A DNA stretch of 42,288 nucleotides, from positions 1 through 42,288 of IMG/VR virus record IMGVR_UViG_3300028908_000019; one strand, written 5' to 3'. The stretch's first letter is position 1; the number at the start of each line of letters is the position of its first letter. Made by a program: the position numbers and the translations under genes. Below the pieces are notes generated by a model, which searched no databases, was not told the origin of the DNA, and worked only from the letters and a program-made list of their open reading frames with translations. Shown one piece after another: positions 1 to 42,288 of the stretch. This DNA is from a virus.

Positions 1-112
1 TTCTCTCCACGTACAGCACAAAGATACATGAAAGTATATGAGAACAGAGAGAAAATAAAAAGTATAGATGTTGACAAACTCTCAACAGCTTATAAGCTAC
101 TCGAAACCCCAA
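1..112. repeat. Left copy of terminal direct repeat
   Basis: Bases 1-107 are identical to 41021-41127. Position 108 is C here and T in the other copy, and similarity ends by about 112. The repeat lies inside coding sequence of the DUF3102-type gene, whose N-terminal part is at 40844-41020, so joining the copies restores one long frame. This fits the overlap of a circular or circularly permuted genome of about 41,020 bp better than a non-coding terminal repeat. Confidence 0.9.
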
Positions 113-516
113 AACAAGAAGAGCCAAAAGAAGAAGCCAAAAACGACACACGTGTCGCTTTTGAAGAAGATCTCCCGGCAATTCCAGAAAACGAACAAAG
201 CCCACCGACAGAAAAAGTAAAAAAAGAGAAATCACAATATGAATATTGGCAATATCTAGAACCGCTTATCCAGTATATGTTAAAGACCTATGAAGTGCTT
301 GCGGCAACAAGAAATCATACAACCCCTGTAGGGCTTGGTGATATGTTTGGCAATATAAAAGATATGGCACTAAGACTGGATACGTGGAATCCAAAAAATC
401 TGCAAATATGCCCTAAGTGCTCCGGCGAAGGAGTAATAAGGCAAAACGGGAAAAACGTTAAATGTGATTATTGTATGAATGGATTAACAGGGATATCAAA
501 ACCAACGGAGTGGTAA
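1..516 (+). CDS. DUF3102-type protein, C-terminal part (5' end wraps to 40844)
   Basis: The frame is open from base 1 and the real start is at 40844, giving a 230-residue protein across the circular junction. The part here holds the end of the HTH-containing DUF3102 region (SPRTAQRYMKVYENREKI), an acidic/lysine-rich linker, a helical segment and a C-terminal zinc-ribbon-like pair, CPKCSGEG and CDYC, resembling DnaJ-type fingers. DUF3102/KfrA-like proteins are usually DNA-binding; the role here is inferred only. The linker contains a palindromic element (139-162) that adds KNDTRVAF in frame. The helicase gene starts two bases after the stop, so the two are probably co-transcribed. Confidence 0.75.
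   Translation, partial: FSPRTAQRYMKVYENREKIKSIDVDKLSTAYKLLETPKQEEPKEEAKNDTRVAFEEDLPAIPENEQSPPTEKVKKEKSQYEYWQYLEPLIQYMLKTYEVLAATRNHTTPVGLGDMFGNIKDMALRLDTWNPKNLQICPKCSGEGVIRQNGKNVKCDYCMNGLTGISKPTEW
139..162. repeat. Dispersed 24-bp palindrome, copy 1 (inside a CDS)
   Basis: A5-CGACAC-AC-GTGTCG-CTTTT; one arm base differs from a perfect repeat. It lies in the linker of the DUF3102 protein and translates as KNDTRVAF. At 24 bp it is exactly 8 codons, so it interrupts no frame. Related copies are at 4651, 8646, 23392, 26250, 27070 and 32060. Confidence 0.8.
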
Positions 517-517
517 A

Positions 518-2131
518 ATGGAACTTAGGGATTATCAAAAAGAAGCAGTTATTAAAACTATAGAAGTGCTAAAAGAAAAGAAAAATCCATTAATTATAAT
601 GGCAACAGGATTAGGCAAGACAATTATCTTTTCGGAAATCGCAAGAAGAATAGCAAAAAATAATAAGAAAAATATAATAATAGCACACAGAGAAGAACTG
701 ATAGACCAAGCAATTAATAAAATTTATAATCAGTCAGGAATAATAGCCGATAAGGAAAAGGCAAAGTATTTTGCAAATACAACTTCTAAAGTGATAGTCG
801 CATCGGTGCAGTCGTTGAAAAAGGAACGGCTGCACCGTTTCCCTAATGATTTTAGATTATTAACGATAGACGAAGCTCATCACGCACCGGCAAAATCTTA
901 TAAGCAAATAATAAATTATTTTTCTACTGCCAATGTATTAGGTGTAACAGCGACCCCGGACCGAGCAGATAATAAACAACTTGGTGATATATTTGATGAA
1001 ATTGCATATGAATATCCATTACATAAAGCTATAAGAGATAATTGGCTTGTAAAAATAATAGGGAAGAAAGTAACAGACTTTGATATTGATTTAAGAGGTC
1101 TTAATATAGTAAGAGGGGACTATACAGATAAAGACCTAGCCGCTGTAATGATAAACTATATAAAGCCAATAGCAATCAATATCAAAGAACAAACAGAAGG
1201 ACTCAAGACAATGATATTCATGCCAAATGTTGAGTCTTCAAGGCTATTGGCAGAAGAATTAAATAGAATAGGATTAAAAGCGGCCTACCTGTTTGGAGGA
1301 CACAAGACAAAAGAAAGGAAAAAAGTTCTTTATGATTTTTCTCATGGCAATATAACCCATCTAGCCTCTTGCAATCTGTTTCTAGAAGGGTTTGATGAAC
1401 CAAGTGTTGAAGCAATAGTAATGCTAAGACCTACCACTTCTAGGCCACTATATGCACAAGTAGTAGGAAGGGGCACAAGATTACACCCCGGAAAAGAATC
1501 GCTGTTACTAGTTGAATTTACATACAATTCAGATAAGTTAAAACTTGTAACCCCATTTGAATTATTCGCAACAGCAGGGTATGAAGAAAAAATTAGGAAA
1601 CGTGCAGAAAAACTATTAGATGAAAACGGGACGGATCTCTTAGAAACCCTTGATAAGACTAGAGAGCGCTATTACTCATTGCTCGGAGTAAAAGAACGGC
1701 TAATAGTAAAGAAATATAATTTCGTTGCATTCGACCCATTTGCTACAGCAGAATTAGTAGGCGAGGATATAAGCGGGGAGTTTGATATTCACTATAACGG
1801 CAAAAAATTAACAGGCCACATAACAATGAAACAGGCTGAAATATTAAGTCGTTATAATATCGTTAATCTTGAAAAGCTCACAAAAGCACAGGCATCAAAG
1901 TTGATAGATATACTATTCAATAAAGGTTATAAGCCTTATTTCGGACCAGCAACACCGGCACAAAAAAGGTTTCTAACCATGAAAGGCTGGGACTCGAAAA
2001 ATATGACAAAAGCTCAAGCGGCCATGCTAATATCAAGAATAAAAAAAGGAGAGTTAAATGGACGAAACGATAAGGTTTTGGGAATATCAACAACAGAAAC
2101 CCCGTCGTACAGTCTTACAACAAGCGCTTGA
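518..2131 (+). CDS. SF2 DEAD/DEAH-box helicase (RadD/UvsW type)
   Basis: A 537-residue superfamily 2 helicase: motif I ATGLGKT (29-35), motif II DEAH (118-121), motif III TATP (144-147) and motif VI QVVGRGTR (314-321). The RecA-like domain pair is followed by a ~190-residue C-terminal region with two repeated-looking segments (KQAEILSRYN, KAQAAMLISR). Proteins of this type remodel branched DNA or assist replication restart and recombination in phages. It sits directly after the DUF3102 gene and before a replication initiator-like gene, SSB and RusA, consistent with replication/recombination. Its last 74 bases overlap the next gene in another frame. Confidence 0.93.
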   Translation: MELRDYQKEAVIKTIEVLKEKKNPLIIMATGLGKTIIFSEIARRIAKNNKKNIIIAHREELIDQAINKIYNQSGIIADKEKAKYFANTTSKVIVASVQSLKKERLHRFPNDFRLLTIDEAHHAPAKSYKQIINYFSTANVLGVTATPDRADNKQLGDIFDEIAYEYPLHKAIRDNWLVKIIGKKVTDFDIDLRGLNIVRGDYTDKDLAAVMINYIKPIAINIKEQTEGLKTMIFMPNVESSRLLAEELNRIGLKAAYLFGGHKTKERKKVLYDFSHGNITHLASCNLFLEGFDEPSVEAIVMLRPTTSRPLYAQVVGRGTRLHPGKESLLLVEFTYNSDKLKLVTPFELFATAGYEEKIRKRAEKLLDENGTDLLETLDKTRERYYSLLGVKERLIVKKYNFVAFDPFATAELVGEDISGEFDIHYNGKKLTGHITMKQAEILSRYNIVNLEKLTKAQASKLIDILFNKGYKPYFGPATPAQKRFLTMKGWDSKNMTKAQAAMLISRIKKGELNGRNDKVLGISTTETPSYSLTTSA

Positions 2132-2408
2132 AGCATACATTATAGAAATCCCAAATAATCTACCAAGCAATATAAAAGACTATGCAGTATATTTTAAAAA
2201 CCAACAAGGGCTTATCCATTATCTTAGACCAATAAACGAGCCAAAATTCAAATACATGGTAAAAGTAAGGAAGAAGCCACAATACAGATTTAGAATAAAT
2301 AGTGACAATACAAAAGTGGCCGATATTGCGGAAGAAATAAGAAAAAGCCGCAAGAAATTAAGGATATTTTATTTAGATATAAAAAATATGAGAGTGGGGT
2401 ATGTATGA
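2058..2408 (+). CDS. Hypothetical early protein, 116 aa
   Basis: Not recognised. The start ATG follows AAAAAAGGAGAG, a good ribosome site, but lies 74 bases inside the helicase gene, an unusually long overlap. The protein is basic, with no membrane segment and no clear motif. The stop overlaps the next start (ATGA), indicating translational coupling in the replication operon. Confidence 0.7.
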   Translation: MDETIRFWEYQQQKPRRTVLQQALEAYIIEIPNNLPSNIKDYAVYFKNQQGLIHYLRPINEPKFKYMVKVRKKPQYRFRINSDNTKVADIAEEIRKSRKKLRIFYLDIKNMRVGYV

Positions 2409-2578
2409 CTGAAATAGAAACTAAAATACAAGTATTGTTAGAGGAAATAGTAAATCAGAGAGCATTAATAAACAAAATGAGAAAAGACCTTATAAATATT
2501 AATGCTCGCATAGCTTTGTTAAACATTGAAATTGACATATTAAAAGGAGACTCAGATGCGAAAGCAAGCAATAATTGA
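2405..2578 (+). CDS. Small coiled-coil hypothetical protein, 57 aa
   Basis: A short ORF starting MTEIETKIQVLLEEI, coupled by ATGA to the gene before and overlapping the next start by 23 bases. Regular spacing of Leu/Ile (heptad-like) through most of its length suggests one long coiled-coil helix. No family recognised. The contiguous overlaps on both sides argue it is translated. Confidence 0.6.
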   Translation: MTEIETKIQVLLEEIVNQRALINKMRKDLININARIALLNIEIDILKGDSDAKASNN

Positions 2579-3278
2579 TATTAACTTAATGGAGAATAAA
2601 ACATTAGGAATGGCAGACAAAATAATATATTTATATATTTCAACTTATGACTTCATAATAAACTATGAGCCTCTATTAGAAGAAAAATTGGATCTCAGTC
2701 GAAACATCATAAACCTATCAATAAGAAGATTAATTGCGCTCGGGTATATTGAAAAAATAAAAATAAATAAAAAAGAAGCAATAAGAATAATTGTAAAAGA
2801 TAACTATAAAAAATTCATCACAGAATATTTTATGATGTATAATAATAAAGCATTTGAAATAAAAGGCACTAGGACAAATAAAGATGGGAAAATGTATAAA
2901 CCAAGATGGACAGCAAAAGAAGGAATGCTTTTAAAAAGAGATCTCGAAGAATATGGATATGATACCTTATTAGATTATGCCGTAATTTTCTTTAATGACA
3001 AAGTTGATAGTGTTAAACAATTTGTAAGAAAAGCCGGATATGGATATACAATATTCCATTCGGTAATAGATAAAATACAACTTGCAAATATCAAAGTGCC
3101 TAAGAAATGCCCGTATTGTGGGTATTACTGGGGACATGCAAAAGATTGCAAGCTAGCAAAAATGAAAATAGAATTAGAACGGAAAGAAATTGAAGAAATT
3201 AAAAAATTAAAACAGGAAAATCCAAACATATCGTTAATTGATATGTTTAATAAAAAATTAGGGAGGAAAGTAGTATGA
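2556..3278 (+). CDS. Replication initiator-like protein with winged helix and CCHC motif
   Basis: 240 residues. The N-terminal ~80 residues look like a winged-helix DNA-binding domain (DLSRNIINLSIRRLIALGYI, recognition helix then turn), as in phage replisome organisers. A C-terminal zinc-knuckle pattern, C185-x2-C188-x5-H194-x3-C198, is followed by a charged helix. Start after AAAGGAG. The position between helicase and SSB supports a replication-initiation role, perhaps at the candidate origin near 26.3 kb. Identification is by architecture and context, not by close family recognition. Confidence 0.6.
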   Translation: MRKQAIIDINLMENKTLGMADKIIYLYISTYDFIINYEPLLEEKLDLSRNIINLSIRRLIALGYIEKIKINKKEAIRIIVKDNYKKFITEYFMMYNNKAFEIKGTRTNKDGKMYKPRWTAKEGMLLKRDLEEYGYDTLLDYAVIFFNDKVDSVKQFVRKAGYGYTIFHSVIDKIQLANIKVPKKCPYCGYYWGHAKDCKLAKMKIELERKEIEEIKKLKQENPNISLIDMFNKKLGRKVV

Positions 3279-3664
3279 TTAACATGTTTGTACTAGAAGG
3301 CAATTTAACCAGAGACCCAGAGTTGAGATATACTCCATCAGGGACAGCTTTGCTGAAATTTACACTTGCAAATAACAACGGGTATGGAGATTATAAAAAG
3401 ACATTATTTATGGAATGTGTAATGTTTGGCAAACGAGGGGAAGCAGTCGAACAATATCTCTCAAAAGGGCAGAGAGTTATTGTATATGGCAAATTGAACA
3501 CAAATGACTGGGAAGATAGTAACGGGAATAAAAGGCGCAGTTATTCTCTAGCAGTCGATGAATTGTCTTTTGGGCCCGGGAATAAGCAACAGGTCGCACC
3601 AATACAGGAAACAAGCGAACCAACACGAAACACATCAATATATGATGATGATATTCCATTCTAA
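3275..3664 (+). CDS. ssb: Single-stranded DNA-binding protein (full length)
   Basis: 129 residues with the OB-fold pattern of bacterial SSB (LEGNLTRDPELRYTPSGTAL; YLSKGQRVIVYGKL) and an intrinsically disordered tail ending in acidic DDDIPF, the peptide that recruits partner enzymes. Start overlaps the upstream stop (ATGA). A second, truncated SSB lies at 27550, so this phage carries two. This one, with the intact tip and located among replication genes, is probably the replication SSB. Confidence 0.95.
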   Translation: MINMFVLEGNLTRDPELRYTPSGTALLKFTLANNNGYGDYKKTLFMECVMFGKRGEAVEQYLSKGQRVIVYGKLNTNDWEDSNGNKRRSYSLAVDELSFGPGNKQQVAPIQETSEPTRNTSIYDDDIPF

Positions 3665-3673
3665 TGGTGACAC

Positions 3674-4069
3674 ATGTTAGTATCAGTATTTGGAAATAAA
3701 AAATTAGTCCATAAATACACATTGTTCTATACAGGTGAAGTCGCCGGGACCAACCAGAGACACATGATCTCAAAAAATGGCCGGATAATTACAACTAGAA
3801 AATACAGGAATTTTAAGAGAGCACTGATAAATAGTTGGATTATCCAGCCGCAACACAAAATAAAAAGCAAGATATACATAGAAATATTGTTCATCATAGA
3901 TAAACGGCGTGACGCAGATAGCCTACTAAAACCAATATTTGATAGTTTGGAGGCGGCAAATATAATTAAAAACGATAATCAAATCATAGGATACTTTGTT
4001 GAAAAACAGAATAGACTTAAAAATCAACCTAATATGATAAAACTTGACATTTACGAGGTGATAGAATGA
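3674..4069 (+). CDS. rusA: RusA-family Holliday junction resolvase
   Basis: 131 residues. The segment RRDADSLLKPIFDSLEAANI and following DN reproduce the RusA signature: D80, D82, K86 and D101 keep the spacing of E. coli RusA D70, D72, K76 and D91. It resolves four-way junctions formed by recombination, here probably before packaging. It follows SSB by ten bases and overlaps the next gene by ATGA, so it belongs to the same operon. Confidence 0.9.
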   Translation: MLVSVFGNKKLVHKYTLFYTGEVAGTNQRHMISKNGRIITTRKYRNFKRALINSWIIQPQHKIKSKIYIEILFIIDKRRDADSLLKPIFDSLEAANIIKNDNQIIGYFVEKQNRLKNQPNMIKLDIYEVIE

Positions 4070-4269
4070 CTTGGCTAGAAGCAATACGCAAATCTCCAGA
4101 ACGTTGTGCCGTATTATTAAGAGGCGATTTCCCATACTTGCGTTATTCCAAAGATTTAGTCTATGTTGCAAAAAGACACCAATTTAAAATAATAAGAAAG
4201 TTAAAAAAAGACGAAATGCGAAAACTCCCAGAAAACGGCTGGAAGCCGTTAGAATGGGATATGAATTAG
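4066..4269 (+). CDS. Hypothetical protein, 67 aa
   Basis: Not recognised. Basic protein with repeated Lys/Arg in the middle. Coupled to RusA by an ATGA overlap. Near its end a perfect 6-bp hairpin (AACGGC-TGGAA-GCCGTT) is embedded in the coding sequence. Confidence 0.65.
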   Translation: MTWLEAIRKSPERCAVLLRGDFPYLRYSKDLVYVAKRHQFKIIRKLKKDEMRKLPENGWKPLEWDMN

Positions 4270-4277
4270 GAGGGCTT

Positions 4278-4451
4278 ATGTATTTTATCGCAACTGATTC
4301 TGTAGTAACATATGAATTTGACGCAAGAAATGTTACAGAAGCAAAAAACCATATAAAAAACAGAAAAATATTTTTTAGAGACAAAGAAATCACACTTGAA
4401 TATTATAAAAAGGGTAAAAAGGTAAAAGAAAAAATTATTTTTTCTTCTTGA
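4278..4451 (+). CDS. Hypothetical protein, 57 aa
   Basis: Last gene of the forward replication operon. ATG 4278 is chosen over an upstream ATG at 4254 because it has TAGGAGGG seven bases before it. The product (MYFIATDSVVTYEFDARNV...) is basic at its C terminus, with no recognised family. Its 3' end overlaps the convergent gene by 17 bases. Confidence 0.65.
   Translation: MYFIATDSVVTYEFDARNVTEAKNHIKNRKIFFRDKEITLEYYKKGKKVKEKIIFSS
4426..4446. terminator. AT-only bidirectional terminator candidate between convergent operons
   Basis: AAGAAAAAAT-T-ATTTTTTCTT forms a near-perfect palindrome at the tail-to-tail junction and lies inside both stop-proximal coding ends. It lacks GC pairs, so would be weak. 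The function is inferred from placement. Confidence 0.35.
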
Positions 4452-4638
4452 GAGAAGGATATTTTTTATAAACTGCTCTCTTTACCTGCGTTTTCTCACT
4501 AGGCGTCCCATGTTGTGCAACTCTTGCAAGAGCATTGCGCGCATGAGATATATCATTTATCGGATATTTGCGCTTTGAAGGAATTGCAAACGAACTAGAT
4601 TTTAACCTTTTTCTTTGTCTATAAGTTAATTTCGCCAT
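4435..4638 (-). CDS. Small basic phage protein (DUF6582-like)
   Basis: 67 residues starting at ATG 4638, which has GGGAGG just upstream; an in-frame ATG further upstream would read through the palindrome and is less likely. The pattern SFAIPSKRKYPINDISHARN followed by ALARVAQHGT resembles small phage proteins of the DUF6582 kind, whose function is unknown. Last gene of the late reverse operon, after the holin and separated from it by palindrome copy 2. Confidence 0.75.
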   Translation of the reverse strand: MAKLTYRQRKRLKSSSFAIPSKRKYPINDISHARNALARVAQHGTPSEKTQVKRAVYKKYPSLKKKK

Positions 4639-4650
4639 GTAACGCCTCCC

Positions 4651-4674
4651 AAAAACGACACGCGTGTCGTTTTT
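4651..4674. repeat. Dispersed 24-bp palindrome, copy 2 (perfect)
   Basis: A5-CGACAC-GC-GTGTCG-T5, a perfect palindrome. On the reverse strand its first A is the last base of the holin TGA stop, and GGGAGG, the ribosome site of the next gene, begins on the very next base after T5. It could be a terminator, translational operator or protein-binding site. Confidence 0.85.
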
Positions 4675-5153
4675 CAATGTGCATTATGTACTCCCGCCTT
4701 CTTCTCAGCCGTTCTCATAGTGCCTAATCCTAGTAAAGCAAGAACTAGCGGGTATAACTCGCTTACATCTATACTCAACTGGAAATCTATTTTATACAAT
4801 TTCAAAACAAGATTAGCCAATGGGAATAACACATAATTTAACAAAAACCCTACTACACCAATCCATGCAAAAGCTGGCCTCCAACCAGAAAAAAACCATC
4901 CAGACTTTTTTGCATACTCTAAGTTTATCTGATTTGTTGTCTCAATTATTGTTTTATCTAGGTCAACTTTTTGTTTCTCTAATTCTGCCGCAATTTGTTC
5001 TAGTTTTAACTTAACATCACTAGGCAGATCCCCTGTTATTGCCTCTCTTATTCTAGTAGAGGCATCACCTACACTTTTAACCACATTGCTTGCCCCATTT
5101 AAGACACCTTTTACAGTATCGCCGGCTGGCTTAAAAAAATCAAATAATCCCAT
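4674..5153 (-). CDS. Holin (3TM/GTA-type)
   Basis: 159 residues. A charged amphipathic N-terminal half (predicted coiled coil around residues 55-85) is followed by hydrophobic spans beginning SGWRPAFAWIGVVGFLLNYV and SELYPLVLALLGLG and the tail GTMRTAEKKAG, the pattern of GTA/3TM holins. It would form inner-membrane lesions that release the endolysin. It directly follows the endolysin gene in the reverse operon. Confidence 0.85.
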   Translation of the reverse strand: MGLFDFFKPAGDTVKGVLNGASNVVKSVGDASTRIREAITGDLPSDVKLKLEQIAAELEKQKVDLDKTIIETTNQINLEYAKKSGWFFSGWRPAFAWIGVVGFLLNYVLFPLANLVLKLYKIDFQLSIDVSELYPLVLALLGLGTMRTAEKKAGVHNAH

Positions 5154-5654
5154 CTAATACCCCCTACATGCTTGGAAGTGCATAGGGTCTTTGTACTTCC
5201 ATGTACCACCCCATTCAAAACCTCTTTTACAAAAAGCATCAATTATAAACCCGGGCTGACTCCCTTCTTTGCCATAAGGTGCAATATGCGGGTTTATATC
5301 TATCGCAACACCCCATGAATGCACTGACAACCCTTGATTATTACGTTTTGGCCTGAAATTAAAACATCCGCCGTAAACATTATAACCCATGCTTTCAAGA
5401 TATGATTCCCCTTTATGTTTTAGAATTTCAGTGAAAGCATCAATTATAATTTCTCCAACATCAATATGGCATTGAATATATTTTACATGCACAGACGGCT
5501 TCCAGCTTAATACCATTGGATAAGGCAATTCAAAAATATCAAGCCTGTTTTTTACAAACCAATGATCAAGAGTCCCGTCATGATTTAGGTCCGGATTACC
5601 ATAAACCTGTTTAATTTCCAATAAACCATTTGGGATAATAGCAAGACTTTTCAT
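5154..5654 (-). CDS. Endolysin, M15-family peptidase
   Basis: 166 residues with the metallopeptidase motif S110-x-H112-x-x-G115-x-A117-x-D119 (SVHSWGVAIDI) and the second zinc-site motif DPMHF (His159), as in VanY/L-Ala-D-Glu peptidases of phages. It cleaves peptide cross-links of peptidoglycan. There is no signal peptide, so release depends on the neighbouring holin. The start overlaps the stop of the TM protein gene (ATGA). Confidence 0.9.
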   Translation of the reverse strand: MKSLAIIPNGLLEIKQVYGNPDLNHDGTLDHWFVKNRLDIFELPYPMVLSWKPSVHVKYIQCHIDVGEIIIDAFTEILKHKGESYLESMGYNVYGGCFNFRPKRNNQGLSVHSWGVAIDINPHIAPYGKEGSQPGFIIDAFCKRGFEWGGTWKYKDPMHFQACRGY

Positions 5655-5953
5655 TTCGGATCTCTCCCGTTATTTGTTAAAATCCGTATTATATAATTGA
5701 GATTTGCATTAATCGCCGATAACTGCTGTTTGTTTAAGTTTATCGCATCCTCTACCTTTAATAATCTTATATCTTGTTCTTTATCTTTTTTGATCAAGGT
5801 TTCTGTTTTGTAATCTTGATAATTTTTCCAAGATATAAGAGAAATACCAACCCCACCAACCATCATCACAATTGTTAATATTCCTACTACAATTGCAATG
5901 AAAGCTCTCTTTTCCGCAAGCCTATACTTTGTTCTTCTTTCTTTATCTTCCAT
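5651..5953 (-). CDS. Single-TM coiled-coil lysis protein (inner-spanin-like)
   Basis: 100 residues: basic N terminus, one membrane span (AFIAIVVGILTIVMMVGGVG), then a charged coiled coil. This is the topology of inner-membrane spanins, and the gene is coupled to the endolysin. No obvious outer-membrane partner with a lipobox was seen beside it, so the spanin assignment is an inference; it could instead be an accessory holin or membrane anchor. Confidence 0.6.
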   Translation of the reverse strand: MEDKERRTKYRLAEKRAFIAIVVGILTIVMMVGGVGISLISWKNYQDYKTETLIKKDKEQDIRLLKVEDAINLNKQQLSAINANLNYIIRILTNNGRDPK

Positions 5954-5954
5954 T

Positions 5955-6353
5955 TTATCCCCCAGTATAGGAATTTAAAAAATCCGCTACACTTTTTAAA
6001 TCTTCAAATACTCTCCCGCCATTTCTTATTATCATATTTTTTACTGCATTAAGAGAGTATAATTGCTGTTCATCAAATTTATGCCCACCGTCTTTTTTAA
6101 TGATACAGAATAATGTTTTCTCTGGCCTTTTATTTGAATCGTCAACAACCTCTGCAATAGAATATACACCTTTCATTCTCGGAGTAATAACATATAAAAC
6201 AAAATCACAATGTTTTCGTTCATAGATTTCTCGCTTCTGTGCTTCCTCATTCCAATTTTCAACAATAGGATTAAAATAATCTATTTTTAACATTTTAATT
6301 AGTTTTTCTCTCCATGTTGATTCGTTGCAAGTACCACCTAAATAAACTTTCAT
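5955..6353 (-). CDS. Nucleoside 2-deoxyribosyltransferase-like protein
   Basis: 132 residues opening MKVYLGGTCNESTWR, with YFNPIVENWNEEAQ, CDFVLYVITPRMKGVYSIAE and DDSNKRPEKT. These match the nucleoside 2-deoxyribosyltransferase-like family, which uses a conserved Glu for base exchange or nucleotide hydrolysis. Its place among lysis genes is odd: the family normally serves nucleotide metabolism, so it may have been captured. Start has GGAGAAG upstream. Confidence 0.8.
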   Translation of the reverse strand: MKVYLGGTCNESTWREKLIKMLKIDYFNPIVENWNEEAQKREIYERKHCDFVLYVITPRMKGVYSIAEVVDDSNKRPEKTLFCIIKKDGGHKFDEQQLYSLNAVKNMIIRNGGRVFEDLKSVADFLNSYTGG

Positions 6354-6354
6354 T

Positions 6355-6963
6355 CTACTTCTCCAATGATTTAAAATAACTATCAGGCATGTGTTGCTTT
6401 ATTGAAAACTTCCACCATTTCTCAGGTTCCCCAATATGTTTAGTAGCAATATTTTTCATATACCAAAACGGTAATTGTGGAACTATATCATTACCATTTA
6501 CTACATTAATTAATTTTGTAAGATTTGTGCCACCACCATAAACTAATCTTAGTATAAACACGTCACAACCACTCTTTTCTGCCAACACTCTTGGAGCACC
6601 AAAGGTGTATGTATGTATAGTCAAGTTTCGGTAATGAAATCGCAAATCTTCGTGTGCTAGGATACACAAAGCCCCGCCTAAACTATGTCCTACTAAAGAA
6701 ACCTTCTCCGCTTTTTTGCACGCATCTAAGACTATATCTCGCACATTTTTGTATTGTCTTAAAAATCCGCCATGAACATAAAACGGTTGTTCCATATCTT
6801 TATACGGGATTACGTAGAAGTTTAAAAGCCAGTCTATCCAATCCATACTGCCTTGAAAGGCTATTAAAACCTCATTGCCATTTTCTTCAATAGCATACTG
6901 AGTCTCTCCTACGGATTGCCAATTTTGGTAAAGTGCTTTTTTAAGAGCTTGTATTAGGTTCAT
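6355..6963 (-). CDS. Class 3 lipase (alpha/beta hydrolase)
   Basis: 202 residues with the nucleophile elbow VGHSLGG (Ser94), the TFGAPRV strand typical of lipase class 3, and likely Asp159 (NGNDIVPQ) and His176 completing a triad. There is no signal peptide or lipobox. It lies between the tail fibre and the rest of the lysis cassette, with AGGAGG before its start. By analogy with mycobacteriophage LysB esterases it may attack envelope lipids at lysis; the substrate is unknown. Confidence 0.85.
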   Translation of the reverse strand: MNLIQALKKALYQNWQSVGETQYAIEENGNEVLIAFQGSMDWIDWLLNFYVIPYKDMEQPFYVHGGFLRQYKNVRDIVLDACKKAEKVSLVGHSLGGALCILAHEDLRFHYRNLTIHTYTFGAPRVLAEKSGCDVFILRLVYGGGTNLTKLINVVNGNDIVPQLPFWYMKNIATKHIGEPEKWWKFSIKQHMPDSYFKSLEK

Positions 6964-6971
6964 AAAGCCTC

Positions 6972-8633
6972 CTACTGTTTCTTTCTAACTGCTATTAGCC
7001 GTATTTCTAAAATACCCAAATATGTAGATGCAATCGATGTTACAGTCCCACCACTAGCTTGATACAATTCAAATAGCACAGATTGCCCTTTTGTTAAATC
7101 ATATATTAAACTTCCTTGAGCGGCATTGCTACCAAATGTTGATGCAACCAATTTTTTTCTAACACCATCTACAAACAAATCTATTTCCATCCCATAGGAA
7201 GTATCAAGTGCTAACCCTGCTCTGATTTCATACGTCCCAGATATAGGGACAGTGAAAGTTCCGGTAGCCGGGTCATAAGCAGAATGAGAATCAGTTATTT
7301 CATTAGCCCATTTAACTACAGTAAACCCGCCACTACTAAATGTTTGCCCTCCGCCATCCGTAGCAGATACAACAACAGTTCTAGCATCATGTTGTACTAC
7401 TTGCCAGTTTCCATTAACTGGTGCTAACTTAATTACTTCTCCATCCCCTTCTAAATACCAGTTACTAGCAGGTTCTCCGTTTATTGTCTGTGCCCCTGTG
7501 CCGGGGTCGTATGTACTAAACAATACTTTCCCTGCCCCACTTCCTGTTCTCCAATAAGTGCGTTCTGCCGTCTGCCCATTAGCATCGGGAAGGTTTACCG
7601 TAACATCAGTTGCATCTGTGATTTCATACTTTGCTCTGATAGGTGCTAATTCATTTAGCACACCTTCTACATTGTCATTCTTGAGTAGCCCTGCTGAATC
7701 TTCCACATATATTTTAGATGCCTCAAGTTTGCGCCAAGCTGTAGGCGATGTATCTGGTTGATTGTCAATATTAGTATTAATCAAAGAAACATAAAATATT
7801 CCGCCATATTGAACTATATCATTAATATTATAGGTTTCATTTGATTGCCATACAGTGCCGCCGGAAATATTAACTATCGTCCAATTTGTAGTATCCGTTA
7901 ACGGATCATTGCCTTTGTTATTATTAACAAGTGACTTATAGAAGTTCCCTTGTCTAGTTACGACTTCATATTGATTATATGTTATGCCTTCTTGCCATTC
8001 AGTACCAAATGAATTATAAATCTCCCAAGCCGCTGTAGCAACACCGGGTTCATTGCCTATATTATTATCTATGAGTGATTTATAAAGCACTCCACCATGT
8101 TGTGTTAATTCACCGCTAGAGTACGTGTGAGCCGGGATCCAGTATTTCGGAGGCGCCCCGGGATAAGGCTCTACATCTCCGTTAGAATCAAAATACAAAT
8201 ATGTATTCTTTCTGGAGTCTTTATTCGGCAATTCCATCTCGCCGGTATCAGATAACGGCAATCTAAGCGCCCTATTCATTTTCTCGTTTAGCGCCTGCTC
8301 TATCATTATTACTTTATCAAATAAAGATTCTAAAACATTTGCAGGATAATTGGATCTAGGCTTCAAGTCTGTATCCTGTGTTAACTCAACATCTCTATAA
8401 AGAGTTAATGTGCCATCAGCTTTTGCAGTCACTAATGTTATATGCCCGCCTGAGTCATTACCAGCTCCGGAAACTGTATAATCCGTCCCTTCGGTCAAAG
8501 GATATTCAATACCGTTTGTATCAGTCCAAACCACTTTTAAATCAGACGATTTTACTATTTTAAATGTATATACATATTCTGTTACACTGCTACTGCAAAT
8601 ATGATTTGTAACTGCATTGGTAGTAGGAACCAT
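6972..8633 (-). CDS. Tail fibre with T7-type N terminus, repeated CBM-like modules and C1q-like tip
   Basis: 553 residues. Residues 15-125 match the virion-anchoring N terminus of short tail fibres (TDYTVSGAG, LTLYRDVELTQDTDL, RALRLPLSD). Three modules of ~42 residues (about 163-204, 211-252, 260-301) share W..G.TY...D.V...G..Y.SL..NN and resemble carbohydrate-binding modules 5/12. The C terminus (from about 415) is Gly-rich beta structure like a C1q/TNF head (TGTFTVPISGTYEIRAGLAL). It probably binds the host surface. Start preceded by palindrome copy 3 and GGGAGG. Confidence 0.85.
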   Translation of the reverse strand: MVPTTNAVTNHICSSSVTEYVYTFKIVKSSDLKVVWTDTNGIEYPLTEGTDYTVSGAGNDSGGHITLVTAKADGTLTLYRDVELTQDTDLKPRSNYPANVLESLFDKVIMIEQALNEKMNRALRLPLSDTGEMELPNKDSRKNTYLYFDSNGDVEPYPGAPPKYWIPAHTYSSGELTQHGGVLYKSLIDNNIGNEPGVATAAWEIYNSFGTEWQEGITYNQYEVVTRQGNFYKSLVNNNKGNDPLTDTTNWTIVNISGGTVWQSNETYNINDIVQYGGIFYVSLINTNIDNQPDTSPTAWRKLEASKIYVEDSAGLLKNDNVEGVLNELAPIRAKYEITDATDVTVNLPDANGQTAERTYWRTGSGAGKVLFSTYDPGTGAQTINGEPASNWYLEGDGEVIKLAPVNGNWQVVQHDARTVVVSATDGGGQTFSSGGFTVVKWANEITDSHSAYDPATGTFTVPISGTYEIRAGLALDTSYGMEIDLFVDGVRKKLVASTFGSNAAQGSLIYDLTKGQSVLFELYQASGGTVTSIASTYLGILEIRLIAVRKKQ

Positions 8634-8645
8634 GTCTTACCTCCC

Positions 8646-8669
8646 AAAAACGACACACGTGTCGTTTTT
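8646..8669. repeat. Dispersed 24-bp palindrome, copy 3
   Basis: A5-CGACAC-AC-GTGTCG-T5 in the short gap between the stop of the 1579-aa virion protein and the tail-fibre start on the reverse strand. The stop TGA supplies the first A and GGGAGG abuts the last T, exactly as in copy 2. Confidence 0.85.
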
Positions 8670-11600
8670 CATTTTTCAGCCCCTATCGGACCGCCAAGAA
8701 AAAAGTAACTAGGGTCGCTATTCTCTACTGATTTTATAATTCTATATGGGCCCACATAAGGCATTTTCGTTGAAACGGCCAAAGACCGTAAAAAATCTTT
8801 CGCTAGTTTTTTTCTCCCTTCTGGAGTTTGATATGTTTTTTTAGTTGCCAAATCTGCTAGAGGCTTCACTATATCAACATAGGAAGGATGAGAAGGATAT
8901 TGAGAGCGAGTTAAGGCGAGTAATGCTTTGCCAACAATAGGATATGTGCTTAAATAACCGCCACCAAACATTTCTAAATAATCCTCTTCTTTTTCAGGTA
9001 ACCGCCTATTGCTTATCATCCACATTGCACTCATTGAAAGCCCGGCGCCTAATAACCCAAGTAAAGCGCCGCCATAATCTCCTTCTTTAATCATACCAGT
9101 AATTTCGTAATGTAACAAGTTAAAAATCTTAACAGGCTGTTGTGTAAAAAGATTTAATAAAGATAAAAACTCATGACTTCTGTAAATACCGGGTAATGCA
9201 GTTTTATCACCTGTAGGTTGCGTTAAATCAGTCCAATATCTAGCTTCTTTTATTGCTTGATATTCATTCCCTGTATCTTCCATCACTGAATCATAAACCG
9301 CCTTCCAGCCTATAACCTTCGTTAATCTGTCTGCTATTTCAATCGGCTTAACAAGCCCTTTTATTATTTTGTCTTTTAATTCTAATAAATCATTCTTGCT
9401 TTTCATGTTCATAAATTCATATTCTGTACCGCTTCTAATAGTGGCCGGGTCTCTCTCTTTAACAAATTCATATACACCTCGAGGGTCTTTTATGAATTGG
9501 CCTACTGCTGAGAAAAAATGCGGGATCCCGGATTTCATCGGATAAAAAACAATTGATACTGGCATTCTAGCTATAACCGGCCCGTTTAATGTAAGAGCGC
9601 TAATTGCAGTACCGTTTTTTACCCATCTAAACATTCGTGAAAGAAAATCGGTAGCATGCAATGATTGCGGGCTAGCATAAGCATCTATATATTTTTCTAT
9701 TTCCCTAACCCATGATTTACCATATTTATTTATAATGGCCTGCTTCACTTTATCATCGCCGATTACTCTTTTCATAACACTAACAAGTCTGGCAGAAGAT
9801 ATATAATGTTCTTGTTTCGGTACCATATCACGCCAAAGCCCGTATAAATCTGTTCTTATAGGTGCTTGCCCGCCTATCCTTTCAAAAGTAAAACTTTTAT
9901 ATACGCCAGTTTGCTTGACATCAACTCCAAGTAACATCAGATTTGCAATATTACTGTCAATATCTGCACTTGTTACATCAAGCTCTCGTATCTGTGGGAC
10001 CCAGTTCCTCTGATACCCTAATCTTTTACCTGTTAACTGCTCATAGGCTTTAGATAATCTAGGATAAACATTCTGAAAATCATCTGCGATTTCTTCGGCG
10101 ATTAACTTTTCATTGTCTGTTAAGTATTTATCAACATTATTTAAAAAAGTTTTCGATATACCATTTGCATTAATCAGCGCTTCTTTTGTTAATTCATTAT
10201 TGCGACCAAGATAATAATACATTAAATCTTGCACTTGATATTCTTTGCCATCAATAACTCTAGTATCAAAAAATACATCTGGCTTTTCACCAATATCATT
10301 TATAAAATTTCTTACCAATGAGGCACGGCGTTCTTCATTAATAAGTTCTTCTCTTTTACTCATCAATTTGTCTTTAACAAATAAATCAACCCATTTATCC
10401 CCACCGATTCTTTTAGCCCATTCGGCAGGCATCATAGCAAATACCTTTAGCCCATTGGCAAGCTTTTTAAATCCTTTTACATCTTGTCTGGCTAATTCAC
10501 TTCCTTTTGGAGCAGTAATACCTTTCTCACCGAGTTTCTCTATCGCCGCATCTTTAAGCTCCGCTTCAAGCATCATCTGAGGCTTTTTTAATTCCTCTAA
10601 CTCTTTCTTGCCAATAAATCTCAGAAAATCAACATAATCTCTTAGCTTAACAATATTTTTTACTGTCATTTCAGGATTAGCGGTATCCAATTGCAAATCA
10701 ATCATTGATTGAATAATATCATCAATATTTGTAGCACTTTCCGGATCGGTAGCTTTTTCAACTAAATCATATAATTCATTTACAGTTCTTTTACTTAAAT
10801 CAAAATCTGAAACCAATTTTTTTATAGATTCTATTTGCAAAGCTCTCTTTGACGATACATTCTTAGACTCTGTTTTTAATATTGCATTTATATTTTCGTT
10901 AATTGTATCTTTCAATAATCTTTCATAAGACGTTCTATTTTTCTTTAATATCCAGTCCGCCAACATCTCTTGTCTTTTGGCCTCTCCGCCAGAGAAATAT
11001 CCGGCTTTTATTGCCAGTGTCATATATTTATCAAAAGTCTTTTCATCTACATTTATTTTCTCTGTAGCACCTCTTATTGGCTCTAATCCTACAGCTTTTC
11101 TAAAGTTAGGATCATTCATTAAATCAGTTACAACTTGCTCACTATTCATTACAAAATCAGAGCCTTGCCTGTCAGCAATATATTTTTGTAATCTGCTAAT
11201 CCTGTCTTTTATCGTTCTGACAAACGAATCATACCTGTAATAATTTTTAAATGCTTTATTTAACAGACTATCATAATTATCAAGCATCATTTGCTTATCA
11301 AATTTTTCGCTTCTAAGATTAGCAAGCTCCCCGTATATTTGTTTGCGGATCTCATTATCTAAAGGATTTTGCAATTGTGCTTGTAGTTTATTTATCCGCT
11401 CGTCTAAAACTCTAATCTCATCTTTTGTTTGTAGTACCAAATCATTTACACTAAATCCCTGTTCAAGATTTTCGCTAGCATTTAATATAGAGTCTTCTAT
11501 ATTAGCAACCATTTTATTGACTATATCCGGGACGTCCTTAGTCTTCTTTATTTGCTCTTTAAGATTATCGAGCACTTCCGAAAAAATTGCTAAATGTTTT

Positions 11601-13408
11601 TGCTCTTTATCCATAGAGTATATTTTTAGGTCCGATATATTTTCGCCTCGCATATTTCTGTATTCTTCTTCGCTTACAGGTTCTACTCCAATTTTATGAG
11701 CTTCTTCTACATAGCTTTTATATTCTTCCTTCAATGTGTCTTCAGGCAATGGAGTAATAGCCTGCAATTCTTTGCGCTTTTTCTTCTCAAATATTTGCCG
11801 TTCTACAGCTTCATTTTTTACTACATTTTCTTGCTTGTATTGCTCCCATGCTTTATCAATTTTCTCTTTTAAATCTTCTTCTCTCAACTCAGATAACGGC
11901 TTTGTTCTAATAGGCTCTTTTGACTCTTGCAAGCTGGCAATAGCTTCGGCGGTAGAACTAGCTTTAGTCTTTATTTTTTGTTGCTCTTTTGCTTTTAATT
12001 CCTGCCATTCATCTGTAGAGGTTATTTTTGCCATTAAATCCTCTACGGTATCAGTTTCAGGGTTAAAGTCTTTTATTGCATTTTTTACAAGATTATCTAT
12101 TTTGTGTCTGACTTCAATTGCATGCGCTCGTGAGCCGCCTACAGTCTCTAATGCTTGCGGGCCCGCCCCTAAAACACTGGACACTAAAAATGTATCAATC
12201 GCCAATCCATAATATTGTGTAACTAATTGCTTCGCATATTCTTTGTCAATCTTTTCATCATTAGCAACTCTAGCAATTAACACTCCGGTATCACTTATTA
12301 ACTGTTGCGCCAATTCTTGACTGACCTCAGACACACTTTTTATTGCCAAATCCTTTGCATATTTTACAACTGTTGATTTTAAGGCTTTTGTTGCTATGGC
12401 TTTTTTAAAAATCTTCTTAAAAACCTTATCGGCCGCCGCTCTTAATGGCTTTGATACAATATTCCCTGTAAATAAAGTCTCAAACTGGCTCAACTCTAAT
12501 GCGCTATTTATTGCTCCAACTGTATAAGAGATTACTTTCTTTATAGACAACGGCAAATCATGTGTAACACCGTTTTTATCAGTATATTTGGTCTGCATTA
12601 AGTCAATAAACTCGCTGCCCGCTTCCATTTTAGCAATATATCGCCCGGCAGCAGAAGACACGCCTATTGCCGTTGCAGTTAAAAAAGTGGCAGGGGATAA
12701 AGCGAGCCCCGCAGGCCCTCCCAGTGCAGTATCTAACAATACTGTTCCCAACCCGGCGGCGGCTCCCGGAACAAGACCTTCATTGATCCCGTACTTTATC
12801 CCCTCCCTAATTATTCCCCAGTTTTGCCAAAAAGCTCTCTGTAAATTAGTCAAAAAACCTCTATGAAAATCTACAGAATCTTGAGGCATAGTCTTCAATA
12901 TCTCATCAATTCTCTTTATATCTTCATCTGTAGCCTTGCCAGTTAACCATTTCCACCCTAGTGTGTTAAGCTCAACAGATAATTCCCCTGTCTTTTTAGC
13001 CCGCTGGATAATATCATAATCACTCAACGGGTCTGAACTTTTCCCACCTATAACCTTTGTAGAGTAACTATCATAATTCTGATATACAGCATCAAACGGG
13101 ACATTCAATATTTTGCTAAGATAAATGCTATTCTTGATTTTAGCTTCTTCGGCGGCAGGATTATTAGACTCACCGATTTTTTTTACAATGTTAGGATTAG
13201 TGATTAAATCACTAAATTTATTGTCTATAGAATTGTTTAAGGCTTTTACAACAGAAGGCAAATCTTCAAACTTAACCTTATCTGTAGGCTCTATTAGTTT
13301 TCCATCAACAACTTTAAAATCTTTTAAATCATCTTTCTTAAAATACGATGGCGAGGTTATTTTTTTAACATCATCTGCAATATAAAACTCTCTCGATACA
13401 TCACTCAT
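8669..13408 (-). CDS. Large internal virion / DNA-ejection protein, 1579 aa
   Basis: By size and position this is the largest internal virion protein (gp16-like in T7 order). Residues 211-256 form a long Gly/Ala-rich hydrophobic stretch, with another near the C terminus (GGALLGLLGAGLS), as expected for a protein that enters the host envelope during ejection. The middle is long charged helix. No transglycosylase or protease motif was recognised. Its start overlaps the stop of the 745-aa gene by eight bases. Confidence 0.75.
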   Translation of the reverse strand: MSDVSREFYIADDVKKITSPSYFKKDDLKDFKVVDGKLIEPTDKVKFEDLPSVVKALNNSIDNKFSDLITNPNIVKKIGESNNPAAEEAKIKNSIYLSKILNVPFDAVYQNYDSYSTKVIGGKSSDPLSDYDIIQRAKKTGELSVELNTLGWKWLTGKATDEDIKRIDEILKTMPQDSVDFHRGFLTNLQRAFWQNWGIIREGIKYGINEGLVPGAAAGLGTVLLDTALGGPAGLALSPATFLTATAIGVSSAAGRYIAKMEAGSEFIDLMQTKYTDKNGVTHDLPLSIKKVISYTVGAINSALELSQFETLFTGNIVSKPLRAAADKVFKKIFKKAIATKALKSTVVKYAKDLAIKSVSEVSQELAQQLISDTGVLIARVANDEKIDKEYAKQLVTQYYGLAIDTFLVSSVLGAGPQALETVGGSRAHAIEVRHKIDNLVKNAIKDFNPETDTVEDLMAKITSTDEWQELKAKEQQKIKTKASSTAEAIASLQESKEPIRTKPLSELREEDLKEKIDKAWEQYKQENVVKNEAVERQIFEKKKRKELQAITPLPEDTLKEEYKSYVEEAHKIGVEPVSEEEYRNMRGENISDLKIYSMDKEQKHLAIFSEVLDNLKEQIKKTKDVPDIVNKMVANIEDSILNASENLEQGFSVNDLVLQTKDEIRVLDERINKLQAQLQNPLDNEIRKQIYGELANLRSEKFDKQMMLDNYDSLLNKAFKNYYRYDSFVRTIKDRISRLQKYIADRQGSDFVMNSEQVVTDLMNDPNFRKAVGLEPIRGATEKINVDEKTFDKYMTLAIKAGYFSGGEAKRQEMLADWILKKNRTSYERLLKDTINENINAILKTESKNVSSKRALQIESIKKLVSDFDLSKRTVNELYDLVEKATDPESATNIDDIIQSMIDLQLDTANPEMTVKNIVKLRDYVDFLRFIGKKELEELKKPQMMLEAELKDAAIEKLGEKGITAPKGSELARQDVKGFKKLANGLKVFAMMPAEWAKRIGGDKWVDLFVKDKLMSKREELINEERRASLVRNFINDIGEKPDVFFDTRVIDGKEYQVQDLMYYYLGRNNELTKEALINANGISKTFLNNVDKYLTDNEKLIAEEIADDFQNVYPRLSKAYEQLTGKRLGYQRNWVPQIRELDVTSADIDSNIANLMLLGVDVKQTGVYKSFTFERIGGQAPIRTDLYGLWRDMVPKQEHYISSARLVSVMKRVIGDDKVKQAIINKYGKSWVREIEKYIDAYASPQSLHATDFLSRMFRWVKNGTAISALTLNGPVIARMPVSIVFYPMKSGIPHFFSAVGQFIKDPRGVYEFVKERDPATIRSGTEYEFMNMKSKNDLLELKDKIIKGLVKPIEIADRLTKVIGWKAVYDSVMEDTGNEYQAIKEARYWTDLTQPTGDKTALPGIYRSHEFLSLLNLFTQQPVKIFNLLHYEITGMIKEGDYGGALLGLLGAGLSMSAMWMISNRRLPEKEEDYLEMFGGGYLSTYPIVGKALLALTRSQYPSHPSYVDIVKPLADLATKKTYQTPEGRKKLAKDFLRSLAVSTKMPYVGPYRIIKSVENSDPSYFFLGGPIGAEK

Positions 13409-15638
13409 TATTTCTATTCTTCCTCTGGTATATTTCTATCATATTCCAAATTACTTCCAGTGAATCTTTGTTATTAATTAGGTTCGGCAAATTGCCTATA
13501 AATCGGCTTCTATCAACATTGTAAATATAAAACTTTTTGCGTAATTCAATATCATTAAAAAATTGCTCTCTCGTTATACTCTTGATTTCATCTTTATCGC
13601 CCAAATAACTTACCGCATATCCTCGCCCAAATGTACTAATGAACTTGAAATCTGTAAAAGGAATATAATTAAGCCCGGCTAAAGTCCCCTCTTTGCTTTC
13701 AATATCCGGCATATAAACTAAGCGGTTATCAACTCCGTTTATATCTGAATCACCAACTACTTGGCCGTAATCTTCTCCAAAAGCTAGATTTGGGTGTCTC
13801 TTAAAAAATTCATCTTTGCTTACCAGATTTAACACAGCCCCGCCTTTATCAGTCTGCTTATAATCAAGCATATACTGTCTTATCCCATCTTTAGTTGTTA
13901 CAGTATAAATAGGCAATAATGTATCTTTATCTATGCTTTGAACAGCCTTGCCAACAATTCCTTTGTTTCTCGCTATCTCTGTAAACTTGTTAAATAAATT
14001 ACCATAAATATTTTTTACTTTATCATCTGTATCATCTAAGCTAAGCCCTATTCCCTCACCTTTTATAAGCATATTCATTAACGCTTCCGGCTCAGTTATA
14101 TTTGCAACATCACTTTTAGGAATTATACCGAAAAGACCGTATTCATCTTTATGTTTCCGTATAGTCTGATAATCGAGCTTATCTTGATTATCAAACTTGT
14201 CAATAAAAACACTTTCTGCAATATTTTGTAACCCTTTCTCAAATTCATTCTGACTAATATTTATCCCGCCGCCACGTACTCTAAAAATAAATGCTCTTGC
14301 CTTTTTCAAAAACTCATCACGTTTTGAATTAAATTCTTCGAGATCCCCGGCATCTTTCTTGCTCGGCTTAAAACTCAATATATTAGCCCTGTCATATTTT
14401 TCTAGCAAATCTTCATATAAATCTTTAGCTGTAGCATTTTTGATTATTGTGTTTACTACTTTTTCCGGGTCTTTCACTTGATATTTATTAACAAGGCTCC
14501 TAGCGCCTAACACTAAATCATTATAGTTTATCTGCCCGGTTCTATATCTGTTTACAAGCTCCGATGATTTCTCATATACTGTTGCCTCATCAACGGATCT
14601 CCTAACAGTCGTATCACGGCTCTCTATCTCATTCCTTAATTTATCATATTGTTCTAGCCGTATCTTTCTCTGCGTCAATGCGGCATCTAATTCTTTTATT
14701 GTCAATGGCTCTTTTGGGTTATGGACACGTGTCGCATAATAAGCAAAGTTGCTATTCTGCCAATTCAATAGGTTGGCCATTTTTACTTTATCAACGTATT
14801 GTTTTGATTTATATAAATCTTCTTTGTCTTTCTCAGATAAGTTTTTTAACCATTCTTGTTCTTCTTGGCTTACACCATACTGTACCAAATCACCTTTACC
14901 ATCAAAAAGATATTCTTGCAATTTGCTAGCTGGGATTTGGCCGAGTTTATCAACAAACGCTTGTTTTATCCTATTCGAGTTTGCACTATTTACTATCGCA
15001 GCGACTTCATCGCCTGTATAGTACCCCGATGTAAGTAACATATCTGCCCCACGACTTATTAAATCCGGATCATTCTCTACTATCCCTCTCGTTATTATAT
15101 TATTTGCCGATTCTTTTAACCTATTCAAATAAACGGCCTGCTTCTTCATCATTGTAGAGTCAAGCCGTTTTGTGACATAGCCAGAGAATATCTGTCTAAA
15201 TGTGCTATAAGCAACAGAGTCCTCGCCAAACTGATTCGCCGCTTCTTCTAAATACTTTTGCTCTATCTTATCAAGATTAGCTTTCGATTGGTCTATAGTA
15301 TTAACATTTTCAGACTCTATAATTGATTGAGCATTGTAATCTCTGATAGCTTGATTAGCGAAATTAGCCCCTAATGATTTCTGTCTGTTGATCTCCCCTT
15401 TTATAGCAAAATCAGTAGCTTGTAACAAAATCTTTGCTATGTTTGCACCAGCATGAACAATATTAGTTAATTGATTTAAATTAGTTGTTTGCTCATTATA
15501 TTTCATACTGTTTTGTATTAATTGCTCTCTATAACTGGTAGGTGGCAAATCTGCCAACCTAGCAGGTGTACTGGCAGTATTCTTCATTACCTGCCTTTGA
15601 GCATATAAAAGATTTTGTTCATATTCCGGTAATCTCAT
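13401..15638 (-). CDS. Internal virion protein, 745 aa
   Basis: Position and length match the second internal core protein (gp15-like) of podoviruses. Mainly helical and charged, with an N terminus of mixed short helices (QLTNIVHAGANIAKILLQAT). No enzymatic motif seen. It lies one base after the 307-aa core protein gene in the same operon. Assignment is by synteny. Confidence 0.7.
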   Translation of the reverse strand: MRLPEYEQNLLYAQRQVMKNTASTPARLADLPPTSYREQLIQNSMKYNEQTTNLNQLTNIVHAGANIAKILLQATDFAIKGEINRQKSLGANFANQAIRDYNAQSIIESENVNTIDQSKANLDKIEQKYLEEAANQFGEDSVAYSTFRQIFSGYVTKRLDSTMMKKQAVYLNRLKESANNIITRGIVENDPDLISRGADMLLTSGYYTGDEVAAIVNSANSNRIKQAFVDKLGQIPASKLQEYLFDGKGDLVQYGVSQEEQEWLKNLSEKDKEDLYKSKQYVDKVKMANLLNWQNSNFAYYATRVHNPKEPLTIKELDAALTQRKIRLEQYDKLRNEIESRDTTVRRSVDEATVYEKSSELVNRYRTGQINYNDLVLGARSLVNKYQVKDPEKVVNTIIKNATAKDLYEDLLEKYDRANILSFKPSKKDAGDLEEFNSKRDEFLKKARAFIFRVRGGGINISQNEFEKGLQNIAESVFIDKFDNQDKLDYQTIRKHKDEYGLFGIIPKSDVANITEPEALMNMLIKGEGIGLSLDDTDDKVKNIYGNLFNKFTEIARNKGIVGKAVQSIDKDTLLPIYTVTTKDGIRQYMLDYKQTDKGGAVLNLVSKDEFFKRHPNLAFGEDYGQVVGDSDINGVDNRLVYMPDIESKEGTLAGLNYIPFTDFKFISTFGRGYAVSYLGDKDEIKSITREQFFNDIELRKKFYIYNVDRSRFIGNLPNLINNKDSLEVIWNMIEIYQRKNRNNE

Positions 15639-15639
15639 T

Positions 15640-16563
15640 TTAAAATCCTATCATTTTTATTGTTGGAGGTGCCCCAAAAGGGCTCCAATTTATTTTAGGG
15701 GCGAGATTAATTTTAGCTTTTGGGGACTTCTTTTTTTTAGTGCCTTTCTTTATAATCTCTCCACTAATCGGATCTCTTATATCGCCAAGTTGTATTCTGT
15801 CATCAGGGATTTTGGTTCCTAATTTTATTCTTTCTCCGGTACTAGAATCTATCAATACAATTCCATTTTGTTTACCTTCGGAGGACATAATCCCGCCAAG
15901 TTGCTGATTATATTGATCCAATCTATTTTTTAGTTCCGCCAAATATCCATCAGCACCTGTAAAATCTATTTTACTTATATCAAGTCCCTCTAAATCCATT
16001 ACATCAGTTTTATTATCTTTATTCACATCACCAACTTGTTGTAAAATAGAATTATAAGCATCTTCCCCATAATATTTCTTAACAAAACTTTCAAGATTTT
16101 CTATTTGTGTCTTTGTGTCAGCTATTTTTGTTTCTTCTTCCTGTTCAACAGTCTGCATATCAGCTTTAATCCCTAAACTATTGCGCTCCATCACTTCTTT
16201 CTGAATATCAGATAGCATAAACCCGTTAGAGTATCCACTAGAAAAAATCGCTCCACGTTGCTTTTGGTCTTGCTCGTATAACTGATTAAGTTTTATATCA
16301 GCATTTTTCTTTATAACATCAATATTATTAAGCAAGATTTTCATGTTAGTAAAAGCATCAACTACTTTATCCTCAACTGTATTAATCTCGGCTTCTGTGT
16401 TGTAATATTGTTGCTGGATATTAGTAACTTCCTGTTGATGTTGGATTTCTAAATTAGTTTGGTTATAATCATGTTCTTGCTGTATTCTTTGTGATTGCGC
16501 CAATGCGTCATAAATCGTAACGCCAAGCTGGATTGCAAACATTGCTAAAGCTATCCATTCCAT
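15640..16563 (-). CDS. Internal virion protein, 307 aa (gp14-like)
   Basis: An N-terminal hydrophobic helix (WIALAMFAIQLGVTIYDAL) is followed by a long Gln/Glu-rich coiled coil, the pattern of small internal virion proteins that form a membrane channel. The C-terminal third is Lys/Pro-rich. Start and upstream stop share TAATG. Role inferred from topology and synteny between the tail nozzle and the larger core proteins. Confidence 0.75.
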   Translation of the reverse strand: MEWIALAMFAIQLGVTIYDALAQSQRIQQEHDYNQTNLEIQHQQEVTNIQQQYYNTEAEINTVEDKVVDAFTNMKILLNNIDVIKKNADIKLNQLYEQDQKQRGAIFSSGYSNGFMLSDIQKEVMERNSLGIKADMQTVEQEEETKIADTKTQIENLESFVKKYYGEDAYNSILQQVGDVNKDNKTDVMDLEGLDISKIDFTGADGYLAELKNRLDQYNQQLGGIMSSEGKQNGIVLIDSSTGERIKLGTKIPDDRIQLGDIRDPISGEIIKKGTKKKKSPKAKINLAPKINWSPFGAPPTIKMIGF

Positions 16564-18548
16564 TATTTAACCCCCGATATGTCAACTAATTCAATTAAAC
16601 TAACAATAGTTAGCGGATACGGATCCGTTTGCTTAATCTTCACACTTGAAGACAGATTATAATGACCGCTTATAGGCATTTCAATCGCCCCTGTATATAA
16701 CGGGAATGGCTCGTCTAAAACAAATGTGTCTTGATTAGGCAACTGATATACGTCATTATCAACTTCTATATATCCACCTTTACTATCAATTAATTCTATA
16801 ACAATTCTCGGCGTGATTTTAAATTTGCTTTTCAATATTCCAACATTTAACGGTTCTACTACTGACTCATTATTCAGCCCGGCTATTATATGATGGCCAA
16901 AAACATCACTCGTTATCGCTCCGGAAACTACAGTTTCATTCGATACGGCAGAATAATCAACAACAACCCCTATTTCTTGCCCCTCTAAGTGAGTAAGCCC
17001 TGACAATGTATTTTTGGCCTGCCTTATCGTGCAACTTCCTGAATATGTAGTATAAATGCTATTCCCAGTATATGCGTCAAATAATCTGAATGTAGGGGAA
17101 GTACCGGCCGGGTCCAACTGGACATATAACCCGTCTAAGTCATTACTCCCTGTATCTGTAATCTCTACATAGTCACCCGCAACTAATGTGCTCCCAGTTC
17201 CTAGTGTTATCAATAGCTCGCCAGTGGTAGCATCATTCGCTAATGTTGCCGTTTCACTACCGGGAGCTTCCCATTCAACGCTAGAATCAAGATACATAAA
17301 ACTTGACTCATCATAATTTATACTATGCAATCTCTCTATAAACGTTCCATTCTCTCTAGTTACAACAACCCAAACGCTTTCTTTATCTTTAGAGTTTACG
17401 ATACATATAGATTTATATTTGCCGTCTGTCTCTATTAATGAAAATCCGGGGATTAATCCACCATTAGCCCCTCTTGATAAAGTTAATGCAACTATATCGC
17501 CATCACCAGTAACACTATATAAAACTTCAAACGGTATTGTCTGAACAGCTATTTTTTTTGCTTTTGAAACTAACAACTCATCATTATATGCGGTTAAATC
17601 CGGCGCATTATAAATATCCTGATCGCTTGCTATTATTGCAAGCCGCAATTTAACCCCACCTCTTTGCACAAAAACGACACTGTTGTCGTATTTGACACTC
17701 AAAGACTGTTCACCGCCATATCCACTACGCACTCTTTGTGTAGGAATAGTTGTAGGCGTAAATGTTGTACCATCTGTATAAAAAATCTCTATCGCCGATG
17801 TATCTGTAATTACAATTAATCCCCTAGACGGTTCTATTGCTCTTATTATTGACCCGTTACTCTCGGCCAAGATTATCTCTATCGGAGAAGAATCAACAAT
17901 AGTCGCCGGTATTTCAAAATCATCAAACCCATATCCTGTTGAGTCATAAACTACTCCCATCCAAAAAACATTAGGATAATTTGTATTACTCCCTAATATG
18001 AGCCTCCCATCTTTAAATGAAACAACTCCCGGCCTATTCCCAGCACCGGTAAAGCCACCTGTTTTAGCCGGTAACGTCCCACCTGTTGGATTAAAAACCG
18101 GGGTAGAGGCTGTAAAAGTATCTGTTGCAGGGTCATAAACTAATTTAAGGACTTCATAATCTCTATGAACAAAATACATTTGATTAAGCATATAAGCATA
18201 ATCAACCTCTTTTAAAGCATCTGCACTATAAGTTATTCCGAGCCCGGTTGCTATATCTATTGATGGATATACCTTGCTTTCACTTCTAGGGAGTATTGTC
18301 CCGCCGTTAATCTCTATTATAAATCCATTCCCGGAAGTATCAACAAAATCAAATATCTGACTGTCTTCCCCTAAAGCATCGGCTACATACCAAGTTCCGG
18401 GGAATCTTACAATTGCTCCGCTCTCAGGATAAATAAGATAATTCTTTAATAAATTGCACCCAGTTCTATATAGCGCTAAATCAGTACGGCCTCTCATCTT
18501 TTTAGAAACTTGCCCGAAAATAAAATTATTTATTACATACTCTTCCAT
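16563..18548 (-). CDS. Tail nozzle protein (tail tubular protein B-like)
   Basis: 661 residues. The N-terminal pattern FGQVSKKMRGRTDLALYRTG then RFPGTWYVAD, and the internal SVVFVQRGGVKLR motif, are typical of gp12/tail tubular B family nozzle proteins, mainly beta propeller. It forms the distal tail tube. Overlaps the adaptor gene by 16 bases. It contains a degenerate look-alike of the 24-bp palindrome at 17670-17693, probably chance. Confidence 0.9.
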   Translation of the reverse strand: MEEYVINNFIFGQVSKKMRGRTDLALYRTGCNLLKNYLIYPESGAIVRFPGTWYVADALGEDSQIFDFVDTSGNGFIIEINGGTILPRSESKVYPSIDIATGLGITYSADALKEVDYAYMLNQMYFVHRDYEVLKLVYDPATDTFTASTPVFNPTGGTLPAKTGGFTGAGNRPGVVSFKDGRLILGSNTNYPNVFWMGVVYDSTGYGFDDFEIPATIVDSSPIEIILAESNGSIIRAIEPSRGLIVITDTSAIEIFYTDGTTFTPTTIPTQRVRSGYGGEQSLSVKYDNSVVFVQRGGVKLRLAIIASDQDIYNAPDLTAYNDELLVSKAKKIAVQTIPFEVLYSVTGDGDIVALTLSRGANGGLIPGFSLIETDGKYKSICIVNSKDKESVWVVVTRENGTFIERLHSINYDESSFMYLDSSVEWEAPGSETATLANDATTGELLITLGTGSTLVAGDYVEITDTGSNDLDGLYVQLDPAGTSPTFRLFDAYTGNSIYTTYSGSCTIRQAKNTLSGLTHLEGQEIGVVVDYSAVSNETVVSGAITSDVFGHHIIAGLNNESVVEPLNVGILKSKFKITPRIVIELIDSKGGYIEVDNDVYQLPNQDTFVLDEPFPLYTGAIEMPISGHYNLSSSVKIKQTDPYPLTIVSLIELVDISGVK

Positions 18549-19096
18549 TCTAGGCCGTCCTCTGTAGAATTATCTAGCCCTATATAGTTGCCTCCATCAA
18601 ATTGTTTCGCCTTTTCAAGCGCTATAAGATACTTTTGTTCAAAAACAGCAAGGTTTCTGTCATCCCTAAACAACGGATATACGATTTTACTTGCAAGATT
18701 ATAAGCTAATGCAGTTCTTGCTTTCGGGTGAAACACATTTATATCTTCTTGCTTGAACACATATCTAAGAGTTACTTCATCATCACCATAATACAACAAG
18801 CCTCGTTCCAGCCTGTATTCTGCATTCTCATCAAAATTCACATCAACGATTTTAATAAAATCATCCGGCAAATAGAATGAATACTTGTAATCTCCGTCAT
18901 TATCATCGTTTTCTAAACTAAGATTCATTCTTTTTGTTGCGAAATACCATTTATACTCACCGAGAAAATCTTCTAAAGCGAGCGGATATAACCCGCTCGC
19001 AATATCAGCTTTTTTTGAACCTTCTTCAAGGGATTCTATCCCTGTCTCCCCTATGAGATAGAAAGCATAATTGATAATATCAATTTTACTTGCCAT
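18533..19096 (-). CDS. Head-tail adaptor (tail tubular protein A-like)
   Basis: 187 residues, mostly helical, starting MASKIDIINYAFYLIGETGI and containing YKWYFATKRMNLSL and ARTALAYNLASKI, as in gp11-type adaptor proteins joining portal and nozzle. Located directly upstream of the nozzle gene with a 16-base overlap. Length is close to the family norm. Confidence 0.88.
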   Translation of the reverse strand: MASKIDIINYAFYLIGETGIESLEEGSKKADIASGLYPLALEDFLGEYKWYFATKRMNLSLENDDNDGDYKYSFYLPDDFIKIVDVNFDENAEYRLERGLLYYGDDEVTLRYVFKQEDINVFHPKARTALAYNLASKIVYPLFRDDRNLAVFEQKYLIALEKAKQFDGGNYIGLDNSTEDGLEWKSM

Positions 19097-19100
19097 CTAC

Positions 19101-19340
19101 CTACTCCAATACCTCTGTCACCTCAATCTCTTTGAAGTTTTGAAGTATATCATCAGGGATCATGCGTCTGGTGTAATACACATCGGCTTTTGGCTCAAAA
19201 TACTGCTTCCCCGAAAAACAGGGCTTAACACAAATGTATTTCTTCAACACTCTGACTTTTACCTTCTGCTTTTCTTCAATTGGAGCATCACCGGGTCCCG
19301 GTGGCATTACATTCCTATTGTCATTAGCTCTCCGTGCCAT
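19101..19340 (-). CDS. Hypothetical structural-region protein, 79 aa
   Basis: Not recognised. Basic, Pro-rich N terminus followed by a likely small beta domain with Cys-x4-Cys spacing (YICVKPCFSGKQYF). A strong TAGGAGG precedes the start. It follows a terminator-like hairpin after the cement gene, so it may be expressed at lower level than the capsid genes. Confidence 0.7.
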   Translation of the reverse strand: MARRANDNRNVMPPGPGDAPIEEKQKVKVRVLKKYICVKPCFSGKQYFEPKADVYYTRRMIPDDILQNFKEIEVTEVLE

Positions 19341-19363
19341 TAATTACCTCCTAACAATAAATT

Positions 19364-19389
19364 AAACAGGCCATATCGGCCTGTTTTTT
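19364..19389 (-). terminator. Intrinsic terminator / attenuator after capsid cement gene
   Basis: A perfect 9-bp stem (AAACAGGCC, 5-base loop, GGCCTGTTT) lies just after the cement stop. The strongest T-run (six) is on the forward strand; on the transcribed reverse strand it is followed by TTTAATTT. It probably lowers read-through from the abundant capsid genes to the tail genes, and would also stop antisense transcription. Confidence 0.55.
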
Positions 19390-19771
19390 ACTGCACATAA
19401 ATGTAAGCGCTGACAGTGATAGTCGGGCTAGTACCGCCAAGCTCTGCATATGCGCTTACATACCTTTGCACCTCATCCGGGATCGGAATTAGCACAATAT
19501 CATTGGCCGCCAAATCTCCCTCTGAATACTGCTTGCCAGATTGTATGGTAACAGGAGTTGCAGTATCTGTTGCGGCATCCTGTATGTGAAACTTTACGGT
19601 CCCATCAGATGCACCGGATCCAAGCGGAGTGTTTATTACAACAGCAAGAAACTTTTTGCTCCCTGCTCCAATGTTTGGATTAGCAACCGACATATCAATC
19701 GCCTCTCCGATTATCCCGCTTGCGGTTAAGGCTTTGTTTTCACCAAAAACTAAGTTTTTATCAAAAATCAT
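19388..19771 (-). CDS. Capsid cement/decoration protein (Bbp16-like)
   Basis: 127 residues, beta-rich and small-residue-rich, starting MIFDKNLVFGENKALTASG. The repetitive Ala/Gly/Thr composition and its position just downstream of the major capsid gene fit the Bbp16-type cement proteins of BPP-1-like podoviruses. GGGGTGA precedes the start. It ends at the terminator hairpin. Confidence 0.75.
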   Translation of the reverse strand: MIFDKNLVFGENKALTASGIIGEAIDMSVANPNIGAGSKKFLAVVINTPLGSGASDGTVKFHIQDAATDTATPVTIQSGKQYSEGDLAANDIVLIPIPDEVQRYVSAYAELGGTSPTITVSAYIYVQ

Positions 19772-19782
19772 CTCTCACCCCC

Positions 19783-20724
19783 TTACGCTACGGCAGACTC
19801 AGCAACTAAAGCGTCGCTCAATCTTACAGGACAATTCCTGAACGCCACTGTTTCCTCTCCCCAAACATTAGCTGTCCCATACTGCACATTGGTTTTGTCT
19901 TTCGCATTTATGTCAAATTGAGTCAACACATCGCTGTTTGCATAAATGAAAGCTCCCTTGCCTCTGTTTGGCATTTTGTTGAGTGCAGTAATAATCAGAT
20001 TATCAACATTGTTTGAAGAAAAAGCCGCAGTAGTATCAATATTTGCTATCCTTGCAACATTTTTGTCATCATAGATAGCAAGCCCTATATCCCAAATGAA
20101 GTGGGTCTGCCATACATTCTTGATCTGCCCGGACGAGTTGGTTATTGTTACCATCCCATCATCTTTCACCTGCAACCCTGACATAGAGTTCTGAGGATAT
20201 AAGAAAGTAAACTTCCTCTCTCCCCACTGCACAATCCAGATCGAGGTCAAGTTGGCAGTACCACCAGCACTATACACATTTGCCATCGAAAGTGCATTGT
20301 ACCTGTTCGCCAACCCTAGCGGATCCTTTACCCCGGCCCCATAAAATACACCGGTCTGAATGGCTTTGGAAAATCCACTAGCCGCGGTTTTGTCCTCTGT
20401 AAGTCTGAAAGCATTTTTGTCTCTAACTTTTCTGAGCACGCTTTCAGCTATCTGAGAAAAAGCCTCACGAGTTGCGAGCTTCTCGACGATAGGGATAGTT
20501 ACAGTGGACTCACGGTCAACGAAATCGTTTACCATAGTCCAGCTACCGCTTATCTCGGACGCCCTTCGGTCATAAACGTGGCTATTAGCCCCGTTAGCCT
20601 CAATAAAGACGGCATCTTTGATAATATCTTCGGACTCTACAAGCACCTCTGCAATTTCTATCAAAATCCCGTCTTTGGTTCTGTTAACAAGTTCTATTAA
20701 GCCTAAATCCTGTCTTGCTCCCAT
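19783..20724 (-). CDS. Major capsid protein (Bbp17-like)
   Basis: 313 residues. Patterns such as GARQDLGLIELVNRTKDG, VYDRRASEIS, YGAGVKDPLGLANRYNALS and FTFLYPQNSMSGLQVKDDG are those of the BPP-1-like HK97-fold capsid family, including the highly conserved W-x-x-HF-x-WD segment (WQTHFIWDIGL). It assembles the head around the scaffold. Preceded by a 92-base untranslated leader. Confidence 0.92.
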   Translation of the reverse strand: MGARQDLGLIELVNRTKDGILIEIAEVLVESEDIIKDAVFIEANGANSHVYDRRASEISGSWTMVNDFVDRESTVTIPIVEKLATREAFSQIAESVLRKVRDKNAFRLTEDKTAASGFSKAIQTGVFYGAGVKDPLGLANRYNALSMANVYSAGGTANLTSIWIVQWGERKFTFLYPQNSMSGLQVKDDGMVTITNSSGQIKNVWQTHFIWDIGLAIYDDKNVARIANIDTTAAFSSNNVDNLIITALNKMPNRGKGAFIYANSDVLTQFDINAKDKTNVQYGTANVWGEETVAFRNCPVRLSDALVAESAVA

Positions 20725-20816
20725 AGAATACCCCTATATAAGTTTTATATCTGTGTATTCCCAAGCTCTCCCATAAGACAGGTCAAGCGAAAGGTCATAC
20801 TTTAACGGCAACGCCG
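20725..20816 (-). promoter_or_regulatory. 92-bp leader of the major capsid gene
   Basis: Untranslated gap between scaffold stop and capsid start. On the reverse strand it holds a hairpin (AACGGC-GTT-GCCGTT) without a T-run just after the scaffold stop, and an AT-only hairpin (ATATAA-AAC-TTATAT) just before the GGGG-type ribosome site. There is a TTGACC hexamer but no properly spaced -10. It may be an mRNA processing or stabilising leader; not certain. Confidence 0.4.
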
Positions 20817-21515
20817 TTATTCAATACCCTTCATTGACGGATATATAGCCTTTGGCTTTTCTCCGCCGCTTTCTTCTCCCGGTATTAAATTGTCTTCACT
20901 AAATAATTTCCCAGCTTTTACAAGCGCCTCGATAATAACCGGGTCATTACCAACTATATCACCATTTCTTAGAGTCTGCAATGCTTTGCGCAAATCATCA
21001 CCGCCAAGAATATCTATCCCCTTTTTCATATAAGCGATATTCTCATTGTAATGATTGCCCCATTTCTCCCGCAACTGCGACTCTACAACGGCTCTTTGCT
21101 CTTTTGCCCTCGCCTTTAACAAATCAAGCTCTTTTTCTTTTCTCTGCTTCTCCAATTCAACAAACTTTTTGAATTGCGAGTCTGTCATTTTCATTTCTTT
21201 GGCCATTTCTATTAAGTTGTCTTTATTATCCAGTTCCTCATCAAGTTTGTACTCATCAGGGACGCCAATTTTCTTAAAATACTCTTTCCATTCATCATCA
21301 CTGGCATTCTCTCCGGGCGGGATAATAGCCTTCTCCTTCAATTGCTCTGCTTCTACTGCCTTCTTTTTAAACTCTTTCCACTGATCATACAAATCATTAA
21401 GGCTAGGAACGTCTTTTAGTTCCTCATCATATTTGCGTTCACCTGCTAACTGCGCAGCATAAGGGTGAATCGGCTGTTTGTCTCCGCCGCCGACCATCTG
21501 ATCGTTATCTCCCAT
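20817..21515 (-). CDS. Scaffolding protein
   Basis: 232 residues, acidic and strongly helical, rich in Lys/Glu, with no globular motif, lying between portal-side genes and the capsid gene as scaffolds do. The central coiled coil (QFKKFVELEKQRKEKELDLL) and conserved-looking IGVPDEY segment are typical of phage scaffold/capsid assembly proteins. Start after TAGGAGG. Confidence 0.8.
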   Translation of the reverse strand: MGDNDQMVGGGDKQPIHPYAAQLAGERKYDEELKDVPSLNDLYDQWKEFKKKAVEAEQLKEKAIIPPGENASDDEWKEYFKKIGVPDEYKLDEELDNKDNLIEMAKEMKMTDSQFKKFVELEKQRKEKELDLLKARAKEQRAVVESQLREKWGNHYNENIAYMKKGIDILGGDDLRKALQTLRNGDIVGNDPVIIEALVKAGKLFSEDNLIPGEESGGEKPKAIYPSMKGIE

Positions 21516-21771
21516 TGTAACCTCCTAATAAAGATTGTATTATTGATACTTCCTTCCCTTCCTCCCAAACTCCTAAATTCCTTAATATTCTCTTTGCGGC
21601 ATTTATTAATGCAATATCTTCCGCAGTCTCGATATTTTCCTCAAAAAACTTTAAATCATGTAAAATGTGTATCAAAACGTGTCTAGTAACTTCATCTCTA
21701 TTGAATGTATGCTGATAATCGTTGTGTATTTTTGCTTTATCTTCAATTTCTATCCTGTCTTTAAACCACAT
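21505..21771 (-). CDS. Bbp19-like conserved hypothetical protein, 88 aa
   Basis: A small helical protein between portal and scaffold, overlapping both (11 bases each). The FNRDEVTRHVLIHILHDL segment and AAKRILRNLGVW end resemble the small protein at this location in BPP-1-like phages (Bbp19 family). Function unknown. Confidence 0.6.
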   Translation of the reverse strand: MWFKDRIEIEDKAKIHNDYQHTFNRDEVTRHVLIHILHDLKFFEENIETAEDIALINAAKRILRNLGVWEEGKEVSIIQSLLGGYNGR

Positions 21772-23380
21772 TGCCTTGGCCTCCTGCGTTTTCTTTATTA
21801 ACTTTTAAAATCTGAGCCAATTGGCTCATCATTTCGCTATTTGCTTGCTGTTCTTGCCTAGCTTGCCGTATAGCATCAACCTTTTTATCATCATTTACCA
21901 AATCTACCGGGAAATTGTTATATTCAAGTATTCTCCGGCCTAACCCGTCCCAGTCTATTAAATCAATAGTATCTTGTTTGAATTGCGGAATAGGTGAAAA
22001 ATCTATAAGTGCCTGCTTTAACATCCCGCCTTTGGCTACTCTCTGCTGTAATTGTGCTAGAACACTAAAATAATCTATTTTCAAGCCTTTGCCTAGTTTG
22101 CCGTCAGCTTCTAACAGTTTTTTTGGCGGTGGCGGGAGACGCTTTTCTTCAATTTCTATCTCCAACACCCGTTCTAATATCTTATCTAGCCCCTCAGACA
22201 AGAATTTTGATATTGGAGTAGATAACATGAGCATTTTTTCACCCTGTCTTTCCTCTACCTCAACCGTGGTCATCCTTTTCGTAAGGTTACTAAGCACCAT
22301 AAAAAAGTCTATGTAAAAATGATTTCTAACACTTTCGTCTTTTATCCTATATCCATCAACCGCACCTTGATAAATATTGCCTATTTTCCAAGGCTCAACA
22401 AACCTGCCCTGCTGTTCATAATAATTTGCACCATGCGGCTTGTATCTAACACGCCCTTTTAACTCAATAGGGATATTAACCGGAGGATCCGAGCTTATTA
22501 TTTGACCTTTCAAAATATATCTTGCCATTTGATTCATCCATTTCACGTCACCTAAAGCATCCCCGCCGGGTCCTGTGCCATAATCACTCTTGCTATCAAC
22601 CCTGTACCGCCATACTCCAAACGGGAAAGTTATATATCCACCTATTTGCGCTATAGCATCTTCGCCTACTTGCTTATATATACTTAAATAGTTCTTGCCC
22701 GCTGGCAAATACTTTGTTAAAAACTTGTCATAGCTGTCAACAAACATTACCGCATGAATAAAATCAAACTCTCTATTAGGCGTTTCATCTGCGGCTTTTA
22801 TGATTTCTTTACTTAACCCGGTTGGCTTAAACCAATTTATAGCATCAATGGCTTTTATTTTTATTTTTCTAAATACCGTATCAATATCACCATGCATATT
22901 ACTGCTTATATAAGATTCAAGCGGGTGAATAACCTTAAAATACGGCTTGCCCTCATTCGGGTTATTACCAACAAACATTGTTGTAGTGCTTATAACAACG
23001 CCAATATGCGTATATCTCTGTAAAGCATCGTAGAAATTGCTCCTTGCAAGTTGCGCCAATACATGTAAAGTTGCATCATATAACCATTTTTTAACTTCTA
23101 GGTTCTTCATAAGCTCATCATCTCTGGGTTTATAAAACAACCACCTAGAATCTTTAGGGGCGATGTATGCAGTAAGCCCGTCTGCCATCTCTCTAGCATA
23201 AAAAATCGGCCTCGAGTCATCAGGTGTCTCGTAATCTTCATTGTCCCCGCTATCAAACCCTACTAAAAGGTCTGGCATAAGATATTTTGCAAGCTCTTTC
23301 CACTTTTTTTCTCGCTTTTTACGCTTATCTACCAGTTGACCAAACCGATTTTCAATATATTCTGCTAATTTATTTTTCAT
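21761..23380 (-). CDS. Portal (head-tail connector) protein
   Basis: 539 residues with the podovirus portal pattern: ARE-M-DGLTAYIAPKDSRW near residues 60-85, THIGVVISTTTMFVG, PFGVWRYRVDSKSDYGTGPG and a Gln-rich C terminus (IRQARQEQQANSEMM). It forms the dodecameric ring for DNA packaging. Preceded by palindrome copy 5 and GGGGGTGA, which acts as ribosome site. Confidence 0.92.
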   Translation of the reverse strand: MKNKLAEYIENRFGQLVDKRKKREKKWKELAKYLMPDLLVGFDSGDNEDYETPDDSRPIFYAREMADGLTAYIAPKDSRWLFYKPRDDELMKNLEVKKWLYDATLHVLAQLARSNFYDALQRYTHIGVVISTTTMFVGNNPNEGKPYFKVIHPLESYISSNMHGDIDTVFRKIKIKAIDAINWFKPTGLSKEIIKAADETPNREFDFIHAVMFVDSYDKFLTKYLPAGKNYLSIYKQVGEDAIAQIGGYITFPFGVWRYRVDSKSDYGTGPGGDALGDVKWMNQMARYILKGQIISSDPPVNIPIELKGRVRYKPHGANYYEQQGRFVEPWKIGNIYQGAVDGYRIKDESVRNHFYIDFFMVLSNLTKRMTTVEVEERQGEKMLMLSTPISKFLSEGLDKILERVLEIEIEEKRLPPPPKKLLEADGKLGKGLKIDYFSVLAQLQQRVAKGGMLKQALIDFSPIPQFKQDTIDLIDWDGLGRRILEYNNFPVDLVNDDKKVDAIRQARQEQQANSEMMSQLAQILKVNKENAGGQGNVV

Positions 23381-23391
23381 TAATCACCCCC

Positions 23392-23415
23392 AAAAACGAC
23401 ACACGTGTCGTTTTT
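23392..23415. repeat. Dispersed 24-bp palindrome, copy 5
   Basis: A5-CGACAC-AC-GTGTCG-T5 between the 205-aa gene stop and the portal start on the reverse strand. As in copies 2 and 3, the TGA stop supplies the first A, and the G-rich ribosome site follows directly after T5. Confidence 0.85.
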
Positions 23416-24032
23416 CACTTTTTGTCAGCATCTTCAGCCATTTTTTTTAACACATCAGGCGTTACTTGACGTTTCCACGCCTTATTTGAGTATAAATTAT
23501 GATCAGTCGCATAAGCGACATAGGCATCCCATGTATCTTTATCAAGAAAACCATAATCCGGTTTCTTCAGATACCCTAATTCTTGTAACAAAATTTGCAT
23601 ATAGGTAACTGTTTTTGCGTATTTTTTGTCTCTCGGCTGGATTTTTATAGGGTCATATTCTATCGGCACAAAATCACTCTTTTTTGTGCTCTGTACCTTG
23701 CCCCATTCTTCTTCGTCGGGGTCTATCGTAAATGCACTATCAATAATTTCTTTCTGCTTCGCCATCGGAATATTTACACTCCCCGTAAAAGCATCACTTT
23801 TTTTTGCCTCGGTTTCATATTGCCAGTTATACAAGTCCCGCTTTATACTCTCACTTAAAGAATCTTTGCCTAAAATGCTTTTTATTGCATCATCTAATTT
23901 CATGATCCCACTTTTAACAACATTCTCAATTTTTGATACAACACTCCCGAATAAATCTTCCGGCAAATTCCACCTGTTAAATTGCTCTCTTATTTTGTGC
24001 ATATCTTCATTTTTTAATAACGGTTCTCCCAT
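23415..24032 (-). CDS. Virion-region protein with C-terminal peptidoglycan-binding-like domain
   Basis: 205 residues from ATG 24032, which has GAGGTG five bases upstream and shares TGATG with the terminase stop. The first ~140 residues are charged and unrecognised. The C terminus (YMQILLQELGYLKKPDYGFLD, then KDTWDAYVAYATDHNL) has the helix pattern and LGY..G motif of the PG_binding_1 fold. It may be a head/portal-associated protein with cell-wall binding; the domain call is tentative. Confidence 0.55.
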   Translation of the reverse strand: MGEPLLKNEDMHKIREQFNRWNLPEDLFGSVVSKIENVVKSGIMKLDDAIKSILGKDSLSESIKRDLYNWQYETEAKKSDAFTGSVNIPMAKQKEIIDSAFTIDPDEEEWGKVQSTKKSDFVPIEYDPIKIQPRDKKYAKTVTYMQILLQELGYLKKPDYGFLDKDTWDAYVAYATDHNLYSNKAWKRQVTPDVLKKMAEDADKK

Positions 24033-25612
24033 CACTTCACCTCATATACATTATAATCTTCTTCATCAGGAAAATCATCAAATATTTTGTTAGATTTTAT
24101 ATTGGCCACGTTAGGGAATACAACAAGAGCATCTTTGTGATTAATTTGCGAAAGCGCATCTAGCATATCATCATGCTCGGCATACGGATAGTCAATAAAC
24201 TCGTCCTCTACAAACTGCTTGATAGTATTTACTCTATTGCCTTCCCAGTCATTATGAATACACTCATACGGTAAAATAATCCGCCCTTGCTCAAATATCG
24301 GTACCAAAGAGTTTATTCTTTGCTTTTTCGGCAAAGATTTGCTAAGCGGAGTTATGAAAAATCTATAATTACGTTGCTCCATAACATACTCGATATGTTC
24401 AATATCTGCTTGCATAGAAACTTTTTCATACCCTATAAACATCGGATGAAACCTCATATGCAATAAGAATAACATATTTGTACGTTCTGTCAAATTCATC
24501 TTATCTCTTATCAAATCAAACACATAAATATTCCTGTCAAGCCCTAGCCCCAAAGCCCACATTACAGTATAATCGGCATCTCTCGATTTTGTCCCGGACG
24601 GATCAACTAAAATTATAAAATTAAAATTTTGCATTTCTTGAGTTGGATTCCAAAATCTCAACCAAGACTCTTTAAATCCGCTATATCTTTCTTGCTTCGG
24701 GTCAAGTAACATCTGCGTTGCAAATACGTAAGGACCCATTAGCTTACGTTTATGGTCTAGCGTCTCTTTTGACATAAAAACAGGTTCGCCGTCAGGTGTG
24801 CCATCTTTTGTTGCAGGGTATTTTCTCAGCTTTAAAACATTCTTTTTTAAAATTGCAAAATATGTATCTGCATGATGATAAAAAGTCCCTAAATGCCATT
24901 GCCGGCCACTTGGAGAATTTTCATCGCCTGCTGCGAGATTTTGACTAAGCTCCCATCCTCTGGTAGCTTTAGCTCGCATAGTTTCCGAGTTTGCACTGCG
25001 TTCCTCGATAATATCATCATAGACTCTTAATTTAAAATGTTTTGAAGTAGGCTGTCCATCTATTAAGCCCCATGCTTCAAGGGTACTCTCTTTAGGGTTG
25101 CCCTTGCGCTTAACTACAAGCCCTGCATCCTCACTCCATTTAAACCCTAGCCGTCTCGAGTCCCTAATCGGATCAGGCCATAAAATATCACTATATAGCC
25201 ATTTTAATAATCTGTTACTTTCAAACTCTTTTTTTATCTGTCTCAAGAATGTTTTCGCTATAGGGCGGGTAAAACTAAAAATTGCAATTGTAATTTCAGG
25301 GTCTTTTATGATTTCTTGAATAATCCCGGCAAAAGTAATAATTGTGCTTTTGTAGTGCTCCCTTGCCCATATATCAAGATAACCGTCCGGATCCGCTTCA
25401 ACTTCAAGACACCTGTCTAAAACCCATTGATTGCGTGCATCATTCCTGCGCAATATCCTAGTAAGCAAAAAATACCTATCATGCCTCCCCAAAAATCTAA
25501 GCACTTCCCAGTATTCGTCCTTCTTCCTCGCCTTCGTTATAATCCACGCATACTGATTATCTCTTTTTTGCTTATTATCACTCAGCGCCTTTATATCCTC
25601 TAGCTTAATCAT
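24032..25612 (-). CDS. terL: Terminase large subunit
   Basis: 526 residues. The ATPase part has a deviant Walker A (WAREHYKST, near residue 85), a Walker B-like LRVYDDIIEE, and the nuclease part has the first acidic motif in FIILVDPSGTKSRDAD and a later HDD motif (YPYAEHDDMLDALSQ). It powers DNA packaging and cuts concatemers. It is the first gene of the reverse operon. The predicted -10 lies only six bases before the ATG, so the mRNA may be leaderless; no good ribosome site is visible. Confidence 0.93.
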   Translation of the reverse strand: MIKLEDIKALSDNKQKRDNQYAWIITKARKKDEYWEVLRFLGRHDRYFLLTRILRRNDARNQWVLDRCLEVEADPDGYLDIWAREHYKSTIITFAGIIQEIIKDPEITIAIFSFTRPIAKTFLRQIKKEFESNRLLKWLYSDILWPDPIRDSRRLGFKWSEDAGLVVKRKGNPKESTLEAWGLIDGQPTSKHFKLRVYDDIIEERSANSETMRAKATRGWELSQNLAAGDENSPSGRQWHLGTFYHHADTYFAILKKNVLKLRKYPATKDGTPDGEPVFMSKETLDHKRKLMGPYVFATQMLLDPKQERYSGFKESWLRFWNPTQEMQNFNFIILVDPSGTKSRDADYTVMWALGLGLDRNIYVFDLIRDKMNLTERTNMLFLLHMRFHPMFIGYEKVSMQADIEHIEYVMEQRNYRFFITPLSKSLPKKQRINSLVPIFEQGRIILPYECIHNDWEGNRVNTIKQFVEDEFIDYPYAEHDDMLDALSQINHKDALVVFPNVANIKSNKIFDDFPDEEDYNVYEVK

Positions 25613-25618
25613 ACTTTT

Positions 25619-25647
25619 ATTTTACCACCACTTGACATTTAAGTCAA
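25619..25647 (-). promoter_or_regulatory. Sigma-70-type late promoter upstream of terminase
   Basis: On the reverse strand TTGACT, 17 bases, TAAAAT. The expected transcription start falls at or next to the terminase ATG (25612), implying a leaderless or nearly leaderless transcript. Its -35 overlaps that of the forward promoter's palindrome. Confidence 0.6.
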
Positions 25648-25660
25648 GATATATTATACT
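25632..25660 (+). promoter_or_regulatory. Sigma-70-type promoter for small terminase gene
   Basis: TTGACA, exactly 17 bases, TATACT, with transcription start near 25667 and AGAGGAGG at 25694. The two divergent -35 boxes are halves of an inverted repeat (CTTGAC-ATTTAA-GTCAAG, 25631-25648), which could be a shared operator. The promoter at 28085 has the same hexamers and spacing. Confidence 0.75.
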
Positions 25661-25708
25661 TTTTTTATGTTTGATATATAAAAATCTATATTTAGAGGAG
25701 GTGTGGAA

Positions 25709-26101
25709 ATGGCATTGTTACCTGAACGTAGAACTCCGACGGTTCAAGAGAGGGTTGACAAGGTAATTGAGTTAATAGCTCAAGGGTATAAGCGGAAAGG
25801 GATACATGAGTGGATACAGAAGAACACTGACTGGAATATTAGCAAGGCGACGATAGACACGCTGATAAAGAAGGCAAAGACTGACATTCACCGCTTTGCT
25901 AAGCTATCGGATTTTGAATTTTTGAATGATGCAATTCTGAATTACAAATTCCTGTATAAGCGGGCAATAGATAATGGAGACATCAAAGTTGCATTGCAGA
26001 TCCAAAACTCTTTAAGCGAAATGCTTAATCTCCAAGAAGTAGCTCGTAAGCGTTTCAGCCCGGACCCAAAACCAGTCGACAAAGATTTCCTAGTAAGTTA
26101 A
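25709..26101 (+). CDS. Terminase small subunit-like DNA-binding protein
   Basis: 130 residues from ATG 25709; a GTG six bases earlier is too close to AGAGGAGG. Residues ~15-50 form a helix-turn-helix (IAQGYKRKGIHEWIQ, then ISKATIDTLIKKAKTDIHR), followed by a helical hairpin (LNYKFLYKRAIDNGDIKVAL) typical of small terminase proteins that recognise the packaging site. Divergent from the large subunit, which is unusual. A regulator role cannot be excluded. Confidence 0.65.
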   Translation: MALLPERRTPTVQERVDKVIELIAQGYKRKGIHEWIQKNTDWNISKATIDTLIKKAKTDIHRFAKLSDFEFLNDAILNYKFLYKRAIDNGDIKVALQIQNSLSEMLNLQEVARKRFSPDPKPVDKDFLVS

Positions 26102-26114
26102 TAATATCTCTTTA

Positions 26115-26149
26115 TATAATAAGGTCTCTATTAAAGAGACCTTATTATA
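26115..26149 (+). terminator. Terminator hairpin after small terminase gene
   Basis: A perfect 15-bp stem with a 5-base loop (arms 26115-26129 and 26135-26149, GC-rich centre AAGGTCTCT / AGAGACCTT). It begins 14 bases after the stop. Followed by an AT-rich stretch rather than a clean T-run. Confidence 0.65.
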
Positions 26150-26303
26150 ATATTCTACCTACTCTATTATAATAATATTACCAGTAACCTTATTATTATA
26201 AATAGCCTTTATTATACTAAATACTCTTATTATCTACTTATGCATCTTGAAAAACGACACACGTGTCGTTTTTGGCCGAATTCTGTGGATAACCTGTGGA
26301 TAA
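26150..26303. other. Candidate replication origin: AT-rich stretch and two DnaA boxes
   Basis: 26150-26249 is strongly AT-rich and includes a long imperfect inverted repeat (26164-26205). Two exact DnaA boxes follow, each TGTGGATAA (26284-26292 and 26295-26303), spaced 11 bp so on the same helix face. A palindrome copy (26250-26273) separates the AT-rich part from the boxes. Layout resembles a DNA-unwinding element beside a DnaA array; function inferred. Confidence 0.55.
26250..26273. repeat. Dispersed 24-bp palindrome, copy 6 (origin region)
   Basis: A5-CGACAC-AC-GTGTCG-T5. Unlike most copies it is not followed by a ribosome site or gene; it lies 10 bp before the first DnaA box. Confidence 0.85.
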
Positions 26304-26381
26304 TTTACGGCAATTCAACCAAATTCTTGAATTTTCACTGCCTCGCCGCTAATCCTAAATGCAAAGATACCATAGCCCTAC

Positions 26382-26498
26382 TAAGTATCCAAATATAAAA
26401 ATAGACCTAAACGTCCCAGACATCATGGCAGACTAAATCAGTTAGGTACCCAGACATCATGACATGCTTAAATGTTTAGGTATCCAGACACAAAAACA
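26382..26498. repeat. Iteron-like direct repeats
   Basis: Units of TTAGGTAYCCAGACATCATG: CCAGACATCATG begins at 26416 and 26450, and a diverged CCAGACACAAAA at 26484, giving a 34-bp period. A weaker first unit (TAAGTATCC) is at 26382. Between units are short inverted repeats (CTAAATCAGTTAG; CTTAAATGTTTAGG). Such arrays near DnaA boxes usually bind a replication initiator; the winged-helix protein at 2556 is a candidate. Confidence 0.55.
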
Positions 26499-26510
26499 GC
26501 CTTCTCCACT

Positions 26511-26820
26511 GTGGCATAGAGGCCACGCTGGGGGTTAAGGGGCATAAGGCCGAACAACATAGGAGAAATTTCTCCGGGAGATAAATAATAACAACCTAGC
26601 CCCCAAAGAACCCACTCCGATAAACCACAACACCTAGTAGATGGGCTTAATTACATAAGGCCACACCCCTGTCGGGGACTTAGATATTGCCTCAACCCAA
26701 GAAAGAGGCTCCAGACCACACAGGGCCCCAATACGCCTAACGGTCTCGAGCTACAAACTACGCAATATAGCCCACCACCCACCCCACAACCTAGCGTTAT
26801 ATATCCAAAAAGATAACGGT
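26511..26820. ncRNA. GC-richer structured segment without genes; possible large ncRNA
   Basis: No convincing ORF on either strand and visibly higher GC than surrounding genes. Hairpins include GTGGC-6-GCCAC (26511), a long stem 26529-26540 with 26595-26605 enclosing GGAGA-AATT-TCTCC (26562), CCCC-TGTC-GGGG (26666), GCCTC-11-GAGGC (26689) and CGTTAT-12-ATAACG (26795). A GC-rich, multi-stem, gene-free block in an AT-rich phage is typical of a large structured RNA, but it could be origin DNA structure. Strand undetermined. Confidence 0.4.
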
Positions 26821-26846
26821 AGAGCGGGTTAGCAGGGACTATGGGT

Positions 26847-27060
26847 TAGGAGAGGGGAGGAGGATACACGAAGACGAACAAAACGAAAAGGAATGAAAAG
26901 AAAGAAAACGGAATGAAAGGAAGAAGGGAACAATGAGGTTTATTGGTATAAGGGACACAATAGGAGTAATAGTAAATAGGATAAGAGGGATTAATAAGGA
27001 TTCAGCGGCGGATAGATAAGAATACGAAGAAAAATAGAAATTTTATGAAAGTGTATAAAA
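26847..27060. other. Purine-rich, gene-poor tract
   Basis: The + strand is dominated by A and G for about 200 bp (for example AGGAGAGGGGAGGAGG near 26847, then repeated GAAAGGAA-type runs). The only ORF I see is a doubtful 28-codon frame at 26933-27019. It could be an mRNA leader rich in ribosome-site-like sequence, or part of the origin. Confidence 0.5.
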
Positions 27061-27069
27061 AATCATACC

Positions 27070-27093
27070 AAAAGCGACACGTGTGTCGTTTTT
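27070..27093. repeat. Dispersed 24-bp palindrome, copy 7
   Basis: AAAAG-CGACAC-GT-GTGTCG-TTTTT; the single arm change gives a G-U pair in RNA, so the hairpin is kept. It is followed by GAGAAGGAGG, the ribosome site of the gene at 27109. Confidence 0.85.
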
Positions 27094-27108
27094 GAGAAGG
27101 AGGTTTAT

Positions 27109-27267
27109 ATGAAAGACAGTGATTTTATCGAGGATAGAATAGACTTATACGGAGAGGAGGTGATAAGAGAACTAGTTGAAAACGACTTAATAGAGTTCTA
27201 CGATTATCTAAACAACACAACAATAAGGAGTAAATATGGAAAGGTTCAAAGTAACAATCAAACATAA
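27109..27267 (+). CDS. Small acidic early protein, 52 aa
   Basis: Starts MKDSDFIEDRIDLYGEEVIR. Acidic and helical in its first two thirds, unrecognised. A strong AAGGAGG precedes it and palindrome copy 7 lies upstream. It overlaps the next start by 32 bases. Confidence 0.6.
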   Translation: MKDSDFIEDRIDLYGEEVIRELVENDLIEFYDYLNNTTIRSKYGKVQSNNQT

Positions 27268-27403
27268 TGGACTAACTATTAAAGCGATTATTCAAGGATT
27301 TTCGGCGATGCAGGTTAAAGAGCAATTAGAGAACTCATCATTTGTTGAGCAGTATAAAATCTATTGCTCACAACCGGAAATCACGGAAATAAAGAAAATC
27401 TAA
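27236..27403 (+). CDS. Hypothetical protein, 55 aa
   Basis: Starts MERFKVTIKHNGLTIKAIIQ, with AAGGAG upstream. Probable small alpha/beta protein; no family recognised. The next gene follows after GGAGGGG at the stop, so four short genes here form an early operon ending in the truncated SSB. Confidence 0.6.
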   Translation: MERFKVTIKHNGLTIKAIIQGFSAMQVKEQLENSSFVEQYKIYCSQPEITEIKKI

Positions 27404-27413
27404 GGAGGGGAAA

Positions 27414-27539
27414 ATGGAATATTTCCTAGTAGTAAAAAACAGTATGATAATCTTAACGACAACCAATCTCGGGTTTGCAAAAAAATACGCCTTAGAACAT
27501 AAAGCAATATTATACAGGGCAACAATAATAAATTATTAA
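27414..27539 (+). CDS. Hypothetical protein, 41 aa
   Basis: Starts MEYFLVVKNSMIILTTTNLG with AGGAGGGG just upstream. Too short for family assignment. Tight spacing with the next gene (TAAGGAGG) supports translation. Confidence 0.55.
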   Translation: MEYFLVVKNSMIILTTTNLGFAKKYALEHKAILYRATIINY

Positions 27540-27549
27540 GGAGGAAAAT

Positions 27550-27855
27550 ATGAATGACAAAAACAAAGTCCAGCTAGAAGGACGCCTAACAAAGGACGCA
27601 GAAGTTTCTTACCTAGAAAGCGGAACCATGCTTGTTGCTTTCACGCTAGCCAACAACTACTACATCCCGAGAGGCGAAGGCAACTACGAGCAAAGAGTAA
27701 ACTTTATAAGAGTAGTGTCTTTTGGAGAAAGAGCTGAAAAGTACGCAAAACTAGGAAAAGGCGAGAAAGTAGAGATCGAGGGCGTAATCAGAACTTCTCA
27801 ATGGGAAGAACTAGACGGTACCCGGCGATATTCTACCTACGTGCAAGCTATGTAA
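27550..27855 (+). CDS. Second SSB-like protein, truncated OB-fold (no acidic tail)
   Basis: 101 residues with SSB motifs (LEGRLTKDAEVSYLESGTML; RVNFIRVVSFGERAEKYAKL; KVEIEGVIRTSQWEELDGTR) but ending at STYVQAM, where SSBs normally continue to the last strand and a disordered tail with acidic tip. A long inverted repeat begins two bases after the stop. It shares the fold of the SSB at 3275 but is clearly divergent. It may be a defective copy or a specialised tailless SSB. Confidence 0.85.
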   Translation: MNDKNKVQLEGRLTKDAEVSYLESGTMLVAFTLANNYYIPRGEGNYEQRVNFIRVVSFGERAEKYAKLGKGEKVEIEGVIRTSQWEELDGTRRYSTYVQAM

Positions 27856-27856
27856 T

Positions 27857-27976
27857 GTTTTGCCACGCTGAGTGTTACATGCGCTTGCAACTTTGCAAAA
27901 TAGTCACTCTAACCAAAGACGGCATAAAGAAAAGAGCGACTAACAAAGGTGCAAGCACAAACCAGCGTGGCAAAAC
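27857..27976. repeat. 120-bp long imperfect palindrome after truncated SSB
   Basis: Outer arms of 14 bp are perfect (GTTTTGCCACGCTG / CAGCGTGGCAAAAC). Inner blocks continue the hairpin with one mismatch each: GCTTGCAACTTTG with CAAAGGTGCAAGC, and TAGTCACTCT with AGAGCGACTA. The whole folds into one long bulged stem with a ~22-base loop. GTGCAAGC also occurs just before it (27841). It may be an inserted element that truncated the SSB gene. Confidence 0.7.
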
Positions 27977-28036
27977 GGCTTCAAAGGATAAGGAACGCAA
28001 TTTTCATGCCAACTTATACTAAACATTTGTTAGTAT

Positions 28037-28081
28037 TTTTCTATGTAAAATATAATATTTTTCTATATTTTACATAGAAAA
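28037..28081. repeat. 18-bp perfect inverted repeat abutting a promoter
   Basis: Arms 28037-28054 and 28064-28081 (TTTTCTATGTAAAATATA and its complement) with a 9-base spacer, four bases upstream of the -35 of the promoter at 28085. Too AT-rich for a strong terminator; an operator is the better guess. Confidence 0.7.
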
Positions 28082-28084
28082 GTA

Positions 28085-28113
28085 TTGACAAACAGTAGAA
28101 AAGAGAGTATACT
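28085..28113 (+). promoter_or_regulatory. Strong sigma-70-type early promoter
   Basis: TTGACA, 17 bases, TATACT, then AGGAGG at 28127 and ATG at 28138. Same hexamers and spacing as the promoter at 25632. It should drive the hairpin-rich gene block. Confidence 0.8.
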
Positions 28114-28137
28114 AAAAGAAAAAACTAGGAGGATGAC

Positions 28138-28563
28138 ATGATAGTAAACTTTTTTGGATTGACAAAGGAAGAAATCGCCGCTATAAAAGCGGCGATGGAG
28201 AAAGAGCACCAGCTATATTTCGCAACTGATTATGGATACACCGAAACGTACCCAGAACCTGCCTTCCCAATTAAACTTGAAGAAAATGAAGAGTACCCTT
28301 GCGGGTACTTTTCAGACAAAAATTTTTTTGGCTGGCTCCGTGCAGTCAGCGGAGCATTTTTAACTGTCTTCCCCTCTACAGGGGAAGCGATTTTCTCGGG
28401 GAGAAGGCATAGCCTTCTCACCCTTCTAGACCTTTTCCCGGAGATTTCCTGTCTCCGGAATAAACCCTTCGAGTACATAGAAACTCGTAGGCAAGACCTA
28501 CATCCATTCAAAACAACAACCCACCGCAGAGGAGAGGCAGAAAATGAAAGAAATAGAATATAA
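28138..28563 (+). CDS. Hypothetical early protein, 141 aa, hairpin-rich gene
   Basis: Start fixed by AGGAGG and the promoter. The first ~60 residues look like a normal small acidic protein (MIVNFFGLTKEEIAAIKAAM). The second half has an odd, Arg/His-rich composition and is encoded by a string of perfect hairpins (28292, 28335, 28368, 28401, 28438). A frameshift or non-coding use of the 3' half is possible. Overlaps the next gene by 20 bases. No family recognised. Confidence 0.6.
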   Translation: MIVNFFGLTKEEIAAIKAAMEKEHQLYFATDYGYTETYPEPAFPIKLEENEEYPCGYFSDKNFFGWLRAVSGAFLTVFPSTGEAIFSGRRHSLLTLLDLFPEISCLRNKPFEYIETRRQDLHPFKTTTHRRGEAENERNRI

Positions 28564-28908
28564 TTATAAATTCAACCTTCCCGTATGGGAAGGAGTAGAC
28601 TCGGAGTATTCCGAGTCTACAGAAAAATTAATAGGCTCTGAAATAGAGCCTATTAAGCTGTACGAGATAGATGAAACTACCCAGTACAGTAAAAACGGTC
28701 TCGACGTCTATATCGAGACCGGATGGCTGGTAAAACAACAAGGGAAATTTTTTGTGGTCGAAACCCGCGAAAGCGGTTACGACCACGAGCAAGCAGGGAG
28801 AGAAATCTCCCACTCATGGGAAGCATATTTTATGGAAAAAACCATTCAAATTGACCGAGTTAAAGCAAAATAACTCGGTCTAAAAACATAGCTCCCCGCA
28901 AGGGGAGC
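28174..28908 (+). repeat. Cluster of perfect stem-loops within coding sequence, block 1
   Basis: Perfect arms (stem/loop): 28174 8/7, 28292 7/4, 28335 6/9, 28368 8/4, 28401 8/3, 28438 7/7, 28576 7/4, 28595 11/4 (GTAGACTCGGA), 28628 12/5 (TTAATAGGCTCT), 28696 9/8, 28754 7 enclosing CCGC-GAAA-GCGG, 28796 6 with GAAA loop, 28853 10/8 across a stop codon, 28891 7 with GCAA loop. My rough estimate for stems of 8 bp or more in random sequence this long is well under one. Confidence 0.85.
28544..28873 (+). CDS. GSEIEP-domain early protein, single copy, 109 aa
   Basis: Unrecognised family defined by two motifs: GSEIEPIKLYE (residues ~31-41) and GWLVKQQGKFFVVET (~60-74). The same pair occurs twice each in the proteins at 29888 and 30579, so this is the one-domain member. 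Acidic; no membrane segment. The GSEIEPI motif is encoded by a 12-bp perfect hairpin. The stop codon lies inside another 10-bp hairpin (28853-28880). Confidence 0.7.
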   Translation: MKEIEYNYKFNLPVWEGVDSEYSESTEKLIGSEIEPIKLYEIDETTQYSKNGLDVYIETGWLVKQQGKFFVVETRESGYDHEQAGREISHSWEAYFMEKTIQIDRVKAK

Positions 28909-28933
28909 GAACAAGAGAAGGGACAAGGGGAAG

Positions 28934-29010
28934 AAAATAGCAGGGCTATTTGCCTGTGCCAAAGCAGGAGCAACAGCACAGGGGAAACAAATAGTCCTGC
29001 TATTTTTTTT
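28934..29010 (+). terminator. Strong intrinsic terminator with very long stem
   Basis: A stem of about 26 pairs: AAAATAGCAGG with CCTGCTATTTT, a G-T pair, CTATTTG with CAAATAG, a 5-base bulge, then CCTGTGC with GCACAGG. It is followed by eight T. It ends the transcript of the two genes from the 28085 promoter. Confidence 0.9.
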
Positions 29011-29042
29011 GACAAAATACAAAATACAAGGAGGAATAAAAA

Positions 29043-29465
29043 ATGATAAACCTAAAAAAGGTAGCGGAAAATGCAACGCAAAAAAAGTTGGAAGAGGTCG
29101 GGATAGACCTTTCCAAATATGAGAAATCGGAGGAAGGATTTTTGGCTTTCATCCGCGACTGGCAAAAAATCGCCAGAAACAGAGAGTTGGCACTCGAAAA
29201 AAAGCGGTTATTAAACCGCTATCCAGAGTATCTAGGGATAGTCGGCAACTATTTTGGGACACCCGATTTTGTCGGACTGTTCCACCGGAAATTTTGGGAA
29301 ATCATCGACCAGAAAACGCCCGTCCCATTCGACACCAACGGATACAGATTTGAAATCACTCAAGGGTGGTCTGAAAAATATCGGAGATTCACGTATGCTG
29401 GTCAATTTGCATTCGTGATCGACGTCGTTCTAGACGTCCTTGCCAGAGAGGAGAGTGTCAAATGA
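29043..29465 (+). CDS. Hypothetical early protein, 140 aa
   Basis: Start after AAGGAGGAAT. The first half is charged helix (KKVAENATQKKLEEVGIDLS), the rest mixed with several aromatics. No family recognised. The gene holds further perfect hairpins (for example AGCGGTT-ATTA-AACCGCT at 29203 and GACGTC-6-GACGTC at 29421). It overlaps the next start by ATGA-like coupling. Confidence 0.65.
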   Translation: MINLKKVAENATQKKLEEVGIDLSKYEKSEEGFLAFIRDWQKIARNRELALEKKRLLNRYPEYLGIVGNYFGTPDFVGLFHRKFWEIIDQKTPVPFDTNGYRFEITQGWSEKYRRFTYAGQFAFVIDVVLDVLAREESVK

Positions 29466-29788
29466 ATTTACAAAAAGTAGCGCACCTGTCTAAAAAAATT
29501 AGCGTAAGAAACTTTAATAAAAATACTAAGTATCACTGTGACAACTATACGTTGTCACATGGGAACGGAAAGTGGAGATTATTTTTGAATGGGGTCTTCG
29601 TTATGAACGAAGATTACCCCAAATTCTTTGAGATTGTCGATACTTTTCAATGGTATCGACAACTCACCCCAGAGCTCTACCAGTTGGTAGAGCTCCCAGA
29701 CAATCCAGAGGAAGAGGAAAGGCGTTTTTTCGAACGCCCCCTGGAGGAAGTGTTAAACGAATACCGCACTCCCTCTACCAAAGTATAA
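29462..29788 (+). CDS. Hypothetical early protein, 108 aa, hairpin-rich
   Basis: Starts MNLQKVAHLSKKISVRNFNK; the N terminus (MNLQKVA) echoes that of the preceding protein (MINLKKVA). Acidic C terminus (ELPDNPEEEERRFFERPLEE). Unrecognised. Four perfect stems of 8-10 bp lie inside the coding sequence. Confidence 0.65.
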   Translation: MNLQKVAHLSKKISVRNFNKNTKYHCDNYTLSHGNGKWRLFLNGVFVMNEDYPKFFEIVDTFQWYRQLTPELYQLVELPDNPEEEERRFFERPLEEVLNEYRTPSTKV

Positions 29789-29819
29789 CACAAAACCGCT
29801 CAACAAATGTTGAGCGGTT
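29537..29819 (+). repeat. Cluster of perfect stem-loops, block 2
   Basis: 29537 TGTGACAAC, 9 bp, loop TATAC; 29595 TCTTCGTT, 8 bp, loop ATG, extended by GGGG/CCCC; 29634 TTGTCGATAC, 10 bp, 9-base loop; 29672 GAGCTCTACC, 10 bp, loop AGTT; 29721 GGCGTT, 6 bp; and 29794-29819 AACCGCTCAAC, 11 bp, loop AAAT, after the stop codon, terminator-like but with no forward T-run. Confidence 0.8.
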
Positions 29820-29887
29820 AAAAAATAGCGCCATACGAGATTATTGTTGACGATATGGTGCAAATAAACAAAAACAGGAGGAAGAAG

Positions 29888-30544
29888 ATGCAATTCAATT
29901 CAGACTATTATCTTGAAATTTTAGAAGGGGAAACTACAAATTATGAAACCCCAATAAGAAAGATGATCAGTTCAGATATTCCACCAATAAAATTGGTGGA
30001 ACAGAACAACCCTAAAAAAAATGATGAGGGGACAAGATACTATAAAAATAACACTATAAGCTGGTTAATAAGTCAACAAAACAAATGGTACATAATCACG
30101 CAAAAAGAAAAAGGATATATAAATTATGGATCGTGGCCAATATTCTTTTCGTGGACAACAAGAAAACTCAACCCCACAACACTTGACCCAGAATACAAAT
30201 CCGACTTTTATACAATTATGCACGAAGAAATAGAAATCGAAACAGAATGGGATGCCAAATTTTACATAGAGGAAAAGAAAATCTATTCAGATACTCCACC
30301 AACAGAACTCTTTAATCACAAAAAAAATTTTAAAAGAGAATGCCCTAATGGAATAAATGTTTTTGAACAACGAGGAATAATAATTACACAAAACGGGCTA
30401 CCGGTTCTCATCATTGAAACAAAAACAGGGAGAGATGACGAATTTGGAGAAGTAATCACATACTCCCAAGATTTTATAAAATTACCTAGAACAATCTGGC
30501 AATATAAAAAAACAGCTAATATAGAAAAAATAACTATTGGATAA
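29888..30544 (+). CDS. GSEIEP-domain-family protein, two diverged copies, 218 aa
   Basis: Start at ATG 29888 after AGGAGG; an upstream in-frame ATG lacks a ribosome site. Copy 1 has SSDIPPIKLVEQ and SWLISQQNKWYIITQ; copy 2 has YSDTPPTELFNH and GIIITQNGLPVLIIET. These align with the GSEIEPIKLYE and GWLVKQQGKFFVVET motifs of the gene at 28544. Function unknown. A 10-bp perfect hairpin (29979-30001, loop AAA) again encodes the first motif, but with different bases. Confidence 0.7.
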   Translation: MQFNSDYYLEILEGETTNYETPIRKMISSDIPPIKLVEQNNPKKNDEGTRYYKNNTISWLISQQNKWYIITQKEKGYINYGSWPIFFSWTTRKLNPTTLDPEYKSDFYTIMHEEIEIETEWDAKFYIEEKKIYSDTPPTELFNHKKNFKRECPNGINVFEQRGIIITQNGLPVLIIETKTGRDDEFGEVITYSQDFIKLPRTIWQYKKTANIEKITIG

Positions 30545-30578
30545 AAAATAACAAAATAAACAAAAACAGGAGGGTAAA

Positions 30579-31409
30579 ATGGAAATAACCAAAAAAATAA
30601 AGAAAAATTATCCTTACGCATTGGAAGTTATAGCAGAAGAGAGTAATGATCTTGACATCTTCTGTTATGAAAAAACTTTTATTGGCTCTGAAATAGAGCC
30701 GACAAAAATATATAAAGTCAATGAAGAATATGATGGTTCGATGTTTTACGACTACATAACAAGAGAAGGGTGGTTAGTTTCACAAGAGTGGAAATACGAC
30801 GAGGGGAAATACCACGAGGGGCAATACATCATAGTTCAAACAGCCAAGAAAGAAAGAAAAAATACAGACTTTGAAGATGAAACGGAAAGATGGTGGAATG
30901 CACATACTCTCGAACCCCTCAAAGAAGAACTGCAAAAAGACGGCAAATATTCATTGTCACTCCTTTCAGGCAACTCCACAGAATGGGAGACGCCAAAAGA
31001 AATTTCTATAGGCTCTGAAATAGAGCCAATAAAAGTATATGAAAACGAATTTAGAAGATACCCATACGTAGAATGGGGCAACGGATGGACATATATAGTC
31101 CAGAAAGATTGCGGATATATAATACGCCAAAATGGGGCGTACTATATAATAATTCAAATAAGAAAAGAAGAACCTCCAACAGAATATAGAAAACCGGAAT
31201 ACTCTTACTCTATAGTATTCTGTGAGTTAACCATGTTTTCAAAACTTATCGACAAAGAGGCTAAGATAAATTTTCCCAAAGTAAAAGACAGATATGAAGA
31301 TATGTTTTCAAAAAAATTATTAAGAACCCCTAAGCATTTAATAGGGGAAAGGATAAAATACACAAAAGAGGAGAAACATGAAATATCATATAACAAAAAA
31401 AGGGAATAA
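30579..31409 (+). CDS. GSEIEP-domain-family protein, two copies plus C-terminal extension, 276 aa
   Basis: Start after AGGAGGG. Copy 1: IGSEIEPTKIYKV and GWLVSQEWKY; copy 2: IGSEIEPIKVYE and GYIIRQNGAYYIIIQ. Both copies carry GGCTCT-GAAAT-AGAGCC hairpins encoding GSEIEP (30684, 31011). A basic C-terminal tail follows. It overlaps the next gene by 32 bases. Tandem domain duplication in an early phage gene is typical of host-takeover or anti-defence proteins, but no function can be assigned. Confidence 0.7.
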   Translation: MEITKKIKKNYPYALEVIAEESNDLDIFCYEKTFIGSEIEPTKIYKVNEEYDGSMFYDYITREGWLVSQEWKYDEGKYHEGQYIIVQTAKKERKNTDFEDETERWWNAHTLEPLKEELQKDGKYSLSLLSGNSTEWETPKEISIGSEIEPIKVYENEFRRYPYVEWGNGWTYIVQKDCGYIIRQNGAYYIIIQIRKEEPPTEYRKPEYSYSIVFCELTMFSKLIDKEAKINFPKVKDRYEDMFSKKLLRTPKHLIGERIKYTKEEKHEISYNKKRE

Positions 31410-31635
31410 AATCCCCATCTCAAAAATGGATGATTTGCATTTAATAAACACAATAAAATATCTAAAAAAACTTGCAGAAAAAGGCATAGTAATTAGAAGC
31501 GGCGGCGGATCTACCCCAGAAGACTTTTGGTATGAAGAACGCATAATTAAAGGGGAAGAAGCGCTTAAAGCATTAAACTTTGCAGAATACCTCTGTGAAG
31601 CAAAAAAAAGAAAAATCTTAAGGAGGCAAACATGA
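31378..31635 (+). CDS. Hypothetical early protein, 85 aa
   Basis: Start after GAGGAG. Basic helical protein (MKYHITKKGNKIPISKMDDL) with a Gly/Ser turn in the middle. Unrecognised. Stop overlaps the next start (ATGA). Confidence 0.6.
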   Translation: MKYHITKKGNKIPISKMDDLHLINTIKYLKKLAEKGIVIRSGGGSTPEDFWYEERIIKGEEALKALNFAEYLCEAKKRKILRRQT

Positions 31636-32039
31636 ATGTAGAAGAAGTACTTGAAAAACTTACTAGCAGAAAGGTTTACGGGATCAGCGTCGCAAAGAAT
31701 TTTGAGAAGATTTGCGAGCTGATTAATCCGCACATCCCCGACGAGTTTACCCTCAGCCAGAGATTTGGCACGAGGTGCCGGGTGCTGAAAAATACGGGGT
31801 CCGAATATGATTCCGTTGAAGTAACGGCCTATGTAGCAATAGTAAACGGCGAGTTTGGCCTTTACGAGACATCCCGTACACCAATCAATGTATCAGAGAT
31901 AAAACATATAGACTGGGGAAAAGTAAAGGAAGGGGTAAATGAGGTGTTCCATGAGATTACAGAAATGGACAACTTCGAGGCCCCAGATATGGAGCTAAAG
32001 GAGATTGTAAAGGCCCTAGAAGCTCACAAGATTTCTTAA
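31632..32039 (+). CDS. Hypothetical early protein, 135 aa
   Basis: Coupled to the gene before; AAGGAGG upstream. Acidic, alpha/beta in character, unrecognised. Base composition is less AT-rich than that of its neighbours, suggesting a different origin. Contains a GGCAC-GAG-GTGCC hairpin. Confidence 0.65.
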   Translation: MNVEEVLEKLTSRKVYGISVAKNFEKICELINPHIPDEFTLSQRFGTRCRVLKNTGSEYDSVEVTAYVAIVNGEFGLYETSRTPINVSEIKHIDWGKVKEGVNEVFHEITEMDNFEAPDMELKEIVKALEAHKIS

Positions 32040-32059
32040 CATGTATAATTTTTTATAAC

Positions 32060-32100
32060 AAAAACGACACGCGTGTCGCTTTTGATACGTGTGTCGTTTT
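32060..32100. repeat. Dispersed palindrome, copy 8, with extra half copy
   Basis: A5-CGACAC-GC-GTGTCG-CTTTT (32060-32083) is followed directly by a second right half (ACGTGTGTCGTTTT, ending 32100) resembling copy 7. The ribosome site AAGGAG of the next gene begins four bases later. Confidence 0.8.
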
Positions 32101-32115
32101 AAAAAGGAGTATGAT

Positions 32116-32343
32116 ATGATTTTATACTCAAAAAATATGCGGCCGGTTGAGCAACTAGACAATAGAAAAATAAAAAAGATAGAAACATTGCAATTCTCAT
32201 CGAAAGATGGAGATACTATATTTATATCAAGAGCAATTTACAAAGTACGGCCAATTCTTATAATTGCGTCAACAAGTGGTAACAGAGGAGATTACGCCAA
32301 ATATATTAGCTGGCGGAAATATTTTAAATTAAGGGGAGAATAA
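32116..32343 (+). CDS. Hypothetical early protein, 75 aa
   Basis: ATG 32116 is six bases after AAGGAG; upstream in-frame starts would read through the palindrome. A small basic protein (MILYSKNMRPVEQLDNRKIK). Unrecognised. Shares its last base with the next start. Confidence 0.6.
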   Translation: MILYSKNMRPVEQLDNRKIKKIETLQFSSKDGDTIFISRAIYKVRPILIIASTSGNRGDYAKYISWRKYFKLRGE

Positions 32344-32483
32344 TGTCTATTTTCAAAGAGATCGTTATTCTGTATGAAAACGGAGAAATAAAAAAAGCAT
32401 ACAAAAAGTATAAAAAAATATTTCCATCAACTAGTATATACAATTTCGTTAAATTACTTGAAAAATTGAAAAAGAGGCCATAG
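32343..32483 (+). CDS. Small basic protein, 46 aa, HTH-like
   Basis: Starts MSIFKEIVILYENGEIKKAY, overlapping the previous stop (TAATG). Lys-rich with two helices that could form a helix-turn-helix (STSIYNFVKLLEKL). A weak GAGGCC/GGCCTC hairpin overlaps its end. Confidence 0.5.
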   Translation: MSIFKEIVILYENGEIKKAYKKYKKIFPSTSIYNFVKLLEKLKKRP

Positions 32484-32514
32484 AATTAAATCGGCCTCCT
32501 TAATATCTTTTTTA

Positions 32515-32567
32515 TGGGGCGGGGTTCTTCCTCCTTGTTTCCTCGCCCCAGTTTTTTGGAGGAAGAA
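32515..32567 (+). promoter_or_regulatory. Pseudoknot leader: terminator stem plus ribosome-site sequestration
   Basis: Stem 1: TGGGGCG (32515-32521) with CGCCCCA (32544-32550), followed by GTTTTTT, an intrinsic terminator. Its loop holds TTCTTCCTCC (32525-32534), perfectly complementary to GGAGGAAGAA (32558-32567), the ribosome site and first start base of the next gene. The two helices form an H-type pseudoknot that could control both termination and translation. Regulation is inferred; no ligand class recognised. Confidence 0.6.
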
Positions 32568-32977
32568 TGGAGCTAAGAGTCCCGTATAAAATACTACCAA
32601 TCCGCGGGAGAAAAGCAGAACGATATGAAGATATCATAAAAACAATGTATAAACATCTCGTAAATGATCTTCTCCGGGCCCCATATGATTACGGGCATAA
32701 ATGGAAAATGTTTGAAAAACATTTAATAAGAATAAAAATGCTTCAACCGAAATACGGAGAATTTAGGAGATTTAATGATTATTGGTTGGAGTATATATAT
32801 ATCATCGCCGATGAATTTAATTTTCAGTTTGAAGATATATATTGGATAGTACAAGATATATTTTACAAATGGTTTTGGCCGCAAGAAACATTTTCATATA
32901 AATGGCCAGAAAAAGAATTAGCCATGGAACGCTGGCTACTAAATAAAAGAGGGTATATAAAATGTTTGAAGCCATAA
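32567..32977 (+). CDS. Hypothetical early protein, 136 aa
   Basis: Aromatic-rich (FWPQETFSYKWPEKE; many Trp/Tyr), unrecognised. Its ribosome site GGAGGAAG is the target of the pseudoknot leader, so expression is probably controlled post-transcriptionally. Overlaps the next gene by 16 bases. Confidence 0.65.
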   Translation: MELRVPYKILPIRGRKAERYEDIIKTMYKHLVNDLLRAPYDYGHKWKMFEKHLIRIKMLQPKYGEFRRFNDYWLEYIYIIADEFNFQFEDIYWIVQDIFYKWFWPQETFSYKWPEKELAMERWLLNKRGYIKCLKP

Positions 32978-33252
32978 CTTATGTAATAAGAACTAATGGA
33001 TCCGCAATACTAGCAATGCTATTTATTATTGCCGAAGCACTAATTTTCTATATTATTGGCAGGGTGGATTCATATATAAGAATGAAAAATCGGTTCAAAT
33101 ATCACCTGCCAGAAATATGGCGGAATAAACTTGAAGAAAAAGATAAAAAAATAAAAAACTTAGAAGACGAAATATATAAACTTTCTATTAAGAATCAAGA
33201 AAAAAAAGAAAAAATTATTGAACTTCTTAGGGAAATATTACAAAATATATAA
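32962..33252 (+). CDS. Membrane protein with coiled-coil tail, 96 aa
   Basis: One N-terminal span (AILAMLFIIAEALIFYIIG) followed by a strongly charged coiled coil (EEKDKKIKNLEDEIYKLS). Unrecognised. The same layout is found in the next protein; both may be inner-membrane early proteins, for example superinfection-exclusion factors, which is only a guess. Confidence 0.6.
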   Translation: MFEAITYVIRTNGSAILAMLFIIAEALIFYIIGRVDSYIRMKNRFKYHLPEIWRNKLEEKDKKIKNLEDEIYKLSIKNQEKKEKIIELLREILQNI

Positions 33253-33263
33253 GGAGGCCATAC

Positions 33264-33584
33264 ATGAATCAACAAATCTTATTCGGTATAACACTAGTTA
33301 TATTCGTTATTTTTGTGCAATTGATAATAATACATCTAGTCATCACTACGGCGAAAGAAACAGAAGAAGAAAAAATTAACGCAAAAAAACAAGTCCTAAG
33401 GAAACTTAGAGATCTTCTACAAAAATGGGATGATGAGGCTGAAAAATATTATGAAGAAGAAAAACATTTCAGCCTTGATCATCGTACAGCATATGTAAGT
33501 GGCATGGATAATTGTGCCACAGATATAGCCTTCCTCGCCGATGCGCTCGAAGAAGAAATCAAAAAAATAAAAAAAGGGTATTGA
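33264..33584 (+). CDS. Membrane protein with coiled-coil tail, 106 aa
   Basis: AAGGAGG precedes the start. An N-terminal span (ILFGITLVIFVIFVQLIII) is followed by a cytoplasmic-looking charged helix and a C-terminal helical part with conserved-looking His/Asp. Unrecognised. Topology matches the preceding gene. Confidence 0.6.
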   Translation: MNQQILFGITLVIFVIFVQLIIIHLVITTAKETEEEKINAKKQVLRKLRDLLQKWDDEAEKYYEEEKHFSLDHRTAYVSGMDNCATDIAFLADALEEEIKKIKKGY

Positions 33585-33585
33585 T

Positions 33586-33969
33586 ATGATGTGTAAACAA
33601 ATATTAGAGGTTTTTATAGATAGTGAACTGTTAAAAGACGGCGTTAGATTTACAGCTAGCGTAGATGAAAACGGAATAGTAGAAATTAAGAAAGTGCAAA
33701 TTGAAAATGAAACTACAAAAAATAAAAAATGGAGACCATTCCAAAATGGGGAAATGCCTGCTATATATTTTACTAACGGGATATATAAATCCAAAACAAT
33801 TATTGAGCATCATGATATATGGCAGAGGCCAATAGCATTTTGCCCATCAGGTAACAAACAAATATTTATAGAACAATGGGAAACAAATGAAAATATGTTT
33901 AGAAAATATAAAGTATCTCTTGATGGTGGTAAAACTTGGCAACCTATAGGAGTTAAGGAGGCAAAATAA
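33586..33969 (+). CDS. Hypothetical early protein, 127 aa
   Basis: Mixed alpha/beta protein with a WQRPIAFCPSGN segment and a final RKYKVSLDGGKTWQPIG strand pair. No family recognised. Starts two bases after the previous stop and is followed immediately by the next gene, so translation is probably coupled. Confidence 0.6.
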   Translation: MMCKQILEVFIDSELLKDGVRFTASVDENGIVEIKKVQIENETTKNKKWRPFQNGEMPAIYFTNGIYKSKTIIEHHDIWQRPIAFCPSGNKQIFIEQWETNENMFRKYKVSLDGGKTWQPIGVKEAK

Positions 33970-34278
33970 ATGAGTCAAATAATAGAACATTTAGAAAGAT
34001 TAGAAAAATTGCAGAATTTAATAAAAGAAATTAATAGGTACGTTAATAATATATGTGACAGTGATATATATCAAACAAAAATAAAAAACAATAAAATAGA
34101 ATTAAGCATAACACTAGCTCAAAATATAGACGAATTTAAACAACTTTTCAAAGTTGCAATTTATAATATAATTATACGTTTGTTCGAAGAAATAAAAACA
34201 CAACTAAATGAACAACTTACTACAGAAGCTATGCAATTAAAAGAATTTGCAAAATATGTTAACAAATTAATGGAATAA
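33970..34278 (+). CDS. Helical hypothetical protein, 102 aa
   Basis: Almost entirely helical, with Leu/Ile repeats (IIEHLERLEKLQNLIKEINR). AAGGAGG precedes the start. Unrecognised. It ends just before the tRNA-like RNA. Confidence 0.6.
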   Translation: MSQIIEHLERLEKLQNLIKEINRYVNNICDSDIYQTKIKNNKIELSITLAQNIDEFKQLFKVAIYNIIIRLFEEIKTQLNEQLTTEAMQLKEFAKYVNKLME

Positions 34279-34283
34279 AATTG

Positions 34284-34470
34284 TGCCAGCGTGGCGGAAA
34301 GGGAGACGCTAAAAGTGCAACGGACTAAGCTTTATATGGGTAGTTGCCTCCAAAGCAACGGCTGTATAAAGTAATGGGAGTAAATGGGAGCCCCATTGAA
34401 ACTGTCCGTGTCCAGTAAGCTGGAGAAATGGGCGTTCCAGCATGCGAGGTTCGAGTCCTCGCCGCTGGCA
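34284..34470 (+). ncRNA. tRNA-like structured RNA containing a Trp-type anticodon arm
   Basis: Acceptor-like ends pair (GCCAGCG 34285-34291 with CGCTGGC 34463-34469). TGGCGG...GACGC after the 5' end matches the D-arm of Leu-type tRNAs. GCGAGG-TTCGAGT-CCTCGC (34444-34462) is a T-arm with a canonical loop. Between them lie ~120 bases: ACGGAC/GTCCGT encloses CTTTATA/TATAAAG, inside which GTTGC-CTCCAAA-GCAAC is a perfect tRNA-Trp(CCA) anticodon arm, and AATGGG-AGC-CCCATT. About 187 nt is far too long for a tRNA. CCA is not encoded. It could be an intron-bearing tRNA, a decoy or a new ncRNA. Confidence 0.65.
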
Positions 34471-34524
34471 AATAAATAAGTGAGCAATGCTATGAAAAAG
34501 CAACTTTAATGAGAGGTAAAATAA

Positions 34525-34770
34525 ATGAAACGAGGAAAAACAAGAATAAAAAAAGAAAATAAATTTGTAGTAATAAATAAAAAATATCTAAAAGTGCTCT
34601 ACGAAATTAATCCACAAGCAGTAATGAATTTCATAAATGCTTATATTAACATAGCCCCGTTTTTACCGGCGCATAAATACTATGTAGTTAATCAAGACGA
34701 ACCATATGCAGATAAAATATGGGAAATAATAAAAGAAGGAGAAAAGGGAAAAACTAAGGAGGCAAAATAA
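34525..34770 (+). CDS. Hypothetical early protein, 81 aa
   Basis: Basic N terminus (MKRGKTRIKKENKFVVINKK) then a helical part. GAGAGG precedes the start. Unrecognised. The stop abuts the next start, which uses AAGGAGG inside this gene. Confidence 0.55.
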   Translation: MKRGKTRIKKENKFVVINKKYLKVLYEINPQAVMNFINAYINIAPFLPAHKYYVVNQDEPYADKIWEIIKEGEKGKTKEAK

Positions 34771-34956
34771 ATGAAATACAAAAATCTTATAACATTTCTA
34801 TTAAAATGGGGAGATAATGACTATATAATTGATGTAAAAGACGAACAAGTTTTTAATGGGATAATGGAGAACCCTATAATAGATGATAAGTACAAAGAAG
34901 AATTAAGACGTGCAAGAATGGATTATTTACGGTTTATGGGGAAGATTAATAATTAG
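34771..34956 (+). CDS. Hypothetical protein, 61 aa
   Basis: Starts MKYKNLITFLLKWGDNDYII. Small alpha/beta protein, unrecognised. AAGGAGG upstream. Confidence 0.55.
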   Translation: MKYKNLITFLLKWGDNDYIIDVKDEQVFNGIMENPIIDDKYKEELRRARMDYLRFMGKINN

Positions 34957-34968
34957 GAGACAAAATAA

Positions 34969-35346
34969 ATGAAATACAAAGCAATTGTTAAATCACCAAA
35001 AGAGATAATAGGAATCGATTGCGATGCTTTTAGTATAAATATAACAAAAGATAGCCAAGAAATAGATTTTTATTATACATGGCGCATGTATACACGTGCT
35101 GGGGAAGAAATAATATTAGAAAAGCTCGATGAGAAAAATAAATATGATTATATTTCGGAAGATGACCATTACTGGCTGGAATCGTGGCTAAAAGATATAG
35201 AACCTATATCATATAGAAAACAATTTGAAGAAGATACAAAATTAAGCAATCAATCTCATATAATTTACGATATAGCTTATTATCAAAACTATTCAAGCTG
35301 GCTGGAAATGAAACTCAGGGAATATGAGAATAAGGAGGTTAAATAA
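34969..35346 (+). CDS. Hypothetical early protein, 125 aa
   Basis: Acidic, aromatic-rich; segments EIDFYYTWRMYTRAGEEI and SEDDHYWLESWLKDIEP. Unrecognised. Its opening MKYKAIVK resembles the MKYKNLI start of the previous gene. AGGAG precedes the start. Confidence 0.6.
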   Translation: MKYKAIVKSPKEIIGIDCDAFSINITKDSQEIDFYYTWRMYTRAGEEIILEKLDEKNKYDYISEDDHYWLESWLKDIEPISYRKQFEEDTKLSNQSHIIYDIAYYQNYSSWLEMKLREYENKEVK

Positions 35347-35347
35347 A

Positions 35348-35710
35348 ATGCCAATCAGATACAAGATAGTCAAAAAAACAAAAAGAGGTTATACATCGGT
35401 TTTTGCAAAATATTCTGCAAAGGTAACATATAAAATTGGGAAGTTTGTAACAGCTCCAACGCATTTGCGAAAAGAGCAATATCATTTGTTAGTATTTGAT
35501 TCTTTAGAAAATGCAAAAAAATATGCTAGAAAAATTAATAGAAAGGTCATGAAAATCTTCCGATGCGAAGTCTTAAATAGAAGACCTTTAAGGGAGAGAC
35601 GAGGAATTGCTTTTGTGCAGAAAACTTATTTCTATTTACCGCTTCTTGAATATGATTGGCCTACAGGCACAGAAATGTGGGAACAAGTAAAAATATTGAA
35701 GGAGGAATAA
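35348..35710 (+). CDS. Basic hypothetical protein, 120 aa
   Basis: ATG 35348 is chosen because AAGGAGGTT lies upstream; an earlier in-frame ATG lies inside the previous gene. Lys/Arg-rich (KIVKKTKRGYTSVFAKYSAK), probably beta-rich and nucleic-acid-binding in character. Shares its stop with the next start. Confidence 0.6.
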   Translation: MPIRYKIVKKTKRGYTSVFAKYSAKVTYKIGKFVTAPTHLRKEQYHLLVFDSLENAKKYARKINRKVMKIFRCEVLNRRPLRERRGIAFVQKTYFYLPLLEYDWPTGTEMWEQVKILKEE

Positions 35711-36180
35711 TGTTATTAATTTTAATTGTACCATTAATACTATCAATAATAATTTTTATAGTACTAAAAAACAAAACGGAAGACGCAGCGGCAATAGGAC
35801 TTTTATTATATCCGGTTTTTTGTTTTATCGGTATAATAACAACACTAATATGTATGCGCTATAACATAACAAATACTTATACTGCAAAAAAAATAAAATT
35901 AGTAAATCTTCAAGATAATATAATATCAAAATCAACATCTTTTTTATTGTATAATCAAGTTAATAATACCGCATATTATTTTTTTTATAAACAAAATGGT
36001 GATCAATACACCTTAGATAAAATCAAAGCAAAGAATGTGATAATAAAATACGGAACACCACCTAGACTCGAGATTATTAAAACATATTTATTTCTGAAAT
36101 TAAATGTTATTTCTTCACAATATATTTTTTATACCCCAAATGGAGCAATAAAAACAAATTTTATACTAGATGCAAAATAA
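35710..36180 (+). CDS. Predicted membrane protein, 156 aa
   Basis: ATG 35710 after GGAGG. Two N-terminal spans (LLILIVPLILSIIIFIVL and IGLLLYPVFCFIGIITTLI), then a ~105-residue soluble domain, basic and beta-rich. No family recognised. Possibly an envelope-located early protein. Confidence 0.65.
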   Translation: MLLILIVPLILSIIIFIVLKNKTEDAAAIGLLLYPVFCFIGIITTLICMRYNITNTYTAKKIKLVNLQDNIISKSTSFLLYNQVNNTAYYFFYKQNGDQYTLDKIKAKNVIIKYGTPPRLEIIKTYLFLKLNVISSQYIFYTPNGAIKTNFILDAK

Positions 36181-36193
36181 AAGGAGGCAAAGA

Positions 36194-36427
36194 ATGAAGC
36201 CAATTACAATACTAAACATAAATTTTGTAGTAGGAGCGAATATTAAAGAATGTATAGCAGAAGCAATTAAAATAGCAAGACAACTAAATCTCGCTTTTGT
36301 TAACTTTGAATACAATGAAGTAAAATTCTCTATCAGCCAAACCCCTGGCTCAATTGAAGATATTATAGACAAATATGAAATGCTAATAAGAAGTTCAAAG
36401 GCAGAACTTAAATACATAGTAACATAA
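36194..36427 (+). CDS. Hypothetical protein, 77 aa
   Basis: ATG 36194 after AAGGAGG. Small alpha/beta protein (MKPITILNINFVVGANIKEC). Unrecognised. Its stop is directly followed by a structured RNA. Confidence 0.55.
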   Translation: MKPITILNINFVVGANIKECIAEAIKIARQLNLAFVNFEYNEVKFSISQTPGSIEDIIDKYEMLIRSSKAELKYIVT

Positions 36428-36543
36428 CTCCGGAAAGCGCCGTTGGCGAAACCCGGAGATGCCGGGCAGGAGGCAGAAATATATAATGCTGGAAGCGATT
36501 AATCGTATGAGAACACCGACTAGCCTGCCATAGTCGGATTTTT
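36428..36543 (+). ncRNA. Structured leader RNA with alternative stems and terminator
   Basis: CTCCGG pairs with CCGGAG around an inner CGCC-GTT-GGCG, leaving a symmetric AAAG/AAAC internal loop. The same CCCGG (36452) can instead pair with CCGGG (36462), so the two folds exclude each other. A terminator follows: CCGACTA-8-TAGTCGG-ATTTTT (36516-36543). Its loop CCTGCC is complementary to GGCAGG (36465-36470), a long-range kissing contact. It looks like a riboswitch or attenuator for the gene at 36556; no known class recognised. Confidence 0.6.
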
Positions 36544-36555
36544 AAGGAGGTATAT

Positions 36556-36846
36556 ATGCAAATAGCAGTATTTAACGAAGGGAATAATGTAATTTTAACA
36601 ACATATTTCACAGTAAAAGTTGGCGGCACAGAAAAAACAATAAAAGTAGATTTTTATGCTGAAATGGATAATGAAGTAACGGCCTTAGTATATGCCGAAA
36701 AATTAGAAAAAGAACTTAGTAATTTTAAAATAAAAATTGCTCAGTATGCCTACAATTATCTTGATGAAGAAGATCTGACTAGGTTAAAAAGGCAAATGCA
36801 ACTTTGGAATAGCAAAAACAAACGGTGGAATTTTAAATTTAAGTAA
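36556..36846 (+). CDS. Hypothetical protein, 96 aa, under structured leader
   Basis: Start after TTAAGGAGG, immediately downstream of the terminator. Beta-rich N terminus, basic C terminus (LTRLKRQMQLWNSKNKRW). Unrecognised. Expression should require read-through of the upstream terminator. Confidence 0.6.
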   Translation: MQIAVFNEGNNVILTTYFTVKVGGTEKTIKVDFYAEMDNEVTALVYAEKLEKELSNFKIKIAQYAYNYLDEEDLTRLKRQMQLWNSKNKRWNFKFK

Positions 36847-36856
36847 GGAGGCAAAT

Positions 36857-37585
36857 ATGTCAATACATGAAAAAATATTTGAAATATCACAAAAAATTCA
36901 TAATTTACAAAGAGACACCACAATCAAAATGCGCAGTGGTGAGTCTTACACAGTAATCTTGTCAGAAAAAGTTATAGAGAAATTAAAGCCATTGTTTGAT
37001 GAATTCAAATTAGTCTTTTATCCAACAAAGATAACCCATTTGCTCCAAGAAAATAATATAACAACAGTTGCTGTTGAGTATATCCTTTACGATATAGAAA
37101 CAGGAGAGAATATTACAATAGCCGCAATCGGCGGTGGATATGATAAAATGGATAAAGGTCCGGGCAAAGCCTTTACTTATGCTCATAAGAAAGCGCTAAT
37201 TCAAGCCTTCAATATTAAAACATCAGATGACCCGGATAAAATTGCCAGCGATGCAGTAGAAGCGGATCCACTATACAACAGTTTAGTTGACGAAGTAAAT
37301 AATTTATTCCACACTGGATATATAGGAGAGATATTGAAAGATAGATTGTTAAAAAAACTTGATGCAGTAAAAACAGACCACGATAGATTAGTAACTGCAC
37401 AAGCAGTTATTGCAGGATACAGGAGGCCAAAAAATGATAAAAACTCCAATAAAATTAAAGAAAATGATACTCCGCCCGCTACAACACCGTCAGAAAGTGT
37501 TAAATTTCCTGGAACAAAACGGGATAATCAGAATCAATCTAACACTAGAAGGCAAAGCCTCGATTACGAAGTTGACATCTTCTGA
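36857..37585 (+). CDS. erf: ERF-family single-strand annealing protein
   Basis: 242 residues. The core GGGYDKMDKGPGKAFTYAHK and following LIQAFNIKTSDDPD match the ERF recombinase family, which anneals complementary strands during phage recombination. After ~200 residues comes a disordered Lys/Asn/Pro-rich tail ending DYEVDIF, similar to SSB-interaction tips in being acidic/hydrophobic. The last 152 bases overlap the next gene in another frame. Confidence 0.9.
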   Translation: MSIHEKIFEISQKIHNLQRDTTIKMRSGESYTVILSEKVIEKLKPLFDEFKLVFYPTKITHLLQENNITTVAVEYILYDIETGENITIAAIGGGYDKMDKGPGKAFTYAHKKALIQAFNIKTSDDPDKIASDAVEADPLYNSLVDEVNNLFHTGYIGEILKDRLLKKLDAVKTDHDRLVTAQAVIAGYRRPKNDKNSNKIKENDTPPATTPSESVKFPGTKRDNQNQSNTRRQSLDYEVDIF

Positions 37586-38351
37586 GATAGATATATTATC
37601 GGCCGAAGCAGAATTAATTGCGGAATCAGACTTATATACAGCAAATCAAAGAAATACACTATGGGGAATATGCAATTTTATATTTCAAGCCCAAAACGGC
37701 CATAAGCCTAACCAAGAAGAGTTATACAATGTTTATTACGCCATATTAGAAAAATACGGCAAAGCAGTTGAAAATCCAATAACAGGAGTAAAACATTACA
37801 TAACACTTACGGATCCACGCATGACAAAACGTGACGTTGCAAAATTGATAGAAGGCGCACTTAATGAATTAGCTATGTGCGATATACCATATGAAGTCCT
37901 CCAAGAAATTGGCGGAGAAATGAAAAAACTCTGGAAAGCATGGTATAATTGGCGATGGAATATTGCCAAAGAAGATCCGCTTTTTGAAGAAGAACAAAAT
38001 ATGACATGGGAAGAATATAAAGCCAAACATCCGGTTTGCGAAATTACAGGAGAGCCGGGTGAAGTTGAAAGAGTCCATATAATTTCAAAAGGTGCTGATG
38101 AAACTATATACGAATATCCATGGAATTGGTTCGCAGCCAGTCACAGAATACATGTATTACAACACAAAAAAGGCTGGGATTTTATAATAAAACTTTATCC
38201 CCATATCAAGGGGAAAATAGAAAGAGCAAGGAGGGAATATGCTAAAATACTTCATAATAAACGACAAGAAAATTCCAATTCAGGACGTCTTGCAGAAGAA
38301 AGTAAAGACCAATTATCCCTTGAGTTATTTGAAAGAAATAACGGAAACTAG
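37434..38351 (+). CDS. Possible HNH-type nuclease, recombination region, 305 aa
   Basis: ATG 37434 with AGGAGG seven bases upstream. Segments YTANQRNTLWGICNFIF and KPNQEELYNVYYAILEKYG form a helical middle. The C-terminal part has CEITGEPGEVERVHIISKG and NWFAASHRIHVLQHKKGWD, a Cys/His arrangement reminiscent of HNH nucleases. The start lies 152 bases inside ERF and the end runs 113 bases into the next gene. The nuclease call is tentative. Confidence 0.6.
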   Translation: MIKTPIKLKKMILRPLQHRQKVLNFLEQNGIIRINLTLEGKASITKLTSSEIDILSAEAELIAESDLYTANQRNTLWGICNFIFQAQNGHKPNQEELYNVYYAILEKYGKAVENPITGVKHYITLTDPRMTKRDVAKLIEGALNELAMCDIPYEVLQEIGGEMKKLWKAWYNWRWNIAKEDPLFEEEQNMTWEEYKAKHPVCEITGEPGEVERVHIISKGADETIYEYPWNWFAASHRIHVLQHKKGWDFIIKLYPHIKGKIERARREYAKILHNKRQENSNSGRLAEESKDQLSLELFERNNGN

Positions 38352-39117
38352 AGAATGGGACGGGGCTTTGCATGTAACAGATTTGCTTAACGGCGAAAGA
38401 GAAACGTATTTGAAATATGTTTATGACTATGGAGTGAATCCGGACGAAAGGGCATTTATTATAAACGGAATAAATGCTCATAGCAACCTAAGTGATGGAA
38501 TCGGCCGGCTAACCGTTAAGGTCGATGGTATTATGATAACCGGAGAAGCAGACTATATAGAAGAAACAGAAGACGGTTATACTTTATGGGATTACAAAGT
38601 TTCCGGTAGCTATAAAGTTGCGAAAACAATAGGCATAAAGACTAGAGACATTGTATTAAGAGACCAATTTGGTAATCCAGAAGTTTATAAATCCGGGAAG
38701 AAAGCCGGGCAGATAAAAACAAAGAAAGAAACATATTTAGCAGAGCCAACAGATGAAGATATAGAAGATTATAAATTGCAATTAAATATCTACAGATATA
38801 TTTATACCAAGAAGCTCAATTACAATATAACAAAACTAAAAATTTTCTTTATCGTAAGAGATGGTGGCACTTCAATAGCGCTCAGCAGAGGAGTAACACG
38901 TAACACGTATACTGTGGATATTCCACTAATGACAACAGATGAAATAGAAAATTTCATAGTAGAAAAAGGGCATAAATTATGGGCAAGATTAAAAAAATAC
39001 TATTATGAGCACAGAATAGATGTACCACCAATGTGTAATGCCAAAGAGACATGGGATGGGCGCAAGTGTGAAAGCTATTGCCCGGTAAGAGACATTTGTA
39101 AAAATATAGGAGGTTAA
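38239..39117 (+). CDS. RecB/Cas4-like PD-(D/E)XK nuclease with four-Cys cluster
   Basis: 292 residues. Active-site pattern: H81, D105 (TGEADYIEE), D118-x-K120 (LWDYKV) and Q181-x3-Y185 (QLNIYRY), as in RecB-family/Cas4 nucleases. C266, C277, C281 and C287 near the C terminus fit an iron-sulphur cluster. It probably resects DNA ends for the ERF protein. AAGGAGG precedes the start, which is 113 bases inside the upstream gene. Confidence 0.88.
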   Translation: MLKYFIINDKKIPIQDVLQKKVKTNYPLSYLKEITETREWDGALHVTDLLNGERETYLKYVYDYGVNPDERAFIINGINAHSNLSDGIGRLTVKVDGIMITGEADYIEETEDGYTLWDYKVSGSYKVAKTIGIKTRDIVLRDQFGNPEVYKSGKKAGQIKTKKETYLAEPTDEDIEDYKLQLNIYRYIYTKKLNYNITKLKIFFIVRDGGTSIALSRGVTRNTYTVDIPLMTTDEIENFIVEKGHKLWARLKKYYYEHRIDVPPMCNAKETWDGRKCESYCPVRDICKNIGG

Positions 39118-39118
39118 A

Positions 39119-40426
39119 ATGTTAGGAAACATAACAGTCTTACAAGTAGAAAACATCAAGAAAATCAAGTACCTTGACCTAAAGCTGGACCCAAAAGGCG
39201 AGCTGATAAAGGTCGAGGGGCCGAATGATGCGGGGAAATCTTCATTGCTTGATGCTATTAGATACGCATTTGAAGGCGGAGAAATTCCGAAAGATGTAAT
39301 AACTCACGGCGAAAACAAAGGAACCGTGAGGATAGAAACATCCGGCGGGTGGATAATAACAAAAACAATAAGAAAGAATAAGAAAGGAGAACAGGTTACA
39401 GAATTAACCGTTAGAAACAAAGACGGATTTAAAGAAAAGGCACAAACCTTCTTGAAAGAATTTTCGTCAAAATTCATTGATCCAACAAAACTTATAGACA
39501 TGAATCCAACTGATTTGTCTAAAGCAATATTTGAAATATTTAAGCTGGATTTTGTAGAAATTGATAATAAATTATCTCAGACAAAACTTGATTTAAAAGT
39601 TATAAGAAAGCAGTTAAAAGAACTCGGCGCAGAACCAGAAAAGCCAGAAATAACAGAAGGCATTCCAAACACAGAACAGATACAAGCAGAATACAACGAA
39701 GCAAACAAAGAATTTTACGAAAAGAAAAACGAAATTGATAAAATCAATGATAGAATTGAATTGAACAAAGAATTAGTTGAACAGAACAAAGAAACCATTG
39801 AAAATCTTAAACAGAGAATAGCGCAACTAGAAAAAGCAAATGCAGATATGGAAGAGCAAGTTAAAAAAGATATTGAAACTCTTAACGGCCTGCAATGGGT
39901 AATCGGCACATTAACTGCAAAGATTAAGAAATTGGAACCTCAATTAAAGCAGATAAACGAATATTCAGAATTGAAAACAAAACTCAATTTATACAACGAG
40001 TGGAAGAAGAAAAAAGAATATCTCGATTCCTCTTATGAAAAACTATCCAAGCAGCAGAAACAACTTGAGGAACAAAAGAAGCAATTGATAAAACAATTGG
40101 ATTTACCAATTGAAATAACTGATGATGGTATATTCTATAACGGTGATAGATGGGAAAATCTCTCAACCTCAACAAAACTTACATTAGCCGTCAATATGGC
40201 AATAAAGGCAATCCCGGATGATGGAGCAAGAATTTTATATATGCAAAGAGGGGAAAGCATAGGCAAAGAAAAACTAAAAGAGATAATCCAGAAAGCCTAT
40301 GATAATAATATCCAAATATTTATGGAAGTATTCCGTGATGACACGGAAGGCATAAAAATTATAAAGGAAGGAGTAGAAGATGAAGAGAACTTTTTTGACA
40401 ATTCTGCTGATGATGATTTGTTTTAA
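39119..40426 (+). CDS. SbcC/Rad50-like AAA ATPase, compact
   Basis: 435 residues: Walker A GPNDAGKSS (34-42), a coiled-coil arm from about 155 to 335 and a C-terminal ATPase lobe (WENLSTSTKLTLAVNMAIKA resembles the signature helix). The expected Walker B aspartate is replaced by RILYMQRGES, so ATP hydrolysis may be altered. Acidic tail (DNSADDDLF) resembles an SSB-type tip. It lies one base after the Cas4-like nuclease and probably partners with it. Confidence 0.85.
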   Translation: MLGNITVLQVENIKKIKYLDLKLDPKGELIKVEGPNDAGKSSLLDAIRYAFEGGEIPKDVITHGENKGTVRIETSGGWIITKTIRKNKKGEQVTELTVRNKDGFKEKAQTFLKEFSSKFIDPTKLIDMNPTDLSKAIFEIFKLDFVEIDNKLSQTKLDLKVIRKQLKELGAEPEKPEITEGIPNTEQIQAEYNEANKEFYEKKNEIDKINDRIELNKELVEQNKETIENLKQRIAQLEKANADMEEQVKKDIETLNGLQWVIGTLTAKIKKLEPQLKQINEYSELKTKLNLYNEWKKKKEYLDSSYEKLSKQQKQLEEQKKQLIKQLDLPIEITDDGIFYNGDRWENLSTSTKLTLAVNMAIKAIPDDGARILYMQRGESIGKEKLKEIIQKAYDNNIQIFMEVFRDDTEGIKIIKEGVEDEENFFDNSADDDLF

Positions 40427-40844
40427 TCTCATTGCAGAAGACATTAAACCGCCAGACTGGGATATCGGAGATTTCTACAAGATTATCAACCGAGCCCGGA
40501 TGGAACATGGGTTAAAACCCTTAATGCGATTTCTCCCATTGCAATACATAGCAAAACAGGAAAGCAAGACATGTGCTAAAATAGAAACCGTTGGATACTG
40601 GTTCAGTAAAAAAGCCACAATGCAAGTGCTAGAAGACAAATTTAAAACAAAAGTATTCAATCTTAACTATTATACCCTTAAAGAAGCCAATATATTTAAA
40701 AGAACCCCAGAAGATCTCCTAGCGCCTGCTTTTGAACAAATCGCAGGCAATCCAATATTTTTTAAAGATATAAATGCTATGGGGATCAGCATTCATATGA
40801 AGGGATTATTTTATTATATAACAATAGTATTAGGGAGGATATAA
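40380..40844 (+). CDS. Secreted CAP/SCP-like protein
   Basis: 154 residues. An N-terminal signal peptide (MKRTFLTILLMMICFNLIAE) is followed by a segment like the start of CAP domains (NRARMEHGLKPLMRFLPLQ, then AKQES). CAP proteins are secreted and of varied function. Starts after GGAAGGAG, 47 bases inside the ATPase gene. A secreted protein in a replication operon is unexpected and may be a cargo gene. The domain call rests on a short motif. Confidence 0.6.
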   Translation: MKRTFLTILLMMICFNLIAEDIKPPDWDIGDFYKIINRARMEHGLKPLMRFLPLQYIAKQESKTCAKIETVGYWFSKKATMQVLEDKFKTKVFNLNYYTLKEANIFKRTPEDLLAPAFEQIAGNPIFFKDINAMGISIHMKGLFYYITIVLGRI

Positions 40845-41146
40845 TGTTAGTACAGGAATATAACTCAGTTGCAAATACAATCAACAGCTTGCACAATAAA
40901 ATTGTAGAAGGTGCTAAGAATGTTCTCGCCGATATAGTAGAAATCGGCGAGATGCTAACTAAAGTAAAAGAAATGACAAAACACGGAGATTTCATAGGAT
41001 GGGTAGAAAGAAACCTTACGTTCTCTCCACGTACAGCACAAAGATACATGAAAGTATATGAGAACAGAGAGAAAATAAAAAGTATAGATGTTGACAAACT
41101 CTCAACAGCTTATAAGCTACTCGAAACTCCAAGTTCTAAGAAGTGA
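40844..41146 (+). CDS. DUF3102-type protein, N-terminal part, then divergent end
   Basis: Starts MLVQEYNSVANTINSLHNKI. Residues 1-95 are the DUF3102 domain with its HTH. From 41128 the sequence differs from the left-end copy, giving the short ending TPSSKK at 41146. In the circular phage genome the frame should continue into 1-516 (230 residues). The stop here is therefore probably an artefact or a variant joint. Confidence 0.75.
   Translation: MLVQEYNSVANTINSLHNKIVEGAKNVLADIVEIGEMLTKVKEMTKHGDFIGWVERNLTFSPRTAQRYMKVYENREKIKSIDVDKLSTAYKLLETPSSKK
41021..41132. repeat. Right copy of terminal direct repeat
   Basis: 41021-41127 equals 1-107 base for base; 41128 is T where the left copy has C. Phage-like sequence ends here. 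What follows differs in composition and content. Confidence 0.9.
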
Positions 41147-41625
41147 CCTGCTAGAAGGGATTAAAAGTTATAATAATCGCATATGGGCATTAAATTTTGG
41201 CGGTTTATTACTGCGAGATGTACCATTAAAGATAATATTTAAAGGATATTCTTATCGTGTGATGAGTTTGTTGATCATCGTATTCCGGTGATTGCATAAA
41301 TTGGATATCTTTCTTTATCGTGAAGAGATAATGATTAAACAAAGGTGAGATGCTAATAAATTATACGAGGGTGAATTTCTGCTAAAGGATTACCTTTGTC
41401 AAATTTAGGATTTAGGTTATGTAACTTTTGTTTTTAATTCTGTAACTTGAGTTATGTTTCAAGAAATGTTGGTTTGGATTAGGAAATGTCTTGCTATTAC
41501 TGTTCATGTTATTTTTTTGTTATATAAGTAATTGTGTCCTTGGGGTGAGGTTTTTCACGGATATTTCTTTCTTGGCATATTGTTTGCTTCTCAGTTTACA
41601 GATTATACCTCGAGGAGGATTTGTT
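41147..41625. other. Non-phage flank without a convincing gene
   Basis: About 480 bases of T-rich sequence. One frame gives DVPLKIIFKGYSYRV and another, shifted, DEFVDHRIPVIA, which could be a frameshifted remnant of a small protein, but neither is complete. Nothing else is recognisable apart from a possible promoter at 41573. Confidence 0.5.
41573..41588 (+). promoter_or_regulatory. Possible sigma-54 promoter
   Basis: TGGCAT-N5-TTGCT, with GG and GC 10 bases apart, matches the -24/-12 consensus. The expected start is near 41599, before GAGGAGG (41612) and the lipoprotein ATG. A single short match, so chance is possible. Confidence 0.35.
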
Positions 41626-42269
41626 ATGGATAGAAAGATTGTGTTTTGTGATGATTTTCTTAAGCTACATCTAAGACGCTACTTATTATTAACATTATTA
41701 ACCTCTGCTGTGGTGATCGGTATGCTTTCTGGGTGTGCGACTATTATGAATGGTGATCGACAAAGTATCAGTTTCGAGACCAAACCGAGTGAGGCTAAGA
41801 TTACTATTTATGATTCGCATAATATGATTGTATGGAGTTCAAAAACACCTACTACGGTTTCTCTAAAGAGAGGGAGTGGTTATTTTCAGGGCTAACAACA
41901 TAAAAAGTATCCGGTCGTCGTTCGGGGGTTTCTCTAAAGAGAGGGAGTGGTTATTTTCAGGGAGCTACTTATATAGTTAAAATCGAAAAAGATGGCTATG
42001 TTAAAAAAGAATTTCAGATTACAAGTACTTTAAATGCCGGGTGGTACTTAGTTGGGAATTTTTTTCTGGGAGGGTGGATTGGGTGGCTTATAGTAGACCC
42101 TATAACTGGTGCAATGTGGAATCTTACACCGGAAAAAGTATCGCTTGTTCTTGAATCGGGAAAGGTCTCTTCTCCTTTGCCTAAAGATAATAATGTGCTA
42201 TTTATCGTTTTGCGAAGCCAATTTGATGATGAACTTTTTAATAGATTGCACCCTCAGCGGATAAATTAA
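41626..42269 (+). pseudogene. PEGA-like lipoprotein gene, frameshifted by 71-bp partial duplication
   Basis: Starts at 41626 after GAGGAGG. Signal peptide with lipobox LSGC, then ATIMNGDRQSISFETKPSEA, as in small outer-membrane lipoproteins with PEGA-like repeats. The frame stops at 41895. Removing 71 bp restores it: the frame resumes at 41928 and continues ATYIVKIEKDGYVKK...NFFLGGWIGWLIVDPITGA to 42269. This is a bacterial, not phage, gene. It may be a real mutation or an assembly error. Confidence 0.65.
41856..41962. repeat. 36-bp direct repeat with 35-bp spacer breaking the lipoprotein gene
   Basis: 41856-41891 equals 41927-41962 exactly (beginning GGTTTCTCTAAAGAGAGG). The spacer 41892-41926 begins CTAACAACATAAAAAG and has no obvious origin. 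The 71-bp offset shifts the frame and introduces TAA at 41893. Confidence 0.85.
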
Positions 42270-42288
42270 TACTCTGTGGATTGAGACT

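Follow-up and report, generated by a model that had tools for sequence, protein, structure and literature searches.

Perfect short hairpins at the head of an early operon in a podovirus-like phage

Why would a run of small protein-coding genes in a DNA phage be filled with perfect short inverted repeats? An initial annotation of the window, i.e. the whole IMG/VR virus record IMGVR_UViG_3300028908_000019 (42288 bases), described about twelve perfect stems of 8-12 bp with loops of 3-9 bases in four adjacent genes, and named template-switch repair, selection for mRNA stability or nuclease resistance, and a role of the RNA itself as possible causes. Here we show that the hairpin excess is real, local and independent of codon usage, and that it recurs in a related phage in genes with no detectable homology to those of the window.

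Genome context and gene layout

The window is the genome of a podovirus-like dsDNA phage, with its tail genes on the minus strand; the plus strand carries the early and replication genes. Because bases 1-112 are repeated at 41021-41132 (99%), the genome map probably closes as a circle at ~41.0 kb. The last 1.15 kb (41133-42288) is surplus to this map and contains a lipoprotein-like ORF and a direct repeat of 36 bp whose copies are 71 bp apart. An SbcC/Rad50-like P-loop ATPase (39119-40426; phrog_1499) is also encoded in this phage, which is rich in inverted repeats. A near-identical palindrome, AAAAACGACAC(A/G)CGTGTCGTTTTT, is present in eight copies (137, 4649, 8644, 17668, 23390, 26248, 27068, and 32058), mostly at gene borders and on both strands; a search of IMG/VR for an exact match found none, and the element could be an operator or stoperator-like site.

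Features of the early operon are summarized in Table 1. No Pfam families were found for the four ORFs of 28138-29788, and their PHROG matches were all sub-significant (best E 0.027). An AlphaFold model of the GSEIEPIK paralogue family, to which the second of these ORFs belongs, had a pLDDT of 35 and gave no information on the fold.

Table 1. Features of the window and of the related phage G1. Perfect stems are numbered in the order in which they occur; z values labelled "codon" compare folding with codon shuffles.
Feature	Position	Strand	Remarks
Head-tail connector	21761-23380	-	PF12236
Terminase	24032-25612	-	
Nested inverted repeat upstream of promoter	27856-27976	+	folding z -4.7
AT-rich 18-bp palindrome	28037-28081	+	abuts promoter
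Promoter-like TTGACA-17-TATACT	28085-28113	+	head of hairpin-saturated operon; consensus match only
ORF, 141 aa	28138-28563	+	hairpin-saturated; no family match; codon z -6.1
Perfect stem 1, ATCGCCGCT-ATAAA-AGCGGCGAT	28174-28196	+	
Hairpin	28287-28314	+	11 Watson-Crick pairs and one G-U; loop TTGC
Perfect stem 2, CTTCCCCT-CTAC-AGGGGAAG	28368-28387	+	
Perfect stem 3	28401-28419	+	8 bp, loop 3
ORF, 109 aa	28544-28873	+	GSEIEPIK paralogue family; strongest folding of any window gene; codon z -8.8
Perfect stem 4	28595-28620	+	11 bp, loop 4
Perfect stem 5	28628-28656	+	12 bp; encodes LIGSEIEPIK; conserved with covariation in paralogues
Perfect stem 6	28696-28721	+	9 bp, loop 8
Hairpin GTGGTCGA.../...CGACCAC	28754-28786	+	inner GAAA loop
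Perfect stem 7	28853-28880	+	10 bp; straddles stop codon of ORF 28544-28873
Intergenic hairpin	28891-28908	+	7 bp, GCAA tetraloop
Intergenic long bulged stem, then T-run	28935-29009	+	terminator-like; each arm also self-foldable
ORF, 140 aa	29043-29465	+	not saturated; no stem of at least 8 bp; codon z -3.0
ORF, 108 aa	29462-29788	+	hairpin-saturated; codon z -6.1
Perfect stem 8	29537-29559	+	9 bp, loop 5
Perfect stem 9	29595-29613	+	8 bp, loop 3
Perfect stem 10	29634-29662	+	10 bp, loop 9
Perfect stem 11	29672-29695	+	10 bp, loop 4
Perfect stem 12, intergenic	29794-29819	+	11 bp, loop 4
ORF, paralogue of 28544-28873 protein	29888-30544	+	two degenerate repeats; not saturated (z -1.3); single hairpin at 29979-30001
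ORF, downstream paralogue	30579-31409	+	two GSEIEP repeats; hairpin cores GGCTCTGAAATAGAGCC at 30684 and 31011
G1 promoter-like TTGACA-17-TATAGT	L004:5392-5420		consensus match only
G1 AT palindrome			12-bp arms; abuts candidate promoter

Hairpin density and folding

Counting perfect stems of at least 8 bp with loops of 3-9 nt gave exactly 12 between 28174 and 29819 (stems 8-12 bp, loops 3-9 nt), in agreement with the number first noticed by eye, and 200 dinucleotide shuffles of 28138-29822 gave a mean of 0.33 and a maximum of 2, so that the original random expectation of about 0.2 was a fair one. The best 1-kb stretch of the window holds 9 stems. Codon shuffles that keep the protein did not reproduce these densities: at least 8-bp stems numbered 3 against a mean of 0.20 in ORF 28138-28563, 3 against 0.12 in ORF 28544-28873, and 4 against 0.22 in ORF 29462-29788. 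Folding energies agree with the counts, with codon-shuffle z scores for the four ORFs (Table 1) set against a mean of -1.65 (sd 1.43, lowest -4.4) in 19 control genes. Over the 909 nt of 28122-29030, folding reached -344.6 kcal/mol versus -221 when shuffled (z -12.4), and the excess over shuffles in the hot region averaged 48%, rising to 74% in one 400-nt window.

The excess has clear limits. The folded stretch spans ~27.85-29.82 kb with a gap at 29.04-29.53, and is not pervasive over the genome: 30002-41000 contains 4 stems versus 3.0 in shuffles, and the late genes 10 stems in 21 kb versus 3.7, several of them copies of one repeated intergenic palindrome. The lower density of the late genes, which the initial annotation had judged by eye, is thus borne out, and neither of the outcomes it named as refuting, similar density in codon-preserving shuffles or the same density throughout the genome, was obtained. 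Its description of the block itself needs some correction. Three of the four genes described as saturated do exceed their codon shuffles, the exception being ORF 29043-29465; ten of the 12 hairpins have their arms within coding sequence, the others being stems 7 and 12; of the tetraloops placed in genes, GAAA is found there as the inner loop of a coding hairpin and the GCAA hairpin is intergenic; and the folded stretch begins upstream of 28138, at ~27850.

Recurrence in a related phage

The GSEIEPIK family (28544-28873, 29888-30544, and 30579-31409) led to one distantly related phage, IMGVR_UViG_3300028908_000004 (39444 bases; G1 below), which was the only one found when further relatives were sought by scans of viral and genome contigs; no close relatives of the window's saturated ORFs were found among the contigs scanned. 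G1 and the window are 24-37% identical in connector, capsid, and tail genes, 76% in the tail fibre, and 94% in the lipase, and several early genes are common to both. The lipase and tail fibre (6355-8633) are far closer between the phages than connector and capsid (31-33%), a likeness that would point to a shared host or an exchanged module.

A separate hairpin block is present in G1 at 21.25-22.4 kb, with 9 stems per kb; the ORFs that contain it show no detectable homology to those saturated in the window. The saturated genes of G1 have z scores of -9.5 and -6.1 versus codon shuffles, and its folding excess over shuffles is 33%. Both blocks start behind a TTGACA-17-TATA(C/G)T candidate promoter and fade within ~2 kb, and in each phage the -35 box is directly adjoined by an AT palindrome. 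The homologues that lie downstream in the two phages contain few perfect hairpins, although two of them still fold above codon shuffles (30579-31409 in the window, z -6.9; 24372-25136 in G1, z -6.6). Since the G1 block occupies non-homologous ORFs and the homologues downstream are poor in hairpins, saturation tracks operon position and not gene identity.

Two further observations concern the G1 locus. Directly after the promoter lies a GC-rich, apparently non-coding structured leader (L004:5425-5740; z -3.9) with no match in Rfam, and iteron-like repeats of CAGTACGTT are found between the saturated genes (L004:6391-6450 and 7127-7156).

Candidate causes and known systems

Only hairpins with short loops, roughly 3-14 nt, are in excess, and this is true of both blocks. 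Stem GC is 55% in the window and 62% in G1 versus a background of 33-38%, and window loops are 27% GC with a commonest length of 4 nt. Pairing around translation starts is lower than at randomly chosen places in the blocks (0.47 versus 0.71, p 0.0002). The GSEIEP hairpin, compared across seven copies, has 88% of its cells paired. In three pairs both partners have changed, in every case at third codon positions (e.g. GGC..GAG to GGT..GAA), and the covariation score of the hairpin is 0.202 versus 0.106 when shuffled (3/500), with lower values in slid controls; template switching could also be the source of these double changes, and seven related copies are few.

Because the stems are GC-rich with short AT-rich loops, ribosome-binding sites are less folded, covariation is synonymous, and the block recurs at the same locus in non-homologous genes, a role as folded mRNA or nucleic acid fits best among the three causes originally proposed. 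We give a probability of about 0.5 to the reading that selection on the folded nucleic acid, most likely mRNA, maintains the first ~1.7 kb of the early operon as a chain of stable local hairpins that at the same time encodes small accessory proteins. The stems themselves may have arisen by template-switch repair of imperfect inverted repeats, which would supply perfect ones; selection would then keep the promoter-proximal early mRNA self-folded. We infer that mRNA rather than DNA is the molecule that folds and that folding shields the early transcript between synthesis and translation, with host or defence ribonucleases (including single-strand-specific ones), annealing RNAs or RNA guides, Rho, and R-loop formation as the agents from which it would be shielded. 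The hairpins have no sequence or loop motif in common, apart from one that is protein-encoded, which makes a specific RNA-binding role unlikely.

Several families of explanation were rejected. No Rfam match above gathering score was obtained for the whole window (sub-threshold hits only), which removes known structured RNA families; mobile palindromic elements of the RPE, REP, or integron attC type do not apply since all stems differ and the window stems show no direct-repeat excess; and slippage is dismissed since direct repeats are not enriched in the window. Those in G1 are mostly one local repeat.

Strand evidence for mRNA as the folding molecule is weak, and some of the observations that speak against it also favour a rather unlikely but substantial rival, in which the stems are a mutational by-product and the RNA has no function. 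During replication, a polymerase would switch template within imperfect inverted repeats and copy one arm back as the reverse complement of its partner. Perfect hairpins would in this way accumulate in a switch-prone stretch, located near an origin or exposed as single strand where a strong early promoter lies. Perfect hairpins with short loops are known to arise and persist by template switching (PMC8794818), which also homogenises inverted-repeat arms and rewrites coding genes (PMC8604942). In keeping with this, most stems are perfect Watson-Crick helices, and G-U is absent from 12 of the 15 in the window. G-U accounts for only ~5% of helix pairs in the window, and for 8% in G1, with no clear excess over A-C, and GNRA loops show no sense-strand bias. 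Sense and antisense folding are nearly equal in the hairpin block; this holds equally for MS2 and Qbeta, and the energies of the two strands therefore do not discriminate between RNA and DNA causes. Pairing is even across codon positions and the three registers, with no preference for the third position, from which it follows that the amino-acid sequence itself has been bent, by strong structural selection or by blind arm-copying. Mutation alone, however, requires that one and the same local hotspot exist in two diverged phages whose genes there differ. Nor does it on its own account for the combination of GC-rich stems and AT-rich loops, the bias of window loop-closing pairs (C-G 9, G-C 0; no such bias in G1, 7 to 5), or the less folded translation starts, though purifying selection could add the last of these.

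A function at the DNA level, in which cruciforms or single-strand DNA hairpins close to the early end of the genome would serve e.g. its entry, the start of replication, or packaging, would account for the symmetric folding of both strands and the few G-U pairs. The block also adjoins a ~1-kb non-coding stretch that separates terminase from early genes in both phages, and folding in the window extends upstream of the promoter. Known DNA-hairpin systems consist of few, sequence-specific hairpins, however, whereas those found here have no common sequence, and in G1 saturation begins only downstream of the promoter; we regard this explanation as improbable. It is very improbable that the hairpins form an array of intrinsic terminators or attenuators, some of them antisense and insulating early from late transcription. 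In favour are 19 terminator-like hits in 26000-31500 against an expectation of 5.4, the majority of them minus-strand, and a single clear T-run where the stem near 29009 ends, but most hairpins have no T-run on either strand. The antisense form of this idea was rejected, since A-tracts upstream of the hairpins show only marginal enrichment in the window (p 0.023) and none in G1 (p 0.94).

If the folded mRNA is indeed under selection, the coding sequence of a DNA phage has ordered structure like that of an RNA virus, in its first transcripts only, which points to a pressure on phage mRNA early in infection. A broader version, that a dsDNA phage lineage selects promoter-proximal early mRNA as self-folded as an RNA-phage genome whatever genes lie there, as generic armour or insulation against RNA-directed host defences, is tentative and has the odds against it. 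If the stems are mutational, they mark a strongly localised template-switch hotspot that writes protein-coding genes, and the origin of perfect RNA stems becomes a directly testable question.

To place the block among known systems, we surveyed ten records (T7, lambda, T4, N4, LE1, HTVC100P, Riverbug, phiX174, MS2, and Qbeta; 50 kb of some), in which the best 1-kb window held 0 to 4 stems versus 9 here, a rarity that applies to these ten only. The promoter hairpins of the N4 virion RNA polymerase, which also lie in a podovirus early region, are few and short and share a consensus, whereas the window stems are 8-12 bp without one, and N4 itself has no cluster (best 2 stems per kb). RNASIV subVOGs are local conserved RNA elements in viral orthologous groups (PMC6563262) and likewise overlap viral coding sequence; the window ORFs, in contrast, match no PHROG family, and their structure is conserved by place and not by homology. 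Hairpins made by template switching (PMC8794818, PMC8604942) share with the window perfect inverted repeats with short spacers, also in coding genes, with homogenised arms, but are reported as scattered single events, whereas in both the window and G1 GC-rich stems saturate a block at the same locus. A likeness in kind links the block to the genome-scale ordered RNA structure (GORS) of RNA viruses and to the folded genomes of Leviviricetes (MS2, Qbeta), where chains of local hairpins run through coding sequence well beyond what composition predicts, as they do here, with coding-sequence folding far below randomised controls. GORS is pervasive over whole genomes or transcripts, unlike the ~27.85-29.82 kb found here, and no RNA replication is known to require the window structure. 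Folding excess is 27% in MS2, 27% in Qbeta, and about -1.5% in the T7 early region; the 1.7-kb early operon of this dsDNA phage, at 48%, exceeds both RNA phages and has longer perfect stems.
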